A stretch of DNA of 64,000 nucleotides, taken from the NCBI RefSeq assembly GCF_007997225.1, contig NZ_VORM01000024.1:1-64000 (forward strand), in the 5' to 3' direction. Below, in pieces: positions 1 through 64,000 of the stretch. The notes beneath the pieces were generated by a model. That model ran no database searches. It saw only the letters and a list, made by a program, of their open reading frames with translations, and was not told the origin of the DNA. This DNA is from Subsaximicrobium wynnwilliamsii. GTDB taxonomy: Bacteria; Bacteroidota; Bacteroidia; Flavobacteriales; Flavobacteriaceae. Position 1 is the stretch's first letter; every line of letters starts with the position of its first letter. The translations under genes and the position numbers were made by a program.

Positions 1-68
1 ACACTTTTACCTGCCTGCAGCAATTCTACCACAGTTGTTTTAAATTCATTGTCGAAATTTCTTCTCAT
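1..68 (-). CDS. IS3/IS911-type transposase OrfA, N-terminus only
   Basis: The first 22 codons of a minus-strand gene run off the left edge, starting at an ATG at 66-68. The peptide begins MRRNFDNEFKTTVVELL, which resembles the start of the helix-turn-helix OrfA proteins of IS3-family elements (R-x-F-x-x-E-F-K-x-x-x-V-x-L pattern). OrfA binds the element ends during transposition. Only the N-terminus is visible, so neither completeness nor a terminal inverted repeat can be judged. A stand-alone HTH protein is the alternative. Confidence 0.5.
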   Translation of the reverse strand, partial: MRRNFDNEFKTTVVELLQAGKS

Positions 69-119
69 AATACAAAGTTATAGTTTTCGGACTAGATAAA
101 TTCGTCACAGCAAATGTAG

Positions 120-600
120 ACACTCCACTATCGGGATCGTCTTCATCTTCGTCTTCGGTCTTCGGTCTTTATTTCAAATTCAAATTCAAGTTCAAGTTCA
201 TCTTCAACTTCATCTTCGTCTTCGGTCTTCGGTCTTTATTTCAATTTCAATTTCAATTTCAAGTTCATCTTCATCTTCATCTTCATCTTCGTCTTCATCT
301 TCGTCTTCGTCTTCGTCTTCGTCTTCATCTTCGTCTTCGTCTTCGTCTTCGTCTTCATCTTCGTCTTCGTCTTCGTCTTCGTCTTCGTCTTCATCTTCAT
401 CTTCTCCCGATAGCTATCGGGATCGTCTTAAAATTCATCTTCGTCTTCGGTCTTCGATCTTTATTTCAAATTCAAATTCAAGTTCAAGTTCAAGTTCAAG
501 TTCATCTTCATCTTCGTCTTCGGTCTTTATTTCAATTTCAATTTTAAGTTCAAGTTCATCTTCATCTTCATCTTCATCTTCATCTTCATCTCCCTTTTCC
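120..600. repeat. Degenerate hexamer array (CTTCAT/CTTCGT/TTCAAG)
   Basis: About 480 bp are built from 6-bp units such as CTTCGT, CTTCAT, TTCAAT and TTCAAG. A longer block, ending in CGGTCTTTATTTCAA or close variants, recurs about four times (near 158, 220, 454 and 520). An 18-bp palindrome (405-422) interrupts the array. Because the period is a multiple of three, frames stay open and read as Glu-Asp, Glu-Leu or Glu-Ile dipeptide runs. I do not consider these genes. The array ends about 25 bp before the next gene. Confidence 0.85.
405..422. repeat. 18-bp palindrome TCCCGATAGCTATCGGGA, copy 1
   Basis: Perfect palindrome inside the hexamer array. An identical copy lies at 56634-56651 inside a group II intron, and a half copy (CTATCGGGATCGTCTT) lies near 127-143. 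Presence at unrelated sites suggests a dispersed palindromic element. Confidence 0.8.
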
Positions 601-624
601 GTATCTTTATAAAAAAATCGACCT

Positions 625-1467
625 ATGGAATCCATCATCAACTATTTTGAAACCATCCCATCATTGCACAGAAGCTTGATACTTGTGGGTGGGTTGACGT
701 TTTTTTGGGTGTTGGAAGGAACGCTGCCTTTGTTCAATTTCAAATACAAAAAATGGCAGCATGCTTGGCCAAATATTTTCCTTACCTTGACTACCATTGT
801 TGTTAATTTCAGCTTGGCATTTCTGCTCATTTTCACTGCAGATTGGGTCACGACGCATAATTTTGGCATCATCAATTGGATTCCCAACTTGCCGTTATGG
901 GGCTATGTGTTGCTGGGTGTGCTGTTGCTCGATTTTATTGGGGCGTATTTAGCGCATTATGTAGAGCATAAGGTCAAACCACTGTGGATGGTGCATTTGG
1001 TGCATCATACCGATCATAATGTAGACACCACCACTGCCAATCGCCACCATCCACTGGAAAGTGTGATCCGGTTTGGGTTTACGTTGGCAGGTGTTTTTAT
1101 CGTGGGCACCCCAATCGCCATTGTGTTTTTATACCAATCCCTATCTTTGGTGGCCACGCAATTTACGCACGCCAATATCAAAATGCCACGTCAATTGGAT
1201 AAGCTTATGAGTTATGTCTTGGTCTCGCCAGACATGCATAAGGTGCACCACCATTATGTGTTGCCTTATACCGATTCTAACTTCGGAAACATTTTCTCCA
1301 TCTGGGACCGCCTCTTCGGGACTTTTATGATATTGGACCGGGACAACATCGTTTATGGTGTTGATACCTTTCCGGATGAGGTGGCCAACGGAAAAATCAG
1401 TACGCTGCTCAAGCAACCGTTTCATAAGTACCGAAAACCCACCAATGCTAAGATATCAGAACAATGA
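625..1467 (+). CDS. Sterol desaturase / fatty acid hydroxylase family membrane protein
   Basis: A 280-aa membrane protein of the di-iron fatty acid hydroxylase superfamily. Hydrophobic segments lie near residues 15-35, 47-72 and 92-112. The His clusters that bind the two irons are visible: HYVEH near residue 112, HLVHH near 125, NRHHP near 138 and HKVHHH near 208, followed by the typical SIWDRLFGTF. Such enzymes hydroxylate or desaturate lipids using O2; the substrate cannot be told. The stop overlaps the start of the next gene by 4 bp (ATGA), so the two are probably co-translated. The start is the ATG just after the hexamer array. Confidence 0.85.
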   Translation: MESIINYFETIPSLHRSLILVGGLTFFWVLEGTLPLFNFKYKKWQHAWPNIFLTLTTIVVNFSLAFLLIFTADWVTTHNFGIINWIPNLPLWGYVLLGVLLLDFIGAYLAHYVEHKVKPLWMVHLVHHTDHNVDTTTANRHHPLESVIRFGFTLAGVFIVGTPIAIVFLYQSLSLVATQFTHANIKMPRQLDKLMSYVLVSPDMHKVHHHYVLPYTDSNFGNIFSIWDRLFGTFMILDRDNIVYGVDTFPDEVANGKISTLLKQPFHKYRKPTNAKISEQ

Positions 1468-2333
1468 GAAGGGTGTTGGTTTTATGTGTTCTTATGGTTT
1501 TTAATTGCAAATCCATGAAAAAAATCGATATTCAAGGGCATCGCGGCTGTCGCGGTCTCTTGCCAGAAAATTCTTTGCCAGCCTTTCAAAAAGCCTTGGA
1601 TTTGGGTGTGACCACCTTGGAGCTTGATGTTATCATTTCTGCAGATAATAAAGTGGTCGTGTCTCATGAACCCTATTTAAATCATGAGATTGCGCTTGAT
1701 TTATCTGGAAAACCAATTACTGAAGCGAATGAACTGTCCTACAATTTGTATCAAATGCCTTATGATAGCATTAAAAAGTATGACTGCGGAAGCAAGCCTC
1801 ACCCGAGATTTCCAAACCAGATCAAACAAAAGGTATATAAGCCTTTGCTTACTGAAGTGATTGCCTTGGCGGAAACACAATCGGGACACAAGATTCAATA
1901 CAACATCGAAATCAAGAGCAGCCCCAAAACCGATGGTGTTTTTACGCCAAGCGTTGAAGCCTACGTGGCTTTGGTTTTAAAGATCATTACTGCGGAAGGC
2001 ATTCTGGAGAGAACCACCTTGCAGTCTTTTGATGTGAGGGCTTTGGAACTGTTTCATGCCACTGCGCCTTCAGTAAAATCTGCGCTGCTGGTGGATGAAG
2101 ACGAATCGATTTCCAAAAAACTGGAGTTGCTGTCTTTTGAGCCAGATGTTATAAGTCCGTACTTTGAATTGCTGGAGGCAAAGTGGGTTTCAGAATATCA
2201 ACAAATGGGTTATCAAATCATCCCTTGGACGGTAAATACGGAAGCCGATATTCTGCGTATGTTGGCTTTTGATGTGGACGGGATTATTTCCGATTATCCC
2301 GATAGAGTCATAAGTATGAATAATTCAAATTAG
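1464..2333 (+). CDS. Glycerophosphodiester phosphodiesterase, lipoprotein
   Basis: A 289-aa GDPD-family protein that hydrolyses glycerophosphodiesters to glycerol 3-phosphate and an alcohol. A short lipoprotein signal ends in the lipobox MVFNC (Cys15), so it is probably anchored in the periplasm or outer membrane. Catalytic motifs are clear: GHRG near residue 26, PENSLPAF, the metal ligands in LELDV near 53 and VVSHEP near 64. The C-terminus has IPWTVN and VDGIISDYPD, typical of the TIM barrel end. It overlaps the upstream lipid hydroxylase gene by 4 bp, suggesting a shared lipid-related role. Confidence 0.9.
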   Translation: MRRVLVLCVLMVFNCKSMKKIDIQGHRGCRGLLPENSLPAFQKALDLGVTTLELDVIISADNKVVVSHEPYLNHEIALDLSGKPITEANELSYNLYQMPYDSIKKYDCGSKPHPRFPNQIKQKVYKPLLTEVIALAETQSGHKIQYNIEIKSSPKTDGVFTPSVEAYVALVLKIITAEGILERTTLQSFDVRALELFHATAPSVKSALLVDEDESISKKLELLSFEPDVISPYFELLEAKWVSEYQQMGYQIIPWTVNTEADILRMLAFDVDGIISDYPDRVISMNNSN

Positions 2334-2592
2334 TTTCTTGAATGTATTTTGAGATTCTTTTTAATTGATTTAGAGTAATATAGTGTATATTAGCCTTCGG
2401 CTTAATGCTCAAATTCTGTTTAAAAGGTCATTTGTCGTTGCATTGCCAATGCTTGACCCTATAATTTGAGGGCTTGAAATGTTATGCTTAATTTTGCCCG
2501 AAATACGTTTTTGATAGTCCAAATATGAGCAATCGACGTATTTATTAAAACTGTAAATGACCCCAATCGTGAACAAGTTTAATGCTTTTTCT

Positions 2593-3432
2593 ATGAACCT
2601 AAAACCATTTTTATTTGTTCTTGGTTGCCTACTGCTTTTCAGTGCCAGCGGTTTTGCACAAGATAATGTGCATACCTTGCTCAAAAAAAACATAAACCCT
2701 TTAGCTGATCGCTTGACCGAAGAACTCTCGGTTTCTCGTGATTCCTTATTGCTCGAAAACGATCTCTTGTTTAGTAAGATTCGGTTTTTCAATGAAGAGC
2801 AAAAGTATGATAAGACCTTTTATTTCAAGCCAGCGGTAAAGAAAGGTAAAATTGCACTTACCGATTTGCCTTTGGGAAGCTACAGCGTCATGTTTTATCA
2901 AATAGATCGCATCATCGTTTTTCGGGTCGATCGCTTATCCAAATTCAACAATATCATAAAAACAGTCGATAAAATTGAGGATCCAGCTATTCTGGCCGAT
3001 ATCAATTTCAGACCCAAAGCCGCTGCATTTAAACGAGCCGATGAAAAGTCGCTTGACCCCAACCAAAGCAGTAAGTTTAGTGATATGGCCATCAACGCCT
3101 CAGATTTTGATTTAAACACCAATGCTCAAAATGCGAGGCCTCCTGGGCTCATGGATACGTCAACCAAAGGGTTTGGGCAATCTGGGGATGGAGATTATGA
3201 TCTCGCCTCCACGGGCTTATCTTCCAAAATCATTCCTATGGATTCAAGATTTGGAACGGGCTCCAAGGGCTCACAAAATGGAGAAACTTTTGATAGCAAT
3301 AGTATTTATTTTGAAAGTGGACGCAAAGGCATTCAACCTTATGATCTTTCCAACCAAGACCGTGACCATGTGCAAACCCGAGACGATTACAGAAGCACGC
3401 ACCTAAGACCCAACGGAAAGCCCTACGATTAG
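2593..3432 (+). CDS. Secreted hypothetical protein
   Basis: A 279-aa protein with a clear signal peptide (MNLKPFLFVLGCLLLFSAS, cleavage near GFAQ). I prefer the ATG at 2593. An in-frame ATG at 2557 would put 12 residues ahead of the signal. The first half looks folded (alternating hydrophobic residues to about residue 140). The C-terminal half is rich in Ser, Gly, Asp and Asn and looks disordered. I do not recognise a family. It probably acts in the periplasm or outside the cell. It stands alone, followed by repeat DNA and a convergent gene. Confidence 0.7.
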   Translation: MNLKPFLFVLGCLLLFSASGFAQDNVHTLLKKNINPLADRLTEELSVSRDSLLLENDLLFSKIRFFNEEQKYDKTFYFKPAVKKGKIALTDLPLGSYSVMFYQIDRIIVFRVDRLSKFNNIIKTVDKIEDPAILADINFRPKAAAFKRADEKSLDPNQSSKFSDMAINASDFDLNTNAQNARPPGLMDTSTKGFGQSGDGDYDLASTGLSSKIIPMDSRFGTGSKGSQNGETFDSNSIYFESGRKGIQPYDLSNQDRDHVQTRDDYRSTHLRPNGKPYD

Positions 3433-3461
3433 TAGGATTTCAGTGCAACAACGCAAAAATT

Positions 3462-3583
3462 AGTTAAAAGTTAAAAGCACGAAGTACGAAGCACAAAGTG
3501 CAGATCTAAAAATCCCAACCTTGAATATTGAATATTGAATATTGAATATTGAATTTTGAACCTTGAACCTTGAACCTTGAACC
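3462..3583. repeat. Heptamer tandem arrays (GTTAAAA, AGCACGA, TTGAATA/TTGAACC)
   Basis: Between two convergent genes. GTTAAAA occurs twice, then AGCACGA/AGTACGA/AGCACAA. From 3521 to 3583 there are nine 7-bp units: four TTGAATA, one TTGAATT, four TTGAACC. The change of unit happens without loss of the 7-bp phase. A CTGCCGGCAG palindrome follows at 3587-3596. Confidence 0.9.
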
Positions 3584-3602
3584 TGCCTGCCGGCAGTGAA
3601 CA

Positions 3603-4862
3603 TCAGTCATAAATCAAGTACGTTTCCCTAGTTTTCTCAAACGCAGCCAGTCCTTCTTCCCAGGAGGCTTTAATCTCCTGCTCTGTTTTTCCGGCCTTGA
3701 TCTGTGCTTCCAAAGTTTTCGTGCCTGCCAGCTTGGTAAAAAAATCAGTGAAGAACAGCGATTTGTCAATGCTATTTTTATAAGCTGTAATTAGGAAACT
3801 CAAATCCAGTTGCTCCAAACGTTCGTGAGTACTCAAATCCCTTCCGTAGCAAAGCTTACCATCATGCTTTGGATTGCTGGCTCCAGGTTTGGGGGAGGGA
3901 AAAAAACTAAACTCATACTTCGATTTATCCAAATACGGGCTTCCAAAGATTTGAAACTGTTTGGTAGTGCCTCTTCCCACGCTCACATTGCTGCCTTCAA
4001 AAAAGCAAAGGCTGGGATAGAGGTTGATCGCTTGGTCATTTGGCAAGTTAGGCGAAGGCTTAATAGGCAAGCTATAGCGCTTATCATGATTGTAATTTTT
4101 CATGGGTATTATGGAAAGTTCACATTGCAAACCGTCTTTCAACCATTTTTCGCCATTGATCATCTGCGCGTACTCGGCGATGGTCATGCCATGCACCACA
4201 GGAATGGGATGCATGCCCACAAAGCTTTTGTGTTGAGGTTCTAGAATGGGGCCGTCCACATAATAACCGTTGGGATTTGGTCGGTCTAAAATAAGCAAAG
4301 GGATTTTTGCTTCCGCACAGGCTTCCATGATGTAATGCAAGGTCGAGATGTAGGTGTAAAAACGCGCCCCCACATCTTGAATATCAAAAATCATAAGCTC
4401 AATGCCCTCCAATTGCTTCGGCGTTGGTTTTTTGTTGTTTCCGTAAAGGGAGATCACGGGCAGTTGGGTTTTGGGGTCAACGCCATCGGTAATCAACTGG
4501 CCAGCATCGGCTTCGCCACGAAAGCCATGTTCTGGCGCAAATACGCACTTGATGTTTACTTGCAGTTGCTTCAGCGAATCCACTAAATGGGTTCCCGTGG
4601 CTTTGTTTTCAGCAAAAATAACCGAGGTTTGATTGGCAACAATACCTACCCGCTTGCCTTTGAGCATTGGCAAATAAGCTTCAGTTCTATTGGCAGCAAC
4701 CACGATATTGGACTCCAACTTTGTGGTTTCGGTCTTGCTGCTTTCATTTTCAGCTTTCGTATTCTGGGCCGCAGACTTAGAACCATTCCCGCAGGAAATC
4801 AATACTAAAAGCAGCACTATTATTACAGGGAAAACCCTATTTTTGGATTTCGATAAATGCAT
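3603..4862 (-). CDS. namZ: DUF1343 / NamZ-type exo-beta-N-acetylmuramidase, lipoprotein
   Basis: A 419-aa protein with a lipoprotein signal (hydrophobic stretch ending LISCG, Cys near residue 24). The body matches the DUF1343 family: KGKRVGIVANQTSV near residue 68, FAPEHGFRGEADAG near 110, MIFDIQDVGARFYTY near 158, then LDRPNPNG and FFEGSNVSVGRGT. Members of this family are exo-muramidases that release N-acetylmuramic acid from peptidoglycan fragments, so a role in cell-wall recycling is likely. The start codon lies only 8 bp from the divergent start of the LolE-type permease. The gene symbol is by family membership only. Confidence 0.85.
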   Translation of the reverse strand: MHLSKSKNRVFPVIIVLLLVLISCGNGSKSAAQNTKAENESSKTETTKLESNIVVAANRTEAYLPMLKGKRVGIVANQTSVIFAENKATGTHLVDSLKQLQVNIKCVFAPEHGFRGEADAGQLITDGVDPKTQLPVISLYGNNKKPTPKQLEGIELMIFDIQDVGARFYTYISTLHYIMEACAEAKIPLLILDRPNPNGYYVDGPILEPQHKSFVGMHPIPVVHGMTIAEYAQMINGEKWLKDGLQCELSIIPMKNYNHDKRYSLPIKPSPNLPNDQAINLYPSLCFFEGSNVSVGRGTTKQFQIFGSPYLDKSKYEFSFFPSPKPGASNPKHDGKLCYGRDLSTHERLEQLDLSFLITAYKNSIDKSLFFTDFFTKLAGTKTLEAQIKAGKTEQEIKASWEEGLAAFEKTRETYLIYD

Positions 4863-4870
4863 AGCAAATT

Positions 4871-6109
4871 TTGAATTTCGAGTTTTTTTTAGCCAAACGT
4901 ATCATTGGCAGTAAAGCGTATAAAAGTAGTGTTTCGGCACCAATTATAAAAATTGGGATTTCCGCGATCGCTATTGGTATGGTTGTAATGCTTATTGCCA
5001 TTGCCACAGGGCTCGGCCTTCAAAAAAAGGTTCGAGAAAAAGTGGTGGCCTTTAATGGTCACATCACTATCTCAAAATACGACGGGAATATTTCCAACGA
5101 GTCCATTAAATCCATTTCCACGAACCAGGATTTTTATCCGAAATTCACTTCCGTAGAAGGCATCAAGCACATTCAGGCGGTAGCAACAAAATTTGGAGTG
5201 ATTCGCACAGAGACCGATTTTGAAGGCATTGTGCTCAAGGGGGTTGGTGCAGATTACGACTGGTCTTATCTTGAGGATTTTTTAGTGGAAGGGCAACTGC
5301 CAAAATATGGAAAAGGTTACAGTGGCGATGTGGTCATTTCCAGTTATCTGGCCAACCGTTTACAGTTTGAATTGGGCGATAGTTTTCAAACCGTTTTTGG
5401 CAAGGAAAGTATTGAAGAGATTCCGTTTCAGCGACGTTTTAAGATTGTGGGCATTTTCAATTCTGGCTTCAACACAATAGATAAAACCTTTATGATTGGC
5501 GATTTGGCGCACATCCAACGCATGAATAAATGGGGAAAAGACCAAGTTGGGAATTTCGAGATTTTTCTGGATGATTTTAGCCAGTTATTTCAAAAGGAAA
5601 CCGAAATTCGCAATGCCATCCCACCACTGCTAAACACCCAAAATATAGAGGAGAAATTCCAAACCACGTTTGAATGGATCAAGATTTTCGACAATAACAC
5701 CTATGGCATCATCGCCATCATGATCATCGTGGCTGGCATCAACATGATCACTGCGCTCTTGGTTCTCATTTTGGAGCGCACCCAAATGATTGGTGTTTTA
5801 AAGGCACTGGGTAGCAACAATTGGAGCATTAGAAAAGTATTCTTGATCAACGCCACGTATCTTATTGGTCTCGGGCTGTTTTGGGGCAACCTAATAGGTT
5901 TGGCGCTTCTCTTTGCCCAGCAATACTTCGAAATCCTTAAATTCCCGAACCCTGAACAGTATTACGTCAGCGTGATTCCCGTACATATTGGTTGGGATTA
6001 CCTGCTGCTTTTAAACCTGGGCACCTTTGTGGCCTGTTTGGCAATGATGCTGATTCCCTCGTATATTATTACCAAGATTTCTCCAGTAAAAGCGATGCGA
6101 TTTCAATAG
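4871..6109 (+). CDS. ABC transporter permease, LolC/LolE (FtsX-like) family
   Basis: A 412-aa inner-membrane permease. Its layout is one N-terminal membrane segment (residues 26-52, rich in Ile, Ala and Gly), a large periplasmic MacB-like domain (about 53-270), and three C-terminal membrane segments (about 275-300, 325-350, 370-400) ending KISPVKAMRFQ. This fits the lipoprotein-releasing LolCDE family, which extracts lipoproteins from the inner membrane. The ATPase partner is not in the window. The start is a TTG, reading MNFEFFLAKRIIGSK, the usual N-terminus of this family. A TATTTTTG element at 4838-4845, inside the opposite gene, could be its -7 box. Confidence 0.85.
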   Translation: MNFEFFLAKRIIGSKAYKSSVSAPIIKIGISAIAIGMVVMLIAIATGLGLQKKVREKVVAFNGHITISKYDGNISNESIKSISTNQDFYPKFTSVEGIKHIQAVATKFGVIRTETDFEGIVLKGVGADYDWSYLEDFLVEGQLPKYGKGYSGDVVISSYLANRLQFELGDSFQTVFGKESIEEIPFQRRFKIVGIFNSGFNTIDKTFMIGDLAHIQRMNKWGKDQVGNFEIFLDDFSQLFQKETEIRNAIPPLLNTQNIEEKFQTTFEWIKIFDNNTYGIIAIMIIVAGINMITALLVLILERTQMIGVLKALGSNNWSIRKVFLINATYLIGLGLFWGNLIGLALLFAQQYFEILKFPNPEQYYVSVIPVHIGWDYLLLLNLGTFVACLAMMLIPSYIITKISPVKAMRFQ

Positions 6110-6122
6110 GCATTATAATTAA

Positions 6123-6206
6123 GTCTCCTGTCTCCGGTCTCCAGTCACCGGTCTCCTGTCTCCTGTCTCCAGTCTCCAGTCTCCTGTCTCCAGTCTCCGG
6201 TCTTTA
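6123..6206. repeat. Heptamer array GTCTCCN
   Basis: Twelve consecutive 7-bp units (GTCTCCT, GTCTCCA, GTCTCCG, one GTCACCG, last GTCTTTA), all in one phase. It begins about 13 bp after the permease stop codon. Confidence 0.9.
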
Positions 6207-6244
6207 TTCTTTGTACTCAAAGCGAAGCGTACTTAATACTTTTT

Positions 6245-6402
6245 TTTCGGGCCTTACCCTTGCCCACCCAAAAGTGGCCCAAGCGTCGGGCTGTTCGTCA
6301 TATCTTTTTAGGCAGCCATACCACTGCGTTTTATGGCGGCCTATAAAGGATGCCACTGCCGCCTGCCCGCCGGAAGGCAGGTCCCTAAGGCGGAAATCCA
6401 AG
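6245..6402. repeat. Candidate dispersed intergenic element with hairpin
   Basis: A GC-richer block with no ORF I can support. It contains a stem (AGGCAGCCAT at 6310-6319 against ATGGCGGCCT at 6333-6342, one mismatch) and a CCTGCC..GGCAGG-type palindrome near 6363-6380. The text (CGGGCTGTTCGTCATATC, then GGATGCC) resembles recurrent intergenic sequence that I recall from other Flavobacteriaceae, but I cannot verify that here. Confidence 0.4.
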
Positions 6403-6815
6403 AGCGCTCTTTGAAAGTTTAGCTGTTATTCACAATTATTTTACGCTTCTAAAATCACTGGTTTGACCATTTTGCTTGTTTAATTTTAGAATTCCTGATT
6501 TTGGATCTTTTAGGGTTAAGACGCAACGCAAGAAAAGTGGGCGGATAAAATCTAATGATAGACTTCGCTACGGTACTTGGATGCGCCTTGGATGTTTTCG
6601 ACAGGCGTCTGTTGCCAATAAATGACTGCCTAATATTGTAGTGTACAAGCATGTTTATGCCTTGCTAGCAGCGATTATCCTCAAAAAAATGCCAATTTGT
6701 ACGTCGCGCGTTGAGATTTCACTAATTTTGCGAACGCTAAACACCGGCAAGTTGATATTTTTGCTGTTGTTGATTTGAAACACAGCACAATTAAGTACTA
6801 AAAGATTTAATAAAA
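6403..6815. other. Intergenic stretch without recognisable gene
   Basis: About 410 bp upstream of the cysteine synthase gene. I see no coding frame with family similarity, no tRNA and no strong terminator. It ends in an A-rich leader before the ATG at 6816. Confidence 0.5.
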
Positions 6816-7796
6816 ATGACCTACGCAGAAAACATATTAGAAACCATTGGCAACACGCCACTGGTGAAGCTCAATAAATTGACCGCCGAATTACCATGTT
6901 TGGTGCTTTCAAAATACGAAACCTTTAATCCAGGGAATTCTGTAAAAGACCGCATGGCTGTCAAAATGATTGAAGATGCCGAAGCCGACGGTCGCCTAAA
7001 ACCAGGAGGCACCATCATTGAAGGCACATCTGGCAATACCGGAATGGGGCTCGCCTTGGCGGCAATCGTGAAAGGCTATAAATGCATTTTTGTGATCAGT
7101 GACAAACAATCCAAGGAAAAAATGGACGTTCTTAGGGCTGTGGGTGCAGAGGTAGTGGTATGTCCAAATGATGTTCCGCCTACCGATCCACGAAGCTATT
7201 ATTCCGTTTCCAAGCGTTTGGGCGAGGAGACCCCAAATTCCTGGTACGTGAATCAATACGATAACCCGAGTAACTGTACTGCACATTTTAAGAGCACTGG
7301 TCCAGAAATCTGGGAACAGACCGACGGCAAAGTGACCCATTTTGTAGTTGGTGTGGGCACTGGTGGAACCATCTCAGGGGTGGGCTCTTACCTTAAGATG
7401 AAAAATCCCAAGATCAAGATTTGGGGGGTTGATACCTATGGTTCGGTATTTAAGAAGTATCACGAAACCGGTATTTTTGATGAAAATGAAATCTATCCTT
7501 ATATTACCGAAGGTATTGGCGAAGATATTTTACCTCTGAACGTTAATTTTGGGGTTATTGATGGGTTTACTAAGGTAACCGATAAAGATGCTGCTGTTTA
7601 CACCCAAAGATTGGCACGTGAAGAAGGCATGTTCTTGGGCAATAGTGCAGGAGCGGCCATTAAGGGCGTGCTGCAATTAAAGGAACATTTTACCAAAGAT
7701 GACGTGGTGGTGGTCCTATTCCATGACCATGGGAGTCGTTATGTAGGGAAAATCTACAACAACGATTGGATGCGTGCCCAAGGATTTATAGAGTAG
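6816..7796 (+). CDS. PLP-dependent cysteine synthase family protein
   Basis: A 326-aa fold-type II PLP enzyme. Motifs: IGNTPLVKL near residue 10, NPGNSVKDRMA near 39 (the Lys forms the PLP aldimine), EGTSGNTGMGLA near 69 (substrate loop), GVGTGGTISGVG near 182 (phosphate loop) and FLGNSAGAAIKG near 277. This fits O-acetylserine sulfhydrylase (CysK/CysM) making cysteine from O-acetylserine and sulfide. The C-terminus resembles cystathionine beta-synthase-like enzymes but has no CBS domains, so a beta-synthase activity is also possible. It stands alone between long spacers. Confidence 0.88.
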   Translation: MTYAENILETIGNTPLVKLNKLTAELPCLVLSKYETFNPGNSVKDRMAVKMIEDAEADGRLKPGGTIIEGTSGNTGMGLALAAIVKGYKCIFVISDKQSKEKMDVLRAVGAEVVVCPNDVPPTDPRSYYSVSKRLGEETPNSWYVNQYDNPSNCTAHFKSTGPEIWEQTDGKVTHFVVGVGTGGTISGVGSYLKMKNPKIKIWGVDTYGSVFKKYHETGIFDENEIYPYITEGIGEDILPLNVNFGVIDGFTKVTDKDAAVYTQRLAREEGMFLGNSAGAAIKGVLQLKEHFTKDDVVVVLFHDHGSRYVGKIYNNDWMRAQGFIE

Positions 7797-8035
7797 TACC
7801 TCTGGTTATATCCTTATTTCTGGCGTAGACATCTAATTTACCTAGCTCATACTATCATGGTCTACATAGGACGAAACGATTTATTACCTAGGACGCGTCT
7901 TAAATAGGCTATCGAAATAGTAGTGTATAGACGAATATTGTTTTAGGGCATCCTTGTTTTTGGTCCTAGTTCTAAAAGGCCTAAGTAGGGAAAGGCCATT
8001 GTAGAATCAAAAGATTGAATCGAAATTTATAGACG

Positions 8036-8461
8036 ATGCCCAAACTAACCATAAATCGCAAATCTGAAACGAACAATAAAGCCCGAAAAATAGGCGTCTA
8101 TATTGATGGTATTAGGGTGGGCAGCATAGCCAATGGCGAATCACAAAGCTACGAGGTGTTAGCTGGCCGGCATGAAGTATCTGCAAAAATAGATTGGTGC
8201 GGAAGTCAGATAAAAAGCATTGACCTCAAAGACTCCCAAACTCAAACCTTAGCATTGGCTGGGTTCAAATACGGTTCTGTAGCTGGGATTGTTATGCTCC
8301 TCTTTTTTGGTTCTTATTTGATTGGCAAATATGTCTTTGATTTGAAATTATATTTTTTGATAGTGGGCACAGTGCTTACATTTTGCTATCCGTTATATTT
8401 TATAACTTTTGGCAGAAACCATTATCTCAAGTTAAGCGAAGTAACTGCAGCCGAAATTTAA
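8036..8461 (+). CDS. Hypothetical membrane protein with PEGA-like N-terminus
   Basis: A 141-aa protein. Residues 18-70 (VYIDGIRVGSIANGES, then YEVLAGRHEVSAKID) have the pattern of PEGA-type beta domains: a short strand, G-x-x-x-G-x-I, then a G-R/K-H/Y turn. Two hydrophobic segments follow (about 80-100 and 105-125). It is probably an inner-membrane protein with a soluble beta domain. No specific function can be assigned. It is convergent with the CIA30 gene, separated by 6 bp. Confidence 0.65.
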   Translation: MPKLTINRKSETNNKARKIGVYIDGIRVGSIANGESQSYEVLAGRHEVSAKIDWCGSQIKSIDLKDSQTQTLALAGFKYGSVAGIVMLLFFGSYLIGKYVFDLKLYFLIVGTVLTFCYPLYFITFGRNHYLKLSEVTAAEI

Positions 8462-8467
8462 AGGTTT

Positions 8468-8995
8468 TCATTCCAATTTTATCCAATCCATGAGTAGCAT
8501 GAAGGACTCCTCCTTTTTGTTGCCAATTAAAAAAGTAACCTCTTCCATTTCTTTTCCAGGATAGTTGGGGCGGTCTAATTTGCGGCCTCTATATTGTGGT
8601 TGCATCTTATTAAATGGGATGTCTATGGTCATCCACTCTTTGGTAGTCTCGAACTCAAAGACATAAGAGGCATCGTCGCTTCTATTGGTTTTCACGCGAA
8701 ATTGATAGTTTTTTCCATCGCCCTTGATTTTCAATATGAATTTAGAAAAATCGCTGCTGCTCTTTGTTTTGAAATTGTAGCGTAGGGATGAGAAACCGCC
8801 ATTGTTTTCTAAAGAGATGCGTCCATAAAATTCTCCGTAACCTTTGGCGTTGAGCTTAAAATCGCCGTTAGAGCGACCGCCCATCACAACGTCATCAATA
8901 ATTTTCCAATTGGAAACATCAGCGTTGGGGGTGAAATCAAAAAGTGTCATAGTTGAAATGGTTATTAAAGTTAATACGAGTAGAAGTGCTTTCAA
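8468..8995 (-). CDS. CIA30 family protein
   Basis: A 175-aa protein with a hydrophobic N-terminal segment (residues 1-17) and then the CIA30 beta-sandwich. Visible features are FDFTPNADVSNWKIIDDVVM near 20, GGRSNGDF, YGRISLENNGGFSSLRY near 58 and the C-terminal WMTIDIPFNKM near 122. CIA30 proteins were named for complex I assembly, but bacterial members are mostly uncharacterised carbohydrate-binding-like folds. Whether the N-terminus is a signal peptide or a misplaced start is unclear. An internal ATG at residue 16 (MTLFDFTPN) would give a cytoplasmic form. Confidence 0.8.
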   Translation of the reverse strand: MKALLLVLTLITISTMTLFDFTPNADVSNWKIIDDVVMGGRSNGDFKLNAKGYGEFYGRISLENNGGFSSLRYNFKTKSSSDFSKFILKIKGDGKNYQFRVKTNRSDDASYVFEFETTKEWMTIDIPFNKMQPQYRGRKLDRPNYPGKEMEEVTFLIGNKKEESFMLLMDWIKLE

Positions 8996-9101
8996 GTGGA
9001 ATTCCTTTTGATGAATTTACAAAATTTGAAACCAATGCCAACAAAAAAAACCGTTAAAGCTTTTTGCGTGAGAATCTTAGACGAAATGATTATATTTAAT
9101 C

Positions 9102-10373
9102 ATGCAAGAGGATTTTCTACATTACGTCTGGAAACACAAAAAAATAGACGTGCTCAATCTCAAGACAAGCAAGCAGCAGCCCATCCGGATTGTTTCGGTA
9201 GGACGGCATAACTACAACTCAGGCCCCGATTTTTTCAATGCGCAATTGAGCATTGGCGATCAACTATGGGCTGGCAATGTAGAGATCCATATCAAGAGCA
9301 GCGATTGGTACGCCCACCACCACGAGCAGGATGTGGCCTATGATAACGTGATTTTGCATGTGGTGTATGAGCATGATTCAGACATATTCAGAAAAGACAA
9401 TTCTGAAATTCCCACCCTGGAACTCAAACAAGTTATCAACCAAGGCGTTTTTGAAAATTACAAACGCCTTTTTTCCGCAAAGCACCAATGGATCAATTGC
9501 GAAACCGATTTTGCAGCGGTTGATGATTTCATCATTTCCAATTGGTTGCAGCGTCTTTATTTTGAACGCTTGGAAGTTAAGGCGAATCGGGTGGAGGCGC
9601 TTTTGACCGCTTCAAAAAATGATTGGGAAGCGGTGTTATTTAAACTGCTGGCGAAAAGTTTCGGACTCAAAGTCAATGGAGAGGCCTTTTTGAGCATGGC
9701 GAGTTCCATGGATTTCTCGGTAATTAGAAAAACCCAAAACAAACAAATGGCCTTAGAGGCCTTGTTTTTCGGTCAGGCCGGACTTTTGGAACATGCTACC
9801 GATGTATCTTACCAAGTAGCATTGCAAAAGGAGTACGAATTCTTGAAACAAAAGTTTCAGTTGGAGAACTCACACGTGATGCCCTTTCAGTTTTTCAGAC
9901 TGCGACCGCCTAATTTTCCAACAATACGCCTGTCACAATTGGCCATGCTTTATCATAAAGAGCAACATTTGTTATCAGAGCTCATTGCTGCCAAGAGCAT
10001 GGCCGATTTTTATGAACTGTTTGAAGTGACTACTTCCGAATTTTGGAAAAGCCATTACACCTTCAGCAAATGTTCTAAAGCTTCCGCTAAAAAATTGACC
10101 AAAGCCTTTGTGGATTTACTGGTCATCAATACGATTCTTCCTATAAAATTCAGTTACGCCAGGCATAAAGGGCAATCTGTGGTGCAAGAGATTTCTGAAT
10201 TGATTTCAGAAATTGAGGCCGAGAAAAACAGCATTAGCAAAGGCTTCAATAGCCTAAAAGTTGTGGCGAGCAGCGCCATGGATTCACAGGCATTGATTCA
10301 GCTTAAAACCAATTATTGTGATACCAATCAATGTTTGCGATGTGCCATTGGCAATTCACTTTTAGGAAAATAA
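9102..10373 (+). CDS. DUF2851 family protein
   Basis: A 423-aa soluble protein matching the DUF2851 family common in Bacteroidota. Typical segments are EDFLHYVWKHKKID at the start, IVSVGRHNYNSGPDFFNAQ near residue 30, WAGNVEIHIKSSDWYAHHH near 56 and AYDNVILHVVYEHD near 80. The C-terminus has paired Cys (CDTNQCLRC), a possible metal site. No biochemical role is established. The start follows the conserved MQEDFLHY pattern. It is followed closely by a PspC gene and a K+ channel gene. Confidence 0.85.
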   Translation: MQEDFLHYVWKHKKIDVLNLKTSKQQPIRIVSVGRHNYNSGPDFFNAQLSIGDQLWAGNVEIHIKSSDWYAHHHEQDVAYDNVILHVVYEHDSDIFRKDNSEIPTLELKQVINQGVFENYKRLFSAKHQWINCETDFAAVDDFIISNWLQRLYFERLEVKANRVEALLTASKNDWEAVLFKLLAKSFGLKVNGEAFLSMASSMDFSVIRKTQNKQMALEALFFGQAGLLEHATDVSYQVALQKEYEFLKQKFQLENSHVMPFQFFRLRPPNFPTIRLSQLAMLYHKEQHLLSELIAAKSMADFYELFEVTTSEFWKSHYTFSKCSKASAKKLTKAFVDLLVINTILPIKFSYARHKGQSVVQEISELISEIEAEKNSISKGFNSLKVVASSAMDSQALIQLKTNYCDTNQCLRCAIGNSLLGK

Positions 10374-10409
10374 ATTTTAACACTCGTTAACTAAAACCTA
10401 AATTGCAGC

Positions 10410-10637
10410 ATGAAGTGGTTTTACAAAATGTTATATTACTCTCAAAAACGAGGCTATTACGTTTGCCAACGCATCGCAGACCGTTTGGGGATTAGAGCGA
10501 AGGTGGTTAGGACCACTTTCATGTACCTCACTTTTGTGACTTTGGGTTTTGGCTTTACATTGTACCTTTTCTTTGCGTTTTGGATGCGCATCAAGGATAT
10601 TGTATATACCAAGCGCAGCTCTGTTTTTGACCTATAG
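10410..10637 (+). CDS. PspC domain protein
   Basis: A 75-aa protein made almost entirely of one PspC domain. A basic N-terminus and GYYVCQRIADRLGIRAKVVR precede one membrane segment (about 38-58, FMYLTFVTLGFGFTLYLFF). PspC domains sense or transmit envelope stress in other bacteria; no PspA or PspB partner is present here. It ends 3 bp before the K+ channel gene, so the two are probably co-transcribed. Confidence 0.8.
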   Translation: MKWFYKMLYYSQKRGYYVCQRIADRLGIRAKVVRTTFMYLTFVTLGFGFTLYLFFAFWMRIKDIVYTKRSSVFDL

Positions 10638-10640
10638 CCT

Positions 10641-11660
10641 ATGAATCCCTTAGTTCGATTTTTTAAAGTAAAGCTTTACACCGCACTTTTTTTGTTGGTG
10701 CTTATGCTCGTGATTGGCGTTTTGGGCTTCCGGGTCATATCTGATTATTCATGGATCGATGCGCTTTACATGACCGTTATTACCATCACTACGGTGGGTT
10801 ATGGAGAGGTACAACCATTAGATGCGAACGCCAAACTCTTTACGATCTTTCTCATCCTTTCGAGCGTGGTCGTTTTGGGGTATGCGATTACCGTGATTAC
10901 TGAATATATTTTGAGTAAAAACAATTTTGAAGAACAAAAACAGAGAAAAATGCAAAAAAGGATAGATGGCTTTAGTGACCATATCATTATTTGTGGTTAC
11001 GGAAGAAATGGGAAACAGGCTGCCAAAAAATTGTTGGCCTACGGAAAAACCTTTGTGATCATTGAAAAGAATAAGGAACTTATGGATAAGTCTCAAACAG
11101 ATGAAATTCCCTTTGTCCTTGGAAATGCCAATGAGGATGAGATTCTAATCCAAGCAGGCATTGCCCGTGCCAATACCTTAATTACGGCCTTGCCCAATGA
11201 TGCCGATAATTTGTTTGTGGTGCTTTCCGCAAGACAGATGAAAGCCAATTTGACCATTATTAGTCGTGCCTCACAGGAAACCTCTTACCAAAAGCTGAAG
11301 CTTGCGGGTGCCGACAACGTTATCTTGCCCGATCGTATTGGCGGCGACCACATGGCCTCTCTGGTGGTGGTGCCCGATTTGATTGAGTTTATCGATAACC
11401 TTGCCATCGTGGGAAAATCAAATATCAATATTGAGGAAGTGCCAATAGAAAAACTATACAATGCCTCGAGCATCAAAACCATTAAAGATTTGGACTTGAG
11501 ACGTAAAACCGGGTGTACGGTCATAGGTTATAAAGATGTAAATGGTGAGTACATCGTGAACCCCGAAGCCGACCAAAGTTTGGTGCCAGACTCCAAAATC
11601 ATCGTCTTGGGTAAACCAGAACAGATTCAAAAGTTGAATTCCTTATATGATATTGGCTAA
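10641..11660 (+). CDS. Potassium channel with RCK (TrkA-N/TrkA-C) domains
   Basis: A 339-aa two-helix K+ channel. Membrane helices are near residues 9-30 and 70-95, with the pore loop between them carrying the selectivity filter TTVGYGE (near 52-58). The cytoplasmic part begins with a Rossmann RCK domain (IIICGYGRNGKQAAKKLL near 114), followed by a TrkA-C-like domain (about 250-335). Ligand binding to RCK gates K+ flux. It is probably in an operon with the preceding PspC gene. Confidence 0.9.
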   Translation: MNPLVRFFKVKLYTALFLLVLMLVIGVLGFRVISDYSWIDALYMTVITITTVGYGEVQPLDANAKLFTIFLILSSVVVLGYAITVITEYILSKNNFEEQKQRKMQKRIDGFSDHIIICGYGRNGKQAAKKLLAYGKTFVIIEKNKELMDKSQTDEIPFVLGNANEDEILIQAGIARANTLITALPNDADNLFVVLSARQMKANLTIISRASQETSYQKLKLAGADNVILPDRIGGDHMASLVVVPDLIEFIDNLAIVGKSNINIEEVPIEKLYNASSIKTIKDLDLRRKTGCTVIGYKDVNGEYIVNPEADQSLVPDSKIIVLGKPEQIQKLNSLYDIG

Positions 11661-11767
11661 AATGCATTTTCATTTTAACATGGCAATCCTTAAAATTTCA
11701 AAAATTTTTTAGCATCTTGTGCGGCGAAAAAGCAACTAACATTACTAAATAACTAAACCAATCACAA

Positions 11768-13648
11768 ATGAAGAAATATCTTCTTTCCATTTTCATCGCA
11801 ATTCTACCCATTTTAATATTTTCCCAAGAAACCGATTTACAAAAAGATGAGCTTAGCACCTCCCAAAAAATAGATGCCACTTTCAAGAACTACACCGGTT
11901 GGTTTGTTGATGGTATTTTTGCTGAAATTCCTTTCGGTGAAATAAGCGAGGAAATTTCGTTGGACCTTACTAAAGAAGACCCTGTCAAATACATCAAGAC
12001 CGTTGAAAACGATACGGTCCATATTACCGGGATTAGACTGCCAAGCAATAGAATAGCGACGCTAATAACGATTGAGAGCGGCAATGATCTCACGATACGC
12101 GATGAGAACAGTCTTGTCATTCCCATCAGCGATATGTCGTCAAATCCTAGTGTGACTTTAATGGCACAAGCGCCCTATGCAAGTATTCCTTGGGTGCTTA
12201 TTGTATTGATAGGTGGTGCACTCTTTTTCACCATTTATTTTAAGTTTATAAACGTCACGGGATTTACAACAGCCTTTGCAGTGGTTCGTGGTAAATATGA
12301 GGACATTGAAAAGCATGGAGTAGATACCCTTTATGGCGATCAAACAGAAAATGAAGGTGAGAATATTATTGAGACCATAAGAGATGATAGTGCCGATGGC
12401 GAAGTGAGTCACTTCCAAGCCCTAACGGCTGCATTATCAGCAACGGTTGGTCTAGGGAATATTGCTGGTGTTGCGGTGGCATTGTCCATTGGTGGCCCAG
12501 GAGCAACCTTTTGGATGATCGTGGCTGGACTTTTAGCGATGGCCTCAAAATTTGCCGAGTGTACCTTGGGTGTTAAATACAGGGATGTTGGCGAAGACGG
12601 TACCGTTTACGGTGGCCCCATGTACTATTTAACCAAAGGACTCAAGACTAAAGGCATGGGCGGTTTTGGTAAGGTCTTGGCCTTTTTGTTTGCCATTTTC
12701 GTTATCGGTGGTTCGTTTGGAGGCGGTAACATGTTCCAAGCCAATCAAGCGGCAGCACAATTTGTGAAACTTTTTGAATTGGAAGGCAGTAATGCAGGAC
12801 TTTATTTTGGTCTTGTCATGGCTGGTTTGGTAGCGGTGGTCATTATTGGTGGTATTAAGAGAATCGCCAAAGTCACTGAAAAAGTGGTGCCATTTATGGC
12901 TGGCATCTACGTTTTGGCATCTTTGATCATTTTAGGTGCAAACTGGCATCTTATTGACGATGCCTTCGTATTGATTTACCAGGGTGCCTTTTCCGGATTG
13001 GGCATTGCCGGTGGTTTGATTGGTGTGATGATTCAAGGGATTCGCCGTGGCGCCTTTTCTAATGAGGCAGGCGTTGGTTCTGCAGCAATTGCCCACTCGG
13101 CAGTTAGAACAAAGTATCCTGCAAGTGAGGGTATCGTTGCGCTATTGGAGCCTTTTATAGATACGGTCGTGATTTGTACCATGACGGCTTTGGTGATTGT
13201 AATTACCAATTTTGACGGACAGTTCATGCAATACGGTGTTGAGATTACAGAAGGTGTTGAAATTACAGCCCAAGCCTTCGATACGGTAATCCCGCATTTC
13301 TCCATAATATTAACAATAGCGGTTATTCTTTTTGCGTTTTCCACAATGATCTCATGGTCTTATTACGGGATGCAAGGTTGGGTTTACCTTTTTGGAAAAG
13401 GAAAAATCACAGACCTAGTGTACAAAGTATTATTCTTGTTCTTCGTAGTCGTTGGCGCTTCAATCAGTTTGGGAGCGGTAATCAACTTCTCCGATGCCAT
13501 GATTTTTGCCATGGTCGTGCCTAATATTATTGGAGTTGTATTATTGTCTCCAGTCATTAAAAAGGAACTCAAGAAATACTATAAAGCCATCGAGACCAAA
13601 CGTGAGGCCATTGATGATGGTGCAACAGATTTTACAGATAAGCATTAA
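11768..13648 (+). CDS. Alanine/glycine:cation symporter (AGCS) with extra N-terminal domain
   Basis: A 626-aa transporter of the AGCS family, which imports alanine or glycine with Na+. The hallmark segments are [20 protein letters not shown] near residue 225, [27 protein letters not shown] near 272 and [19 protein letters not shown] near 425. It has a signal peptide (residues 1-18, ending IFSQ) and a roughly 110-residue soluble region before the first transport helix, an extension I regard as typical of Bacteroidota members. The stop is only 17 bp from the next gene, whose first codons contain a terminator-like hairpin. Confidence 0.9.
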
Positions 13649-13664
13649 GTAAAATTATAATCTT

Positions 13665-14534
13665 ATGAAATCCCACTTCCAGTTTACTAGAAAACAGAGA
13701 AGTGGGATTTTTTTATTGTTACTGCTCATCCTTATTGCCCAATGCGCCTATTTTTTCATAGATTTTTCTTCGGAAGAGATCCAGCCCAACCCAACAGATT
13801 TAGAGTTGTTTCAAGCGGAAGTGGATTCGCTTAAATTGGTGAAGCAAGAAGCGGCCAAACCGAAAATCTATCCGTTCAATCCCAATTACATTACAGATTT
13901 CAAGGGGTATTCCCTTGGAATGAGTAATGCTGAAATAGATCGCCTGCTCAATTTTAGGAGTACTAATCAGTGGATTAATTCTGCGGAAGACTTTCAACGT
14001 GTCACACAAGTTTCCGATTCCCTACTGGCTGTATTATCCCCCAATTTTAAGTTTCCCGAATGGGTTACCAATCCGAAGCCAAAACCCGATTACGGCTATT
14101 CCAGTGCGGTCAAACCAAAAAGTTTTCAGCAAAAAGTGGATTTGAACGTTGCAACCGCAGCCCAATTGCAAAAAGTCAATGGGATTGGTGAGAAGCTTTC
14201 TGTGAGAATAGTCGAATTTAGAACCCGTTTGGGCGGTAAATTCATTGCCGACGTGCAGCTAAAAGAGGTCTATGGTCTATCACCAGAAGTTATTGAGCGT
14301 GTGCTCAACGAGTTTACGGTAAAGTCTGCAATGCCCATAAAAACCGTAAATCTCAATACTGCAACCTTGGATCAATTAGTGACCATTCCCCATATTGATT
14401 ATGAGATCGCACAGCAGATCATTGAATCCAGAATCTTGCGTGAAGGCTTTAACTCGTTGGAAGAGTTAACAAAAGTTAAGGAGTTTCCCATCGGGAAATT
14501 TGAGATAATTAGGTTATATTTGACACTTGATTGA
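13665..14534 (+). CDS. Helix-hairpin-helix (ComEA-like) membrane-anchored protein
   Basis: A 289-aa protein with one N-terminal membrane segment (residues 14-33) and two or three HhH units. These are VDLNVATAAQLQKVNGIGEK near residue 158, VNLNTATLDQLVTIPHIDYE near 227 and a degenerate unit near 80. HhH domains bind DNA non-specifically; ComEA proteins take up DNA in competence. The anchor and repeats suggest an envelope DNA-binding protein, but no other competence gene is nearby. Codons 2-15 form a perfect 12-bp stem followed by seven T residues, so the gene's start doubles as a potential terminator for the symporter. Confidence 0.8.
   Translation: MKSHFQFTRKQRSGIFLLLLLILIAQCAYFFIDFSSEEIQPNPTDLELFQAEVDSLKLVKQEAAKPKIYPFNPNYITDFKGYSLGMSNAEIDRLLNFRSTNQWINSAEDFQRVTQVSDSLLAVLSPNFKFPEWVTNPKPKPDYGYSSAVKPKSFQQKVDLNVATAAQLQKVNGIGEKLSVRIVEFRTRLGGKFIADVQLKEVYGLSPEVIERVLNEFTVKSAMPIKTVNLNTATLDQLVTIPHIDYEIAQQIIESRILREGFNSLEELTKVKEFPIGKFEIIRLYLTLD
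13668..13714 (+). terminator. Terminator-like hairpin inside the start of the HhH gene
   Basis: Stem AAATCCCACTTC (13668-13679) pairs perfectly with GAAGTGGGATTT (13699-13710), with a 19-nt loop and a T run to 13714. It lies 20 bp after the symporter stop codon and directly after the ATG of the next gene. Confidence 0.55.
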
Positions 14535-14554
14535 ATTAAAAAAAATTGCAAGAT

Positions 14555-15721
14555 ATGGACAGTAGGTACTTCACAGAGGAGCACGAATTATTTAGACAGA
14601 GTTTAAAAGATTTTTTACAGAAAGAGGTCGTCCCACACATTGATAAATGGGAAGAAACAGGCCACATTGAACGTTTCATTTGGAAGAAATTCGGTGATAT
14701 GGGTTTCTTTGGTATTCCTTATCCTGAGGAATTTGGTGGTCTCGATCTAGACCTTTTTTATACAGTTATTTTGCTAGAAGAACTTCAAAAAATAAATTCT
14801 GGTGGCTTCGCAGCAGCTATATGGGCGCATGCTTATTTGGCCATGACCCATTTAAATAAAGAAGGCGACCAAGCCATCAAGGAAAAATATTTGGCACCTA
14901 GCATCGCTGGCGATATGATTGGCTGTCTTTGCATAACCGAACCTTTTGGTGGTAGTGACGTTGCAGGAATGCGCAGCACTGCTGTTAAGAAAGGTGATAC
15001 CTATGTCATCAATGGTTCCAAAACCTTTATTACCAATGGTGTTTTGAGTGATTACTTGGTGGTTGCCGCTAAGACCTCACCAGAGTTGGGCAATAAGGGC
15101 CTTAGTATATTTGTGATTGATCGCGACACCCCAGGAATTTCAGCAACCAAATTGGATAAGTTGGGTTGGAGAGCTTCCGATACTGGGGAGATTGCTTTTG
15201 ACAATGTCACTATCCCTGCCTCCAACTTAATGGGTGAAGAGGATATGGGCTTTCCATACATCATGCAACATTTCGCGCTCGAACGTTTGATCATGGGCAT
15301 CAATGCACACGCAAGAGCAGAATTTGCCTTGGAATATGCTTTGGAGTATATGAAAACACGTGAAGCCTTCGGTAGAACGATTGATAAATTTCAGGCACTG
15401 CGTCATAAAATTGCCGATTTATATACCGAAATGGAGATCTGTAAAGAGTTCAATTATTCTGTGGCCTATCGTTTGAATAAGGGCGAATATGTGGTCAAGG
15501 AAGCGACCATGTCCAAACTGCAGTGCACCAAAATGTCTGATGAGGTCATTTACCAGTGTCTTCAGTTTTTGGGCGGCTATGGCTATATGGAAGATTACCC
15601 AATGGCAAGACTTTCCAGAGACAGTCGATTGGGCCCCATCGGCGGCGGCACTTCAGAAATCTTGAGAGAGATTATCGCCAAAATGGTAATCGACAAGAAA
15701 GATTACAAGCCAGCGACCTAG
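14555..15721 (+). CDS. Acyl-CoA dehydrogenase
   Basis: A 388-aa FAD enzyme that introduces the alpha-beta double bond in acyl-CoA thioesters. Signatures are CITEPFGGSDVAGM near residue 131, GSKTFITNG near 153, the helix LERLIMG near 241 (a Glu at this position is the catalytic base in isovaleryl- and long-chain-type enzymes) and QCLQFLGGYGYMEDYPMARL near 341. The MCAD-type C-terminal Glu is absent (IGGGTSEI instead). I prefer the ATG at 14555 over an upstream TTG at 14546. The last 12 codons are duplicated seven times downstream. Confidence 0.9.
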   Translation: MDSRYFTEEHELFRQSLKDFLQKEVVPHIDKWEETGHIERFIWKKFGDMGFFGIPYPEEFGGLDLDLFYTVILLEELQKINSGGFAAAIWAHAYLAMTHLNKEGDQAIKEKYLAPSIAGDMIGCLCITEPFGGSDVAGMRSTAVKKGDTYVINGSKTFITNGVLSDYLVVAAKTSPELGNKGLSIFVIDRDTPGISATKLDKLGWRASDTGEIAFDNVTIPASNLMGEEDMGFPYIMQHFALERLIMGINAHARAEFALEYALEYMKTREAFGRTIDKFQALRHKIADLYTEMEICKEFNYSVAYRLNKGEYVVKEATMSKLQCTKMSDEVIYQCLQFLGGYGYMEDYPMARLSRDSRLGPIGGGTSEILREIIAKMVIDKKDYKPAT

Positions 15722-16316
15722 TTTGATGATTATCATTTTGGCGAACATTGTTTTCAATTTGCCAAAATGCTAATCGACAAGAAAGATTACAAACCAGTGA
15801 CCTAATTTCAATGATTATCATTTTGGCGAACATTGTTTTCAATTCGCCAAAATGCTAATCGACAAGAAAGACTACAAGCCAGCGACCTAATTTTAATGAT
15901 TATCATTTTGGCGAACATTTTTTTCAATTTGTCAAAATGCTAATCGACAAGAAAGATTACAAGCCAGCGACCTAATTTCAATGATTATCATTTTGGCGAA
16001 CATTTTTTTCAATTCGCCAAAATGGTAATCGACAAGAAAGATTACAAGCCAGCGACCTAATTTCAATGATTATCATTTTGGCGAACATTGTTTTCAATTC
16101 GCGAAAATGCTAATCGACAAGAAAGACTACAAACCAGTGACCTAATTTCAATGATTATCATTTTGGCGAACATTTTTTTCAATTCGCCAAAATGCTAATC
16201 GACAAGAAAGACTACAAACCAGTGACCTAATTTCAATGATTATCATTTTGGCGAACATTTTTTTCAATTTGCCAAAATGCTAATCGACAAGAAAGATTAC
16301 AAGCCAGCGACTTAAA
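15722..16316 (+). repeat. Seven tandem 85-bp copies of the acyl-CoA dehydrogenase 3' end plus hairpin
   Basis: Copies of AATCGACAAGAAAG begin at 15772, 15857, 15942, 16027, 16112, 16197 and 16282; the gene's own copy is at 15688. The period is 85 bp (84 for the first). Each unit holds an ATG-started 12-codon frame reading M-(L/V)-I-D-K-K-D-Y-K-P-(A/V)-T and a stop, identical in meaning to the enzyme's C-terminus. Each also holds an inverted repeat ATTTTGGCGAA..TTCGCCAAAAT. Differences between copies are mostly synonymous (GAT/GAC, AAG/AAA) or C-to-T changes that keep G-U pairing in the stem. Confidence 0.95.
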
Positions 16317-16350
16317 TCATTGTCGCTTAGTTTAAAAAGTTTTATATTTC

Positions 16351-16383
16351 AGACCTGTCAGGTTTTTAAAACCTCACAGGTCT
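16351..16383. repeat. AGACCT..AGGTCT hairpin repeat, copy 1
   Basis: Inverted repeat AGACCTGTCAGGTTTT..AAAACCTCACAGGTCT, followed by TTATTTTG. It belongs to a family with five other copies in this window (36293, 38501, 41344, 41473, 43576) and may act as a terminator. Confidence 0.8.
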
Positions 16384-16454
16384 TTATTTTGTTAAAACAA
16401 ATATGACTTAATAAAGACGGAACTCCTTTTTTAGTGGCTCAACAATTTACCAAT

Positions 16455-16493
16455 ATGATTATCCATAAGAAAGCTTATAAAGCTGCAACCTAA
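16455..16493 (+). repeat. Diverged ninth copy of the 12-codon C-terminal frame
   Basis: ATG-started frame MIIHKKAYKAAT and stop, about 140 bp after the array. It matches the array peptide MVIDKKDYKPAT at 8 of 12 positions, but the DNA has diverged strongly. It could be an old array member or the tail of a lost second acyl-CoA dehydrogenase gene. Confidence 0.5.
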
Positions 16494-16503
16494 TCCTCCA
16501 ACT

Positions 16504-17931
16504 ATGAAACCTACTTTCATTAAAAAAACACTTCTTGTTTTGATTTTGCTGTCAACAGCCTTGAGTTTTTCCCAAACCGAGGTCAAGAACAAGATCGTTG
16601 ATTTTTCGAGCTTGATGCCCATTGAGAGTGCGAGCATCTATGTCAAGGAAACCACCATTGGAACCGTAAGTAATTCCGACGGAAAATTTATATTGCAAGT
16701 GCCCAATGAATTTGCGACAGATACGCTCGTGATTTCCTCTATTGGCTATAAGAGCTATAAGGTCCCAGTTGATGAGTTTGACAATTCCTTCGAGATTTAT
16801 TTAGAGGAAGATGTGGCAAGTTTGGACGAGATTTTGCTTGTGGCAGAAACCCGTCCCAAGACTGGCAATGATATTGTCTTGAAGGCCATTGAAAAGCTGG
16901 TGGTAAATATGCCCGATTCCGCGTACCTTCAGAAAGGATTTTTAAGACATAAGGAGCGCAACAAGTTGGAGTTTAAATGGCTTATCGAAAGTGCCATTAC
17001 GGTTTATGATTCTGGCTATGGCTCAAAATCGGCCGAAGAACTCAAAATAAATGTGGACCAGATGCGTAAAAGTTACGATTTGCGCGACGTGGATAGCATT
17101 TTTTCTTATGTGGCTTACACCAACCAAACCAGTGCACGTTCTCGAATAAAACCAAAGGACGTTAACCGTAGAAACTTAAGCAAAGCCCAATTGGTAAAAG
17201 CCATCAAATGGAACGATGAACGCGTCAACGGACTCCAAAATCTGTTCGAGGGCAAACTGAATCTCGTGCGAAACGCAAACGATCCCAAGGCACTTTTTGG
17301 GGAGGACATGCTCAAGAAACATCAATTCGAATTGGATACTATTTTGGTGGACAATGATCGCAAACTCTACAAAATTCAAATCGAGGGTGGAGAACAATTC
17401 GTTGGTTTAGACACCGAAGGTATTTTTAATGAAGGTTACACCCCAAAAGGCTGGTTGTACATTTATTATGATAATTACGCCATCAAGAAGGTGGAGTATG
17501 AGCTTGAGGCAGCTTCCGATGCGCAGAAGGTGCGAAGCAAGCGCTTATTCGATACCACGGTAAATCATAAATTGGTCATTACCTATATCGAGTACGATGA
17601 TAAAATGTACCCCAATTATGTTTATTATGAAACTCCTAAGTTGGTAAACGTCGGGATTAAATCAACTCAAAAAATCTCCAAGGCAGAAGAAGCGCGCTAC
17701 AACAAAGAAGAACGTTATTATTACACGGTCCAGGAAATCCTGTTTTCTGAAATTGTTTTGGATAAAGACAAACTCGCCGAAGCACGACAACAAAAATGGG
17801 ATGACGATATATTTTCAGCAAAACCCTACAACAAATCCTTCTGGGAAAACTACAATATTCTACTGGAAAGTGAAGAAGATGAGCAACTCATTAGCGATTT
17901 GAGTAAACGGGCGTCATTGTTTAAGGAATAA
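16504..17931 (+). CDS. Secreted protein with carboxypeptidase-regulatory-like domain
   Basis: A 475-aa exported protein. The signal peptide spans residues 1-23 (LLVLILLSTALSFSQ). Residues 25-105 form a CarboxypepD_reg-like beta sandwich (VDFSSLMPIESASIYVKETT, GTVSNSDGKFIL, LVISSIGYKSYKV). The remaining 370 residues hold no motif I can name, though they resemble the plug-less beta-rich C-termini of Bacteroidota envelope proteins. The exported location is well supported; the function is unknown. Confidence 0.8.
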   Translation: MKPTFIKKTLLVLILLSTALSFSQTEVKNKIVDFSSLMPIESASIYVKETTIGTVSNSDGKFILQVPNEFATDTLVISSIGYKSYKVPVDEFDNSFEIYLEEDVASLDEILLVAETRPKTGNDIVLKAIEKLVVNMPDSAYLQKGFLRHKERNKLEFKWLIESAITVYDSGYGSKSAEELKINVDQMRKSYDLRDVDSIFSYVAYTNQTSARSRIKPKDVNRRNLSKAQLVKAIKWNDERVNGLQNLFEGKLNLVRNANDPKALFGEDMLKKHQFELDTILVDNDRKLYKIQIEGGEQFVGLDTEGIFNEGYTPKGWLYIYYDNYAIKKVEYELEAASDAQKVRSKRLFDTTVNHKLVITYIEYDDKMYPNYVYYETPKLVNVGIKSTQKISKAEEARYNKEERYYYTVQEILFSEIVLDKDKLAEARQQKWDDDIFSAKPYNKSFWENYNILLESEEDEQLISDLSKRASLFKE

Positions 17932-18106
17932 GAAATTTAAAATCATATTTTGTAGGAAAACACTTTAGGGAGTTACGGGAAAACCGTAATTAACTGAGCA
18001 ACAAGTAGTCATATTTGTTAATATTTTGTTAATTATAGTTTTTTTTTTTTATTCTGGGAAGTTTTTTGAATTTTCGTGACCTATTAATCAATAAAACCTT
18101 AATAAA

Positions 18107-18748
18107 ATGAAAACGATTAAACAAACTCAGAAAATGGTTGCAATCTTTTTGACCTTCGTGTTTTTAATCCCAACGGTAGTTTCTTGCTCTGGAGAGAATG
18201 TACAATCAAATAAAGTTGGTGATGACTACCAAAAAAAAGCAGCTAAAATTTTTGAAGCAGTTGATTTAGTCAATCAGAATTTTGAAAATTTACAAATGTC
18301 AAAAGGCACAGATTATGAAATAACTCAGGAGTTAGTAGATCAATATGCAGTAATGCTTGGTTATGAGGCTGGAGAATTTGATATGGTTTTAGTAGAAGAG
18401 GTTGTGGATAAATATGCTGATGTTCTAGATAGAGGTTATGAACAAGTTTTGGACGATTACGCTTTGACATCTTTTGCTAAAATTACTTTGGTTCAAATTG
18501 CCGAAGGAAATTGGATAGAAGATTTAGAGAATAATCCAAATTACGGAAATCTGAGCTTAACAGAAAAGGAAATGTTGTCTGTTGCCAATGCATATTCACA
18601 GCAATCAATGCAGCGTCTTGATGCAGGTCCTGGTATTGGCGCATTTATTGGTTTAATTGTAGGAGGATTTATTTGTAACGTTTGGTGCGTTTTGGGTGGG
18701 GCAATTATAGGAGGTATCATTGGTAGTTCATCTAAAAATGATAAATAA
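18107..18748 (+). CDS. Hypothetical lipoprotein with C-terminal glycine zipper
   Basis: A 213-aa protein. A long signal ends in the lipobox VVSC (Cys near residue 27). The middle is helical and acidic. The C-terminus (residues 175-208) is a Gly-rich hydrophobic hairpin (PGIGAFIGLIVGGFICNVW, GGAIIGGIIGSS), as in glycine-zipper proteins that insert in membranes. I do not recognise the family. The coding sequence is more AT-rich than the preceding genes. It lies 4 bp ahead of a beta-barrel gene, so the two are probably co-expressed. Confidence 0.7.
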   Translation: MKTIKQTQKMVAIFLTFVFLIPTVVSCSGENVQSNKVGDDYQKKAAKIFEAVDLVNQNFENLQMSKGTDYEITQELVDQYAVMLGYEAGEFDMVLVEEVVDKYADVLDRGYEQVLDDYALTSFAKITLVQIAEGNWIEDLENNPNYGNLSLTEKEMLSVANAYSQQSMQRLDAGPGIGAFIGLIVGGFICNVWCVLGGAIIGGIIGSSSKNDK

Positions 18749-18752
18749 ACAT

Positions 18753-19379
18753 ATGATAACCTTAAGAAATATTATTTTTTTCAGCATCATACTTTTTTTA
18801 CAGTCTCTGTCAGCTCAGGATAATAAAAATGTGGAGGAGGGCGATTGGATGTTATCTTCCAGAATCGGTTTTGGTACTTTAGAGGTTGAAGATGTTGCTA
18901 AGACTAACGCAACGGTTGCAGAAGTGTTTTTAGGTAGGGAATTTTTATTGTCCAATCAATTTTCACTCTATACGGGTTTAGAGTTTTCCAACGTGAATTC
19001 GAACTTTGCTAATGGCTCAAACCAAAACTTATTCTTATCTAATGATTATTTGAGTTTGCCTATTAATTTACGAATTTCTTACGATGATGCTGAAAAATTA
19101 TCCTTATATGCCGATTTTGGCATTTATGGAAGTTATCTTTTAAAATCAACAGTAGAAATTGAAGCTGATGATCTGGATGATAGTGAAAATGGACTTGGCT
19201 TTAACTTTGGTTATCAAGTAGCTTTTGGAGCGAAATATAAATTTCAAGACTCGAGATATTCGATAAATTTTGGTCTTAGAACAAAGAACGATTTGATAAA
19301 TAGCTATAAGAGTTCCGAGCAGGAATTTCAAATTAATGATGTATATCTTATAGAAATTGGTTTGGGATTTGCGCTGTAA
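18753..19379 (+). CDS. Outer membrane beta-barrel protein
   Basis: A 208-aa protein with a signal peptide (MITLRNIIFFSIILFLQSLS, cleavage after SAQ). It consists of alternating amphipathic strands and ends in an aromatic/hydrophobic strand (YLIEIGLGFAL), typical of small OmpA/PorT-like barrels. The ATG at 18753 is preferred because it starts directly at the signal peptide, 4 bp after the preceding stop. Upstream in-frame starts would overlap that gene. The function is unknown. Confidence 0.75.
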   Translation: MITLRNIIFFSIILFLQSLSAQDNKNVEEGDWMLSSRIGFGTLEVEDVAKTNATVAEVFLGREFLLSNQFSLYTGLEFSNVNSNFANGSNQNLFLSNDYLSLPINLRISYDDAEKLSLYADFGIYGSYLLKSTVEIEADDLDDSENGLGFNFGYQVAFGAKYKFQDSRYSINFGLRTKNDLINSYKSSEQEFQINDVYLIEIGLGFAL

Positions 19380-19398
19380 TTATGAAGTAAAAGATAAG

Positions 19399-20043
19399 TT
19401 GAAAACTAATTTTTGTTTTTCAGCTTGTCTTTTTGTATTGATACTATCCTGTAACAGTAAGCCCAAATCATTTTTTTGGAAGGGTGTTGTAAGTGATTCT
19501 ACACAAGTATATATTGCTTACCGTGGTACCAATACAAAGCAAGGATTCTTAGCGAATGATTTTAACATGAAAGACAGTTTGAGTTCTCATGTTGGTTTGT
19601 TGCTGAGTAAAAATAACAATTGGCAAGTTTATAATGTTATAGAAACTAAAGATAGCTTAAGCGATTTTAAGGAACAAAGTTTAGAACAATTCTATGATGT
19701 TGACAAAGAGAAAATTTTCTATGCGAGCTTTTGGAAAATAAAACATATTGATTCTTTAAACTTGTCTAAACTTAAAGAGCTCATAGGGATCTATGAGGCA
19801 AAAAACATCATTTTTGACAAATCAATTTCTTTAAATGACTCTACCAAGTTGTATTGCTCAGAATTTATACGAAATATATTATATGAAACAGATTCCACTC
19901 TATTTGATATAAACCCAGTTAAAATAGGATTGAAAGGGCTTTATAAAGCTTATTTTCGAAGTGATACTTTAGAGTATTATCCAGTGGATATTTTTCAGCA
20001 AGACAGCAACTTTTCTAAAGTTAAAGAGTGGAACTTTGAATAA
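19399..20043 (+). CDS. YiiX/NlpC-P60-like lipoprotein, putative cysteine hydrolase
   Basis: A protein of about 214 aa. I choose the TTG at 19399, which yields a compact lipoprotein signal ending LILSC. The longer GTG frame from 19357 overlaps the preceding gene. Motifs HVGLLLSK (catalytic His candidate) and KLYCSEFIRNIL (catalytic Cys candidate in YCSEF) match permuted papain-like hydrolases of the YiiX/YebB group, where the His-containing strand precedes the Cys. A peptidoglycan or lipid amide substrate is possible. It is the last of three short-spaced AT-rich genes, all exported. Confidence 0.65.
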   Translation: MKTNFCFSACLFVLILSCNSKPKSFFWKGVVSDSTQVYIAYRGTNTKQGFLANDFNMKDSLSSHVGLLLSKNNNWQVYNVIETKDSLSDFKEQSLEQFYDVDKEKIFYASFWKIKHIDSLNLSKLKELIGIYEAKNIIFDKSISLNDSTKLYCSEFIRNILYETDSTLFDINPVKIGLKGLYKAYFRSDTLEYYPVDIFQQDSNFSKVKEWNFE

Positions 20044-20057
20044 TTATATATTTTATT

Positions 20058-20086
20058 TTGAATTTTTAAATTTCGTTCTATATTTG
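20058..20086 (+). promoter_or_regulatory. Bacteroidota-type promoter of rpsU
   Basis: TTG at 20058-20060, 18-bp spacer, TATATTTG at 20079-20086, matching the -33/-7 consensus (TTG, TAnnTTTG) of the primary sigma factor in this phylum. It gives a leader of about 35 nt. Confidence 0.8.
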
Positions 20087-20109
20087 CAGCCTTAAAAATT
20101 CTAAAAGAG

Positions 20110-20116
20110 AGGAGGT
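20110..20116 (+). promoter_or_regulatory. Strong Shine-Dalgarno site of rpsU
   Basis: AGGAGGT lies with 9-10 nt between its core and the rpsU ATG. No other ribosomal or RNA polymerase gene here has such a site. In Flavobacteriia the 16S anti-SD is normally sequestered on the ribosome by bS21 and neighbours, and rpsU is a known exception. Confidence 0.85.
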
Positions 20117-20125
20117 TAAGACACT

Positions 20126-20320
20126 ATGTTAATAATTCCAATAAAAGAAGGAGAACAAATAGACCGTGCACTAAAGCGTTACAAGCGAAAGTTTGATAAA
20201 ACGGGCACAAAGCGTTCATTAAATGAGCGTAAACAATTTACGAAACCTTCCGTTGCGCGCAGAACTCAAGTTCAAAAGGCACAGTATGTACAAGGTTTGA
20301 GAGATATCGAGAACGTTTAG
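20126..20320 (+). CDS. rpsU: 30S ribosomal protein bS21
   Basis: A 64-aa basic protein. The N-terminus (MLIIPIKEGEQIDRALKRYK) and R-R-x-Q motifs match bS21 of Bacteroidota. It sits on the small subunit near the 3' end of 16S rRNA. Its own promoter, a strong Shine-Dalgarno site and a downstream terminator (20337-20371) define a short single-gene transcript. The Shine-Dalgarno site fits autoregulation: ribosomes lacking bS21 expose their anti-SD and would translate rpsU preferentially. Confidence 0.95.
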   Translation: MLIIPIKEGEQIDRALKRYKRKFDKTGTKRSLNERKQFTKPSVARRTQVQKAQYVQGLRDIENV

Positions 20321-20336
20321 TATTTATTTCATAATT

Positions 20337-20371
20337 GAAAATCCTGCTTGATTAGTGGGATTTTCTTTTTT
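20337..20371 (+). terminator. rpsU intrinsic terminator
   Basis: Stem GAAAATCC (20337-20344) against GGGATTTTC (20357-20365), followed by a T run to 20371. Confidence 0.85.
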
Positions 20372-20710
20372 CAGCATTAGGTTTTAGTCTTAGTTTTAGT
20401 TTATTCTCATTCAATTTACGATTTGAGAATTACGATTTACGATTTGGGCTTTGAATTCCACATAAAACCCTGAGACTTTGCTGGCGGGTCAGTTTGCTTT
20501 CACATTTGCAGTTTCAGTTTAAGTCGCGGAGTTAGTTTTTCGGTTTTCAATTCCAACACTATTTTGTGGCTACTTATAAACAGCTTTTGAAACCTTAGAA
20601 TTTTCATTTTAGATTACAGATTGCGCACTGGTTATGGGTATGAATAGCGTATTAGGTTTATGAAAATAAGTGCCGGGCTTCAATTTGGGTTTAAAATTTT
20701 GAAATTACTT

Positions 20711-20822
20711 CTAGCCCCTAGCCCCTAGCCCCTAGCCCCTAGCCTCTAGCGTCTAGCGTCTAGCCTCTAACTTCTGTCTTCTGTCTTCTGTCTTCCGTCT
20801 TCTGTCTTCCGTCTTCTATTTT
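20711..20822. repeat. Heptamer array CTAGCCC to CTGTCTT
   Basis: Sixteen consecutive 7-bp units in one unbroken phase: CTAGCCC four times, then CTAGCCT/CTAGCGT, CTAACTT, then CTGTCTT and CCGTCTT alternating. The unit sequence changes completely while the 7-bp register is kept. The rest of 20372-20883 has no recognisable gene. Confidence 0.9.
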
Positions 20823-20883
20823 CCCATTTTCCTTTCTTTAAACAGCAATTCTTCGTACTTTCAATCCTCTATTAGTATAGCCC

Positions 20884-21774
20884 ATGTCGATATCCGCTTT
20901 TTCAGATTACTTGCTTTTCGAAAAAAAGTATTCAGAATTAACGCTGAAGGCTTACCGCAGCGATCTAGAAGGTTTTTCAGAATTTATAGCTTCGGAATAT
21001 GAAACGTCTTCTATAGACGATGTTAACTATCCTCAGATCAGGAATTGGATCGTGAAATTGGTGGATAGTGGCATTTCCAACCGAAGCATCAACCGGAAGA
21101 TCTCCTCACTCAATTCCTACTACAAGTTTCTTCAGAAAATTGGCGAGCTTCAAATCAATCCGCTCAGTAAGCACAGAGCGCTTAAAACAGGCAAGAAGGT
21201 ACAAGTGCCATTTTCGGAAAAAGAAATGGCTTCAGTTTTGGAGTTGCTCGATGGCGATACCAGTTTTGAGGGGCTTCGCAATCGTGCCATTATAGAACTG
21301 TTCTATGCCACCGGCATCCGAAGAATAGAATTGGTGCAATTGAAACTTAGAGACCTAGACCTTCAAGCGGCAACTGTCAAGATTTTGGGCAAACGAAATA
21401 AGGAGCGTTTAATGCCGTTATTGCCCTCTGTAGTGGCAAGCCTAAACCGCTATATTTTGGCCAGAAATAATTGCGAGATCATAGAAGATCCTGATCTCTT
21501 ATTTTTAACCAAAAAAGGGGTTAAAATCTATGAAATGCTTGTTTACAGAATTATAAATGACTATTTTAGTCTAGTATCTTCAAAGGTAAAAAGGAGTCCG
21601 CACATTTTGAGGCACTCATTTGCGACCCACTTGCTTAACCAAGGTGCAAATTTAAATGCGGTCAAAGAGCTTCTTGGGCATTCGAGTTTGGCTGCTACGC
21701 AAGTCTATACCCATAATAGCATAGCCAAATTGAAAGAGGTGTATGCAAAAGCGCACCCTAGGAGTAAAAAATAA
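20884..21774 (+). CDS. xerC: Tyrosine recombinase XerC/XerD
   Basis: A 296-aa site-specific recombinase. The N-terminal SAM-like DNA-binding domain covers residues 1-90 (FSDYLLFEKKYSELTLKAYR). The catalytic residues are visible: Arg in YATGIRRIELVQLKL near 141, Lys in ILGKRNKERLMPL near 170, HILRHSFATHLL near 240, HSS near 263 and the nucleophile Tyr in TQVYTHNS near 274. Xer recombinases resolve chromosome dimers at dif. Position between rpsU and hpf fits a housekeeping Xer protein rather than a mobile integrase. The C/D assignment is uncertain. Confidence 0.9.
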   Translation: MSISAFSDYLLFEKKYSELTLKAYRSDLEGFSEFIASEYETSSIDDVNYPQIRNWIVKLVDSGISNRSINRKISSLNSYYKFLQKIGELQINPLSKHRALKTGKKVQVPFSEKEMASVLELLDGDTSFEGLRNRAIIELFYATGIRRIELVQLKLRDLDLQAATVKILGKRNKERLMPLLPSVVASLNRYILARNNCEIIEDPDLLFLTKKGVKIYEMLVYRIINDYFSLVSSKVKRSPHILRHSFATHLLNQGANLNAVKELLGHSSLAATQVYTHNSIAKLKEVYAKAHPRSKK

Positions 21775-21802
21775 TTTTGTCTAACCAAAAAAATAAACGA
21801 TT

Positions 21803-22105
21803 ATGAAGGTAAACACCCAATCTGTAAATTTTAATGCAGATCAAAAGTTAATAGACTTCATCCAACGACGAATGGATAAGCTAGATTTGTTTTATGATAA
21901 GGTCATTCATTCAGACGTGTATTTGAAAGTGCAAAAAACAAGTGATAAGGAAAACAAAATATTCGAAGCTCGGGTAAATGTGCCTGGTGATAGTTTTGTG
22001 GTTAAAAAGCAATGCAAGACCTTTGAGGAAGGCACAGATATGGCGGTTTCATGTTTGGAAAGACAGCTAAAAAAACGAAAAGCGAAATTAAGAGCTCATA
22101 CTTAA
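21803..22105 (+). CDS. hpf: Ribosome hibernation promoting factor (short HPF/RaiA)
   Basis: A 100-aa protein with the beta-alpha-beta-beta-beta-alpha pattern of HPF/RaiA (MKVNTQSVNFNADQKLIDFI, RMDKLDLFYDKV, then VNVPGDSFVVKKQCKTFEEG) and a basic C-terminal helix (RQLKKRKAKLR). It binds the decoding centre of idle ribosomes. The short form lacks the C-terminal dimerisation domain of long HPF. It lies 28 bp after xerC. Confidence 0.9.
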   Translation: MKVNTQSVNFNADQKLIDFIQRRMDKLDLFYDKVIHSDVYLKVQKTSDKENKIFEARVNVPGDSFVVKKQCKTFEEGTDMAVSCLERQLKKRKAKLRAHT

Positions 22106-22127
22106 CAAAAAATTTATAAAAAATGTT

Positions 22128-22156
22128 TTGATTAAATAAATAAATCTTTACATTTG
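22128..22156 (+). promoter_or_regulatory. Promoter of the tRNA-tuf-secE-nusG cluster
   Basis: TTG at 22128-22130, 18-bp spacer, TACATTTG at 22149-22156. The spacing is identical to the rpsU promoter. Confidence 0.8.
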
Positions 22157-22157
22157 C

Positions 22158-22185
22158 AGTCCGTTAGAAATAGCGGACTTTTTTT
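22158..22185 (+). terminator. Hairpin plus T run at the very start of the tRNA-tuf transcript
   Basis: AGTCCG (22158-22163) pairs with CGGACT (22174-22179), followed by a run of T to 22185. It begins within a few bases of the expected transcription start, about 23 nt before the first tRNA. Confidence 0.6.
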
Positions 22186-22207
22186 GTGATATAAAAAAGG
22201 TTTAAAA

Positions 22208-22281
22208 GCCGATGTAGCTCAGCTGGCTAGAGCAGCTGATTTGTAATCAGCAGGTCGTGGGTTCGAGTCCCTCCATCGGCT
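22208..22281 (+). tRNA. tRNA-Thr (anticodon TGT)
   Basis: Complete cloverleaf of 74 nt. Acceptor GCCGATG pairs with CATCGGC; the anticodon loop is TTTGTAA with anticodon TGT; the T loop is TTCGAGT. No encoded CCA. First of four tRNAs before tuf. Confidence 0.95.
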
Positions 22282-22347
22282 CTTTAAAACACTAAGTTCC
22301 AAGATTGGAAATTGGTATTTTAAGTTTGAAATTTTGAAATCACTTTT

Positions 22348-22429
<82 letters not shown>

Positions 22430-22434
22430 CCAAA

Positions 22435-22454
22435 ATTCCTGCGAAGGCAGGAAT
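22435..22454. repeat. Palindrome ATTCCTGCGAAGGCAGGAAT
   Basis: Imperfect 20-bp inverted repeat between tRNA-Tyr and tRNA-Gly. Related sequences occur at 42739-42758 (ahead of trpB) and 45543-45556 (ahead of trpD). Confidence 0.7.
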
Positions 22455-22542
22455 CTCAAGCTTTGTTGCAAGTGGCGAAAGTTTGAAGCGTTCATTAAAA
22501 TATTGGAATTTGGGATTTTCATTTTAGAAATTTCCATCAAAT

Positions 22543-22615
22543 GCGAAAGTAGCTCAGTTGGTAGAGCGTCAGCCTTCCAAGCTGAATGTCGCCGGTTCGA
22601 ACCCGGTCTTTCGCT
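22543..22615 (+). tRNA. tRNA-Gly (anticodon TCC)
   Basis: 73-nt cloverleaf. Acceptor GCGAAAG pairs with CTTTCGC; anticodon stem TCAGC/GCTGA with loop CTTCCAA, anticodon TCC. No encoded CCA. Confidence 0.95.
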
Positions 22616-22787
22616 CAAAGCCGAATGTCTTCACGCCTTAAAGCATGAACGTTGGCTCAACAAAAACAAGGACATTAAGTCTTCCACTTTGTTTATGGAT
22701 TTAAGCATTTCGATATGCTGTCCGCTCAGTAGAGTAAGTTTGGTATGGTTCGCTTTGAATCCCAGACTTAGAACCTGAAACCAATAA

Positions 22788-22859
22788 GCCGGTGTAGCTC
22801 AGGGGTAGAGCGTTTCCTTGGTAAGGAAGAGGTCACGAGTTCAATTCTCGTCATTGGCT
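22788..22859 (+). tRNA. tRNA-Thr (anticodon GGT)
   Basis: 72-nt cloverleaf. Acceptor GCCGGTG pairs with CATTGGC through two G-U pairs; anticodon loop TTGGTAA, anticodon GGT. It lies 60 nt before tuf. Confidence 0.95.
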
Positions 22860-22919
22860 CTTTTTTTTCGTAAGAATTAAATTGAACACTAATATAAATA
22901 AGATTAAAATAAATTAAAC

Positions 22920-24107
22920 ATGGCAAAGGCAACTTTCGATCGTTCAAAACCACACCTTAACATAGGTACTATTGGACACGTAGATCACGGTAAAACAACT
23001 TTAACTGCTGCTATTACTAAAGTATTAGCTGATGCAGGTTTTTCTGAAGCAAGATCATTTGATCAAATTGATAACGCACCAGAAGAAAAAGAAAGAGGTA
23101 TTACAATCAATACTTCACACGTAGAATATGCAACAGCAAATCGTCACTACGCTCACGTTGACTGTCCAGGTCACGCGGATTACGTAAAGAACATGGTTAC
23201 TGGTGCTGCTCAAATGGACGGAGCTATCCTTGTGGTTGCTGCGACTGATGGCCCAATGCCACAAACCCGTGAGCACATCCTTTTAGGACGCCAGGTAGGT
23301 ATTCCTCGTATGGTTGTATTCATGAATAAAGTGGATATGGTTGATGATGAGGAATTATTGGAATTGGTAGAGATGGAAATTAGAGACTTATTGTCATTCT
23401 ATGAATATGATGGTGATAATGGTCCTGTAATTGCTGGTTCTGCTCTAGGTGCACTTAACGGTGAGCAAAAATGGGTAGATACAGTTTTACAATTGATGGA
23501 ATCTGTAGATTCTTGGATTGAAGAGCCATTACGTGAAATTGATAAGCCTTTCTTAATGCCTATCGAAGATGTATTCTCTATTACTGGTCGTGGAACTGTT
23601 GCTACAGGTCGTATCGAAACTGGTATCGCTAAAACTGGAGATCCAGTTGAGATCATCGGTATGGGAGCTGAGAAATTGACTTCTACTATTACTGGTATTG
23701 AAATGTTCCGTCAAATCTTGGATAGAGGTGAGGCTGGAGATAACGCAGGTATCTTATTGAGAGGTATTGAGAAAACTCAAATCTCTAGAGGTATGGTTAT
23801 TGTTAAGCCAGGTTCTGTGACACCACATGCTAAATTTAAAGCTGAGGTTTACGTCTTGAAAAAAGAAGAAGGTGGTCGTCATACGCCATTCCATAATAAC
23901 TACCGCCCACAGTTTTACGTACGTACAACTGATGTAACAGGAAACATCATGCTTCCTGATGGCGTTGAAATGGTTATGCCAGGAGACAACTTGACAATTA
24001 CTGTTGAACTTATCCAATCAATTGCTATGACTGTAGGTTTACGTTTTGCAATCCGTGAAGGTGGTAGAACAGTAGGTGCTGGTCAAGTAACTGAGATATT
24101 AGATTAA
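22920..24107 (+). CDS. tuf: Elongation factor Tu
   Basis: A 395-aa GTPase that delivers aminoacyl-tRNA to the ribosome. The G motifs are GHVDHGKTT (residue 19), the switch region RGITINT near 60, DCPGHADY near 81 and NKVD near 136. Domains 2 and 3 follow and end [10 protein letters not shown]. Codon use is strongly biased (many GGT, CGT, GTA), as expected for high expression. It lies between tRNA-Thr and tRNA-Trp in the classic order. A hairpin at 24132-24160 follows the stop. Confidence 0.99.
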
Positions 24108-24131
24108 GTATTTAATATAAGAATATTGATT

Positions 24132-24160
24132 AAGGTGTCTCACTAAAAGTGTGACGCCTT
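24132..24160 (+). terminator. Hairpin after tuf
   Basis: AAGGTGTC (24132-24139) pairs with GACGCCTT (24153-24160), one G-U pair. The downstream T run is poor, so it may be a partial terminator or a processing site before tRNA-Trp. Confidence 0.5.
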
Positions 24161-24171
24161 GATTTATATTT

Positions 24172-24244
24172 ACGGGTTTAGCTCAGTTGGTAGAGCACTG
24201 GTCTCCAAAACCAGGTGTCGTGAGTTCGAGTCTCTCAACCCGTG
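24172..24244 (+). tRNA. tRNA-Trp (anticodon CCA)
   Basis: 73-nt cloverleaf. Acceptor ACGGGTT pairs with AACCCGT; anticodon stem CTGGT/ACCAG with anticodon CCA. It lies between tuf and secE. Confidence 0.95.
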
Positions 24245-24345
24245 CTAAATTAAGTTGAAGGCTTTTTTGCTTATGTATATTGAGCTTTAAACAACAACAA
24301 TTAGCCGAAACTTAGAACATTCTAAGTATAATAACAAGAAATCAA

Positions 24346-24537
24346 ATGGCAGGAATGGCAAACTATATTAAAGAATCCTTTGGCGAGTTAAAAAACAACG
24401 TGACTTGGCCATCTTGGCCAGAAGCGCAACGCTTAACCATCTTGGTGGCTGTATTTTCTATCATTTTTTCACTTATCATATGGGGAGTGGATACTGTTTT
24501 TAGTGAAGTGATCAGGGCGTATTTCAACTTGATGTAA
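24346..24537 (+). CDS. secE: Preprotein translocase subunit SecE
   Basis: A 63-aa protein with the short single-helix form of SecE. The amphipathic helix YIKESFGELKNNVTWPSWPE (residues 7-26) is the family signature, and one membrane segment follows (about 30-53). It forms the SecYEG channel in the inner membrane. It sits between tRNA-Trp and nusG, the conserved position. Confidence 0.95.
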   Translation: MAGMANYIKESFGELKNNVTWPSWPEAQRLTILVAVFSIIFSLIIWGVDTVFSEVIRAYFNLM

Positions 24538-24560
24538 TACCTAAAAAAGAACAAAATAGA

Positions 24561-25118
24561 ATGTCTGAGACAAGTGTAAATAAAAAGTGGTACGTTGTAA
24601 GAGCGGTAAGCGGTCAAGAAAACAAGATCAAATCTTATATTGAGAATGAAGTCACTAGGCTTGGTTTGGAAGATTTTGTGGATCAAGTGCTTGTGCCTAC
24701 CGAAAAAGTGGTTCAAATCCGTAAAGGAAAGAAAATTAACAAAGAGCGTGTTTACTTTCCTGGATATATCATGATTCAGGCCAATCTTAGTGGGGAAATT
24801 CCGCACATCATCAAATCCATAACCAATGTGATTGGCTTTCTGGGTGAGACTAAAGGTGGTGAGCCTGTGCCGTTAAGACAATCAGAGGTTAATAGAATGT
24901 TAGGTAAGGTTGATGAGCTGGCGGTTGATGCAGATTCTAACGCAGCGATCCCTTATATCATTGGAGAAACGGTGAAAGTGATTGATGGTCCATTCAACGG
25001 ATTTGACGGCACCGTAGAAAAGATAAATGAAGATAAGCGTAAACTTGAAGTGATGGTTAAGATTTTCGGAAGAAAGACACCGTTGGAATTGAGTTATATG
25101 CAAGTAGATAAAGTTTAA
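24561..25118 (+). CDS. nusG: Transcription termination/antitermination protein NusG
   Basis: A 185-aa protein. The NGN domain (residues 8-110) shows KWYVVRAVSGQENKIKSYI, VYFPGYIMIQ and VIGFLGETKGGEPVPL. The C-terminal KOW domain carries GETVKVIDGPFNGFDGTVE near residue 134. NusG binds RNA polymerase and couples it to Rho or to the ribosome. It lies 23 bp after secE and upstream of rplK. Confidence 0.97.
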   Translation: MSETSVNKKWYVVRAVSGQENKIKSYIENEVTRLGLEDFVDQVLVPTEKVVQIRKGKKINKERVYFPGYIMIQANLSGEIPHIIKSITNVIGFLGETKGGEPVPLRQSEVNRMLGKVDELAVDADSNAAIPYIIGETVKVIDGPFNGFDGTVEKINEDKRKLEVMVKIFGRKTPLELSYMQVDKV

Positions 25119-25189
25119 TATTGTTACATTCACATAGAGCGCAAGTCTTTGCTTCCTATTAAAAGGCCTGCAACATTAAAATTATAAAA

Positions 25190-25630
25190 ATGGCAAAAGA
25201 ATTAAGTAAAGTAGTTAAATTACAAGTTCGGGGAGGTGCAGCGAATCCGTCGCCACCGGTTGGACCCGCTTTAGGTGCTGCTGGAGTTAATATCATGGAA
25301 TTTTGTAAACAGTTCAACGCTAGAACCCAGGATAAAGCTGGTAAGATTCTTCCTGTTGTGATTTCTGTTTTCAAGGATAAGTCCTTCGATTTCGTGATCA
25401 AAACACCTCCCGCGGCTGTGCAATTAATGGAAGCAACCAAAGTAAAAAAGGGATCTGGGGAACCGAACAGAAAGAAAATAGCCAAAGTCACTTGGGATCA
25501 AGTGAAAGCTATCGCAGAAGACAAAATGCAAGATTTGAATGCGTTTAATGTTCATGCTGCAATGAAGATGGTTGCAGGTACTGCAAGATCAATGGGAATC
25601 ACAGTTAAAGGTGGCGAAGCCCCTAACTAA
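25190..25630 (+). CDS. rplK: 50S ribosomal protein uL11
   Basis: A 146-aa protein with the L11 N-terminal pattern ([36 protein letters not shown]) and C-terminal rRNA-binding domain ([29 protein letters not shown]). It binds the GTPase-associated centre of 23S rRNA. First of the rplKAJL group, 14 bp before rplA. Confidence 0.98.
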
Positions 25631-25644
25631 AAACACTTTTTGAA

Positions 25645-26331
25645 ATGGCAATTACAAAAAAACAAAAAGAGTCCAGAGCGAAGGTAGAGAAGAATAAACT
25701 CTACACGCTTGATGAGGCTACGACATTATTAAAGGACATTACTTATACAAAGTTTGATGCTTCTGTGGATTTGGCCGTGCGACTTGGAGTAGATCCTCGT
25801 AAAGCAAACCAAATGGTAAGAGGTGTTGTTTCCCTTCCACATGGAACAGGAAAAGACATGAAGGTATTGGCTTTGGTTACTCCAGATAAAGAGGAGGAAG
25901 CTAAAGCAGCTGGTGCAGACTATGTTGGTTTGGATGAGTACCTTGAGAAAATCAAGAATGGGTGGACAGATGTTGACGTGATCGTTACCATGCCAGCCAT
26001 AATGGGTAAATTGGGTCCTTTAGGTAGAATATTAGGCCCAAGAGGTTTGATGCCTAACCCAAAAACAGGAACCGTAACTATGGACGTCGCCAAAGCTGTG
26101 GCAGAAGTAAAAGCGGGTAAAATCGACTTTAAAGTGGATAAAACAGGTATCGTTCACGCTCCAATTGGAAAGGCTTCTTTTACAGCCGATAAATTGAAGG
26201 AGAATGCGATGGAATTATTAACCACCTTAAACAAAATGAAGCCTACTGCTTCCAAGGGAATTTACATGAGAAGCATTTATATGTCTAGCACCATGAGCCC
26301 AAGTATTGCAGTAGATCCTAAATTAAGTTAA
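25645..26331 (+). CDS. rplA: 50S ribosomal protein uL1
   Basis: A 228-aa protein forming the L1 stalk. Signatures are [20 protein letters not shown] near residue 41, [29 protein letters not shown] near 115 and [11 protein letters not shown]. In other bacteria L1 represses its own operon by binding an mRNA mimic of its rRNA site; I did not find a clear mimic here. It lies 20 bp before rplJ. Confidence 0.98.
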
Positions 26332-26351
26332 GCAGTTAAATCTTTATTATA

Positions 26352-26873
26352 ATGACAAGAGAAGAAAAATCACAAGTAATTGAAGCGTTGACTGCGCAAC
26401 TTGCAGATAATCCTAATATCTATTTAGCAGATATATCTGGATTGAACGCAGGAAGCACTTCAGATTTACGACGTGCGTGCTACAAAGCAAACGTACAGTT
26501 GCACGTTGTAAAAAATACATTGCTTGCTAAGGCGATGGAAGCTTCAGACAAAGAGTTTGGAGATTTGCCGTCAGTTTTAAAAGGGAACACCTCGGTAATG
26601 TATTCTGAAACAGGAAATGCTCCGGCTAAGGTCATCAAAAACTTCCGCAAAAAATCCGATAAGCCTTTGCTTAAAGGTGCTTTTATTGCAGAAGCGATTT
26701 ACATTGGCGATGAGCAATTAGACATGCTAGTTGAAATCAAATCCAAAGACGAAGTTATTGGAGATATCATTGGCTTGTTACAATCTCCAGCTAAAAATGT
26801 TATTTCAGCACTTAAATCAAGTGGTGGTAAATTGGCTGGAATCCTTAAAACCTTATCTGAAAAAGAAGGATAA
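26352..26873 (+). CDS. rplJ: 50S ribosomal protein uL10
   Basis: A 173-aa stalk base protein. It contains IYLADISGLNAGSTSDLRRA near residue 23, KVQLHVVKNTLLAKA-like sequence near 44 and a C-terminal helix that carries bL12 dimers. Spacing of 20 bp from rplA and 58 bp to rplL indicates one transcript. Confidence 0.97.
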   Translation: MTREEKSQVIEALTAQLADNPNIYLADISGLNAGSTSDLRRACYKANVQLHVVKNTLLAKAMEASDKEFGDLPSVLKGNTSVMYSETGNAPAKVIKNFRKKSDKPLLKGAFIAEAIYIGDEQLDMLVEIKSKDEVIGDIIGLLQSPAKNVISALKSSGGKLAGILKTLSEKEG

Positions 26874-26931
26874 GCAAACTAAGTACGCACTTAAACAATT
26901 ATATTTTAAAAATTATTAAAACGGTAGAAAA

Positions 26932-27303
26932 ATGGCAGATTTAAAAGATTTCGCAGAACAATTAGTAAACTTAACGGTAAAAGAAGTAAACGAATTAGCA
27001 ACAATCCTTAAGGATGAATACGGTATCGAACCAGCAGCAGCTGCAGCAGTAATGCAAGCAGGTCCTGCAGCAGGTGAGGCTGTTGAAGAGCAAACTGAAT
27101 TCGATGTAATCCTTAATGCAGCAGGTGGTTCTAAACTTGCAGTTGTAAAATTAGTTAAAGAATTAACTGGTTTAGGATTAAAAGAAGCTAAAGGTTTAGT
27201 TGATGATGCACCATCTCCAATCAAGGAAGGTGTTACTAAAGACGAAGCAGAAGCGCTTAAAGCTCAATTAGAAGAGGCTGGCGCAGAGGTTGAGCTTAAG
27301 TAA
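26932..27303 (+). CDS. rplL: 50S ribosomal protein bL12
   Basis: A 123-aa acidic stalk protein. The N-terminal dimerisation helices (residues 1-40) are followed by an Ala-rich hinge ([20 protein letters not shown]). The C-terminal factor-binding domain has [20 protein letters not shown] and [14 protein letters not shown]. It recruits translation GTPases. A long hairpin separates it from rpoB. Confidence 0.98.
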
Positions 27304-27325
27304 GCTTTAAAAACCTACAAATTAT

Positions 27326-27375
27326 GGTTTAGGTCTTCCAAGCGCGATGAAAATCGGGTGGGAATGACCTAAACC
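27326..27375 (+). terminator. rplL-rpoB spacer hairpin (candidate attenuator)
   Basis: GGTTTAGGTC (27326-27335) pairs perfectly with GACCTAAACC (27366-27375). An inner TTCC/GGAA helix and a weaker loop lie inside. CTTTTG follows. The position equals that of the attenuator between rplL and rpoB in Escherichia coli. Confidence 0.65.
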
Positions 27376-27440
27376 CTTTTGTGTATATTAAGTGTACATA
27401 AAAAAACAACTTATTTTTTTAATCAAAAAAGCGTTCATAG

Positions 27441-30400
27441 ATGTTAGCAAATACAGCTGAAAGATTAAATTTCTCTTCCATTATAAACAGAACTGATTAT
27501 CCAGACTTCTTGGATATTCAAATAAAATCCTTCCAGGATTTTTTCCAGTTAGAGACAAAATCAGAACAAAGGGGAAACGAAGGACTCTACAATACCTTCA
27601 TGGAGAACTTTCCTATCACAGATACACGTAACCAATTCGTGTTGGAATTTTTGGATTATTTTATTGATCCGCCTCGTTATTCCATAGAAGAGTGTATTGA
27701 AAGAGGACTAACTTACAGTGTGCCATTAAAGGCAAGATTGAAATTATACTGTACCGATCCTGAACATGAGGATTTTGAAACCATCGTGCAAGATGTTTAT
27801 TTAGGGACTATTCCTTACATGACTCCAAGCGGGACCTTCTGCATCAATGGTGCTGAGCGTGTTGTCGTTTCTCAATTGCACAGGTCTCCGGGTGTATTCT
27901 TTAGTCAATCTTTCCACGCTAATGGAACGAAATTATATTCTGCCAGAGTCATTCCGTTTAAAGGCTCTTGGATAGAATTTGCTACAGACATCAATCAAGT
28001 GATGTATGCTTACATTGATAGAAAGAAAAAATTGCCGGTTACCACCTTATTTAGAGCTATCGGCTTTGAACGTGATAAGGACATCCTTGAAATCTTTGAC
28101 CTTGCGGAAGAGGTAAAAGTTTCAAAATCTGGACTCAAAAAAGTAATCGATCGCAAACTTGCCGCGCGTGTGTTAAACACATGGCATGAAGATTTCGTAG
28201 ATGAAGACACTGGCGAGGTGGTTTCTATCGAGCGTAACGAAATTGTTTTGGATCGGGACACGGTTATCGATAAGGATAATATCGAAGAAATCCTCGATGC
28301 TGGCGTTAAAACCATATTGCTTCACAAGGAAACTGCGCAGCAAGGGGATTATGCCATCATCCACAATACCTTACAAAAGGATCCAACAAACTCTGAAAAA
28401 GAAGCTGTTGAACATATTTACCGTCAATTACGTAACGCTGAGCCGCCAGATGAGGAAACAGCACGTGGTATCATTGACAAATTATTCTTCTCTGACCAAC
28501 GATACTCGCTTGGCGAAGTAGGTCGTTATAGAATGAATAAAAAATTAGGGTTGGATATCGGTATGGACAAGCAGGTCTTGACCAAGGAAGATATCATCAC
28601 TATTATCAAGTATTTAATTGAGTTGATCAACTCTAAAGCTGAGATTGATGATATTGATCACTTATCCAATCGTCGTGTACGTACGGTAGGTGAGCAATTG
28701 TCTTCACAGTTTGGTGTTGGTTTGGCGCGTATGGCGCGTACCATTCGTGAGCGTATGAACGTTCGTGATAACGAAGTCTTTACCCCAATTGATTTGATTA
28801 ATGCCAAGACTTTGTCGTCGGTTATTAATTCATTCTTCGGAACAAATCAGTTATCGCAATTTATGGATCAAACGAATCCTTTGGCAGAGATCACGCACAA
28901 GCGTCGTCTCTCGGCATTAGGACCTGGTGGTCTATCTAGAGAGCGTGCAGGTTTCGAGGTTCGTGATGTTCACTATACCCACTACGGAAGGCTTTGCCCT
29001 ATCGAAACACCTGAGGGACCAAACATTGGTTTGATTTCTTCATTGTCTGTTTTTGCTAAGGTAAACCCAATGGGCTTTATTGAAACGCCATATAGAAAAG
29101 CAGAAAACGGTGTTGTTGATATCAAGAACGCACCTATATATTTAAGTGCAGAGGAAGAGGAAGACATGTTGATCGCTCAGGCGAACATCAAAGTTGATGA
29201 TAAAGGTAAGATCTTGGAAGATAAGATCATTGCACGTCAAGAAGGTGATTTCCCTGTGATTGATCCTGTAAACGTCAACTATACCGACGTTGCACCAAAC
29301 CAAATTGCATCCATTTCAGCATCCTTGATTCCATTTTTGGAACATGATGATGCCAACCGTGCCTTGATGGGCTCTAACATGATGCGTCAAGCGGTGCCTT
29401 TATTGCGTCCGCAGTCGCCTATTGTTGGTACAGGCTTGGAGCGTCAAGTGGCTTCAGATTCTAGAGTATTGATCAATGCGGAAGGTAACGGTGTTGTTGA
29501 GTATGTAGATGCAAACGAGATCACCATTAAATACGAACGGACTGAAGAAGCTGCAAGTGTAAGCTTTGAAAGTGATACGAAAACCTATCCGTTGGTTAAG
29601 TTTAGAAAGACCAACCAAGGGACATGTATCAACCTTAAACCTATTGTGGTTAAAGGTGACAAAGTGAAAAAAGGCCAGGTATTATGTGAAGGTTATGCTA
29701 CTGAGAAAGGCGAATTGGCTTTAGGTCGTAACTTGAAAGTGGCCTTTATGCCATGGAAAGGGTACAACTTTGAGGATGCAATCGTTATTTCTGAAAAAGT
29801 AGTGCGTGATGATATCTTTACGTCTATTCATATCGATGAGTATTCCTTGGAAGTGAGAGATACCAAATTAGGTAACGAAGAGTTGACCAATGATATTCCA
29901 AACGTTTCCGAAGAGGCAACTAAGGATTTGGATGAAAGTGGTATGATTCGTATTGGAGCAGAAATTCATCCTGGTGATATCCTTATCGGAAAAATCACAC
30001 CAAAAGGTGAGTCTGATCCAACTCCTGAAGAAAAATTATTACGTGCCATCTTTGGTGATAAAGCAGGTGATGTGAAAGATGCGTCTTTAAAAGCGTCTCC
30101 ATCACTACACGGCGTGGTTATTGAGAAAAAATTATTCTCGAGAGCAGTTAAAGACAAACGTAAGAGAGCGAAGGACAAAGAGGATATCGAAGCATTGGAA
30201 AATGTGTATTACAGAAAGTTTGACGAATTACAGGAAATCTTGGTTGAAAAACTATTTGCACTTGTAAACGGCAAGACTGCTCAAGGGATCTATAATGATC
30301 TTGGTGAGGAAATCATTCCGAAGGGTAAAAAATATACCCTCAAGATGTTGAATTCTGTAGATGATTATACCCACCTTACTTCTGGTACTTGGACTACCGA

Positions 30401-31253
30401 TGACCAGTTGAATACTATGGTTGCCGATTTGATCCACAATTACAAGATCAAGGAAAATGACCTTCAAGGCTCATTGCGTCGCGAGAAGTTTACCATTTCT
30501 GTTGGTGATGAATTGCCATCAGGAATTATCAAATTGGCTAAGGTCTATGTCGCTAAGAAACGTAAGCTGAAAGTTGGTGATAAAATGGCAGGACGTCACG
30601 GTAACAAAGGTATTGTAGCACGTATTGTACGTCAAGAGGATATGCCATTCTTAGAAGATGGAACTCCCGTTGATATCGTGTTGAATCCATTGGGTGTGCC
30701 GTCCCGTATGAACATTGGGCAAATTTATGAAACCGTATTGGGTTGGGCAGGTCAAAAATTGAATCGCAAGTATGCGACTCCTATTTTTGATGGTGCCACA
30801 TTAGATCAAATCAACGAATTCACAGATGAAGCTGGCGTTCCAAGATTTGGGCATACCTATCTATATGATGGTGGTACTGGCGATCGTTTTGATCAACCAG
30901 CAACAGTCGGTGTGATTTACATGATCAAACTGGGCCACATGATTGAAGATAAGATGCACGCACGTTCTATTGGGCCATACTCATTAATTACACAACAACC
31001 ATTGGGTGGTAAAGCCCAATTTGGTGGTCAGCGTTTTGGTGAGATGGAAGTTTGGGCACTTGAGGCTTATGGAGCTTCAGCAACCCTACGTGAGATCTTA
31101 ACCGTTAAATCGGATGATGTTATAGGTAGAGCAAAAACTTACGAAGCAATCGTTAAGGGTGAGCCAATGCCAGAACCAGGACTACCTGAGTCTTTCAACG
31201 TGTTGATGCATGAATTGAAAGGATTGGGGTTAGATATTAGATTGGAAGAATAA
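27441..31253 (+). CDS. rpoB: DNA-directed RNA polymerase subunit beta
   Basis: A 1270-aa subunit. The rifampicin region is intact: [20 protein letters not shown] near residue 468, then [13 protein letters not shown]. Further conserved parts are [16 protein letters not shown] near 516, [19 protein letters not shown] near 756 and the C-terminal [20 protein letters not shown] near 1191. The length is typical for Bacteroidota. The start has no Shine-Dalgarno. The stop codon is inside a perfect hairpin, the first of four in the spacer to rpoC. Confidence 0.99.
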
Positions 31254-31366
31254 TTTCGAAGAAATTATTCGTTTTGCGCGTAGGGACAAGTCGCGACTTG
31301 TCCGTACACGCGGAAATAAAATTTTCCGCATCCGCAAAATAATTTTATTCGTATGCGAATAAAATT
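31248..31366 (+). repeat. Four consecutive hairpins in the rpoB-rpoC spacer
   Basis: (1) GAATAATTTC/GAAATTATTC at 31248-31270, 3-nt loop, contains the rpoB stop. (2) Perfect 20-bp palindrome GGACAAGTCGCGACTTGTCC at 31284-31303, flanked by CGCGT/ACGCG. (3) GCGGAAA/TTTCCGC at 31310-31329. (4) AATTTTATTCG/CGAATAAAATT at 31341-31366, 4-nt loop. A further small GGCG/CGCC stem lies near 31399. Confidence 0.9.
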
Positions 31367-31443
31367 TCCAAATAAATAAAATAATAAATTAAGCCGAGGC
31401 GGTGCGCCAGTAAAGCAATCCAAATCGCAATCCACATAATATT

Positions 31444-34400
31444 ATGGCAAGAAGACAAGATAAGAATACAGTACAGAGATTTAATAAAATCTCCATTGGT
31501 TTAGCGTCGCCTGAGTCTGTTTTAGCAGCATCTCGTGGTGAGGTTTTAAAACCAGAAACTATTAATTATCGAACACATAAACCAGAGAGAGATGGTTTAT
31601 TCTGTGAGCGTATTTTTGGTCCAGTTAAGGATTTCGAATGTGCTTGTGGAAAATATAAAAGAATTCGCTACAAAGGTATTGTTTGTGACCGTTGTGGCGT
31701 AGAAGTGACCGAGAAAAAAGTACGTAGAGACCGTGTTGGGCATATCAATTTGGTTGTGCCTGTGGCGCATATTTGGTATTTCCGTTCTTTACCTAACAAA
31801 ATCGGATATCTGCTAGGGTTGCCATCCAAGCGATTGGATATGATTATCTACTACGAAAGATATGTAGTGATCCAACCAGGTGATGCCAAAAACGTTGAGG
31901 GAGAGCCATTGCAAAAATTGGATTTCCTAACAGAAGAGGAGTACCTGAACATCATGGAAACCATTCCGCAGGAAAATAGACATTTGGATGATAAAGATCC
32001 AAACAAGTTTATCGCGAAAATGGGAGCCGAGTGCTTGATTGACCTTTTGTCAAGGATCGATTTGAACGAACTATCCTTCGAATTGCGTCACAAAGCAAAT
32101 ACCGAAACCTCAAAACAACGTAAAACCGAGGCCTTAAAAAGACTTCAAGTTGTTGAGGCCTTTAGAGACTCTAACCTCAATCGTGAGAACAAGCCTGAGT
32201 GGATGATCATGAAGGCCATTCCAATCATTCCGCCAGAATTAAGACCTTTGGTACCTTTAGATGGTGGTCGTTTTGCGACTTCAGATTTAAATGATCTCTA
32301 CCGTCGAGTCATCATACGTAACAACCGTTTGAAGCGTTTGGTAGAAATCAAGGCACCTGAAGTGATCTTGCGTAACGAAAAACGTATGTTGCAGGAATCT
32401 GTAGATTCATTGTTTGATAACACACGTAAGGCTTCCGCAGTAAAAACCGATTCTAACAGACCGTTAAAATCCTTGTCCGATTCCTTGAAAGGAAAACAAG
32501 GACGTTTCCGTCAAAACTTGTTGGGTAAACGTGTTGATTATTCCGCACGTTCGGTAATCGTCGTTGGACCAGAATTGAAATTATTTGAATGCGGATTGCC
32601 AAAAAACATGGCAGCTGAGTTATACAAACCCTTCATCATTAGAAAATTGATTGAAAGAGGGATTGTAAAAACAGTTAAATCTGCGAAGAAAATCATAGAT
32701 CGTAAAGAGCCAGTGGTTTGGGATATCTTGGAGAATGTTCTTAAAGGGCATCCCGTATTGCTAAACCGTGCGCCTACTTTGCACAGATTGGGTATTCAAG
32801 CCTTCCAACCAAAATTGATTGAGGGGAAAGCGATCCAATTGCACCCATTGGTATGTACAGCCTTTAATGCCGATTTTGATGGTGATCAAATGGCAGTGCA
32901 TTTACCTTTAGGTCCGGAAGCGATTTTGGAAGCACAACTTTTAATGTTGGCCTCACATAACATCCTAAACCCAGCCAATGGTTCTCCAGTAACCGTACCT
33001 TCTCAGGATATGGTGCTTGGTCTGTATTACATGACCAAATTGAGAGTTACCACAGATGAAGTTAAGGTTAAAGGTGAAGGGTTGACCTTCTATTCTCCAG
33101 AGGAAGTGATCATTGCTTACAATGAGAAGCAAGTAGAATTGAACGCTGGAATTAGAGTAAGAACCCAAGATTTTAATGCGGAAGGTGAATTAACCACCCA
33201 AATCATTGAAACTACAGTTGGTCGTGTCTTGTTTAACGAGAATGTGCCCGCGGCAGCAGGATATATCAATGAAGTATTGACCAAAAAGTCTCTACGTGAA
33301 ATCATCCACGGCATCTTAAAGGCAACTAGCGTACCAGAAACTGCGACCTTCTTGGATGAAATCAAGACCTTAGGTTACAAATATTCATTCCAAGGTGGAT
33401 TGTCATTTAGTTTGGGTGATATTATTATCCCTGCTGAAAAACAATCTATGATTGATAAAGCCAACGGACTTGTAGATGGCATTATGGCCAATTACAACAT
33501 GGGATTGATTACCAATAACGAACGTTACAATCAAGTTATTGATATCTGGACCTCTACCAATGCAGAATTGACTGAGTTATCCATGAAGCGTATCCGTGAG
33601 GATCAACAAGGGTTCAACTCGGTGTATATGATGCTTGACTCTGGTGCTCGTGGATCTAAAGAACAGATTCGCCAGTTAACCGGGATGCGTGGTTTGATGG
33701 CCAAGCCTAAGAAATCGAATGCAGGTGGTGGTGAGATCATTGAAAACCCAATCCTTTCCAACTTTAAGGAAGGTCTTTCAATTTTGGAATACTTTATCTC
33801 AACCCACGGTGCTCGTAAAGGTCTTGCCGATACCGCACTTAAAACTGCCGATGCAGGGTATTTAACCCGTCGTTTGGTAGATGTGTCACAAGACGTTATT
33901 GTTTATAGCGAAGATTGTGGAACCTTGAGAGGTATTGAAGTCAATGCCTTGAAGAAAAACGAAGAGATCATTGAAAACCTTGAAGCTCGAATCGTTGGTC
34001 GTACCTCATTGAATGATGTATTTGATCCATTGACGGAAGAGTTGTTGGTAGAAGCTGGCGGTCATATTCACGATGCCATCGCAAAACGTATCGGTCAATC
34101 TGCATTGGATGGGGTCGAAGTGCGTTCACCATTGACTTGTGAAGCGAAAAAAGGAATTTGTTCCAAATGTTACGGTCGTAATTTGGCGACTGGCAAAATG
34201 GTGCAACGAGGCGAAGCAGTTGGAGTTGTGGCAGCACAATCCATTGGAGAGCCTGGTACACAGTTGACATTGCGTACTTTCCACGTGGGGGGTATTGCCG
34301 GAAACATTTCCGAAGAAAATAAATTAACCGTTAAATTTAACGGTGTTGCAGAAATTGAAGATCTTAAAACAGTTAAGACCAAAGATAATGCAGGGAAGGA

Positions 34401-35745
34401 TGTTGACGTGGTCATCTCCAGAACTTCAGAGTTGAAATTGGTTGATGCTAAAACTGGTATAACTTTAAGCACAAATAACATTCCTTACGGCTCCTTTATT
34501 TACGTGAAGAGCGGCGATAAAGTCAAGAAAGGTGACGTGGTTTGTTCTTGGGATCCATATAACGGTGTGATTATTTCAGAATTCGCTGGTAAAGTGAAGT
34601 ATGAAAACATCGAGCAAGGTATTACGTACCAAGTTGAGATTGATGAGCAAACTGGTTTCCAGGAGAAAGTGATTTCAGAATCCAGAAACAAGAAACTCAT
34701 CCCAACATTGATCATTGAAGATGCAAAAGGTGAAACCATCCGTTCGTATAACTTACCGGTTGGCGCTCACTTGATGATTGATGACGGTGAGAAGATTAAA
34801 GTTGGTAAGATCTTGGTTAAGATCCCTCGTAAATCGGCTAAAGCTGGTGACATTACAGGTGGTTTACCGCGTGTGACTGAGCTTTTTGAAGCGCGTAACC
34901 CATCCAATCCTGCTGTAGTAAGTGAGATTGACGGTGTGGTATCCTTCGGAAAAATCAAGCGTGGTAACCGTGAGATCATCGTAGAATCCAAATTGGGAGA
35001 GGTCAAGAAATACTTGGTCAAATTATCCAATCAGATCCTCGTTCAGGAAAATGATTACGTGAAAGCGGGAATGCCATTATCTGATGGTTCCATCACGCCT
35101 AACGATATCTTGAACATTAAAGGCCCTGCTGCTGTACAACAGTATTTGGTAAACGAAGTTCAAGAAGTATATCGTTTGCAAGGAGTGAAGATCAACGACA
35201 AACACTTTGAAGTGGTTGTGAGACAGATGATGCGTAAAGTAAGAATCGTTGATTCTGGGGATACCATCTTCCTGGAAGATCAATTGGCACACAAAGCGGA
35301 TTTCATTGAGGAAAATGATAAGATTTTCGGAATGAAAGTCGTGGAAGATGCTGGAGATTCACAAACCATGAAGCCAGGTCAAATTTTGACCACAAGAGCA
35401 TTGAGAGATGAGAATTCCATCTTGAGAAGAGAAGATAAGGCTTTGGTAACTGCAAGAGATGCACAACCAGCAACAGCAACGCCAATCTTGCAAGGGATCA
35501 CGAGAGCATCGCTTCAGACCAAGTCATTTATCTCTGCAGCATCGTTCCAGGAAACCACTAAGGTTCTTAACGAGGCAGCAGTAAATGCCAAGATTGATTA
35601 CTTGGAAGGCTTGAAGGAAAATGTGATCGTAGGTCATAGAATTCCAGCAGGTACAGGTGTTCGTAAATTTGAAAACATCATTGTTGGTTCTAAAGAAGAA
35701 TTCAACCAAATGATGAAAGCAAAAGAAGAGATGAATTTATCTTAA
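31444..35745 (+). CDS. rpoC: DNA-directed RNA polymerase subunit beta'
   Basis: A 1433-aa subunit. The N-terminal zinc site is [20 protein letters not shown] (near residue 61), and the catalytic Mg motif is [10 protein letters not shown] near 475. The second zinc site is [13 protein letters not shown] near 900, and the trigger-loop region around GLMAKP is near 750. Full length for the phylum. The spacer to rpoB is 190 bp and highly structured. A terminator follows at 35791-35811. Confidence 0.99.
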
Positions 35746-35790
35746 TGGGATTTAAGTCTTAAAGAGATGTATTCAATTTAATACCCATAG

Positions 35791-35814
35791 AATCCCGTTA
35801 ATCACGGGATTTTG
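35791..35814 (+). terminator. rpoC terminator
   Basis: AATCCCGT (35791-35798) pairs with ACGGGATT (35804-35811), 5-nt loop, then TTG and a T-rich stretch. Confidence 0.75.
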
Positions 35815-35865
35815 TGTTTTATAGATTAGGATTTCATACATTGACAGCAATATAAAATTAGAACA

Positions 35866-35873
35866 TATTTTTG
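35866..35873 (+). promoter_or_regulatory. -7 element TATTTTTG before the DUF3467 gene
   Basis: Matches TAnnTTTG. A TTG lies 22 bp upstream (35841), longer spacing than the other promoters here. The palindrome at 35878-35893 would form the first transcribed bases. Confidence 0.5.
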
Positions 35874-35877
35874 CGTT

Positions 35878-35893
35878 CCTGCCTGCAGGCAGG
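35878..35893. repeat. Palindrome CCTGCCTGCAGGCAGG
   Basis: Perfect 16-bp palindrome. Close relatives are at 56254-56273 (20 bp, perfect), 3587-3596 (10-bp core), 6363-6380 and 41198-41215 (imperfect). Confidence 0.8.
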
Positions 35894-35918
35894 CGCGAAG
35901 TAATTAAACACATACACA

Positions 35919-36257
35919 ATGGCAGAAGAAAACAACAACAACAACAACAACAAAAGCAAGAAGAAAAATCAAGGCATCAATATCGAATTGGATGAAAAAG
36001 TGGCGGAAGGCACCTATTCCAACTTGGCTATTATCAATCACTCCGTATCTGAGTTTGTGGTCGATTTCGTGAGTGTCATGCCTGGTACTCCAAAGAGCAA
36101 GGTTAAGTCTAGGATCATCTTGACCCCACAGCACGCCAAGCGCTTATTGAAAGCTTTGGGTGACAATGTGAACCGTTTTGAAAAAGCCCATGGCGAAATC
36201 AAGGATTACGAGCAAGCACCCATCCCTTTGAATTTTGGACCAACCGGACAGGCTTAA
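35919..36257 (+). CDS. DUF3467 family protein
   Basis: A 112-aa protein. The N-terminus is a low-complexity tract of seven Asn (from CAA/AAC repeats) followed by Lys. The folded part matches DUF3467: INIELDEKVAEGTYSNLAI, FVVDFVSVMPG, KSRIILTPQHAKRLL, LNFGPTG. The function is unknown. The family is small and widespread, and in my recollection it often follows rpoC in Flavobacteriia. It has its own -7 element and is followed by a hairpin with a T run (36293-36329). Confidence 0.85.
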   Translation: MAEENNNNNNNKSKKKNQGINIELDEKVAEGTYSNLAIINHSVSEFVVDFVSVMPGTPKSKVKSRIILTPQHAKRLLKALGDNVNRFEKAHGEIKDYEQAPIPLNFGPTGQA

Positions 36258-36292
36258 TGCTCTGGATTAATTGATTTTTGATCACATAATTT

Positions 36293-36329
36293 GACCTGCA
36301 AGGTTTTCAAAACCTTGTAGGTCTTTTTT
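36293..36329 (+). terminator. GACCT..AGGTC hairpin repeat, copy 2, with T run
   Basis: GACCTGCAAGGTTTT..AAAACCTTGTAGGTC (36293-36323) followed by TTTTTT. It probably serves as the DUF3467 terminator and belongs to the same family as the hairpin at 16351. Confidence 0.8.
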
Positions 36330-36754
36330 AATTTTTTGATCCACTCCTTTAGATTAATCGATGCTAAATGGCCTAAAATAGACCTTCGGGGTTGGCCTCC
36401 TTAGACTAAAATTATTTCGCCTATGTTGGAGTTTTCCACCATCGTCTTCTCTAAAAATCCTTTTTTTGTAGGTTTTATGGAAACCTTGAAAATGTGCAGG
36501 TTCACACTTAGGAGATTGTTCGTATGAAACACCAACAATTGTAAACCAACAGTATTTGATTGTTTGCATAATTATGGGTAAACCTGATGGCTCAACATCT
36601 AATTTGAAGTAAGGTTGATTTACTTGTGCTGGCCTTCAAATGTGATGGAACGGGAACTTCTCTGATTTAGTTTCACTCGAGCAGAGCAGATCATAAAACG
36701 GTCTTAAATACGAGATGCTGATAAGGCAATTCCATCACAAAAGCCATTAAACAG
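36330..36754. other. Intergenic stretch without recognisable gene
   Basis: About 425 bp. A 71-codon minus-strand frame (36354-36569) is open but has no recognisable family and unusual composition. I see no RNA gene. The stretch ends at the helicase promoter. Confidence 0.5.
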
Positions 36755-36783
36755 TTGCTATTTAAAAAATAGCTGTACCTTTG
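36755..36783 (+). promoter_or_regulatory. Promoter of the DEAD-box helicase
   Basis: TTG at 36755-36757, 18-bp spacer, TACCTTTG at 36776-36783. It has the same geometry as the rpsU and tRNA-tuf promoters and gives a leader of about 55 nt, as often seen for cold-inducible helicases. Confidence 0.8.
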
Positions 36784-36842
36784 CACAACTTATAAAAAAG
36801 AAGTGACCTAGATAAATAGTGTTTGCTTCCTAAACACATTCT

Positions 36843-38126
36843 ATGTCATTTCAATCTTTAGGCTTATCCGAAGCCTTGCTAAAAGCTATTAGCAAAAAAG
36901 GATACAATACACCAAGTCCAATACAAAGCAAAGCAATTCCACCTGTTTTAGAAGGTAGGGATGTCTTAGCATCTGCACAAACCGGTACTGGAAAAACAGC
37001 AGGCTTTGTTTTACCAATGCTACAGATTTTATCACAAAAGGAGTCTCTAAGAAATCGTCCTGTTCGTGCATTGATCTTAACACCAACTCGTGAATTGGCG
37101 GCCCAAGTTTTCGCCAACGTGAAAGAGTACGGTGAATTTTTGGATATGCGTAGCGCGGTTATTTTTGGAGGTGTCAATCAAAAATCTCAAGTTGCAAAAC
37201 TGCGAGAAGGCGTTGATGTTTTGGTCGCAACTCCAGGACGATTGATTGATTTGCAGAATCAAGGCTTACTGTCTCTCTCAAAAATTGATATTTTTGTTTT
37301 GGATGAAGCCGATCGTATGTTGGATATGGGCTTCTTGCGCGATATTGAGCGCATCATGAAACTGATCCCTAGCAAACGTCAAAATTTGATGTTTTCAGCA
37401 ACCTTTTCCAAAGACATAAAAAAATTGGCGCACGGTATTTTAAACAATCCTGTGCAAGTAGAAGCCACTCCAGAAAACACAACCGTTGAAGCCATCGCGC
37501 AAAAAGTGTATCGTGTGGCAAAAGACAAAAAAACCGGATTGATCATCAAATTGATTCAAGATGGTGGTTGGGACCAAGTACTGGTATTTACGAGAACCAA
37601 ACATGGCGCGAATAAGTTGTGCAAGAAGATGATTAGTGATGGCATAACTGCCGCTGCAATTCATGGTAACAAGAGCCAAGGTGCAAGAACCAAAGCTTTG
37701 GCTGGCTTTAAAAGCGGAAGTGTGAAAGTGCTTGTCGCGACAGATATTGCAGCGCGAGGACTAGATATCCCCCTACTGCCGCATGTTGTGAACTTTGAGT
37801 TGCCAAATATTTCTGAAGATTATGTGCACCGCATCGGTAGAACAGGTCGGGCAGGAGCAAGCGGTGAGGCGATTTCATTGGTAAGTGCCGATGAAACCAC
37901 ATTTTTACGTGATATTGAAAAATTGGTAGGCGAAAGAATCCCTGTGGAAATTATGGAAGGTTATGAACCCGATCCCAATGCTTCAACCGAACCGATCAAA
38001 CAAGGTCAAGGCGGAAGAAATCGTGGTCGTAGCTCAAATTCCGGAAGAAACTCTGGCGGGAATTCAAGATCTTCAGGAAATAGCAGAAGTAATTCTGGTC
38101 GCAACAAACGATCTAGCAACCGATAA
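36843..38126 (+). CDS. DEAD-box ATP-dependent RNA helicase (RhlE-like)
   Basis: A 427-aa helicase. The Q motif is at [19 protein letters not shown] and the Walker A is AQTGTGKT near residue 42. DEAD appears as [13 protein letters not shown] near 152, SAT near 184, ARGLDIP near 306 and [10 protein letters not shown] near 329. The C-terminal tail from about residue 385 is disordered and rich in Arg, Ser, Gly and Asn, which usually aids RNA binding. It probably unwinds rRNA or mRNA structures in ribosome assembly or the cold response. It lies 43 bp ahead of the VF530 gene. Confidence 0.93.
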
Positions 38127-38169
38127 TTCGGTACTAAATGTGTTGAACCTATAACCTTGATCTAAGCGC

Positions 38170-38394
38170 ATGGAAAGCCAACCCAACAACCCACTTCATG
38201 GTGTTACATTAGAACAAATCCTTACAGAACTACAAGCACATTACGGTTGGGAATATATGGGAACCATTGTAAAGATCAACTGCTTTAAAAGCAATCCAAC
38301 CGTAAAATCAAGTCTCAAATTCCTACGCCGAACGCCTTGGGCAAGAACCAAGGTAGAGCAGATGTATTTGAAAATGCTGGAACGTCAAAGGTAA
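38170..38394 (+). CDS. VF530 (DUF2132) family DNA-binding protein
   Basis: A 74-aa protein matching VF530: [58 protein letters not shown]. The family is annotated as small DNA-binding proteins from structural similarity; the role is not established. It follows the helicase closely and is probably in its transcript. Confidence 0.88.
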
Positions 38395-38500
38395 AAGCCT
38401 GAATTAGTATGCATCACATGCTAGGGGACTTCGAATAATTGCTACGGTTATAAAAGTTCAAAGTTCAAAGATTCAAACTCTAAGCGCATACAAAGTAAAA

Positions 38501-38531
38501 GACCTTTCAGGTTTTGAAAACCTGAAAGGTC
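38501..38531. repeat. GACCT..AGGTC hairpin repeat, copy 3
   Basis: GACCTTTCAGGTTTTG..AAAACCTGAAAGGTC, a perfect inverted repeat between convergent genes. A GTTCAAA heptamer run lies just upstream (38455-38470). Confidence 0.8.
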
Positions 38532-38603
38532 TGGATTTCACTAAATCTAACGCAAATAAATAAAGTTTAAATTAGATTGCGCCGATCAATCTTGATTTAT
38601 TAT

Positions 38604-38649
38604 AATCGTCAATCGTCAATCGTCAATCGTCAATCGTCAATCGTCAATC
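38604..38649. repeat. Heptamer array AATCGTC
   Basis: Six perfect 7-bp units plus a partial one, ending about 10 bp from the stop codon of the minus-strand hypothetical gene. Confidence 0.9.
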
Positions 38650-38658
38650 AAAAAAAAC

Positions 38659-39333
38659 TCAATCCACTTCCTCTTCCTCAAATTCAATCACTTTGGCATC
38701 AAATTCTGCTTCGGTAAAATCATCCTTGCTCATCCAATATTCTGAAGTCACTAATTTGTAGTGGTTGTTGCCTTTGTCTTCTAGAGTCCAAATGATATCC
38801 TCCGCCTCGTCAAAGGCCTCTTCGCCTGCGATATGGTTTGAGAATAATCGTTTGATGACACTGCCTTTGTAGAGCGTTTTGTCGAATGCTTTGACAATGT
38901 GCTCCTTGGTTACAGCTTCAGCATTTTTCTGTTTCGGCGTCATGTCAAACTCGACAATCGTAGCTTTTGCGTTTGGAAATGTGCCATTGTAGGCTTTGAA
39001 CAAAAGTTGATTGACGTTGAAAAGTTCATGGTGCAAGCCGATGTTGGGATATTCTTCAGAAATCTTATCCAATTGCATCTCGTGCGATAATTGTTCTATT
39101 TGATTCTCGTTGAGTGCGTCGCTCATGCGGTATTTTAAAACCAGGGCAGCCGCCTCATTAGGTTCAAGTTCAGAAAGCGCCATAAGTAGCAATTCCCATA
39201 ATTCTTGAGTCTTGGAATCTTTGGTGTCTTCAAGGCCTAATTCAGACAGAAGTGCTCTATAATCTTGATCGTTCCAAGCGTCGTCAAGTTGTTCAACCGT
39301 TTTTACATCGTTGATGATAATATGATAATCCAT
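38659..39333 (-). CDS. Hypothetical acidic cytoplasmic protein
   Basis: A 224-aa protein without signal or membrane segments. It is acidic, with a Glu-rich C-terminus (EFEEEEVD). Two regions can be seen: a helical N-terminal part (residues 15-100, ELWELLLMALSELEPNEAAA) and a mixed part from about 105 (WTLEDKGNNHYKLVTSEYW near 185). I do not recognise the family. The coding frame is long, and codon use fits the neighbours, so it is a real gene. An AATCGTC array abuts its 3' end. Confidence 0.75.
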   Translation of the reverse strand: MDYHIIINDVKTVEQLDDAWNDQDYRALLSELGLEDTKDSKTQELWELLLMALSELEPNEAAALVLKYRMSDALNENQIEQLSHEMQLDKISEEYPNIGLHHELFNVNQLLFKAYNGTFPNAKATIVEFDMTPKQKNAEAVTKEHIVKAFDKTLYKGSVIKRLFSNHIAGEEAFDEAEDIIWTLEDKGNNHYKLVTSEYWMSKDDFTEAEFDAKVIEFEEEEVD

Positions 39334-39395
39334 AAATTTCTATTTTTCTCAAATTAAGAAATTATTACAAGAGCAGGGGGGCATTTAAGTTATCA

Positions 39396-39848
39396 TTAAC
39401 GTAGTTGGCGCAAGCCTTCATAGACCACAATTCCTACTGAATTTGCTAAGTTCAAGCTCCTAATGTGTTCGCTAAACAAAGGGATTTTATAGAGAAGGTC
39501 TCGCTGCGATTCAAGTAACGATTTGGGTAAGCCTACGGATTCCTTTCCGAAGATTAAAAACTGCTCTTCTGCAAAGGGAATCTCCCAGTGGCTTTTGTGA
39601 CCATGACTAGAGAAGAACGCCATGTTGGCATTCTTGTGTTTGCTGAAAAATGCCTCGCTTGAGTCGTAATATTGGATATCCAGATGTTTCCAATAATCCA
39701 GACCAGCGCGTTTTAAGCGCGCGTCGCTAATTTCAAATCCGAAAGGTTTGACCAAGTGCAATCGCGATCCGGAGGCCAGCGCCAAACGACCAATGTTTCC
39801 AGTGTTATTGGGGATTTCGGGTTCAATTAATACGATGTTTAAGGGCAT
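39396..39848 (-). CDS. trmL: tRNA (cytidine(34)-2'-O)-methyltransferase
   Basis: A 150-aa SPOUT-class methyltransferase. Motifs are LIEPEIPNNTGNIGRLA near residue 7, KPFGFEISDARLKRAGLDYW near 34, LIFGKESVGLPKSLLE near 97 and the knot-forming RSLNLANSVGIVVYEGLRQL near 128. It methylates the ribose at the wobble position of tRNA-Leu isoacceptors using SAM. It stands alone on the minus strand. Confidence 0.93.
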   Translation of the reverse strand: MPLNIVLIEPEIPNNTGNIGRLALASGSRLHLVKPFGFEISDARLKRAGLDYWKHLDIQYYDSSEAFFSKHKNANMAFFSSHGHKSHWEIPFAEEQFLIFGKESVGLPKSLLESQRDLLYKIPLFSEHIRSLNLANSVGIVVYEGLRQLR

Positions 39849-40134
39849 TTCTTATTTTTTTTTGTATTGTGAATTCATACTTAGTTTACTGGTTTACATC
39901 GTGGGTAAGGTTGAATGAAAGTCTTTCAGAAGCATCTTACATGCTCCGTACGCAACTATTTTTGATAGTGGCTCTTACTCAAAATGTCACGAGCGGGATG
40001 CTCACGCTCGCAGGGTCACGAGCGGGACGCTCGCGATAACCAGGATTTTGCTCTAGTTTGTAAAAATTTTGACACGAATTTCGTGAACCTGACTGACCTT
40101 TAGGTTCTTGAGGCTTGATTTTAACAACACTGAC
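39849..40134. repeat. Intergenic stretch with GTCACGAGCGGGA direct repeat
   Basis: Two direct copies of GTCACGAGCGGGA, at 39989 and 40017 (28-bp period). Each forms a stem (CGAGCG with CGCTCG). No gene is recognisable in the rest. Confidence 0.65.
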
Positions 40135-40171
40135 AAAAAAAGACCCATTCCCGAAGGAATGAGTCTTTTTT
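40135..40171. terminator. Strong bidirectional terminator at the end of the trp operon
   Basis: AAAAAGACCCATTCC (40137-40151) pairs with GGAATGAGTCTTTTT (40156-40170), 4-nt loop, A and T runs on the two sides. On the minus strand it follows the 48-aa small gene by 16 nt. Confidence 0.9.
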
Positions 40172-40186
40172 AAAAACCAACATTAA

Positions 40187-40333
40187 TTATTTCTTGTTTT
40201 GCTGATCCTTTATCGTTTTTTCGTCGATATCAAATTTGTTGGTATTGGATTTTTTTGCAATACCATCTGGATTTGTAGGATTGGTCTGTTCTGTATTACT
40301 ATCAAACTTCTTGTTATCTTTTATAATTCCCAT
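40187..40333 (-). CDS. Small hydrophilic protein (48 aa) after trpA
   Basis: A complete 49-codon frame from an ATG at 40331-40333 to a TAA at 40187-40189. The peptide starts MGIIKDNKKFDSNTEQTN and ends DEKTIKDQQNKK. It is rich in Lys, Asn, Asp and Thr and has no hydrophobic segment. The A-rich leader before the ATG resembles other starts here. It lies 83 nt after trpA and directly ahead of a strong terminator, so it is probably the last gene of the trp transcript. The family is unknown. Confidence 0.55.
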   Translation of the reverse strand: MGIIKDNKKFDSNTEQTNPTNPDGIAKKSNTNKFDIDEKTIKDQQNKK

Positions 40334-40416
40334 GGTTTTTTGTTTTTATGATTAATAATACTTCAAGATAAAGAAAATCATTTAGGTTTTGATTAAAGTT
40401 ATCTTAAAACAGCAAA

Positions 40417-41187
40417 CTAGGCCTTAATGTTTTCAACAAAATCGGATATCTTTTCAGTACCATGTGAGGTCAAATGTTTGATAAACGCGCTTCCAATAAT
40501 GGCACCTTTAGCGTGTGTAGTTGCTTGTTTGAAACTATGCTCATCCTTGATCCCAAAGCCAACAATTTGTGGATGCTTCAGGTTTAAATCGGATATGCGC
40601 TTAAAATACGCTGTCTGTGCGTCGCCAAAACCATCGCCACTTCCTGTGACGCTCGCACTGCTTACCATATAAATAAAGCCTTCGGAAATAGAATCAATGT
40701 AATCAATGCGTTCCTTGGAGGTTTGCGGCGTGATTAAAAAGACGTTGATTAAGCCGTGTTTTTTGAAAACGGATTTGTACTGCTCATCATAGACATCCAC
40801 CGGAAGGTCTGGTATGATGAGACCGTCTACACCAACCTCCTTGCACTTGGCACAGAAGGCTTCCACACCATATTGTAACATCGGGTTGAAATAGCCCATG
40901 ATGATTAGTGGAATGGAAACTGTTTTCCGGATGTCTTTCAATTGATTGAAAAGCACGTCGGAGGTCATGCCATTTTTAAGAGCGGCGGTGGAGCTGGCTT
41001 GAATGGTTGGTCCATCGGCCAAGGGATCGCTAAATGGGAGTCCGATTTCTATCATATCCACGCCATTTTTTTCAAGGTCTTGAATAATGCTTGCGGTATC
41101 GCTTAAATTGGGATAGCCGGCGGAAAAATAGATGGATAGCAGTTTTCCGTCTTTATTTAGTTTTTCGTTGATTCTGTTCATATTCAT
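40417..41187 (-). CDS. trpA: Tryptophan synthase alpha chain
   Basis: A 256-aa TIM-barrel lyase that splits indole-3-glycerol phosphate to indole and glyceraldehyde 3-phosphate. Catalytic Glu is in VDMIEIGLPFSDPLADGP (near residue 47) and catalytic Asp in VDGLIIPDLPVD (near 128). The phosphate site is GFGIKDEHS near 213. The start is MNMNRINEKL or the Met two codons on. It is separated from trpB by 365 bp of repeat-rich DNA, unusual for this pair, which forms one enzyme complex. Confidence 0.97.
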   Translation of the reverse strand: MNMNRINEKLNKDGKLLSIYFSAGYPNLSDTASIIQDLEKNGVDMIEIGLPFSDPLADGPTIQASSTAALKNGMTSDVLFNQLKDIRKTVSIPLIIMGYFNPMLQYGVEAFCAKCKEVGVDGLIIPDLPVDVYDEQYKSVFKKHGLINVFLITPQTSKERIDYIDSISEGFIYMVSSASVTGSGDGFGDAQTAYFKRISDLNLKHPQIVGFGIKDEHSFKQATTHAKGAIIGSAFIKHLTSHGTEKISDFVENIKA

Positions 41188-41343
41188 TTCTTCGCGCTTG
41201 CCTGCCGGTAGGTAGGGAAGCGGGAATCTTTTTTAGGTTAAACTTTATGTTGTTGCGAACGCAGGACTCTTATTATGGTTAAACTTTGTCTGGTCTTAAA
41301 TACGCATTTGCCACGAATACACGAATTTTGTGCTCTCATTCTG

Positions 41344-41374
41344 GACCTGACAGATTTTTAAAACTTGTTAGGTC
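41344..41374. repeat. GACCT..AGGTC hairpin repeat, copy 4 (trpB-trpA spacer)
   Basis: GACCTGACAGATTTTT..AAAACTTGTTAGGTC, an imperfect member of the family. Confidence 0.7.
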
Positions 41375-41417
41375 TTTTGCAATCGGGTGCCTGCGTTAAG
41401 GATTGAAAGGTTTGTTT

Positions 41418-41454
41418 GAGCTCTCCCGCTTTTTTTAGCGGGAAGCGAGCCTTG
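41418..41454. repeat. CCCGC..GCGGG hairpin in the trpB-trpA spacer
   Basis: GAGCTCTCCCGC pairs with GCGGGAAGCGAGC around a T-rich loop. It may slow or stop polymerase between trpB and trpA. Confidence 0.55.
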
Positions 41455-41472
41455 AAAGCCTGACATTTTACG

Positions 41473-41505
41473 ATCCTGCAAGGTTTTTTTCAAACCTTGC
41501 AGGTA
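41473..41505. repeat. Hairpin repeat, copy 5 (trpB-trpA spacer)
   Basis: ATCCTGCAAGGTTTTTTT..AAACCTTGCAGGTAT, a near-perfect inverted repeat 48 bp downstream of the trpB stop on the minus strand. Confidence 0.7.
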
Positions 41506-41552
41506 TGAGTAAAATGTAACGCCCAAATCATTAAACACACCATTCTAGCATC

Positions 41553-42734
41553 CTACAAATCAAAATATTCAATATAATTCTGTAAATCCTTATCGCCTCT
41601 GCCCGAAAGATTAATTACCACAATATCTTCTGGTTTAAAGGTTTTGTATTTGAAAATTGCCAAGGAATGCGCGGTCTCAATGGCAGGAATGATGCCTTCG
41701 GTCTTGCTGAGTTCTAGGCCAGCTAGCATCGCGTCATCATCGGTAATGGCCATAAATTCTGCACGTCCGGTTTTATAAAGATGTGCGTGCATTGGGCCAA
41801 CACCAGGATAATCTAATCCTGCCGAAATGGAATAAGGCTCGGTTATTTGTCCGTCTTTGGTTTGCATCAACAAGGTTTTACTGCCGTGAATAATGCCTTC
41901 CTTGCCCAAGATGGAGGTTGCAGCGCTCTCGCCAGAATCGACGCCCTTACCAGCAGCTTCCACCGCGATGAGTTTGACATCGGTATCTTCCAAATAATGG
42001 TAAAAAGCACCAGCAGCATTACTGCCACCACCCACGCAGGCCACGACATAGGTAGGCTTTTCAGTGCCTTCCTTCTCCTTTAATTGCCATTGGATTTCTT
42101 CGGAAACGATTGCCTGAAAACGTGCCACCATATCGGGGTAAGGATGTGGGCCAACGACGCTGCCAATGATGTAATGCGTATCTACAGGGTTGTTGATCCA
42201 ATCGCGAATGGCCTCATTGGTGGCATCTTTGAGGGTACGGCTTCCAGAAAGTGCAGGCACTACTTTAGCACCCAGCATTTTCATGCGTGCCACATTTGGG
42301 GCTTGGCGTGCGATGTCGATTTCGCCCATGTAAACGATGCATTCCATGCCCATCAAGGCGCAAACGGTAGCAGTGGCCACCCCATGTTGCCCAGCACCAG
42401 TTTCCGCAATGATACGTGTTTTGCCCAAGCGCTGTGCCATAAGGATTTGCCCAACGGTATTGTTGATCTTGTGTGCACCTGTATGATTGAGGTCTTCGCG
42501 TTTAAGGTAGATTTTAGTCTTGTATTTGGCGCTCATGCGTTTGGCGAAATACAAAGGCGAAGGTCTGCCAACGTAATCTTTTAGGAGTTGGTCAAATGCT
42601 TCTTTAAAGGAAGGTTCGGCCATAATCTTTAAATAATTTAGGCGCAGTTCCTCTACATTTGGATAAAGCATTTCTGGGATGTAAGCCCCTCCAAATTCGC
42701 CGTAATACCCTTTTTCGTTGATGTTGTATGTCAT
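41553..42734 (-). CDS. trpB: Tryptophan synthase beta chain
   Basis: A 393-aa PLP enzyme that joins indole and serine to tryptophan. The PLP Lys is in [20 protein letters not shown] (near residue 76); the phosphate loop is [16 protein letters not shown] near 226; [14 protein letters not shown] is near 104. I choose the internal ATG at 42734 ([18 protein letters not shown]), the usual N-terminus. The 15 extra codons up to 42779 read through a spacer palindrome (TTCCTGCGGAAACAGGAA) and are unlikely to be coding. Confidence 0.97.
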
Positions 42735-42783
42735 AGCTCTTATTCCTGCGGAAACAGGAACCTCATGTTTATTGTTCAAATTC

Positions 42784-43485
42784 TCAGTTTGAACCGATTA
42801 ATTTATTTTTAAATACTCCAAGTGTTTTAGAATCCTTCCGGCCAGCCTCTATTTCAAATTTACTGTTAAGGTCAATCGCGTAACAATAGGCTGCAGCTTC
42901 GGTTTTTAAGAATACATTTAAAAGTTCGGCTTCTTCCAGACCAATGCCACCGCTTAAGAAATAGGGTTTGGTGGACGGGTAATTGTTTAAAATAGTCCAG
43001 CTGAAAGCATAACCGTTTCCACCGGGTAATTTGCCTTTGGTGTCAAATAAATAGTAATTGCAGCAGTCTTCAAAATGCTGTAATACTGAAAAATCAAAAT
43101 CGTCTCCAATGCTGAAGGCCTTGATGATTGTTAGCGACTGTTCAAAAAACCTTTCCATCTGGGCTACGAGTTCCTTAATAAATTCTGGTGTTTCATTACC
43201 GTGCAATTGAATGGCTTGCAGCTCATGGATGTTCGCTTTTTCGACAATGTGTTCTACGGAAGCATTTACAAAAACACCTACTTTTTTGATGCTTTTGGGT
43301 AACTTCGGAATAAGGTCGTTAAAAAAGCGGCTCGATTTTTCATAGAAAATAAACCCCAAATAATCTGGTTGCAATGCGGCAACTTCGAGGATATTCTCGG
43401 GATGTTTCATACCGCAGATTTTGAGCTTTAGTGGTTGCCGCTCAAAACTTGAGGTTTGTTTTATGGTTTTGTTTTCCGTTTTCAT
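42784..43485 (-). CDS. trpF: Phosphoribosylanthranilate isomerase
   Basis: A 233-aa TIM-barrel isomerase acting after TrpD. Catalytic Cys is in [14 protein letters not shown] (near residue 25) and catalytic Asp in [19 protein letters not shown] (near 147). [11 protein letters not shown] is near 48, and the C-terminal phosphate site is FLSGGIG near 176. The N-terminus is about 18 residues longer than usual, because no later Met exists before KLKICGM. A downstream non-ATG start is possible. Confidence 0.94.
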
Positions 43486-43575
43486 TTTGAAATGTTATCA
43501 TTATACGCTCTACTTGACCATTATTCAATCCAATCATTTGAGTCACTAGAATCAATAGCTTTAAAAATTTACTTT

Positions 43576-43606
43576 AGGTCTCTAGGGTTTTGAAAACCCG
43601 AAAGGA
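43576..43606. repeat. Hairpin repeat, copy 6 (trpC-trpF spacer)
   Basis: AGGTCTCTAGGGTTTTG..AAAACCCGAAAGGAC, a degenerate inverted repeat of the same design, 15 bp after the trpC stop on the minus strand. Confidence 0.6.
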
Positions 43607-43621
43607 CATTATGGTAAATTT

Positions 43622-44410
43622 TCAAATGGAAGCCAGCGCTTTAATAAAAGCTGCAGCACTTTTCCCTGGATCTTTGGTTTTCATGAAATTCTCGCCAATC
43701 AAAAAGCCTTTGTAACCATAAGGCTGTAAGCTTTTGATGGCATCTATGGAACTGATCCCGCTTTCAGACACCTTTACAAAATAATCTGGAATCAATTGGC
43801 TTAGTCGTTTACTGGTTTCCAAACTAACCTCAAAAGTCTTCAGATTTCGATTATTAACGCCCAAAAGGTCCAAGCTCGGCATGATGGATTTTTGCAATTC
43901 TGCTTCGTTGTGCACTTCCAAGAGTACTTCGAGTTGTAGGCTTTTCGCCAATTCTGAAAACGCTTTTATTTCAGCCTTGGTTAAAATGGAAGCAATCAAT
44001 AAAATGGCATCGGCGCCAATGGCCTTGGCTTCTATGATTTGATACTCATCAATGATAAATTCCTTTCGCAATATCGGTAAATTGCAGTTTTCACGGGCCA
44101 TTAAAAGATCGTCCATGGTGCCGCCAAAATGAATTTCATCAGTTAAAACGGACATCCCAGAAACGCCGGCCTCTTCATAGCCTTCTGCGATGCTTTCGAT
44201 ATCTGCCGTTTCATTGATCCATGATTTTGAAGGCGACTTGCGTTTAAATTCAGCAATAATACCGGGGTCATTGTCCCTAACCCGTTGTGCTAAACTTAAA
44301 GTTTGCCTCGTGAAATAGGGCAATTGCTCAAATGCTTTGATAGGAATGAACTCTTTTTTTAGAGCCACTTCCTTGTGCTTGTCCTTAACGATTTGTTCAA
44401 GTATGTCCAT
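43622..44410 (-). CDS. trpC: Indole-3-glycerol phosphate synthase
   Basis: A 262-aa TIM-barrel enzyme that closes the indole ring. Typical residues are in DPGIIAEFKRKSPSKSWI near 48, LPILRKEFIIDEYQIIEAKA near 108, LLGVNNRNLKTFEV near 177 and KVSESGISS near 207. It is full length with a canonical N-terminus (MDILEQIVKDKHKEVA). The spacer to trpD is filled by a heptamer array. Confidence 0.97.
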   Translation of the reverse strand: MDILEQIVKDKHKEVALKKEFIPIKAFEQLPYFTRQTLSLAQRVRDNDPGIIAEFKRKSPSKSWINETADIESIAEGYEEAGVSGMSVLTDEIHFGGTMDDLLMARENCNLPILRKEFIIDEYQIIEAKAIGADAILLIASILTKAEIKAFSELAKSLQLEVLLEVHNEAELQKSIMPSLDLLGVNNRNLKTFEVSLETSKRLSQLIPDYFVKVSESGISSIDAIKSLQPYGYKGFLIGENFMKTKDPGKSAAAFIKALASI

Positions 44411-44419
44411 TTTTTAAAA

Positions 44420-44553
44420 TTCAATGTTCAATGTTCCAAATTTGTTTTTATTTTACCCACAGCCCACAGCCCACAGCCCACAGCCCACAGCTCACAACTC
44501 ACAGCTCACATCTCAAAGCTCACAGCTCACAACCCACAACTCACAACTCAACT
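44420..44553. repeat. Heptamer arrays TTCAATG and CCCACAG/CTCACAA (trpD-trpC spacer)
   Basis: TTCAATG twice (from 44420). Then, from 44456, about fourteen 7-bp units: five CCCACAG, then CTCACAA, CTCACAG, CTCACAT, CTCAAAG and similar, all in one phase. The trpD stop codon (44548-44550) and its last codons lie inside the array. Confidence 0.9.
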
Positions 44554-45537
44554 CAATTCAATCAGCCGTTTCAAGCTTTTTAGTGCTTCGCCACTTTGCA
44601 AACTCTCTTTTGCCAATTCAAATCCGGTTTCGTGGGAGATTCCGTTTACGGTGGCAATGGCGAGGCCTGCGTTGGCACAGACGACGTTATTTTGGGCTTC
44701 GCTACCTTTTCCTGAGATGATTTGCTTGAAGATTTTGGTTGCGTCTTCTACGGTATTTCCTCCAAAGATTTTATCGGCTTCAATCGTTTCTAAATTCAAA
44801 TCTGACGGACTGAACATGCGTTCGGTTTTGTTGGAAATGATTTTGGCATCGCCGGTAAGTGAAATCTCATCATAACCATCCAAGGCATGTACAATGCTGT
44901 AATTCTTATCGGTGTTTTGATAGAGATAGGCATACAAGCGCTGCAGTTCCAAACTAAATACACCTACCATTTGATTTGGTGGAAAGGCTGGATTCACCAT
45001 AGGCCCCAACATGTTAAAAAAGGTCTTGACCCCTAACTCCCGTCTAATGGGAGCCACATGTTTCATCGCAGGATGAAATAAAGGCGCGTGCATGACACAA
45101 ATGCCTGCTTGGTCAATACTTCGTTTTAGCGCGTCTTCATTATTAGTGAATTTAACGCCAAGCGCTTCCATCACGTTTGAGGATCCCGAGGCTGAAGAGA
45201 CGCCATAATTGCCATGTTTGGCGACTTTAACCCCTGCACCTGCAGTCACAACCGAAGCCAATGTTGAAATGTTGAAGGTGTTCTTTCCGTCGCCGCCGGT
45301 GCCGCAGAGGTCGATGGCGTTGAAATTTGATAAATCCACAGCAATGCAAAGTTCTAAAAGGGCGTCACGGAAGCCTTGTAATTCCTCCAACGTGATATTT
45401 CGCATCATATAAACCGTCAAGAAAGACGACATCTGACTTTGGTTATAAATGCCTTCAGACATGTTGACCAATACATTTTTGGCTTCTTCCGCGGAAATAC
45501 TTTCTTGATTTATGAGTCTGTTTAATATATTTTTCAT
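44548..45537 (-). CDS. trpD: Anthranilate phosphoribosyltransferase
   Basis: A 329-aa enzyme that adds phosphoribosyl from PRPP to anthranilate. The PRPP loop is LCGTGGDGKNTFNIST (near residue 78); the anthranilate site is VAKHGNYGVSSASGSSNVME near 104; the metal site DGYDEISL is near 219. Length is normal. The last residues (IELS, stop) are encoded by heptamer-array DNA, so the array has probably replaced the original 3' end. Confidence 0.97.
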   Translation of the reverse strand: MKNILNRLINQESISAEEAKNVLVNMSEGIYNQSQMSSFLTVYMMRNITLEELQGFRDALLELCIAVDLSNFNAIDLCGTGGDGKNTFNISTLASVVTAGAGVKVAKHGNYGVSSASGSSNVMEALGVKFTNNEDALKRSIDQAGICVMHAPLFHPAMKHVAPIRRELGVKTFFNMLGPMVNPAFPPNQMVGVFSLELQRLYAYLYQNTDKNYSIVHALDGYDEISLTGDAKIISNKTERMFSPSDLNLETIEADKIFGGNTVEDATKIFKQIISGKGSEAQNNVVCANAGLAIATVNGISHETGFELAKESLQSGEALKSLKRLIELS

Positions 45538-45756
45538 GCTAATGCCTTCGAAGGCAGGTATCTTTGTGTTGTTAGTTCAATTTTGAATATGGCTGAATGT
45601 TTTCAATTTCAGCTTAAACCTTTCCATAGGAAAGGGAATTTGTTTTAAATTCTTTTTTCAATTTTTGATGGTGCTCAAACCCATAACTGGTTGATTTCTT
45701 TGGCTGCTCAGGTTGCTTTCTGAAAACCATAGTATTCAACTATAAAACGCCTGATT

Positions 45757-46362
45757 CTAACTATGGCTAGGCAGTTTCGCAGGAATGCGGACCCAATTTG
45801 CCAAAAGCTGTTTTCCGTTAGGTGTCAGTACACTTTCTGGATGAAATTGCACGCCTTTTACATCGTAAAATTTATGGCGCAGAGACATTATTTGTCCGTT
45901 TTCATCAAAGGAGGTGGCTTCTAGAACGTCGGGTAACTTGGTGTCTACCACCCAAGAATGGTAACGCCCAACGTCAAAGCTTTTTTCCATGTCATCAAAT
46001 AAAGATTCATCATCAACGGTCACGGTAAGGGTTGTAGCAACGCCATGAAAGACTTCCTCGAGGTTGATGATCTTTCCGCCAAAAACCTCGCCGATGGCCT
46101 GCTGCCCCAAACAGACTCCCAAAATACTTTTAGTGGGCGCGTAGGTTGCGATAATGGCCTTTAACAAACCAGCTTCATCGGGAACACCAGGTCCAGGCGA
46201 AAGCACGATTTTATCAAAAGCCTCAACCTCCTCCAAATTTAGCTTGTCGTTACGCTTAACGGTAACCTTACAGTCCAAATCCTCTAAATAATGCACCAGA
46301 TTGAAAGTAAAACTGTCGTAATTATCAATGACTAATATATTGTTCATTTCTGTGTTGTTCAA
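45757..46362 (-). CDS. trpG: Anthranilate synthase component II (glutamine amidotransferase)
   Basis: A 201-aa class I glutaminase that supplies ammonia to TrpE. Nucleophile Cys is in SILGVCLGQQAIGEVFGG (near residue 79); catalytic His and Glu are in VKGVQFHPESVLTPNG (near 173). The N-terminus is IDNYDSFTFNLVHYLEDL. An internal ATG at 46347 (MNNILVIDNYD) is also plausible and closer to homologues. The spacer to trpD is about 220 bp and contains the palindrome at 45543-45556. Confidence 0.96.
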   Translation of the reverse strand: MNNTEMNNILVIDNYDSFTFNLVHYLEDLDCKVTVKRNDKLNLEEVEAFDKIVLSPGPGVPDEAGLLKAIIATYAPTKSILGVCLGQQAIGEVFGGKIINLEEVFHGVATTLTVTVDDESLFDDMEKSFDVGRYHSWVVDTKLPDVLEATSFDENGQIMSLRHKFYDVKGVQFHPESVLTPNGKQLLANWVRIPAKLPSHS

Positions 46363-46372
46363 TGTTTATAAA

Positions 46373-46460
46373 TTCAAAATTCAAAATTCAAAAATCCAAT
46401 GTAAATTTCAATTTCCATAGTATAGGAACTAATCCCTAATCCCTCATGCCTAATCCCTAT
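46373..46460. repeat. Heptamer arrays TTCAAAA and CTAATCC (trpE-trpG spacer)
   Basis: TTCAAAA three times (46373-46393). CTAATCC, CTAATCC, CTCATGC, CTAATCC, CTAT (46429-46460). The trpE stop codon (46457-46459 on the minus strand) is formed by the last unit. Confidence 0.85.
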
Positions 46461-47854
46461 ATCGTTTCCGCCAATTCTATCGCCTTGGTCAAAGCCCCTA
46501 ACTTGTTATAAACCTCTTGCAATTCATCTTCGGGTTTGGATTTGGAAACAATGCCTGCACCAGCTTGCCAATGCAGTTGATGGTCTTTGCTTAAAAAAGT
46601 ACGAATCATGATGGCGTGGTTGTAATTGCCGTTGAAATCCATAAAACCGATGGCGCCACCATAATAAGTGCGGTTTGTTTTTTCATAAGCTTCAATAAGT
46701 TGCATGGCTCTGTGTTTTGGCGCGCCGCTCAAAGTGCCCGCAGGGAAGGTGTCTGCGACCACTTGCAACGTTGGCGTGTTCTCGTGGATTTTACCCGTGA
46801 CTTTACTTACCAAATGGATGACGTGCGAGAAAAACTGGGCTTCTCTATAGGTCTCCACCTTCACTTGACTGCCATGACGGCTCAAATCGTTTCTTGCCAA
46901 ATCTACCAACATCACGTGTTCTGCATTTTCTTTATCGTCTGCAGCCAGTTTTTTGGCGAGTTCGGCATCTTGTTCATCATTTCCTGTTCTTCGGAAGGTG
47001 CCTGCAATGGGGTGGATTTCTGCCAGCCCGTCTTTTACCACAAGCTGTGCTTCTGGCGAACTCCCGAAAATCTTGAAGTTTCCGTAGTCAAAATAAAAAA
47101 GATAGGGCGAAGGGTTGATGCTTCTCAAGGCGCGATAGACGTTAAACTCATCGCCTTTAAATTGCTGTGAGAATTTTTTTGAAAGCACCAATTGAAACAC
47201 ATCGCCACGAGCGCAGTGCTGCTTGGCCAATTCTACATTTTCCTTATATGCTTCATCACTTAAATTGGATTCAATATCCCCATCTGAAGCAAAATTGTAG
47301 GAAGCGAAATTTTTGGACTTGATGAGCTGAAGAATGTCGTCTATATTATTTTCAGCCTCAAAACAATGCGCAAAAATATAGGCCTCATTTTTAAAATGAT
47401 TGATGGCGATGATGTTTTGATAGACCGCATAATAAATATCGGGTATCTCAAGTGAATTCGGCTTTTTTGAGATTTCTACATCCTCAAAATATTTAACCGC
47501 GTCATAAGCGGTGTAGCCAAAAATACCGTTGTTGATAAACTTGAACTGGTTGTCGCTATCCACTTTAAAGCGCTTGGTGAATTTATGGATTTCTTCAGTG
47601 ACCGATATGTTTTGTGCATTATTGGTTTTTGTGCTGCCATCCGGATAGCGTTGTTCAATGACCTCGTTTTGCACCTTGATGCTGGCAATGGGATTAAAAC
47701 AGATGTAGGAAAAACTATTATCACTGGCGTGGTAGTCACTACTTTCCAACAGGATGCTGTTTGGGTATTTGTCCCTTATTTTGAGATAGATGCTCACAGG
47801 TGTTATGGTGTCTGCAAGAATTTTTTTGTAATGGGTATAAAGACTGAATGTTTT
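46457..47854 (-). CDS. trpE: Anthranilate synthase component I
   Basis: A 465-aa enzyme that converts chorismate to anthranilate. The Trp feedback site has the LLES motif (NSILLESSDYHASDN near residue 33). The catalytic domain shows FQLVLSKKFSQQF near 220, PSPYLFYFDYGNFKIFGSSP near 250, HPIAGTFRRTGNDEQD near 282, TFPAGTLSGAPKHRAM near 374 and YYGGAIGFMDFNGNYNHA near 400. I prefer the ATG at 47854 (MKTFSLYTHYKKIL); an in-frame ATG at 47899 lies closer to the attenuator. Allosteric inhibition and leader attenuation would both respond to tryptophan. Confidence 0.95.
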   Translation of the reverse strand, partial: KTFSLYTHYKKILADTITPVSIYLKIRDKYPNSILLESSDYHASDNSFSYICFNPIASIKVQNEVIEQRYPDGSTKTNNAQNISVTEEIHKFTKRFKVDSDNQFKFINNGIFGYTAYDAVKYFEDVEISKKPNSLEIPDIYYAVYQNIIAINHFKNEAYIFAHCFEAENNIDDILQLIKSKNFASYNFASDGDIESNLSDEAYKENVELAKQHCARGDVFQLVLSKKFSQQFKGDEFNVYRALRSINPSPYLFYFDYGNFKIFGSSPEAQLVVKDGLAEIHPIAGTFRRTGNDEQDAELAKKLAADDKENAEHVMLVDLARNDLSRHGSQVKVETYREAQFFSHVIHLVSKVTGKIHENTPTLQVVADTFPAGTLSGAPKHRAMQLIEAYEKTNRTYYGGAIGFMDFNGNYNHAIMIRTFLSKDHQLHWQAGAGIVSKSKPEDELQEVYNKLGALTKAIELAETI

Positions 47855-47920
47855 CATTGCGGATTCGATTCTGTTTAAATTCCCATTAATTTGGGACATT
47901 ATTCATTTTGAATTTCTGAC

Positions 47921-48010
47921 AAAAAAAAGGCTTGTCGTGAATGACAAGCCTTTTTTGTATGTTCAATTAAAAGATACAATAGCGATGTTTCACGAATGCG
48001 ATTCCTGAAA
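47921..48010 (-). promoter_or_regulatory. trp operon transcription attenuator
   Basis: Read on the minus strand. Segment 1 (48010-48001, directly after the Trp codons) pairs with segment 2 (47997-47988) as TTTCA/TGAAA and GAAT/ATTC around a CGC loop. Segment 2 also contains TCGTGAA (47995-47989), complementary to TTCACGA (47941-47935) in the terminator hairpin. The terminator is GGCTTGTC/GACAAGCC (47950-47929) followed by eight T. This is the arrangement of protector, antiterminator and terminator seen in leader-peptide attenuators. Confidence 0.8.
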
Positions 48011-48046
48011 ATTCCACCACCAAGTATGATTTAATATTGTGTTCAT
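47990..48046 (-). CDS. trp leader peptide, 18 aa with three Trp codons
   Basis: ATG at 48044-48046, stop TGA at 47990-47992. The peptide is MNTILNHTWWWNFQESHS, with three consecutive TGG codons at positions 9-11. It starts about 15 nt after the -7 element, so the untranslated leader is very short, and it ends at the base of the attenuator structures. A ribosome stalled on the Trp codons would cover segment 1 and favour read-through into trpE. A ribosome reaching the stop codon would cover segment 2 and favour termination. There is no Shine-Dalgarno; the upstream bases are TTTATAAAAACT. Confidence 0.88.
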   Translation of the reverse strand: MNTILNHTWWWNFQESHS

Positions 48047-48061
48047 AGTTTTTATAAAGCT

Positions 48062-48091
48062 CAAAGGTAAAGATGTAAACTCGGTTTTCAA
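48062..48091 (-). promoter_or_regulatory. trp operon promoter
   Basis: On the minus strand: TTG (48091-48089), 19-bp spacer, TACCTTTG (48069-48062), matching the Bacteroidota consensus. Confidence 0.8.
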
Positions 48092-48141
48092 ATTATTTTA
48101 GAAAAAAAGATTACGGTTTCCTCAAAAAATTTCAGACGTTT

Positions 48142-48714
48142 TTAGAATTTTAAACTGACCATAAGATCAAATTCATCGTAGATCGCTTTATCCTTTAGGT
48201 TGTCAAAAAAGCTTGCTGAACCATATCTGATGTCATATTTGGTGCGATCCACCTTCAAGTTGGCAGTGGCAGTATTGTTATTTACCATCATGTCAAAGCT
48301 TAGTGGATGTGTAATGCCTTTAATCGTCATGTCTCCTGTTACTTTGTAATTACCAGCTTTACCAGTAACTTTAGTCATTTTGAAATTGGCAGTTTTGTGA
48401 TTGGCAGTACCAAAAAAATCATCGGAATTTAAATGACCTTCCAATTTTTCCTTGCCATCTCCCGTTTCTAGGTCGGTAACGCTAATGCTGCTCATGTCTA
48501 TAACGATGTTGCCACCAGTAAGTGTTTCGCCTTCAAACAGCAATGTGCCTTCAGATAGATTGATGTTTCCTTCATGAGATCCTGTGACTTTGTGGCCTTT
48601 CCAAGTGACTGAGCTTTCTTCTGTTTTGATTTTCTTTTCAGAAAGCGATGTAAAAGAAACCAGTGTGATGGTTAAGGCCAAGACTGCTGCAGATTTAAAA
48701 ATTGTTTTTTTCAT
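48142..48714 (-). CDS. YceI family protein
   Basis: A 190-aa protein with a signal peptide (residues 1-22, LALTITLVSFTSLS) and a lipocalin-like YceI beta-barrel (SSVTWKGHKVTGSHEGNINL, LNSDDFFGTANHKTANFKMT, GDMTIKGITHPLSFDM). The family binds isoprenoid or other amphipathic molecules in the periplasm. It lies 12 bp after the MarR gene and is therefore probably controlled by it. Confidence 0.92.
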   Translation of the reverse strand: MKKTIFKSAAVLALTITLVSFTSLSEKKIKTEESSVTWKGHKVTGSHEGNINLSEGTLLFEGETLTGGNIVIDMSSISVTDLETGDGKEKLEGHLNSDDFFGTANHKTANFKMTKVTGKAGNYKVTGDMTIKGITHPLSFDMMVNNNTATANLKVDRTKYDIRYGSASFFDNLKDKAIYDEFDLMVSLKF

Positions 48715-48726
48715 AATTGTTCGTTT

Positions 48727-49188
48727 TTAAGCTGTTGTTGCAAGCTTCGTTAGTAAAAAGTTTAATTGTTTCAATTCGGTTTTAGTTAAGTTCGAGGTCA
48801 TTTGGGTTTCGGTTTGATCAACTAGCGTGTCGATTTCCTCGAGTTTCTTGAGGCCTTCAGAACTGATCAATAGTTCTATTTTTCTCCGATTTTCGGGACA
48901 TTCGTCACGATTTACAAATTCTTTTAAAATCAATTTGTCTATGAGTCGCGTGGTGTTGCTCATTTTGCTAACCATGCGATCTTGCACATCTTGCAGATTA
49001 AGCGGCTTCCCTTTTTGACCTCTCAAGATGCGCAACACATTAAACTGTTCAATAGAAAGATCATGAGGTTTGAGCACATCCAAAAGTTTTGTTTTGAACA
49101 TGGTATGGGTCAAGAATACATTGATCACAGCTTGCTTTGAAACAGACAGTTCTGAAACGGTTTTCAATCGGATATTTAAATCTTTCAT
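48727..49188 (-). CDS. MarR family transcriptional regulator
   Basis: A 153-aa winged-helix regulator, starting at MKDLNIRLKTVSEL. An upstream in-frame ATG at 49209 would lie within the operator. The core is LSIEQFNVLRILRGQKGKPL (near residue 43), DRMVSKMSNTTRLIDKLILK (recognition helix, near 68), then the wing ENRRKIELLISSEG. It forms an operon with yceI. The palindrome at 49198-49209 next to its promoter is the likely autoregulatory site. Confidence 0.9.
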   Translation of the reverse strand: MKDLNIRLKTVSELSVSKQAVINVFLTHTMFKTKLLDVLKPHDLSIEQFNVLRILRGQKGKPLNLQDVQDRMVSKMSNTTRLIDKLILKEFVNRDECPENRRKIELLISSEGLKKLEEIDTLVDQTETQMTSNLTKTELKQLNFLLTKLATTA

Positions 49189-49197
49189 GTACAATTG

Positions 49198-49214
49198 TTG
49201 TATATACAAATGTA
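49198..49214 (-). promoter_or_regulatory. MarR operator overlapping its promoter
   Basis: Perfect 12-bp palindrome TTGTATATACAA at 49198-49209. It overlaps a minus-strand -7 element TACATTTG (49214-49207) and covers the expected start of transcription, so repressor bound here would block marR-yceI. Confidence 0.65.
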
Positions 49215-49290
49215 AAAGGTATTTTTGTAATCCAGCTTAATATTTTGTTAAATATATTTACAGTATTGTTTACATACTTATTTTTAGTTC

Positions 49291-49812
49291 ATGCGATACC
49301 TATTCCTTCTTATCCTAGTCACTTGTGTTTGCTGCAAAAACACTCAAAAACCTGAGGTCGCCTTAACTGCTCCTATTGAAAATCCAGTAGGGGATGCTTT
49401 AGAAGTCTATGATTTCGAGGAATTTGAGAGTTTACTTCATAAAAAGGATAACTATACCTACGTCATCAATTTTTGGGCGACTTGGTGTGCACCCTGTATA
49501 AAGGAACTCCCGCATTTTGAGCAACTCAATGCCCAGTATGCCGACAAGAATGTCAAGGTCATTTTGGTAAGTTTGGATTTCCCCAATCAGTACGATTTTA
49601 GATTAAAACCGTATATTAGTTCGAATGGCATCAAGTCTAAGGTTGTGGCACTTAACGATCCCGACAGCAATTCGTGGATACCTAAAGTAGATAAAAACTG
49701 GACTGGCGCCATACCAGCAACACTAATTTATAATGATCAAAAGCGCACATTTTACGAGCAATCTTTTGATTATGATCAATTGCAAACCGCAGTAAAACCA
49801 TTTTTAAAATAA
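49291..49812 (+). CDS. TlpA-like thioredoxin-fold lipoprotein
   Basis: A 173-aa protein with a short lipoprotein signal (MRYLFLLILVTCVCC, lipobox Cys near 14-15) and a thioredoxin fold with the redox motif FWATWCAPCIKELPHF near residue 65 and cis-Pro in TGAIPATLIYN near 140. It probably reduces disulfides in the periplasm. It lies 5 bp ahead of another thioredoxin-fold gene, so the two probably form a redox operon. Confidence 0.9.
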   Translation: MRYLFLLILVTCVCCKNTQKPEVALTAPIENPVGDALEVYDFEEFESLLHKKDNYTYVINFWATWCAPCIKELPHFEQLNAQYADKNVKVILVSLDFPNQYDFRLKPYISSNGIKSKVVALNDPDSNSWIPKVDKNWTGAIPATLIYNDQKRTFYEQSFDYDQLQTAVKPFLK

Positions 49813-49817
49813 ATCTC

Positions 49818-50426
49818 ATGAAAAAAACATCACAACTTATTCTAACGCTCGCATTCATCTTAATGTGTTTCGGTGTTTCCAACGCACAAAAGGGTTACAA
49901 CATTGGTGACGTTGCCACAGATTTCAAATTGGAAAATGTGGATGGGAAAATGCTGTCCATGGCCGACTATCCAGATGCAGAAGGCTTTATCATTATTTTC
50001 ACATGCAATACTTGCCCTTATGCGGTTGCATACGAGGATCGCATCATTGCTTTAGATAAAACCTTTGCAGATAAGGGATATCCGGTGATTGCAATCATGC
50101 CAAACAATCCAGAGATAAAACCTGGAGATAGTATGAAAGCCATGAAAGCGCGTGCAAAAGCAAAAGGCTTTACGTTTCCTTATTTAATGGATGAAGGCCA
50201 AAAGATTTATCCGCAATACGGCGCCAGTAAAACGCCAGAAGTTTATGTGCTAGAAAAGACCAATAAGGGAGGGGTTGTCAAGTACATGGGAGCCATTGAT
50301 GATAATTACCAAGATGAACAAGCAGTGAATAAGCGCTATGTAGAAGATGCTGTGAATGCCTTGCTTGATGGAACTGAAGTCCCAGAGCAAAAAACACGTG
50401 CCATTGGCTGCTCTATAAAGGCCTAA
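49818..50426 (+). CDS. Exported thioredoxin-family / peroxiredoxin-like protein
   Basis: A 202-aa protein with a signal peptide (residues 1-23, ending VSNAQ). The AhpC/TSA-like thioredoxin fold shows VATDFKLENVDGKMLSMADY near 32 and the active site IFTCNTCPYAVAYEDR near 60 (C-x-x-C). The family occurs widely beside TlpA-type genes. Substrate unknown. A terminator follows at 50450-50478. Confidence 0.88.
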   Translation: MKKTSQLILTLAFILMCFGVSNAQKGYNIGDVATDFKLENVDGKMLSMADYPDAEGFIIIFTCNTCPYAVAYEDRIIALDKTFADKGYPVIAIMPNNPEIKPGDSMKAMKARAKAKGFTFPYLMDEGQKIYPQYGASKTPEVYVLEKTNKGGVVKYMGAIDDNYQDEQAVNKRYVEDAVNALLDGTEVPEQKTRAIGCSIKA

Positions 50427-50449
50427 GGCTTTGACTTATTAACTTTAAT

Positions 50450-50478
50450 AAACCCATTGTGTAACACTTTGGGTTTTT
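50450..50478 (+). terminator. Terminator after the thioredoxin pair
   Basis: AAACCCA (50450-50456) pairs with TGGGTTT (50470-50476), with an inner GTG/CAC helix and a T run. Confidence 0.75.
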
Positions 50479-50536
50479 CTTCGTCTATTTGCTAAAGAAA
50501 TGTTAAATTTGCAAAACGATATAAGCACTATTAATT

Positions 50537-50851
50537 ATGGCAGATTTAACTCAGAACGAATGGACTAGCCAATTGGAGAGCAATCCCGATGCAGTCATTT
50601 TAGATGTAAGAACGCAAGAAGAAGTAGATGAGGGTAGCATCCCCAATGCTTTGCACATCGATATCCATAAGGGACAAGGTTTTCTTGACGAATTGGAAAA
50701 ATTAGATAAAAACCAGACTTATCTTGTCTATTGTCGTTCTGGCAACCGTAGTGGTCAAGCCTGTACGATCATGAACCAATTGGGTTTTGAGAGCGCTTTT
50801 AACCTTATGGGTGGTATAAATGAATGGGCAGGTCCCATCGAAAATAAATAA
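50537..50851 (+). CDS. Cytoplasmic rhodanese-like protein
   Basis: A 104-aa single rhodanese domain. VILDVRTQEEVDEGSIPNAL is near residue 20; the active-site loop YLVYCRSGNRSGQA has Cys near 72; LMGGINEWAGP ends the domain. It transfers or senses sulfane sulfur. A TAAATTTG -7 element lies at 50504-50511. It is followed after 4 bp by a second, exported rhodanese. Confidence 0.9.
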   Translation: MADLTQNEWTSQLESNPDAVILDVRTQEEVDEGSIPNALHIDIHKGQGFLDELEKLDKNQTYLVYCRSGNRSGQACTIMNQLGFESAFNLMGGINEWAGPIENK

Positions 50852-50855
50852 TATT

Positions 50856-51263
50856 ATGAGCGCACAAAAACATCTTATTTACGTAATGTGCTTACTGTTT
50901 GTGGCATTGGGCATAAGCTGCACCTCCAATAGATCTTCGGAAGTTAAAGTGGTCACTACTGAAGAAATGCAGTCGCTTTTGGAAATGGAGGATGTGCAAC
51001 TGGTAGATGTAAGATCTCCTGAAGAATTTAAGACCGGTTTTATAAAAGGAGCACAGAACATTGACTATAGGTCCTCTACTTTTGAGGAGGACATCCTGAA
51101 ATTGGACAAAAACAAACCAGTGATTTTGTATTGTAAAGAAGGGGGGAGAAGCTCCAAATGTGCCAAAAAGATGGCGGAAGCTGGCTTCGTTAAGATCTAT
51201 GATCTCGATGGCGGCATTACCCAATGGCAGTTTGAAGAATTGGACGTGGAGATAATCAAATAA
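50856..51263 (+). CDS. Rhodanese-like lipoprotein
   Basis: A 135-aa protein, taken from the ATG at 50856, which starts a lipoprotein signal (lipobox ISC near residue 22). An upstream frame from 50820 would overlap the preceding gene. The rhodanese core shows VQLVDVRSPEEFKTGFIKGA near 48, the active-site loop VILYCKEGGRSSKCAKK (Cys near 92) and DLDGGITQW. It probably acts in the periplasm as the exported partner of the cytoplasmic rhodanese. Confidence 0.9.
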   Translation: MSAQKHLIYVMCLLFVALGISCTSNRSSEVKVVTTEEMQSLLEMEDVQLVDVRSPEEFKTGFIKGAQNIDYRSSTFEEDILKLDKNKPVILYCKEGGRSSKCAKKMAEAGFVKIYDLDGGITQWQFEELDVEIIK

Positions 51264-51377
51264 GAGTTTAATGTAAATAGGAGTAAGTAATTTTTATTAT
51301 AAGAGGAAAATCGATTCTTAAACGCACTGCCTTTTCCTTAAAGTCAAATCTGCGAAAGCCCTGAGATTAAAACATAA

Positions 51378-51421
51378 AAAAGCCACGAAGTATGAATTTA
51401 AATTCATACTTCGTGGCTTTT
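51378..51421. terminator. 44-bp perfect palindrome, bidirectional terminator
   Basis: The left arm AAAAGCCACGAAG.. from 51378 and the right arm ..CTTCGTGGCTTTT to 51421 are exact inverse complements of 22 bp with no spacer. It lies between the convergent rhodanese and SYLF genes with T and A runs at the ends. Confidence 0.9.
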
Positions 51422-51445
51422 ATTTAGCTAATTAAGAGCTTACAT

Positions 51446-51976
51446 TTAGAAAGAATCGTAACTGAATTTTTGTCCTCCAACGGAAGCTTCAGCCATTAAG
51501 CCCGCTTTAGGTAATGCAAATACAGCAACACCCTCTTTATATTGAGCGGTTTCAGCTTTTCCCGTTTTCAGTACTACCGCAGAAATGCCGGCAGCGAATT
51601 CAAAATCGCCATCCTTAAAGCTATTTAAGGCTGCCTCATTTTCGAAAAATATGATTTCACTAATCGCCTGGCCACCAGCTTGAAGGCCTACGCTTAATTT
51701 TTTGAGTTTTGCCATGCCTTGTGCGGTTCCGTTTTCGTAAAGCACACCGTTACCTGCAGCTGCACCTATAATAAATCCGCCCTTCCCAACATTAGGAAAA
51801 ATCACGTATCCCGCCGAGTTGTTAAAGAAATCACCTAGAGATGCATCTGCTGCCATCATGGTTGTTTTGGCATTTTCAGCATCGGCCATAATGCGTTTAT
51901 CGTCATCATTTTGTGCCATTGCGCCGAAGCTTATAAATAGGATGCCAAGTGCAAGTATTGTTTTTAAAGTTTTCAT
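51446..51976 (-). CDS. SYLF-domain lipid-binding protein
   Basis: A 176-aa exported protein. The signal peptide covers residues 1-21 (ILALGILFISFGAMAQ). The SYLF/Ysc84-like domain shows SAGYVIFPNVGKGGFIIGAA near 54, GNGVLYENG, KKLSVGLQAGGQAISEIIFF near 93 and the C-terminal VGGQKFSYDSF. Eukaryotic members bind phosphoinositides; bacterial ones are poorly known periplasmic proteins. It is convergent with the rhodanese pair. Confidence 0.9.
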   Translation of the reverse strand: MKTLKTILALGILFISFGAMAQNDDDKRIMADAENAKTTMMAADASLGDFFNNSAGYVIFPNVGKGGFIIGAAAGNGVLYENGTAQGMAKLKKLSVGLQAGGQAISEIIFFENEAALNSFKDGDFEFAAGISAVVLKTGKAETAQYKEGVAVFALPKAGLMAEASVGGQKFSYDSF

Positions 51977-52203
51977 AGTTATATAGATTAATTATTATGC
52001 TGTAAATGTGATGGTTTTGCCATGATCAAGATTGTCCTATTCAATCAAAAACTAACGTAATTCCTTTTTTGTGAGTAATTTAACAGCTTTCATGAAGATT
52101 TAACGCGCTCAAAATGGCTCTATAACTTTTGGATTTATGAGCTTTGTGAAACATCGCTAAGCTATTTTCGTTCGTATATAAAATCAGGTCTAAAAAAGTA
52201 AAA

Positions 52204-54498
52204 ATGAAATTCAAATTAAAGCGCTCTTGGCTCAAATGGTTCTTCGGGATTATTGGGTCTGGATTCTTATTACTGTTGTTGTTTTGGTTCTCGGTCTATG
52301 TTGGACTTTGGGGCAAGTTGCCTTCCAAGGAAAATCTAGCGGACATCAAGCAAGCCGAAGCCAGCATTTTGCTAGATGCCAACGAGAAACTCTTGGGCAA
52401 GTACTTTATATTTGATAGGCAAATGGTGCATTATGAGGACTTGCCTAAACATTTGGTCAATGCCTTGGTCGCTACGGAAGATGCGCGTTTCTACGAGCAT
52501 GGCGGTGTGGATTATACCAGTTTGTTTCGGGTTTTGTTCAAGTCCATTTTGTTGCAGGATGATTCTGCAGGTGGCGGGAGCACCATTAGTCAGCAATTGG
52601 TCAAAAATCTCTACGGAAGGCCTTCCCACGGCTGGTTTACCATGCCAGTGAACAAAATCAAGGAGATGATTGTGGCCAAACGGATTGAAGCGGTATACTC
52701 AAAAAAAGACATCCTGACACTTTACTTGAATACGGTGCCTTTCAGCGAGAACACCTTCGGAATTGAAAGTACTTCCCAGAAATTTTTTAGCACCAGTACC
52801 AGGAATTTAAGTCTTTCCCAAGCCGCAACTTTGGTAGGCAGCTTGAAAGCCTCTCACAGTTACAATCCGCGATTATTTCCAGAACGCAGCCAATTGAGAC
52901 GTGACGTGGTGCTTCAGCAGATGGCGGTCAATGGCTATATTGACGAAACACTTCAGAAAAAAACAAATTCAGAACCTTTAGAAATCAATTACCGTATTTT
53001 TAAGCATGATGATGGGATGGCAGCTTATTTTCGGGAAAAAGTACGCTTGGATGTGGTTAAGATTTTAGACAGCATCAAAGGGCCGGGCGGTAAAACCTAT
53101 GATTTATACAAGGACGGTCTCAAGATCCAAACCACTTTGGATATTGACATGCAGCGCTATGCTGAAAATGCCATGCAGCAACACCTCGAAAAACTCCAAA
53201 AACAGTTTGAAGACAGCTACGGATCAAATGCACCCTGGTTGAAAAACGAAGATTTAGTCACGAGTCGCATCCAGGAATTGGATTTGTATAAAGCTTTGAA
53301 AAAGCAGAAATATTCCGAAGCAAAAATCATGGATTCGCTCAATACCAAAGGGCAGTACAAATTATTTCGATGGGAAGGCGACACTATTGTGAATTGCACT
53401 GTAATAGACAGCATCAAGCATGGTTTGCAATTTTTGAACACCGGCTTTATAGCGCTTCAACCGCAAACTGGTGCCATCAAAGCGTATATTGGTGGGATCG
53501 ATTATGAGTATTATAAATATGACCATGTGTATAAGGCCAAACGCCAAGTAGGCTCTACATTTAAGCCCATTGTTTACACCGCAGCGATTGAAAACGGGAT
53601 GGACGCTTGCTCCTATTTGCCAGTAAAAGCGATGACCTATACCAACGAAAAAGACTGGAAACCCACAAATAGTGGTACTGCAGAAACCGATGAACATCTC
53701 AATTATTCGCTGGAATATGGCTTGAGTAATTCAGTAAATACCATTGCGGTTAAGGTTTTGGAAGAAGTTGGGATTGCCAAGACGATTGCGCAGGCTGAAA
53801 AAATGGGAATTAGTTCAGAATTGCCAAAAGTACCTTCCCTGGCTCTAGGAACTGCGGAATTATCACTGCTTGAATTAGCTTCCGCATATACAAGTTATGT
53901 CAATAATGGAAGGGCTTCCGTGCCATTTTACATTACAAAGATTAAAGATAAAAACGGAAACATCATCTATGCGCCAGAAGCGAAAGCCGCCTTACCAGAA
54001 GCATTTTCTGAAGAGACCCGGCAGATTATGGTCGAGATGATGAAGGCAACCGTCAATAAAGGCACTGCGCAACGCTTGCGCTCCACTTACGGACTCCAAA
54101 ACGACCTCGCAGGAAAAACAGGCACCACCCAGAATAATAAGGACGGTTGGTTTGTAGGGGTGAGCCCCAATTTGGTCATGGCCACCTGGGTTGGTAACGA
54201 TGAGCATCGAATTGGGTTTAAAAGCACAGGATTGGGTCAAGGCGCCAATTCCGCATTGCCAATGGTGGCTTTGTTTCTGAAGCAGATGAACGGCGATTCA
54301 AAATTCAACGCGATTACTCAGGCCAAGTTTGAAAATCCTTCCGAAGCGGTTATAGCTGCCCTAGATTGTGATCCCGAAAAACGCGATGGTTTTTTGAAAC
54401 GGCTGTTTACCAAAGAGCGAGACCAAAAGGAATTTGATGAAGCCGATAAAAAGGATGAGGATAAGGGGTTTTTCTCTTTTTTGAAGAAGAAGGACTAA
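52204..54498 (+). CDS. Class A penicillin-binding protein (PBP1A-like)
   Basis: A 764-aa bifunctional peptidoglycan synthase. One N-terminal membrane anchor (residues 12-35). The GT51 glycosyltransferase has catalytic Glu in VATEDARFYEHGGVDY near 92 and GGGSTISQQLVKNLYGR near 121. The transpeptidase has SxxK in VGSTFKPIVYTAA near 450, SxN in GLSNSVNTIAV near 508 and KTGTT near 638. The C-terminal tail is acidic and Lys-rich, likely flexible. It polymerises and cross-links glycan strands in the periplasm. It stands alone. Confidence 0.95.
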   Translation: MKFKLKRSWLKWFFGIIGSGFLLLLLFWFSVYVGLWGKLPSKENLADIKQAEASILLDANEKLLGKYFIFDRQMVHYEDLPKHLVNALVATEDARFYEHGGVDYTSLFRVLFKSILLQDDSAGGGSTISQQLVKNLYGRPSHGWFTMPVNKIKEMIVAKRIEAVYSKKDILTLYLNTVPFSENTFGIESTSQKFFSTSTRNLSLSQAATLVGSLKASHSYNPRLFPERSQLRRDVVLQQMAVNGYIDETLQKKTNSEPLEINYRIFKHDDGMAAYFREKVRLDVVKILDSIKGPGGKTYDLYKDGLKIQTTLDIDMQRYAENAMQQHLEKLQKQFEDSYGSNAPWLKNEDLVTSRIQELDLYKALKKQKYSEAKIMDSLNTKGQYKLFRWEGDTIVNCTVIDSIKHGLQFLNTGFIALQPQTGAIKAYIGGIDYEYYKYDHVYKAKRQVGSTFKPIVYTAAIENGMDACSYLPVKAMTYTNEKDWKPTNSGTAETDEHLNYSLEYGLSNSVNTIAVKVLEEVGIAKTIAQAEKMGISSELPKVPSLALGTAELSLLELASAYTSYVNNGRASVPFYITKIKDKNGNIIYAPEAKAALPEAFSEETRQIMVEMMKATVNKGTAQRLRSTYGLQNDLAGKTGTTQNNKDGWFVGVSPNLVMATWVGNDEHRIGFKSTGLGQGANSALPMVALFLKQMNGDSKFNAITQAKFENPSEAVIAALDCDPEKRDGFLKRLFTKERDQKEFDEADKKDEDKGFFSFLKKKD

Positions 54499-54898
54499 GA
54501 CGAGGGTTGAGGTGGTTTAGGACACGAATTACACCAATTGCACGAACTTGCTATACGAAAGCAGGTTTGGTTTGAACGTTTATCCCGATGGTGCTTTGTC
54601 GCGATTTCCAGTGCGGCTGTTAGTGTTCTTCGGCAACAGACTTTCCTTTTTGAGCCATGTACCTTCTACCTGTTTTGCGAGTATTACGGGAGATTTTCAT
54701 TGCCATTATTGGTACTTTACGTCAACAGCTTCTCGGTTTTTGAGCTACTCCTTTTTTTATTTAATGGATTGGCTGAATTTTAGACAATGGTGTTGCATCA
54801 TTATCAGGCACTTGGAGAACTCCAATAATCGCTGAATTTGCAACAGGTTGTAGCGTTGTAATCGTGAACTGTTTTAAATGTCGATAAAAATCAATCAG
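54499..54898. other. Intergenic stretch without supportable gene
   Basis: About 400 bp. Two overlapping plus-strand frames (54538-54783, 54548-54835) are open but match no family I know. The stretch leads into the decayed toxin-antitoxin island. Confidence 0.4.
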
Positions 54899-55221
54899 TT
54901 TCCATGGTCTTTAAAGGATATTACTTTTCCTTCAACATCCAACTTTATTATTTCCCAATCCTTTCCTTTAAAACAGCTCGAACTGAAGATGACTCGACAT
55001 AAGAGAATGTCTCTGTCAAAATAGTTTCAAGTTTAGCAAAATCAACACTGCCATATTCCGAGTCGGTAAATAGATCGATATCAATTGAGGTTCTATGTCC
55101 TAACTGAAGACTCAATGAAGTACCGCCCACAAGTCTAAAGGAATCAAATTCTTTTGAGCGTCATTAACTTTTTTAGAGCATCCCAAAGCAAGTTAGAAAG
55201 CGTTTTTAAATGTAAAATCAC
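54899..55221 (-). pseudogene. AbiEii-type nucleotidyltransferase toxin, broken remnant
   Basis: The minus-strand reading is split across frames. From a GTG at 55221 the frame reads LSNLLWDALKKLMTLKRI and stops near 55162. A shifted frame continues FDSFRLVGGTSLSLQLGHRT and SIDIDLFTDSEYGSVDF, then stops at 54948. GG-T-x-L and D-x-D are the nucleotidyltransferase signature of AbiEii/AbiGii toxins. These are normally well over 200 aa, so the gene is both frameshifted and truncated. Its likely antitoxin partner is the HigA-DUF6922 gene at 56809-57318 on the same strand, now separated from it. Confidence 0.75.
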
Positions 55222-55314
55222 TGGGCTTATATTAAGTTGCCAACAATACGGGAAATCTGACCAAATCTTGTAAGTTTAATTGGAATTTGTACACTAATTA
55301 GTTAACTTTGTCAA

Positions 55315-55654
55315 GTGATAAGGAAAGTAATAGCATACAAAGAATATTTCTCTGACTTTTATAAAGCTCAAGACGAAAAAGTTCGAGAAAAAGATAGGAT
55401 ACGTTTTGGACTTTGTTCGATTTGAAAGACAAGTCCCGAAAAAATTCTTTAAGTACCTCGAAAACACAGAGGGAATTTATGAAGTGCGTGTGATTACGAC
55501 CTTTAAGAGCATAAGAATTTTGTGCTTTTTCGATGATGGAAATTTAGTTGTTCTTGCAAATTGCTTTGTAAAGAAAACTCAAAAGACACCAAGAAAAGAA
55601 ATTAAACTTGCGGAGAAACTGAAAAAGGAATATTTAAAAGACAAAAATGGCTGA
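55315..55654 (+). pseudogene. HigB/RelE-type toxin, single frameshift
   Basis: From a GTG at 55315 the frame reads IRKVIAYKEYFSDFYKAQ and DEKVREK. After about 55392 the frame must shift by one base to continue KIGYVLDFVRFERQVPKKFF, YLENTEGIYEVRV and FFDDGNLVVLANCFVKKTQK. Joined, this gives a protein of about 113 aa of the phage-derived Gp49/HigB family, an mRNA interferase. The break lies in a GAGAAAAAGAT run. A TTG at 55406 could start a truncated 82-aa product. The 3' end overlaps the XRE gene by 8 bp, the usual toxin-first operon. Confidence 0.8.
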
Positions 55655-55946
55655 TATGAAAAATGTAACTGATTTTGAGGATATCCTCATAGGAACATAC
55701 GGAAAAAAAGGAACTGAAAAGCGTAACAAATATGACGCTGACTCTCTTGCTTTTCGATTAGGTATTATGTTAAAAGAAGCTCGTAAAGAAGCGAACTTAA
55801 CACAAGAAGAACTTGCCGAAAGAACTGGAACGAAAAAAAGCTACATATCACGAATTGAACGTGGATTGAGTGATATTCAGATATCGACTTATTACAAGCT
55901 GATTGAGTTAGGACTTGGCAAGCACCTGAATATTGAAATAGCCTAA
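55647..55946 (+). CDS. XRE-family antitoxin (HigA-like)
   Basis: A 99-aa protein with a helix-turn-helix at residues 35-85 (LGIMLKEARKEANLTQEELA, RTGTKKSYISRIERGLSDI). The N-terminal 30 residues (DFEDILIGTYGKKGTEKRNK) are the toxin-binding part in this family. An alternative ATG lies at 55656. The gene is intact while its toxin is frameshifted, so it may persist as a lone repressor. Confidence 0.88.
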   Translation: MADMKNVTDFEDILIGTYGKKGTEKRNKYDADSLAFRLGIMLKEARKEANLTQEELAERTGTKKSYISRIERGLSDIQISTYYKLIELGLGKHLNIEIA

Positions 55947-56253
55947 AATAAAAAGTACAGTTGGCAGCACCGTGTATAATCAATTGGTTATAGACTACTT
56001 ACGAAACTCCTCGCGGATTTTCTATTCGGTTTTTATTTGCTAAATTACGTGCTTAAACACGCAACTAATCATAGTGTGCCAAGAAGTAGCCACGGCATTA
56101 AACTGGCTGCATGCTGTAGATAAGATGATGGTAGGTCGATCAGAGTCGTTGTATAGGCGATGGCTCTAAACCACCCAAAGGTGCTGTTGTAAAGAGCAAT
56201 GGTATTGAGCGTTTAGGAGAATCCAATCCATGAGGTTGGCAGGTATGAATAAA

Positions 56254-56273
56254 CCTGCCTGCCGGCAGGCAGG
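56254..56273. repeat. Palindrome CCTGCCTGCCGGCAGGCAGG inside the intron
   Basis: Perfect 20-bp palindrome extending the stem next to the candidate EBS1 loop. Same family as 35878-35893. Confidence 0.85.
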
Positions 56274-56633
56274 GGAGTTGATCCGTCTGAGGCGGAGAAC
56301 CATTGAAGAGGTGTCGAGAAGTTGCTGCCTCCAGTCGAAAGCTACTGGGCGGAGCGTAAAGAAAATGTCCTGCGGACATTTTTAGCGATCGAGCCAGCTG
56401 GCGTGGATGGCTGTAAGGAGCGAAAAGTAATGTTAAAGATAACATTAATTACAGAGAGTGCCTATTTATTTTCGGTAAGGCTGGCGTCATTAGATGGCAA
56501 GAACTTTATTCGGGCTTATTTACGGAACTTGGTAAGCTGCATATAAAAGATAAGGGAAATGCTCAATGGGTACACCCCAGAGGCAAAATACCGATAGTGT
56601 ATGCAGTGGCAGTCTAAGCCGTAGTAGTGACGA

Positions 56634-56651
56634 TCCCGATAGCTATCGGGA
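56634..56651. repeat. Palindrome TCCCGATAGCTATCGGGA, copy 2, inside the intron
   Basis: Identical to 405-422. It interrupts the intron segment GTAGTAGTGACGA..CTGTAATGG. Confidence 0.85.
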
Positions 56652-56808
56652 CTGTAATGGAAATGGAGCGAAGGGCTTAGCTAATTTGGAATACAGTTTG
56701 CCAACTTGAAAGAGGATGAGCTTATATTTGTTGCAAATTAGAAGAGCCGTGTGAGGGGAGACTTTCAAGCATGGTGCTGTGAGAGGCTTGGGGCGAAATT
56801 CCCCTTAT

Positions 56809-57318
56809 CTACTCGATCACAAACACGTTATGTTTGATGAGATTTTGTTCAAAAGCGGGCATATGGCGCGTCTCAATTGATTTGACTGCATTTGAGATTG
56901 TCTTCTTGCCATAAAATGAAATGATTTCATTTGTATTACCTCGCTCTAAAATTCTTTTGATAATTGCCTTTTTATTTTTATTCCAGTCAATTTTATCAAT
57001 AGTTGTATCCCAAAAAATCACTGCTCTGAAAGTCTTGATATTTGGTGTTTTTTTTAGTTCAGATTGAGAGGCCTTTTTTACGTCATGGCTAGCCTGTAAT
57101 AGCATAAAATAATCTTCCTCTACATTAAAGTGTTTAGAAAGCTTTATGGATAGCTTTGGGTTGATATCCCTTCTTTTATTGAGAAGTGCACTAATGGTTT
57201 GTTTGTGCTCACCAATAGAAGTGGCTAATTCAATACCTTTCAAGCTTTGAGCTTTTAGTTCCCTTTTTAGGATAGCACCCGGATGCACACCTTTGACTTT
57301 AGCTAATTCTGGTAACAT
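56809..57318 (-). CDS. HigA-type HTH protein with C-terminal DUF6922-like domain
   Basis: A 169-aa protein. The HTH lies at residues 10-65 (VHPGAILKRELKAQSLKGIE, ATSIGEHKQTISALLNKRRD). From about 95 a second domain reads FRAVIFWDTTIDKIDWNKNK, AIIKRILERGNTNEIISFYG, the pattern of DUF6922, which often accompanies AbiEii toxins. The last two residues and stop (IE, TAG) come from the group II intron; the ancestral ending was probably VYD-stop. A perfect inverted repeat at 57357-57376 upstream is the likely self-binding operator. Confidence 0.8.
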   Translation of the reverse strand: MLPELAKVKGVHPGAILKRELKAQSLKGIELATSIGEHKQTISALLNKRRDINPKLSIKLSKHFNVEEDYFMLLQASHDVKKASQSELKKTPNIKTFRAVIFWDTTIDKIDWNKNKKAIIKRILERGNTNEIISFYGKKTISNAVKSIETRHMPAFEQNLIKHNVFVIE

Positions 57319-57356
57319 TAATATGAATTTTTTTCAAAGACACACAACAACCAATT

Positions 57357-57376
57357 AGTAAACATATTTGTTTACT
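57357..57376. promoter_or_regulatory. Candidate operator AGTAAACA..TGTTTACT
   Basis: Perfect 8-bp inverted repeat with a 4-bp TATT spacer, 39 bp upstream of the HigA-DUF6922 start, the usual place for antitoxin autoregulation. Confidence 0.55.
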
Positions 57377-58158
57377 TAAAAGAAATAATTTTAACGGTGC
57401 TATCAATAGAATGGAACTTCTGGTAATACGATTTTAGTTGCGTATAAGAAGATACTTTATGTCGCTGTTTTGCAACGTTCCGCGGTTGTGGAACGCATAA
57501 TCCATTTTGCCTTTTGGGCGCCTGTCACTTCTGCAATGGTCTCTTCGGTATATTTTCAATCGAATTTTAAATTATAAGTCTAGGTTAGCATTTCACACAA
57601 ATCGAGTTGAATATAATTTATTGGAATTTCATGGATTATTCAAAATTTAAGCTGAGGTTAGTCTCGTTTCAATCGATTGAATTTTTAGTTTAAAGCATTG
57701 AAAATTTGAGTTTTATAGAATTTCACGATGGAGCGAAGAACAAAATCGTTTGCTGATTTTTAGTTTAGATATTTCAAGATCGAAAGCGTCCGATAATTTT
57801 TTTAAAAGCGCTAGTCGTTTAAATTTTTAACAAGATTAGAGCGTTTCCAAACCTAGGATACTTTGATTATCCTCTTCCCAGAATTATAATTTTAACAACA
57901 AAGTAAAATAATTGTTTAAATTGTGCATTGCTTAGCGCAATCAAGTTTCTTTGTGAAGCTAGCGAGGTTGCTCTAAGCGTCCTAAATGCTTTCGGGTCCT
58001 ACGGTCATGGAGCAATAAGAAGACATTAAAACCGAGGCTTTTGATAGCGTACTATAGAACAAACGATACAACCCTTAATTTAGAGCGTACCAAAAAGCAA
58101 TAGGAATTGCCGCCAAGTCTTACCTAAATGGATATCAGGATGCGGTCTGACTTTAGGC
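57377..58158. other. Long intergenic stretch without recognisable gene
   Basis: About 780 bp, AT-rich, with no ORF I can support and no tRNA. Short inverted repeats occur (for example ACGTTCCGC..GTGGAACGC near 57475-57497). It may hold remnants of the island or an unrecognised RNA. Confidence 0.4.
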
Positions 58159-59514
58159 ATGAATAAAATTCAACCAAAAAAACTTATGACAACGAGTAAC
58201 TCAAAAAACAATTTAGTTCCTATTCTAATCATTGCAGGCCTGTTTTTCATCTTTGGTTTTGTGACTTGGATCAATGGTGCGCTCATCCCCTTTATGAAAA
58301 CCATCAACGAGCTTAGCGATGCGCAATCGTATCTCGTAGCCTCGGCATCGTACATCTCCTTCGTGGTCATGGCACTTCCGGCGTCTTATATCCTTACTAA
58401 AATAGGCTATAAAAAAGGCATGTCTTTAGGGCTTTTTGTCATGGGTATTGGTGCCTTGGTCTTTATTCCTGCAGCCGAAGCGCGCACGTACTGGGTGTTT
58501 TTGGCGGGTATTTTTATCCAAGGTATGGGGATGACCATACTTCAAACTGCCGCAAATCCTTATGCCACCATTTTAGGTCCCATTGAAAGCGGTGCCAAGC
58601 GCATTGCCATTATGGGCATCGCCAATAAAACGGCGGGCGCATTGGGCTCCTTGATTTTTGGTGCGATATTATTATCGGGTATCGATGCCGTTCAAGATCA
58701 ATTGAAAGATGCATCGGAAACCGAAAAAGCGCTGCTTTTAGATACCATGGCCGACAGTGTTTTTGTGCCTTACGTGATTATGGCAGTGGTATTGTTCATT
58801 TTGGGAATCCTTATTAGAAAAGCACCCTTACCGCATGTGGAGCCGGTTGAGGTTGAAGCCGATTTGGCCATTGATGGTGCTGGAGCCAAGAAAAGTATTT
58901 TCTCGTTTCCGCATTTATGGTTTGGGGTTTTCGCCTTGTTCGTTTATGTAGGTGCCGAGGTCATTGCAGGAGATACTATCATTAACTACGGCATATCACT
59001 TGGTATTTCTGGAGATGAGGCCAAATTCTTTACCACTTTTACGCTTATGGCGATGGTGGCAACCTATGCGCTTGGTGTCTTTTTGATCCCTAAATATCTC
59101 AAACAGCGAACCGCATTGATAGGCAGTGCCATTTTGGGTGTCATTTTAAGCGTGTGCATTCTCTTGACCACTGGCTATACTTCAGTATTGCTTGTTGCAG
59201 CTTTAGGAATTGCCAATGCCATGGTTTGGCCTGCAATTTGGCCACTCACTTTGGATGGTCTGGGTAGACATACCAAAACAGCGTCTGCTTTGTTGATTAT
59301 GGCCATTTCAGGTGGCGCGATCATTCCACCTTTGTACGGGAGATTGGTCGATTCGAATAAAAATGAAATGATTGCCAGCGGGATCAATGATGCCGATGCT
59401 TTGGCAACAGCTTCTACTGGTAGCTATTGGATTTTGATCCCGTGTTATCTCATCATTCTGTTTTTTGCGCTTTGGGGGAATACACTGAAAAGCTGGAAGC
59501 GGGTCAAACGCTAA
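58159..59514 (+). CDS. Sugar MFS transporter (FHS family, GluP/FucP-like)
   Basis: A 451-aa protein with twelve predicted membrane segments. The FHS-family signs are FIFGFVTWINGALIPFMKTI near residue 31, FIQGMGMTILQTAANPYATI near 118, and FVYVGAEVIAGDTIINYG near 260. Such carriers import fucose, glucose or galactose with H+. The ATG at 58186 (MTTSNSKNNLVP) is an alternative start. It is followed by a Gfo/Idh/MocA oxidoreductase, suggesting a sugar-use pair. Confidence 0.9.
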   Translation: MNKIQPKKLMTTSNSKNNLVPILIIAGLFFIFGFVTWINGALIPFMKTINELSDAQSYLVASASYISFVVMALPASYILTKIGYKKGMSLGLFVMGIGALVFIPAAEARTYWVFLAGIFIQGMGMTILQTAANPYATILGPIESGAKRIAIMGIANKTAGALGSLIFGAILLSGIDAVQDQLKDASETEKALLLDTMADSVFVPYVIMAVVLFILGILIRKAPLPHVEPVEVEADLAIDGAGAKKSIFSFPHLWFGVFALFVYVGAEVIAGDTIINYGISLGISGDEAKFFTTFTLMAMVATYALGVFLIPKYLKQRTALIGSAILGVILSVCILLTTGYTSVLLVAALGIANAMVWPAIWPLTLDGLGRHTKTASALLIMAISGGAIIPPLYGRLVDSNKNEMIASGINDADALATASTGSYWILIPCYLIILFFALWGNTLKSWKRVKR

Positions 59515-59651
59515 AAAGGTGCAATGAAAACAAAATGAAATCAATAAACTTGGGGCGAGCCCAGAAGCTATGAATTGAAAGATGTTCTTTGTATTTCGAG
59601 ACAAGCCTCAGGATATAAAACCCTCTGGAGGGATTTAATTTAGCAAATAAA

Positions 59652-60629
59652 ATGGAAAAGATGATCAGATGGGGAATTGTAGGTTGCGGTAACGTGACGG
59701 AAGTCAAAAGCGGACCCGCCTACCAAAATACGGAAGGTTTTGAGCTGAAAGCGGTCATGCGGCGCGATGTTGCCAAGGCGGAAGATTATGCCAAACGCCA
59801 TCAGGTGCCAAAATTCTATGGTGATGCGGAAGCTTTGATCAACGATCCAGACATTGATGCCATTTATATCGCGACGCCTCCAAATTCACATGAGGACTAT
59901 GCGCTGAAGGTGGCGGAAGCGGGCAAGATTTGCTGTATCGAAAAACCCATGGCACCCAATTATGAAGCCTGTGTACGCATCAATGCGGCCTTTGAGAAAA
60001 AGAATTTGCCATTGTTTGTGGCGTACTACCGACGCTCATTGCCGCGTTTTGACCAAATCAAGACTTGGATTGACGCTGGCGAAATTGGCGACATAAGACA
60101 CATCAATTGGAACTTGACCAAGCCGCCAAGCAATGTTGATCTAGCTGAAGGGTATAATTGGCGAACCGATAAATCGATCGCACGTGGAGGCTATTACGAT
60201 GATCTGGCTTCTCATGGTTTAGACCTATTTGTGTATCTGCTTGGGCCAGTTTCAGAAGCAAATGGGATTGGCGTCAATCAGCAAAAACTGTACTCGGCCA
60301 TGGATGCAGTGACTGGATATTGGTTGCATGAAGCAAAAATCACGGGCTCTGGGAGCTGGAATTTTGGAGCTGAAGAACATCAGGACAAGGTTGAGATCTT
60401 TGGAACTAAGGGTACGATCTCATTCGCAGTATTTGAGGAGGAAAATATCATTTTGAGAACCGGAGATCAGGAAGAGAGCTTGTGGATCCCGAATCCGAAA
60501 CATGTACAAAAGTATCATGTTCAAAATATGGCAGCCCATCTCAACAAAGAAAAAACACATCCTTCCACCGGAAAAACCGCCGTACATACCGCATGGATTA
60601 TGGAGTCTATGTTAAACAGAATGAATTAA
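59652..60629 (+). CDS. Gfo/Idh/MocA family oxidoreductase
   Basis: A 325-aa NAD(P)-dependent enzyme. The Rossmann motif GIVGCGNVTEV is near residue 8; DIDAIYIATPPNSHEDYA near 74; the catalytic EKP motif is in CCIEKPMAPNYE near 98. The C-terminal domain includes RGGYYDDLASHGLDLFVYLL near 181 with the usual catalytic His region. It oxidises or reduces a sugar or inositol derivative; the exact substrate is unknown. It lies 137 bp after the sugar transporter. Confidence 0.92.
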   Translation: MEKMIRWGIVGCGNVTEVKSGPAYQNTEGFELKAVMRRDVAKAEDYAKRHQVPKFYGDAEALINDPDIDAIYIATPPNSHEDYALKVAEAGKICCIEKPMAPNYEACVRINAAFEKKNLPLFVAYYRRSLPRFDQIKTWIDAGEIGDIRHINWNLTKPPSNVDLAEGYNWRTDKSIARGGYYDDLASHGLDLFVYLLGPVSEANGIGVNQQKLYSAMDAVTGYWLHEAKITGSGSWNFGAEEHQDKVEIFGTKGTISFAVFEEENIILRTGDQEESLWIPNPKHVQKYHVQNMAAHLNKEKTHPSTGKTAVHTAWIMESMLNRMN

Positions 60630-60708
60630 GGCTTCAGGGCATTTGATCTGTTTAGCTTAGGCGAATATTCGTGAAATAGATCTAAATACCGCTGAGTAGG
60701 CACAAAAA

Positions 60709-60728
60709 AAACCTGAAGCCTCAGGTTT
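60709..60728. terminator. Terminator between the oxidoreductase and the 47-aa gene
   Basis: AAACCTGA (60709-60716) pairs perfectly with TCAGGTTT (60721-60728). On the minus strand it is followed by a run of eight or more T, so it can serve the small gene at 60791-60934. Confidence 0.85.
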
Positions 60729-60790
60729 AATTTTATTCAATATTTATGTGGCATATAAGTTCTTCAAAATAGAACTACTCCATAAGGCGC

Positions 60791-60934
60791 TTAGGTCTTT
60801 AAAGTAAGTTGATAAAAATACCGGCATTTTCTGCCGTAGTCTTTCATGCTGAGAATGAATTTCTCATAGCGTGAAACTTTAGCGCCGCCATTCATAACTT
60901 GAGTCTTGTAAGTATTTGTTTTCAACCTTTTCAT
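60791..60934 (-). CDS. Small basic protein (47 aa), unknown
   Basis: A complete 48-codon frame from an ATG at 60932-60934 to a TAA at 60791-60793. The peptide begins MKRLKTNTYKTQVMNGGAKV and ends KCRYFYQLTLKT. It is basic and rich in Lys, Tyr and Thr. It has its own upstream region with a TATCTTTA element close to the -7 consensus, two direct repeats at 60955 and 60977, and a strong terminator 62 bp downstream. These surroundings favour a real gene. No family recognised. Confidence 0.5.
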   Translation of the reverse strand: MKRLKTNTYKTQVMNGGAKVSRYEKFILSMKDYGRKCRYFYQLTLKT

Positions 60935-60954
60935 AGCCTAAAGATATAAAATTT

Positions 60955-60990
60955 ACGTTAAATTTACAATGAGTTAACGTTAAATTTACA
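60955..60990. promoter_or_regulatory. Direct repeats ACGTTAAATTTACA, 22 bp apart
   Basis: Exact 14-bp copies at 60955-60968 and 60977-60990, two helical turns apart, directly upstream of the 47-aa gene and between it and the TVP38 gene end. Confidence 0.6.
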
Positions 60991-61021
60991 TAAGGCAAGC
61001 AAGTATCTTATTATTAGATAC

Positions 61022-61729
61022 TTAGGGTTTGTTTTTAGTCCGATTATATAGGTAATACATTATGAAGAGTGCGAGACTTATCAAAGACACCCACAATAAT
61101 CCAGTTTTTAGTGTGTCGTTGCTTTTGCCCATAATTGCAATCAATATGGTTAATGGAGCGATGCCTAAAAGTGTGGCGCCAATAAACCTCCAGTAGCCCA
61201 TCTTGAGCATGCCGCCCACAAAACTAATGGCATCATTGGATAAAAAAGGATTTAGCCTGGTAACTATGACTGCCCAAAACCCATAATGTTCTATAAAGTC
61301 TTCAATTTTATTTTTTGTGCTTTGTCCCAAAATTTTAAGCACGAAGGTTTTACCAATATAACTTCCCATAACATAACCTACGGTTGACGCTGCAAAAACA
61401 GCTACAAAAACAATCGCGCTTCCCCAAATGGGGCCATAAGCCAATATGGAGACCACTATGAGTAATACGCTGGGAATTACCAATAAAAACATTTGAACAA
61501 TCATGGCCAATACCAAAACTATTGGGCCAAACCAGCCAAATCCATCCACCCAGGCTGTAATGCGTTGGTCATCATCACTTGTCAATACCGTCCAAGCGTT
61601 GTTTATAAATTGCTGAACCTCTTCAATTAGATAATAGGAGGCTACCAAAGCTCCAACCACGAGCAGTGAGATGTATAATGGCCATTTGGATTTTGAGGGC
61701 TGTTGTTTGTCTTTTTCTTTTTCCATCAA
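61022..61729 (-). CDS. TVP38/TMEM64 family membrane protein
   Basis: A 235-aa protein with about six membrane segments and the DedA-like core: FGPIVLVLAMIVQMFLLVIP near residue 66, ILAYGPIWGSAIVFVAVF near 95, ASTVGYVMGSYIGKTFVLK and FIEHYGFWAVIVTRLNPF near 145. The family is linked to lipid scrambling and membrane homeostasis. Its start overlaps the end of the SdiA-regulated-like gene by 4 bp, so the two are co-translated. Confidence 0.88.
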   Translation of the reverse strand: MMEKEKDKQQPSKSKWPLYISLLVVGALVASYYLIEEVQQFINNAWTVLTSDDDQRITAWVDGFGWFGPIVLVLAMIVQMFLLVIPSVLLIVVSILAYGPIWGSAIVFVAVFAASTVGYVMGSYIGKTFVLKILGQSTKNKIEDFIEHYGFWAVIVTRLNPFLSNDAISFVGGMLKMGYWRFIGATLLGIAPLTILIAIMGKSNDTLKTGLLWVSLISLALFIMYYLYNRTKNKP

Positions 61730-62583
61730 TTAAAATCAACTTGAAGAATGGTTGCTGATGCACCCTTGCTGGCTTCATTTGAAATGTAAAGTCTGCCTTC
61801 TGATTCAAAACTGAGTCCTTCCGGCTGAGGAAAGTCATCTTCATTCAAAACATAGACATTTTTAATGTTGCCTTTAGGATCTAAGATCATTAATTTAGGG
61901 TTTTTTCCTTCTAAAATATAATAATTTCCTGTTTTTGGGTGGATGGCAAGATCGGAAGGGTTGAAGGTTTTTTCAATCTTCTTATTTTGAAACTCCTCGA
62001 GCGCGCTATCGTTCATGTCTATGTTAATAAAAGCTTTCGAATCCATTTTTTTGGTATCCAATGCTATGCGGTATAAGCCTTTATTGGCTTCGCTTTTCAA
62101 TCCTTCGTCCTTCGGGGTAGTGATCAAAGACTTGGTGTTTCGATCGTAAAACAAGGTTTCCATATTTTGATCTTCAGAAAAATCAGTCTTAAACTGACTT
62201 ACCTTTTTGTCTTTACTGCGAAAATTCAGAATTTCAAAAACAACACCGTCACTTCGCATGACATAAGCGTCTTGATCGTTTATGGCGATGCCTTCATAAT
62301 CGCCCTGATCAGCAAATTCAATCTCCTGTATGATTTTATTGGAGCTGAGGTCATAAATAAAGATAATCCCATCTTCATCTTGAACGCTGGCAATTATGTC
62401 GTCTTCCAGCCAAGCAATACCGCTAATTTCGTCGAGTGCTTTTGGCATCTCCCAAGTTTTGTTGATGCTGTAGGCTTTTTCAGAGGCCAGTGGATTTTGA
62501 TCATTCTGCCAGTTGAGACCAACAGCCACACCAATGACTGCCATAGAAAAAAGGGCAATAAGAATGTATTTGAGTTTTTTCAT
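61726..62583 (-). CDS. SdiA-regulated-like beta-propeller protein
   Basis: A 285-aa protein with one N-terminal membrane segment or signal (residues 5-24). The rest resembles the SdiA-regulated (YjiK-like) propeller family: DEISGIAWLEDDIIASVQDE near 51, GDYEGIAINDQDAYVMRSDG near 92, FNPSDLAIHPKTGNYYILEG near 206 and PQPEGLSFESEGRLYISNEA near 252. It is probably periplasmic with Ca-binding loops. It is translationally coupled to the TVP38 gene. Confidence 0.85.
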   Translation of the reverse strand: MKKLKYILIALFSMAVIGVAVGLNWQNDQNPLASEKAYSINKTWEMPKALDEISGIAWLEDDIIASVQDEDGIIFIYDLSSNKIIQEIEFADQGDYEGIAINDQDAYVMRSDGVVFEILNFRSKDKKVSQFKTDFSEDQNMETLFYDRNTKSLITTPKDEGLKSEANKGLYRIALDTKKMDSKAFINIDMNDSALEEFQNKKIEKTFNPSDLAIHPKTGNYYILEGKNPKLMILDPKGNIKNVYVLNEDDFPQPEGLSFESEGRLYISNEASKGASATILQVDFN

Positions 62584-62783
62584 TTGATAATGCTTTTAAG
62601 TTTTTTACGGAAGACCTTCAGATAAATCCAGGATTAATCTGAATTTTTAAAACGACGTTTTATGTTTTCCGAAGCCTTCCACCTGTATCAGGAATTTAAT
62701 ACAGCAACAAAAATGCATCCCAAATCTGAAACAATTTGGGAATTGCTTTATAAATTCAAAACTTTAAGATTCTTTAACCTTTT

Positions 62784-64000
62784 TTAATAGAATTTAAGTG
62801 TAAAGCTGTGGGCATCTGTAAAGGTATAGCTTAAATTAAGTGTGTATTTATCGGCAATAGCTTTGGATATGGCCAGCCCCAAACCTGTCGATTTTTTGCT
62901 GGTACTCGCTTTTTTGAAGCGTGAAAAAATCACGGTATCATCTAAAGGCATCTGTTCGCCTTTATTGCTTATGCTCCAAGTGTTGGGTTCAATAGCAATG
63001 AGCACATGCTCGTTTTTATTGCCGTGAATGAGCGCGTTTTTGATGAGATTCGATAACAGGATGGTCGCGAGATCTTGATTGATTTGATAGAAGATTTCCG
63101 CCTTGGCATCGATACTTATGTGCACCTTTCTATGTTTGGCAAAATCTTCAAAATCACTGATAATGGTTTCTGTGAGGGTATTGAAATTTACCTTGGTAGC
63201 TTCCTCGAATTGCTTATTCTCAATTTTTGAAAGTAGCAACAGCGATTTATTCATGCGTGTGAGACGGCCTAAATTATCGAGCACCGTGACTATATCTTTG
63301 GATTGTTCTTGACTTAAATTCTGATGTTCTAAAAACAGTTCAAGTTTATTGATACTAATCGCCAAAGGGGTTTGAAGTTCATGGGACGCATTTTCTATAA
63401 ACTGTTTTTGGTCTGTATAACTGCTTCTGGCTTTGTTGATCAACTGAGAGATTGTGGTATTGAGTAAGCTGAATTCTTCAATATTACTTGATGGAATATC
63501 CACAAACGTGTTTTTTTCAATGCGAAATTTCCCCAACTGGCCAATGAGGGTATAAAAGGGCTTCCATATTTTTCTCAAGATGAGATTGTTCATAACCAAA
63601 ATAGTGAGCACCAATAAGGCATAAAGTCCCAAAAGATAATACACCAAGCTTTCAATGAGGTCATCTTCCTCCACCATTGAGGTTATGATTTTTAGTTTGT
63701 AATAAGCCTCATCGTCGTGTTTAATGGCAGTTTCAAAGATGCGAACGGGCTCAAATTCTTTCTCATTGTGCATGAACATGAGCGTATCACGATAGCTTTC
63801 CTCGAAATTTTCATGAGTGCTTTTAGAAATACGACTGAAACTGTAGATGTGTTCGTCAAAATTGGCGTGCTCTAAAATGGAAGCGTCCCGAAGCATCTGC
63901 TGCATCAAGATGATTTTCTGGTTTTCGAGCCCATCATCAAGACTGTCATAAATCTCATCCAACATGGCATAATAAAATAGAAATGCCCAAACCGTCAAAA
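62784..64000 (-). CDS. Sensor histidine kinase, N-terminus outside window
   Basis: At least 405 codons on the minus strand; the reading frame is open to the right edge, so the true start is not seen. A periplasmic domain (about 110 residues) is followed by a membrane helix (LLGLYALLVLTILVMNNLIL). The dimerisation domain has the phospho-accepting His in FIENASHELQTPLAISI. The ATPase has the N box LLSNLIKNALIHGN and a G box in KKSTGLGLAISKAIADKY. It autophosphorylates and passes phosphate to a response regulator, which is probably just beyond the window. Confidence 0.92.
   Translation of the reverse strand, partial: LTVWAFLFYYAMLDEIYDSLDDGLENQKIILMQQMLRDASILEHANFDEHIYSFSRISKSTHENFEESYRDTLMFMHNEKEFEPVRIFETAIKHDDEAYYKLKIITSMVEEDDLIESLVYYLLGLYALLVLTILVMNNLILRKIWKPFYTLIGQLGKFRIEKNTFVDIPSSNIEEFSLLNTTISQLINKARSSYTDQKQFIENASHELQTPLAISINKLELFLEHQNLSQEQSKDIVTVLDNLGRLTRMNKSLLLLSKIENKQFEEATKVNFNTLTETIISDFEDFAKHRKVHISIDAKAEIFYQINQDLATILLSNLIKNALIHGNKNEHVLIAIEPNTWSISNKGEQMPLDDTVIFSRFKKASTSKKSTGLGLAISKAIADKYTLNLSYTFTDAHSFTLKFY

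Follow-up and report, generated by a model that had tools for sequence, protein, structure and literature searches.

Does the short minus-strand reading frame with tryptophan codons in front of trpE control the tryptophan operon of this genome, and how would such control work on a leader that has no Shine-Dalgarno (SD) site? The first-pass annotation of the window (the whole 64,000-nt stretch of DNA analyzed here) had read the locus as a complete attenuator following the logic of the Escherichia coli trp leader. We evaluated this reading part by part, both in the window and in related loci.

Architecture of the trp leader and its operon

The promoter consists of a −33 element TTTG (48092–48089), a 19-nt spacer, and the −7 element TACCTTTG (48069–48062; TAnnTTTG), all on the minus strand. 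In F. johnsoniae, passages of PMC6847099 place many transcription starts 4 or 5 nt past the −7 element, a spacing which would put the start of the leader RNA at 48056–48057 (minus). The leader peptide ORF, 18 codons plus TGA, occupies 47990–48046 on the same strand (MNTILNHTWWWNFQESHS) and is supported by relatives, with an ATG at 48046, three Trp codons at 48014–48022 as control codons, and the stop codon TGA at 47992–47990. Further downstream, an intrinsic terminator (47921–47950, minus), supported by its letters, its fold, and a stem that covaries in relatives, is formed by the arms GGCTTGTC (47950–47943) and GACAAGCC (47936–47929) around the loop ATTCAC and is followed by eight T (47928–47921), with an A run at 47956–47951 able to lengthen the stem. 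A terminator scan of the window did not include this minus-strand terminator in its list. Promoter, 18-codon leader, alternative pairing, and terminator are thus real and lie before trpE where the first-pass annotation had placed them, with the letters correctly read.

The region as a whole has a folding energy of −39.8 kcal/mol, compared to a mean of −19.97 for 200 shuffles, none of which was as good (z −5.94). Both the Rfam structure and the single-sequence fold place a leader hairpin at approximately 47966–48035 (minus), with the Trp codons inside its 5′ arm, so that the earlier description of a hairpin starting directly after these codons was wrong. The other half of that description held: the 3′ arm of the inner stem hides the segment TCGTGAA (47989–47995, minus; hereafter 2a), which overlaps the leader stop codon. 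Segment 2a can alternatively pair with TTCACGA (47935–47941, minus), i.e., the terminator loop and the first bases of the 3′ arm, as indicated by pairing and covariation. Folding predicts that a second segment, 2b (ACAnnGCT, 47981–47988, minus), pairs with the terminator 5′ arm, its predicted partners being TGT (47946–47944) and GGC (47950–47948). Since the pairing of TCGTGAA with TTCACGA is by itself only mildly unusual in the window (p about 0.03 against shuffles), the weight of the antiterminator case is carried by relatives.

The trp genes behind the leader span 40417–47899 on the minus strand in the order trpEGDCFBA. Matches over an NCBIfam curated cut-off identify trpG (45757–46362), trpD (44548–45537), trpC (43622–44410), trpB (41553–42779), and trpA (40417–41187). 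For trpE (46457–47899) and trpF (42784–43485) the assignment is to the best NCBIfam match, under the curated cut-off in both cases (TIGR00564, 432 bits, for trpE, which relatives also support). The true start of trpE is probably the ATG at 47857 (MKTFSLY), as in relatives, instead of the upstream ATG at 47899. Separately, short arrays of tandem repeats, all with a period of 7 but differing in unit, were seen within the operon, at 44458–44550 (trpC–trpD) and at 46370–46393 and 46429–46459 (trpG–trpE), as well as elsewhere in the window (3517–3584, 6122–6203, 20711–20817, and 38604–38649).

Family membership and published descriptions

The element is a member of Rfam family RF01692 (Bacteroid-trp) and as such is catalogued, not new. 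It aligns over the full model (1–131) at 47943–48066 on the minus strand with a covariance score of 57.8 bits (gathering score 49), contains a short ORF with Trp codons, and precedes trp genes in Bacteroidota, the phylum to which both promoter type and family match point. The model includes the AUG and UGG codons, a hairpin carrying a UCGU segment, and the terminator 5′ arm, where it stops; the terminator loop and 3′ arm, and with them the antiterminator partner, lie outside it, and this partner and the promoter boxes are examined here. Because all of these parts belong to the search model, their conservation among the loci is partly selected for, whereas the terminator loop and 3′ arm provide an independent test of the pairing proposed in the first-pass annotation, since the model ends before them.

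In 2010, Weinberg et al. (PMC2864571) included Bacteroid-trp in their motif table as a candidate cis-regulatory element of Bacteroidetes. In 2019, it was likened to the E. coli trp leader and described as a conserved element upstream of the trp operon of F. psychrophilum (passages of PMC6414381), and passages of PMC9723704 report strong indications of attenuation by leader peptides upstream of amino-acid operons in this species. The available passages of PMC2965389 mention neither tryptophan nor Bacteroidetes, and those of PMC4833913 and PMC3160421 do not treat the Bacteroid-trp element. Both the element and its reading as an attenuator are thus already in print, the mechanism having previously been suggested, and the bipartite antiterminator and leaderless subgroup predicted below are modest additions to what we found published.

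Distribution and sample of loci

RF01692 was detected at E ≤ 0.001 in 23/23 genomes of the genus, 141/199 of the family, and 42/395 of the phylum, although the large searches ran stricter filters and their misses are partly technical. A trpD match was present in 183 of the 199 family genomes, 139 of which had the leader; two genomes had the leader and no trpD match (G191 and G194). Together, the genus, family, and phylum searches yielded 193 distinct places, of which 160 were read and the other 33 left out. The loci read comprise all 23 from the genus, the 30 best of the family search, a further 27 of the phylum search, and another 80 picked by hand, including the weakest. The leader was hand-picked in seven loci (L054, L059, L077, L120, L141, L144, and L145), and its start was shortened in L092.

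All 160 leaders contain adjacent Trp codons, three in 154 cases and two in the remaining 6, and begin with ATG (155), TTG (3), or GTG (2). Likewise, all 160 precede trp genes, the neighbor being trpE in 154 loci, trpB in 4 (L054, L059, L077, and L141), and trpD in 2 (L144 and L145). These last six loci are all outside the family of the window, and in L054, L059, and L077 trpE is found about 1.3 kb further on. In the 154 loci with adjacent trpE, the gene is on the leader's strand, and the distance from leader stop to first matched residue is 40–329 nt.

Conservation and covariation of the antiterminator

For each of 159 loci, we took the best pairing of the RNA past the Trp codons with the loop plus 3′ arm of the terminator; L077 was omitted because its terminator loop is longer than the limit of the terminator finder. 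This pairing was better than shuffles at p < 0.05 in 134/159 loci and failed to be so in 25/159, and the motif CGTGA was present in 136/159. In a covariation alignment of 91 dereplicated sequences, the six core pairs of TCGTGA with TCACGA correspond to 546 pair cells, 96.2% of which are standard pairs. Two-sided changes were seen in seven cells distributed over 3/6 core pairs, and matched changes include TCGCAA with TTGCGA in L111 and TCGTAA with TTACGA in L137. The antiterminator covariation score was reached by none of 500 shuffles. Sliding the alignment by +3 columns gave an equally high covariation score (0.112 vs 0.111), yet only 49.6% of cells were then paired. For comparison, the terminator stem displays two-sided changes in 8/10 pairs. 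The consensus fold of the same 91-sequence alignment recovered the terminator only and no leader hairpin, and support for this hairpin comes from the Rfam model and single-sequence folds instead of the alignment consensus.

The pairing keeps a nearly constant distance from the stall site: it begins 16–20 nt past the last Trp codon in 150/159 loci, and in 151/159 its end falls in the range of −4 to +12 nt relative to the first base of the stop codon. The footprint assumed for a ribosome extends about 12 nt past the first base of its A-site codon and 15 nt before it, and with this footprint the antiterminator would be covered by a ribosome parked at the stop codon in 151/159 loci. Meanwhile, the reading frame of CGTGA shifts between loci (frames 1, 2, and 0 in 98, 36, and 2 of the 136). 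A near-fixed distance from the stall site combined with a shifting frame is what an RNA switch demands and what a conserved peptide would not give, and conservation of function in the C-terminal part of the peptide was rejected on the ground that the frame of the motif is not conserved. The comparison of relatives suggested along with the first-pass annotation thus came out in its favor: adjacent Trp codons throughout, a TCGTGAA/TTCACGA pairing conserved with compensatory changes, and a covarying terminator.

Computed folding states and the second segment

We computed, at 25 °C, how partial transcripts that reach as far as the antiterminator partner fold in 146/159 loci, the 13 others (L059, L133, L134, L135, L139, L140, L142, L143, L144, L145, L146, L151, and L157) being dropped for weak or misplaced pairing. 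With a ribosome on the Trp codons, the antiterminator had P > 0.5 in 145/146 loci, compared to 56/146 without a ribosome and 1/146 with a ribosome at the stop codon; the corresponding probabilities for the window were 0.93 (stalled), 0.00 (free), and 0.00 (at stop). Default termination is therefore not clear everywhere, since the antiterminator is predicted to form without a ribosome in these 56 loci. For the full-length RNA at equilibrium, terminator P exceeded 0.5 in 145 or 146 of the 146 loci in every state, including 145/146 with a stalled ribosome. As equilibrium favors the terminator even then, the antiterminator would have to be kinetically trapped.

In these folds, the bases just past TCGTGA (segment 2b) also pair with the terminator 5′ arm, the part of the terminator that emerges first. 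With this arm alone transcribed, 2b pairing is above the shuffle mean in 76/81 loci (mean P 0.552 vs 0.286), with only 11 loci individually passing 1 of 30 shuffles. With the loop transcribed as well, 71/81 are above the shuffle mean (0.635 vs 0.515), and 2 loci individually pass. These tallies cover 81 of the 91 dereplicated loci and are not independent, the loci being related. The antiterminator thus probably occupies the terminator 5′ arm as well, and early pairing of 2b with this arm possibly aids the kinetic switch.

Promoter, initiation, and a predicted leaderless subgroup

Within the 64 kb of the window, the promoter pattern was found 2 times vs 1.37 expected, which alone is not beyond chance; a separate promoter scan models sigma-70 and does not suit Bacteroidota. 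The pattern is conserved, however: a TAnnTTTG box lies ≤60 nt from the start codon in 155/160 loci, and an exact TTTG is found at 19-nt spacing in 80/155 of these, compared to 15 loci at 20, 3 at 18, and none at six other spacings. The claim that the leader starts without an SD site was borne out, as only 8/160 loci have an SD-like tetramer within 20 nt, and in 5 of these 8 the tetramer is a GAGG arising where the −7 box ends. The most common base at both −3 (96/160) and −6 (81/160) is A, in agreement with the relevant passages of PMC6847099.

In the window, the −7 box is separated from the ATG by 15 nt, the predicted 5′ UTR is 10–11 nt long, and the leader is thus not predicted to be leaderless in the sense of a start codon at the RNA 5′ end. 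Among the 155 loci, however, this gap is only 4–6 nt in 26, 22 of which have exactly 5 nt; the gaps also show a broad second peak near 15–19 nt. With a transcription start 4–5 nt past the −7 box, the RNA of these 26 loci would begin on the start codon or one base away from it, and they are predicted to be leaderless. An exact TTTG at spacing 19 is present in 14/26 of them, and by genus, using the median gap, the short-gap class comprises 25/111. On a TrpE tree (FastTree, 154 loci, 152 labelled), the leaderless label requires at least 11 changes, vs 21–26 in ten shuffles of the label, and must therefore have changed repeatedly.

Published shares of leaderless mRNAs or very short 5′ UTRs are lower than 26/155: 5.5% of mRNAs are leaderless in F. 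psychrophilum (passages of PMC9723704), about 3.7% have a 5′ UTR under 10 nt in Bacteroides thetaiotaomicron (passages of PMC7366714), and 13%, by subtraction, have one of 10 nt or less in F. johnsoniae (passages of PMC6847099). A leaderless trp leader is known from S. meliloti (passages of PMC7298713), where the RNA begins with the leader ATG, which is also the prediction for the 26/155 family loci; this leader differs in phylum and promoter type, and also from the window leader with its 5′ UTR of predicted 10–11 nt. We found no report of leaderless trp leaders in Bacteroidota in the literature searched, a scope that excludes most subscription papers. We lean towards the view that part of the Bacteroid-trp family is leaderless, attenuation there operating on (nearly) leaderless mRNA with an antiterminator that would fill both terminator arms and the loop.

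Proposed mechanism and alternative explanations

We consider this RF01692 member, with high confidence, to be a ribosome-controlled transcription attenuator of trpEGDCFBA. It has a terminator with a covarying stem before the first structural gene, and sequence, covariation, geometry, and partial-transcript folding together indicate an exclusive antiterminator that would be covered by a ribosome at the stop codon and freed upon stalling. What the ribosome does, how the antiterminator is trapped kinetically, and how the operon responds to tryptophan are inferred as follows. Transcription would start about 10–11 nt upstream of the leader ATG, and a ribosome would load the leader without an SD site. 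With ample Trp-tRNA, the ribosome would reach the stop codon and cover TCGTGAA, the terminator would form, and the polymerase would halt before trpE. With scarce Trp-tRNA, the ribosome would stall on the Trp codons and open the leader hairpin; in the segment thus freed, ACAnnGCT would be the first to pair, with the terminator 5′ arm; TCGTGAA would follow, pairing with the loop and the first bases of the 3′ arm, and the polymerase would read on. If no ribosome loads, the leader hairpin would hide TCGTGAA, leading to termination by default.

In E. coli trpL, a short leader carries the Trp codons, a hairpin hides the antiterminator, and the terminator is mutually exclusive with the latter. The window shares these features, as well as a stop codon positioned to let a terminating ribosome cover the switch segment, and the Trp codons, covarying antiterminator, and terminator of relatives support the E. 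coli-type logic originally proposed. Unlike trpL, however, the window leader has no SD site and has three Trp codons instead of two, and its antiterminator pairs with the loop of the terminator and, according to the folds, with both of its arms, whereas that of E. coli pairs with the 5′ arm alone.

Could the terminator simply serve the gene upstream? The ORF at 48142–48714 is encoded on the leader's strand, its end lying about 50 nt upstream of the promoter, so that a constitutive intrinsic terminator of this gene, followed by a chance ORF and, by coincidence, trpE, would fit the local layout. A conserved promoter separates this ORF from the leader, however, adjacent Trp codons are found in 160/160 loci, and the antiterminator covaries; on these grounds we rejected a plain terminator and regard it as the least probable of the explanations considered. 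Sensing of tryptophan without a ribosome, with either a tRNA-binding T-box or a TRAP-like protein deciding on the terminator, has precedents, as both T-boxes and TRAP control trp genes in other bacteria. The T-box version was rejected: Rfam cmscan reports none in the window, nor in the leader region at E up to 1. Beyond this, an open frame and Trp codons at a near-fixed distance from the antiterminator make sense only with translation, which makes any ribosome-free sensing very unlikely.

An attenuated leader RNA or leader peptide might also have a further role in trans, similar to rnTrpL/peTrpL of Sinorhizobium meliloti. A terminated RNA of about 135 nt would be expected here, and the passages of PMC7298713 provide the precedent; the C-terminal part of the peptide varies, however, and the RNA motif occurs in differing frames, both of which argue against a conserved peptide function, though not against a role of the RNA. 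We consider such an additional role improbable, if slightly less so than the two preceding explanations, and retain ribosome-controlled attenuation as the reading of this locus.

Other candidate leaders and side observations

In the same genome, a candidate His leader, MTTIQFHHHFHTGHQAS (L165; G000:C88, about 129395–129342, minus), is followed by a terminator directly before hisG, and a candidate Phe leader, MLANTTYFNWFYFFFSKKSEALYV (L168; G000:C45, about 101036–100962, minus), by a terminator and a gene that carries a prephenate dehydratase domain. Among the four operons inspected in this genome, no convincing leader was seen upstream of ilvD or of the aspartokinase–homoserine dehydrogenase gene. 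Within the window, an 85-base unit is repeated 7.6 times at 15675–16315 (94% match), its consensus carrying the inverted repeat CGCCAAAATG ... CATTTTGGCG, and group II intron matches to RF01999 (56127–56244) and RF00029 (56742–56817) lie at 56127–56817 on the plus strand.

Implications

With the comparative loci, a mere catalogue entry becomes a model that names its switch segments and can be tested. Attenuation paced by a ribosome needs prompt and regular initiation at the leader, and it is kept across a large bacterial family that lacks SD sites. Since S. meliloti already provides an example of a leaderless trp leader, leaderless members of the Bacteroid-trp family would be an extension and not a new principle. 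These predicted members would allow different modes of initiation to be compared, as in a natural experiment, in a single regulatory element.
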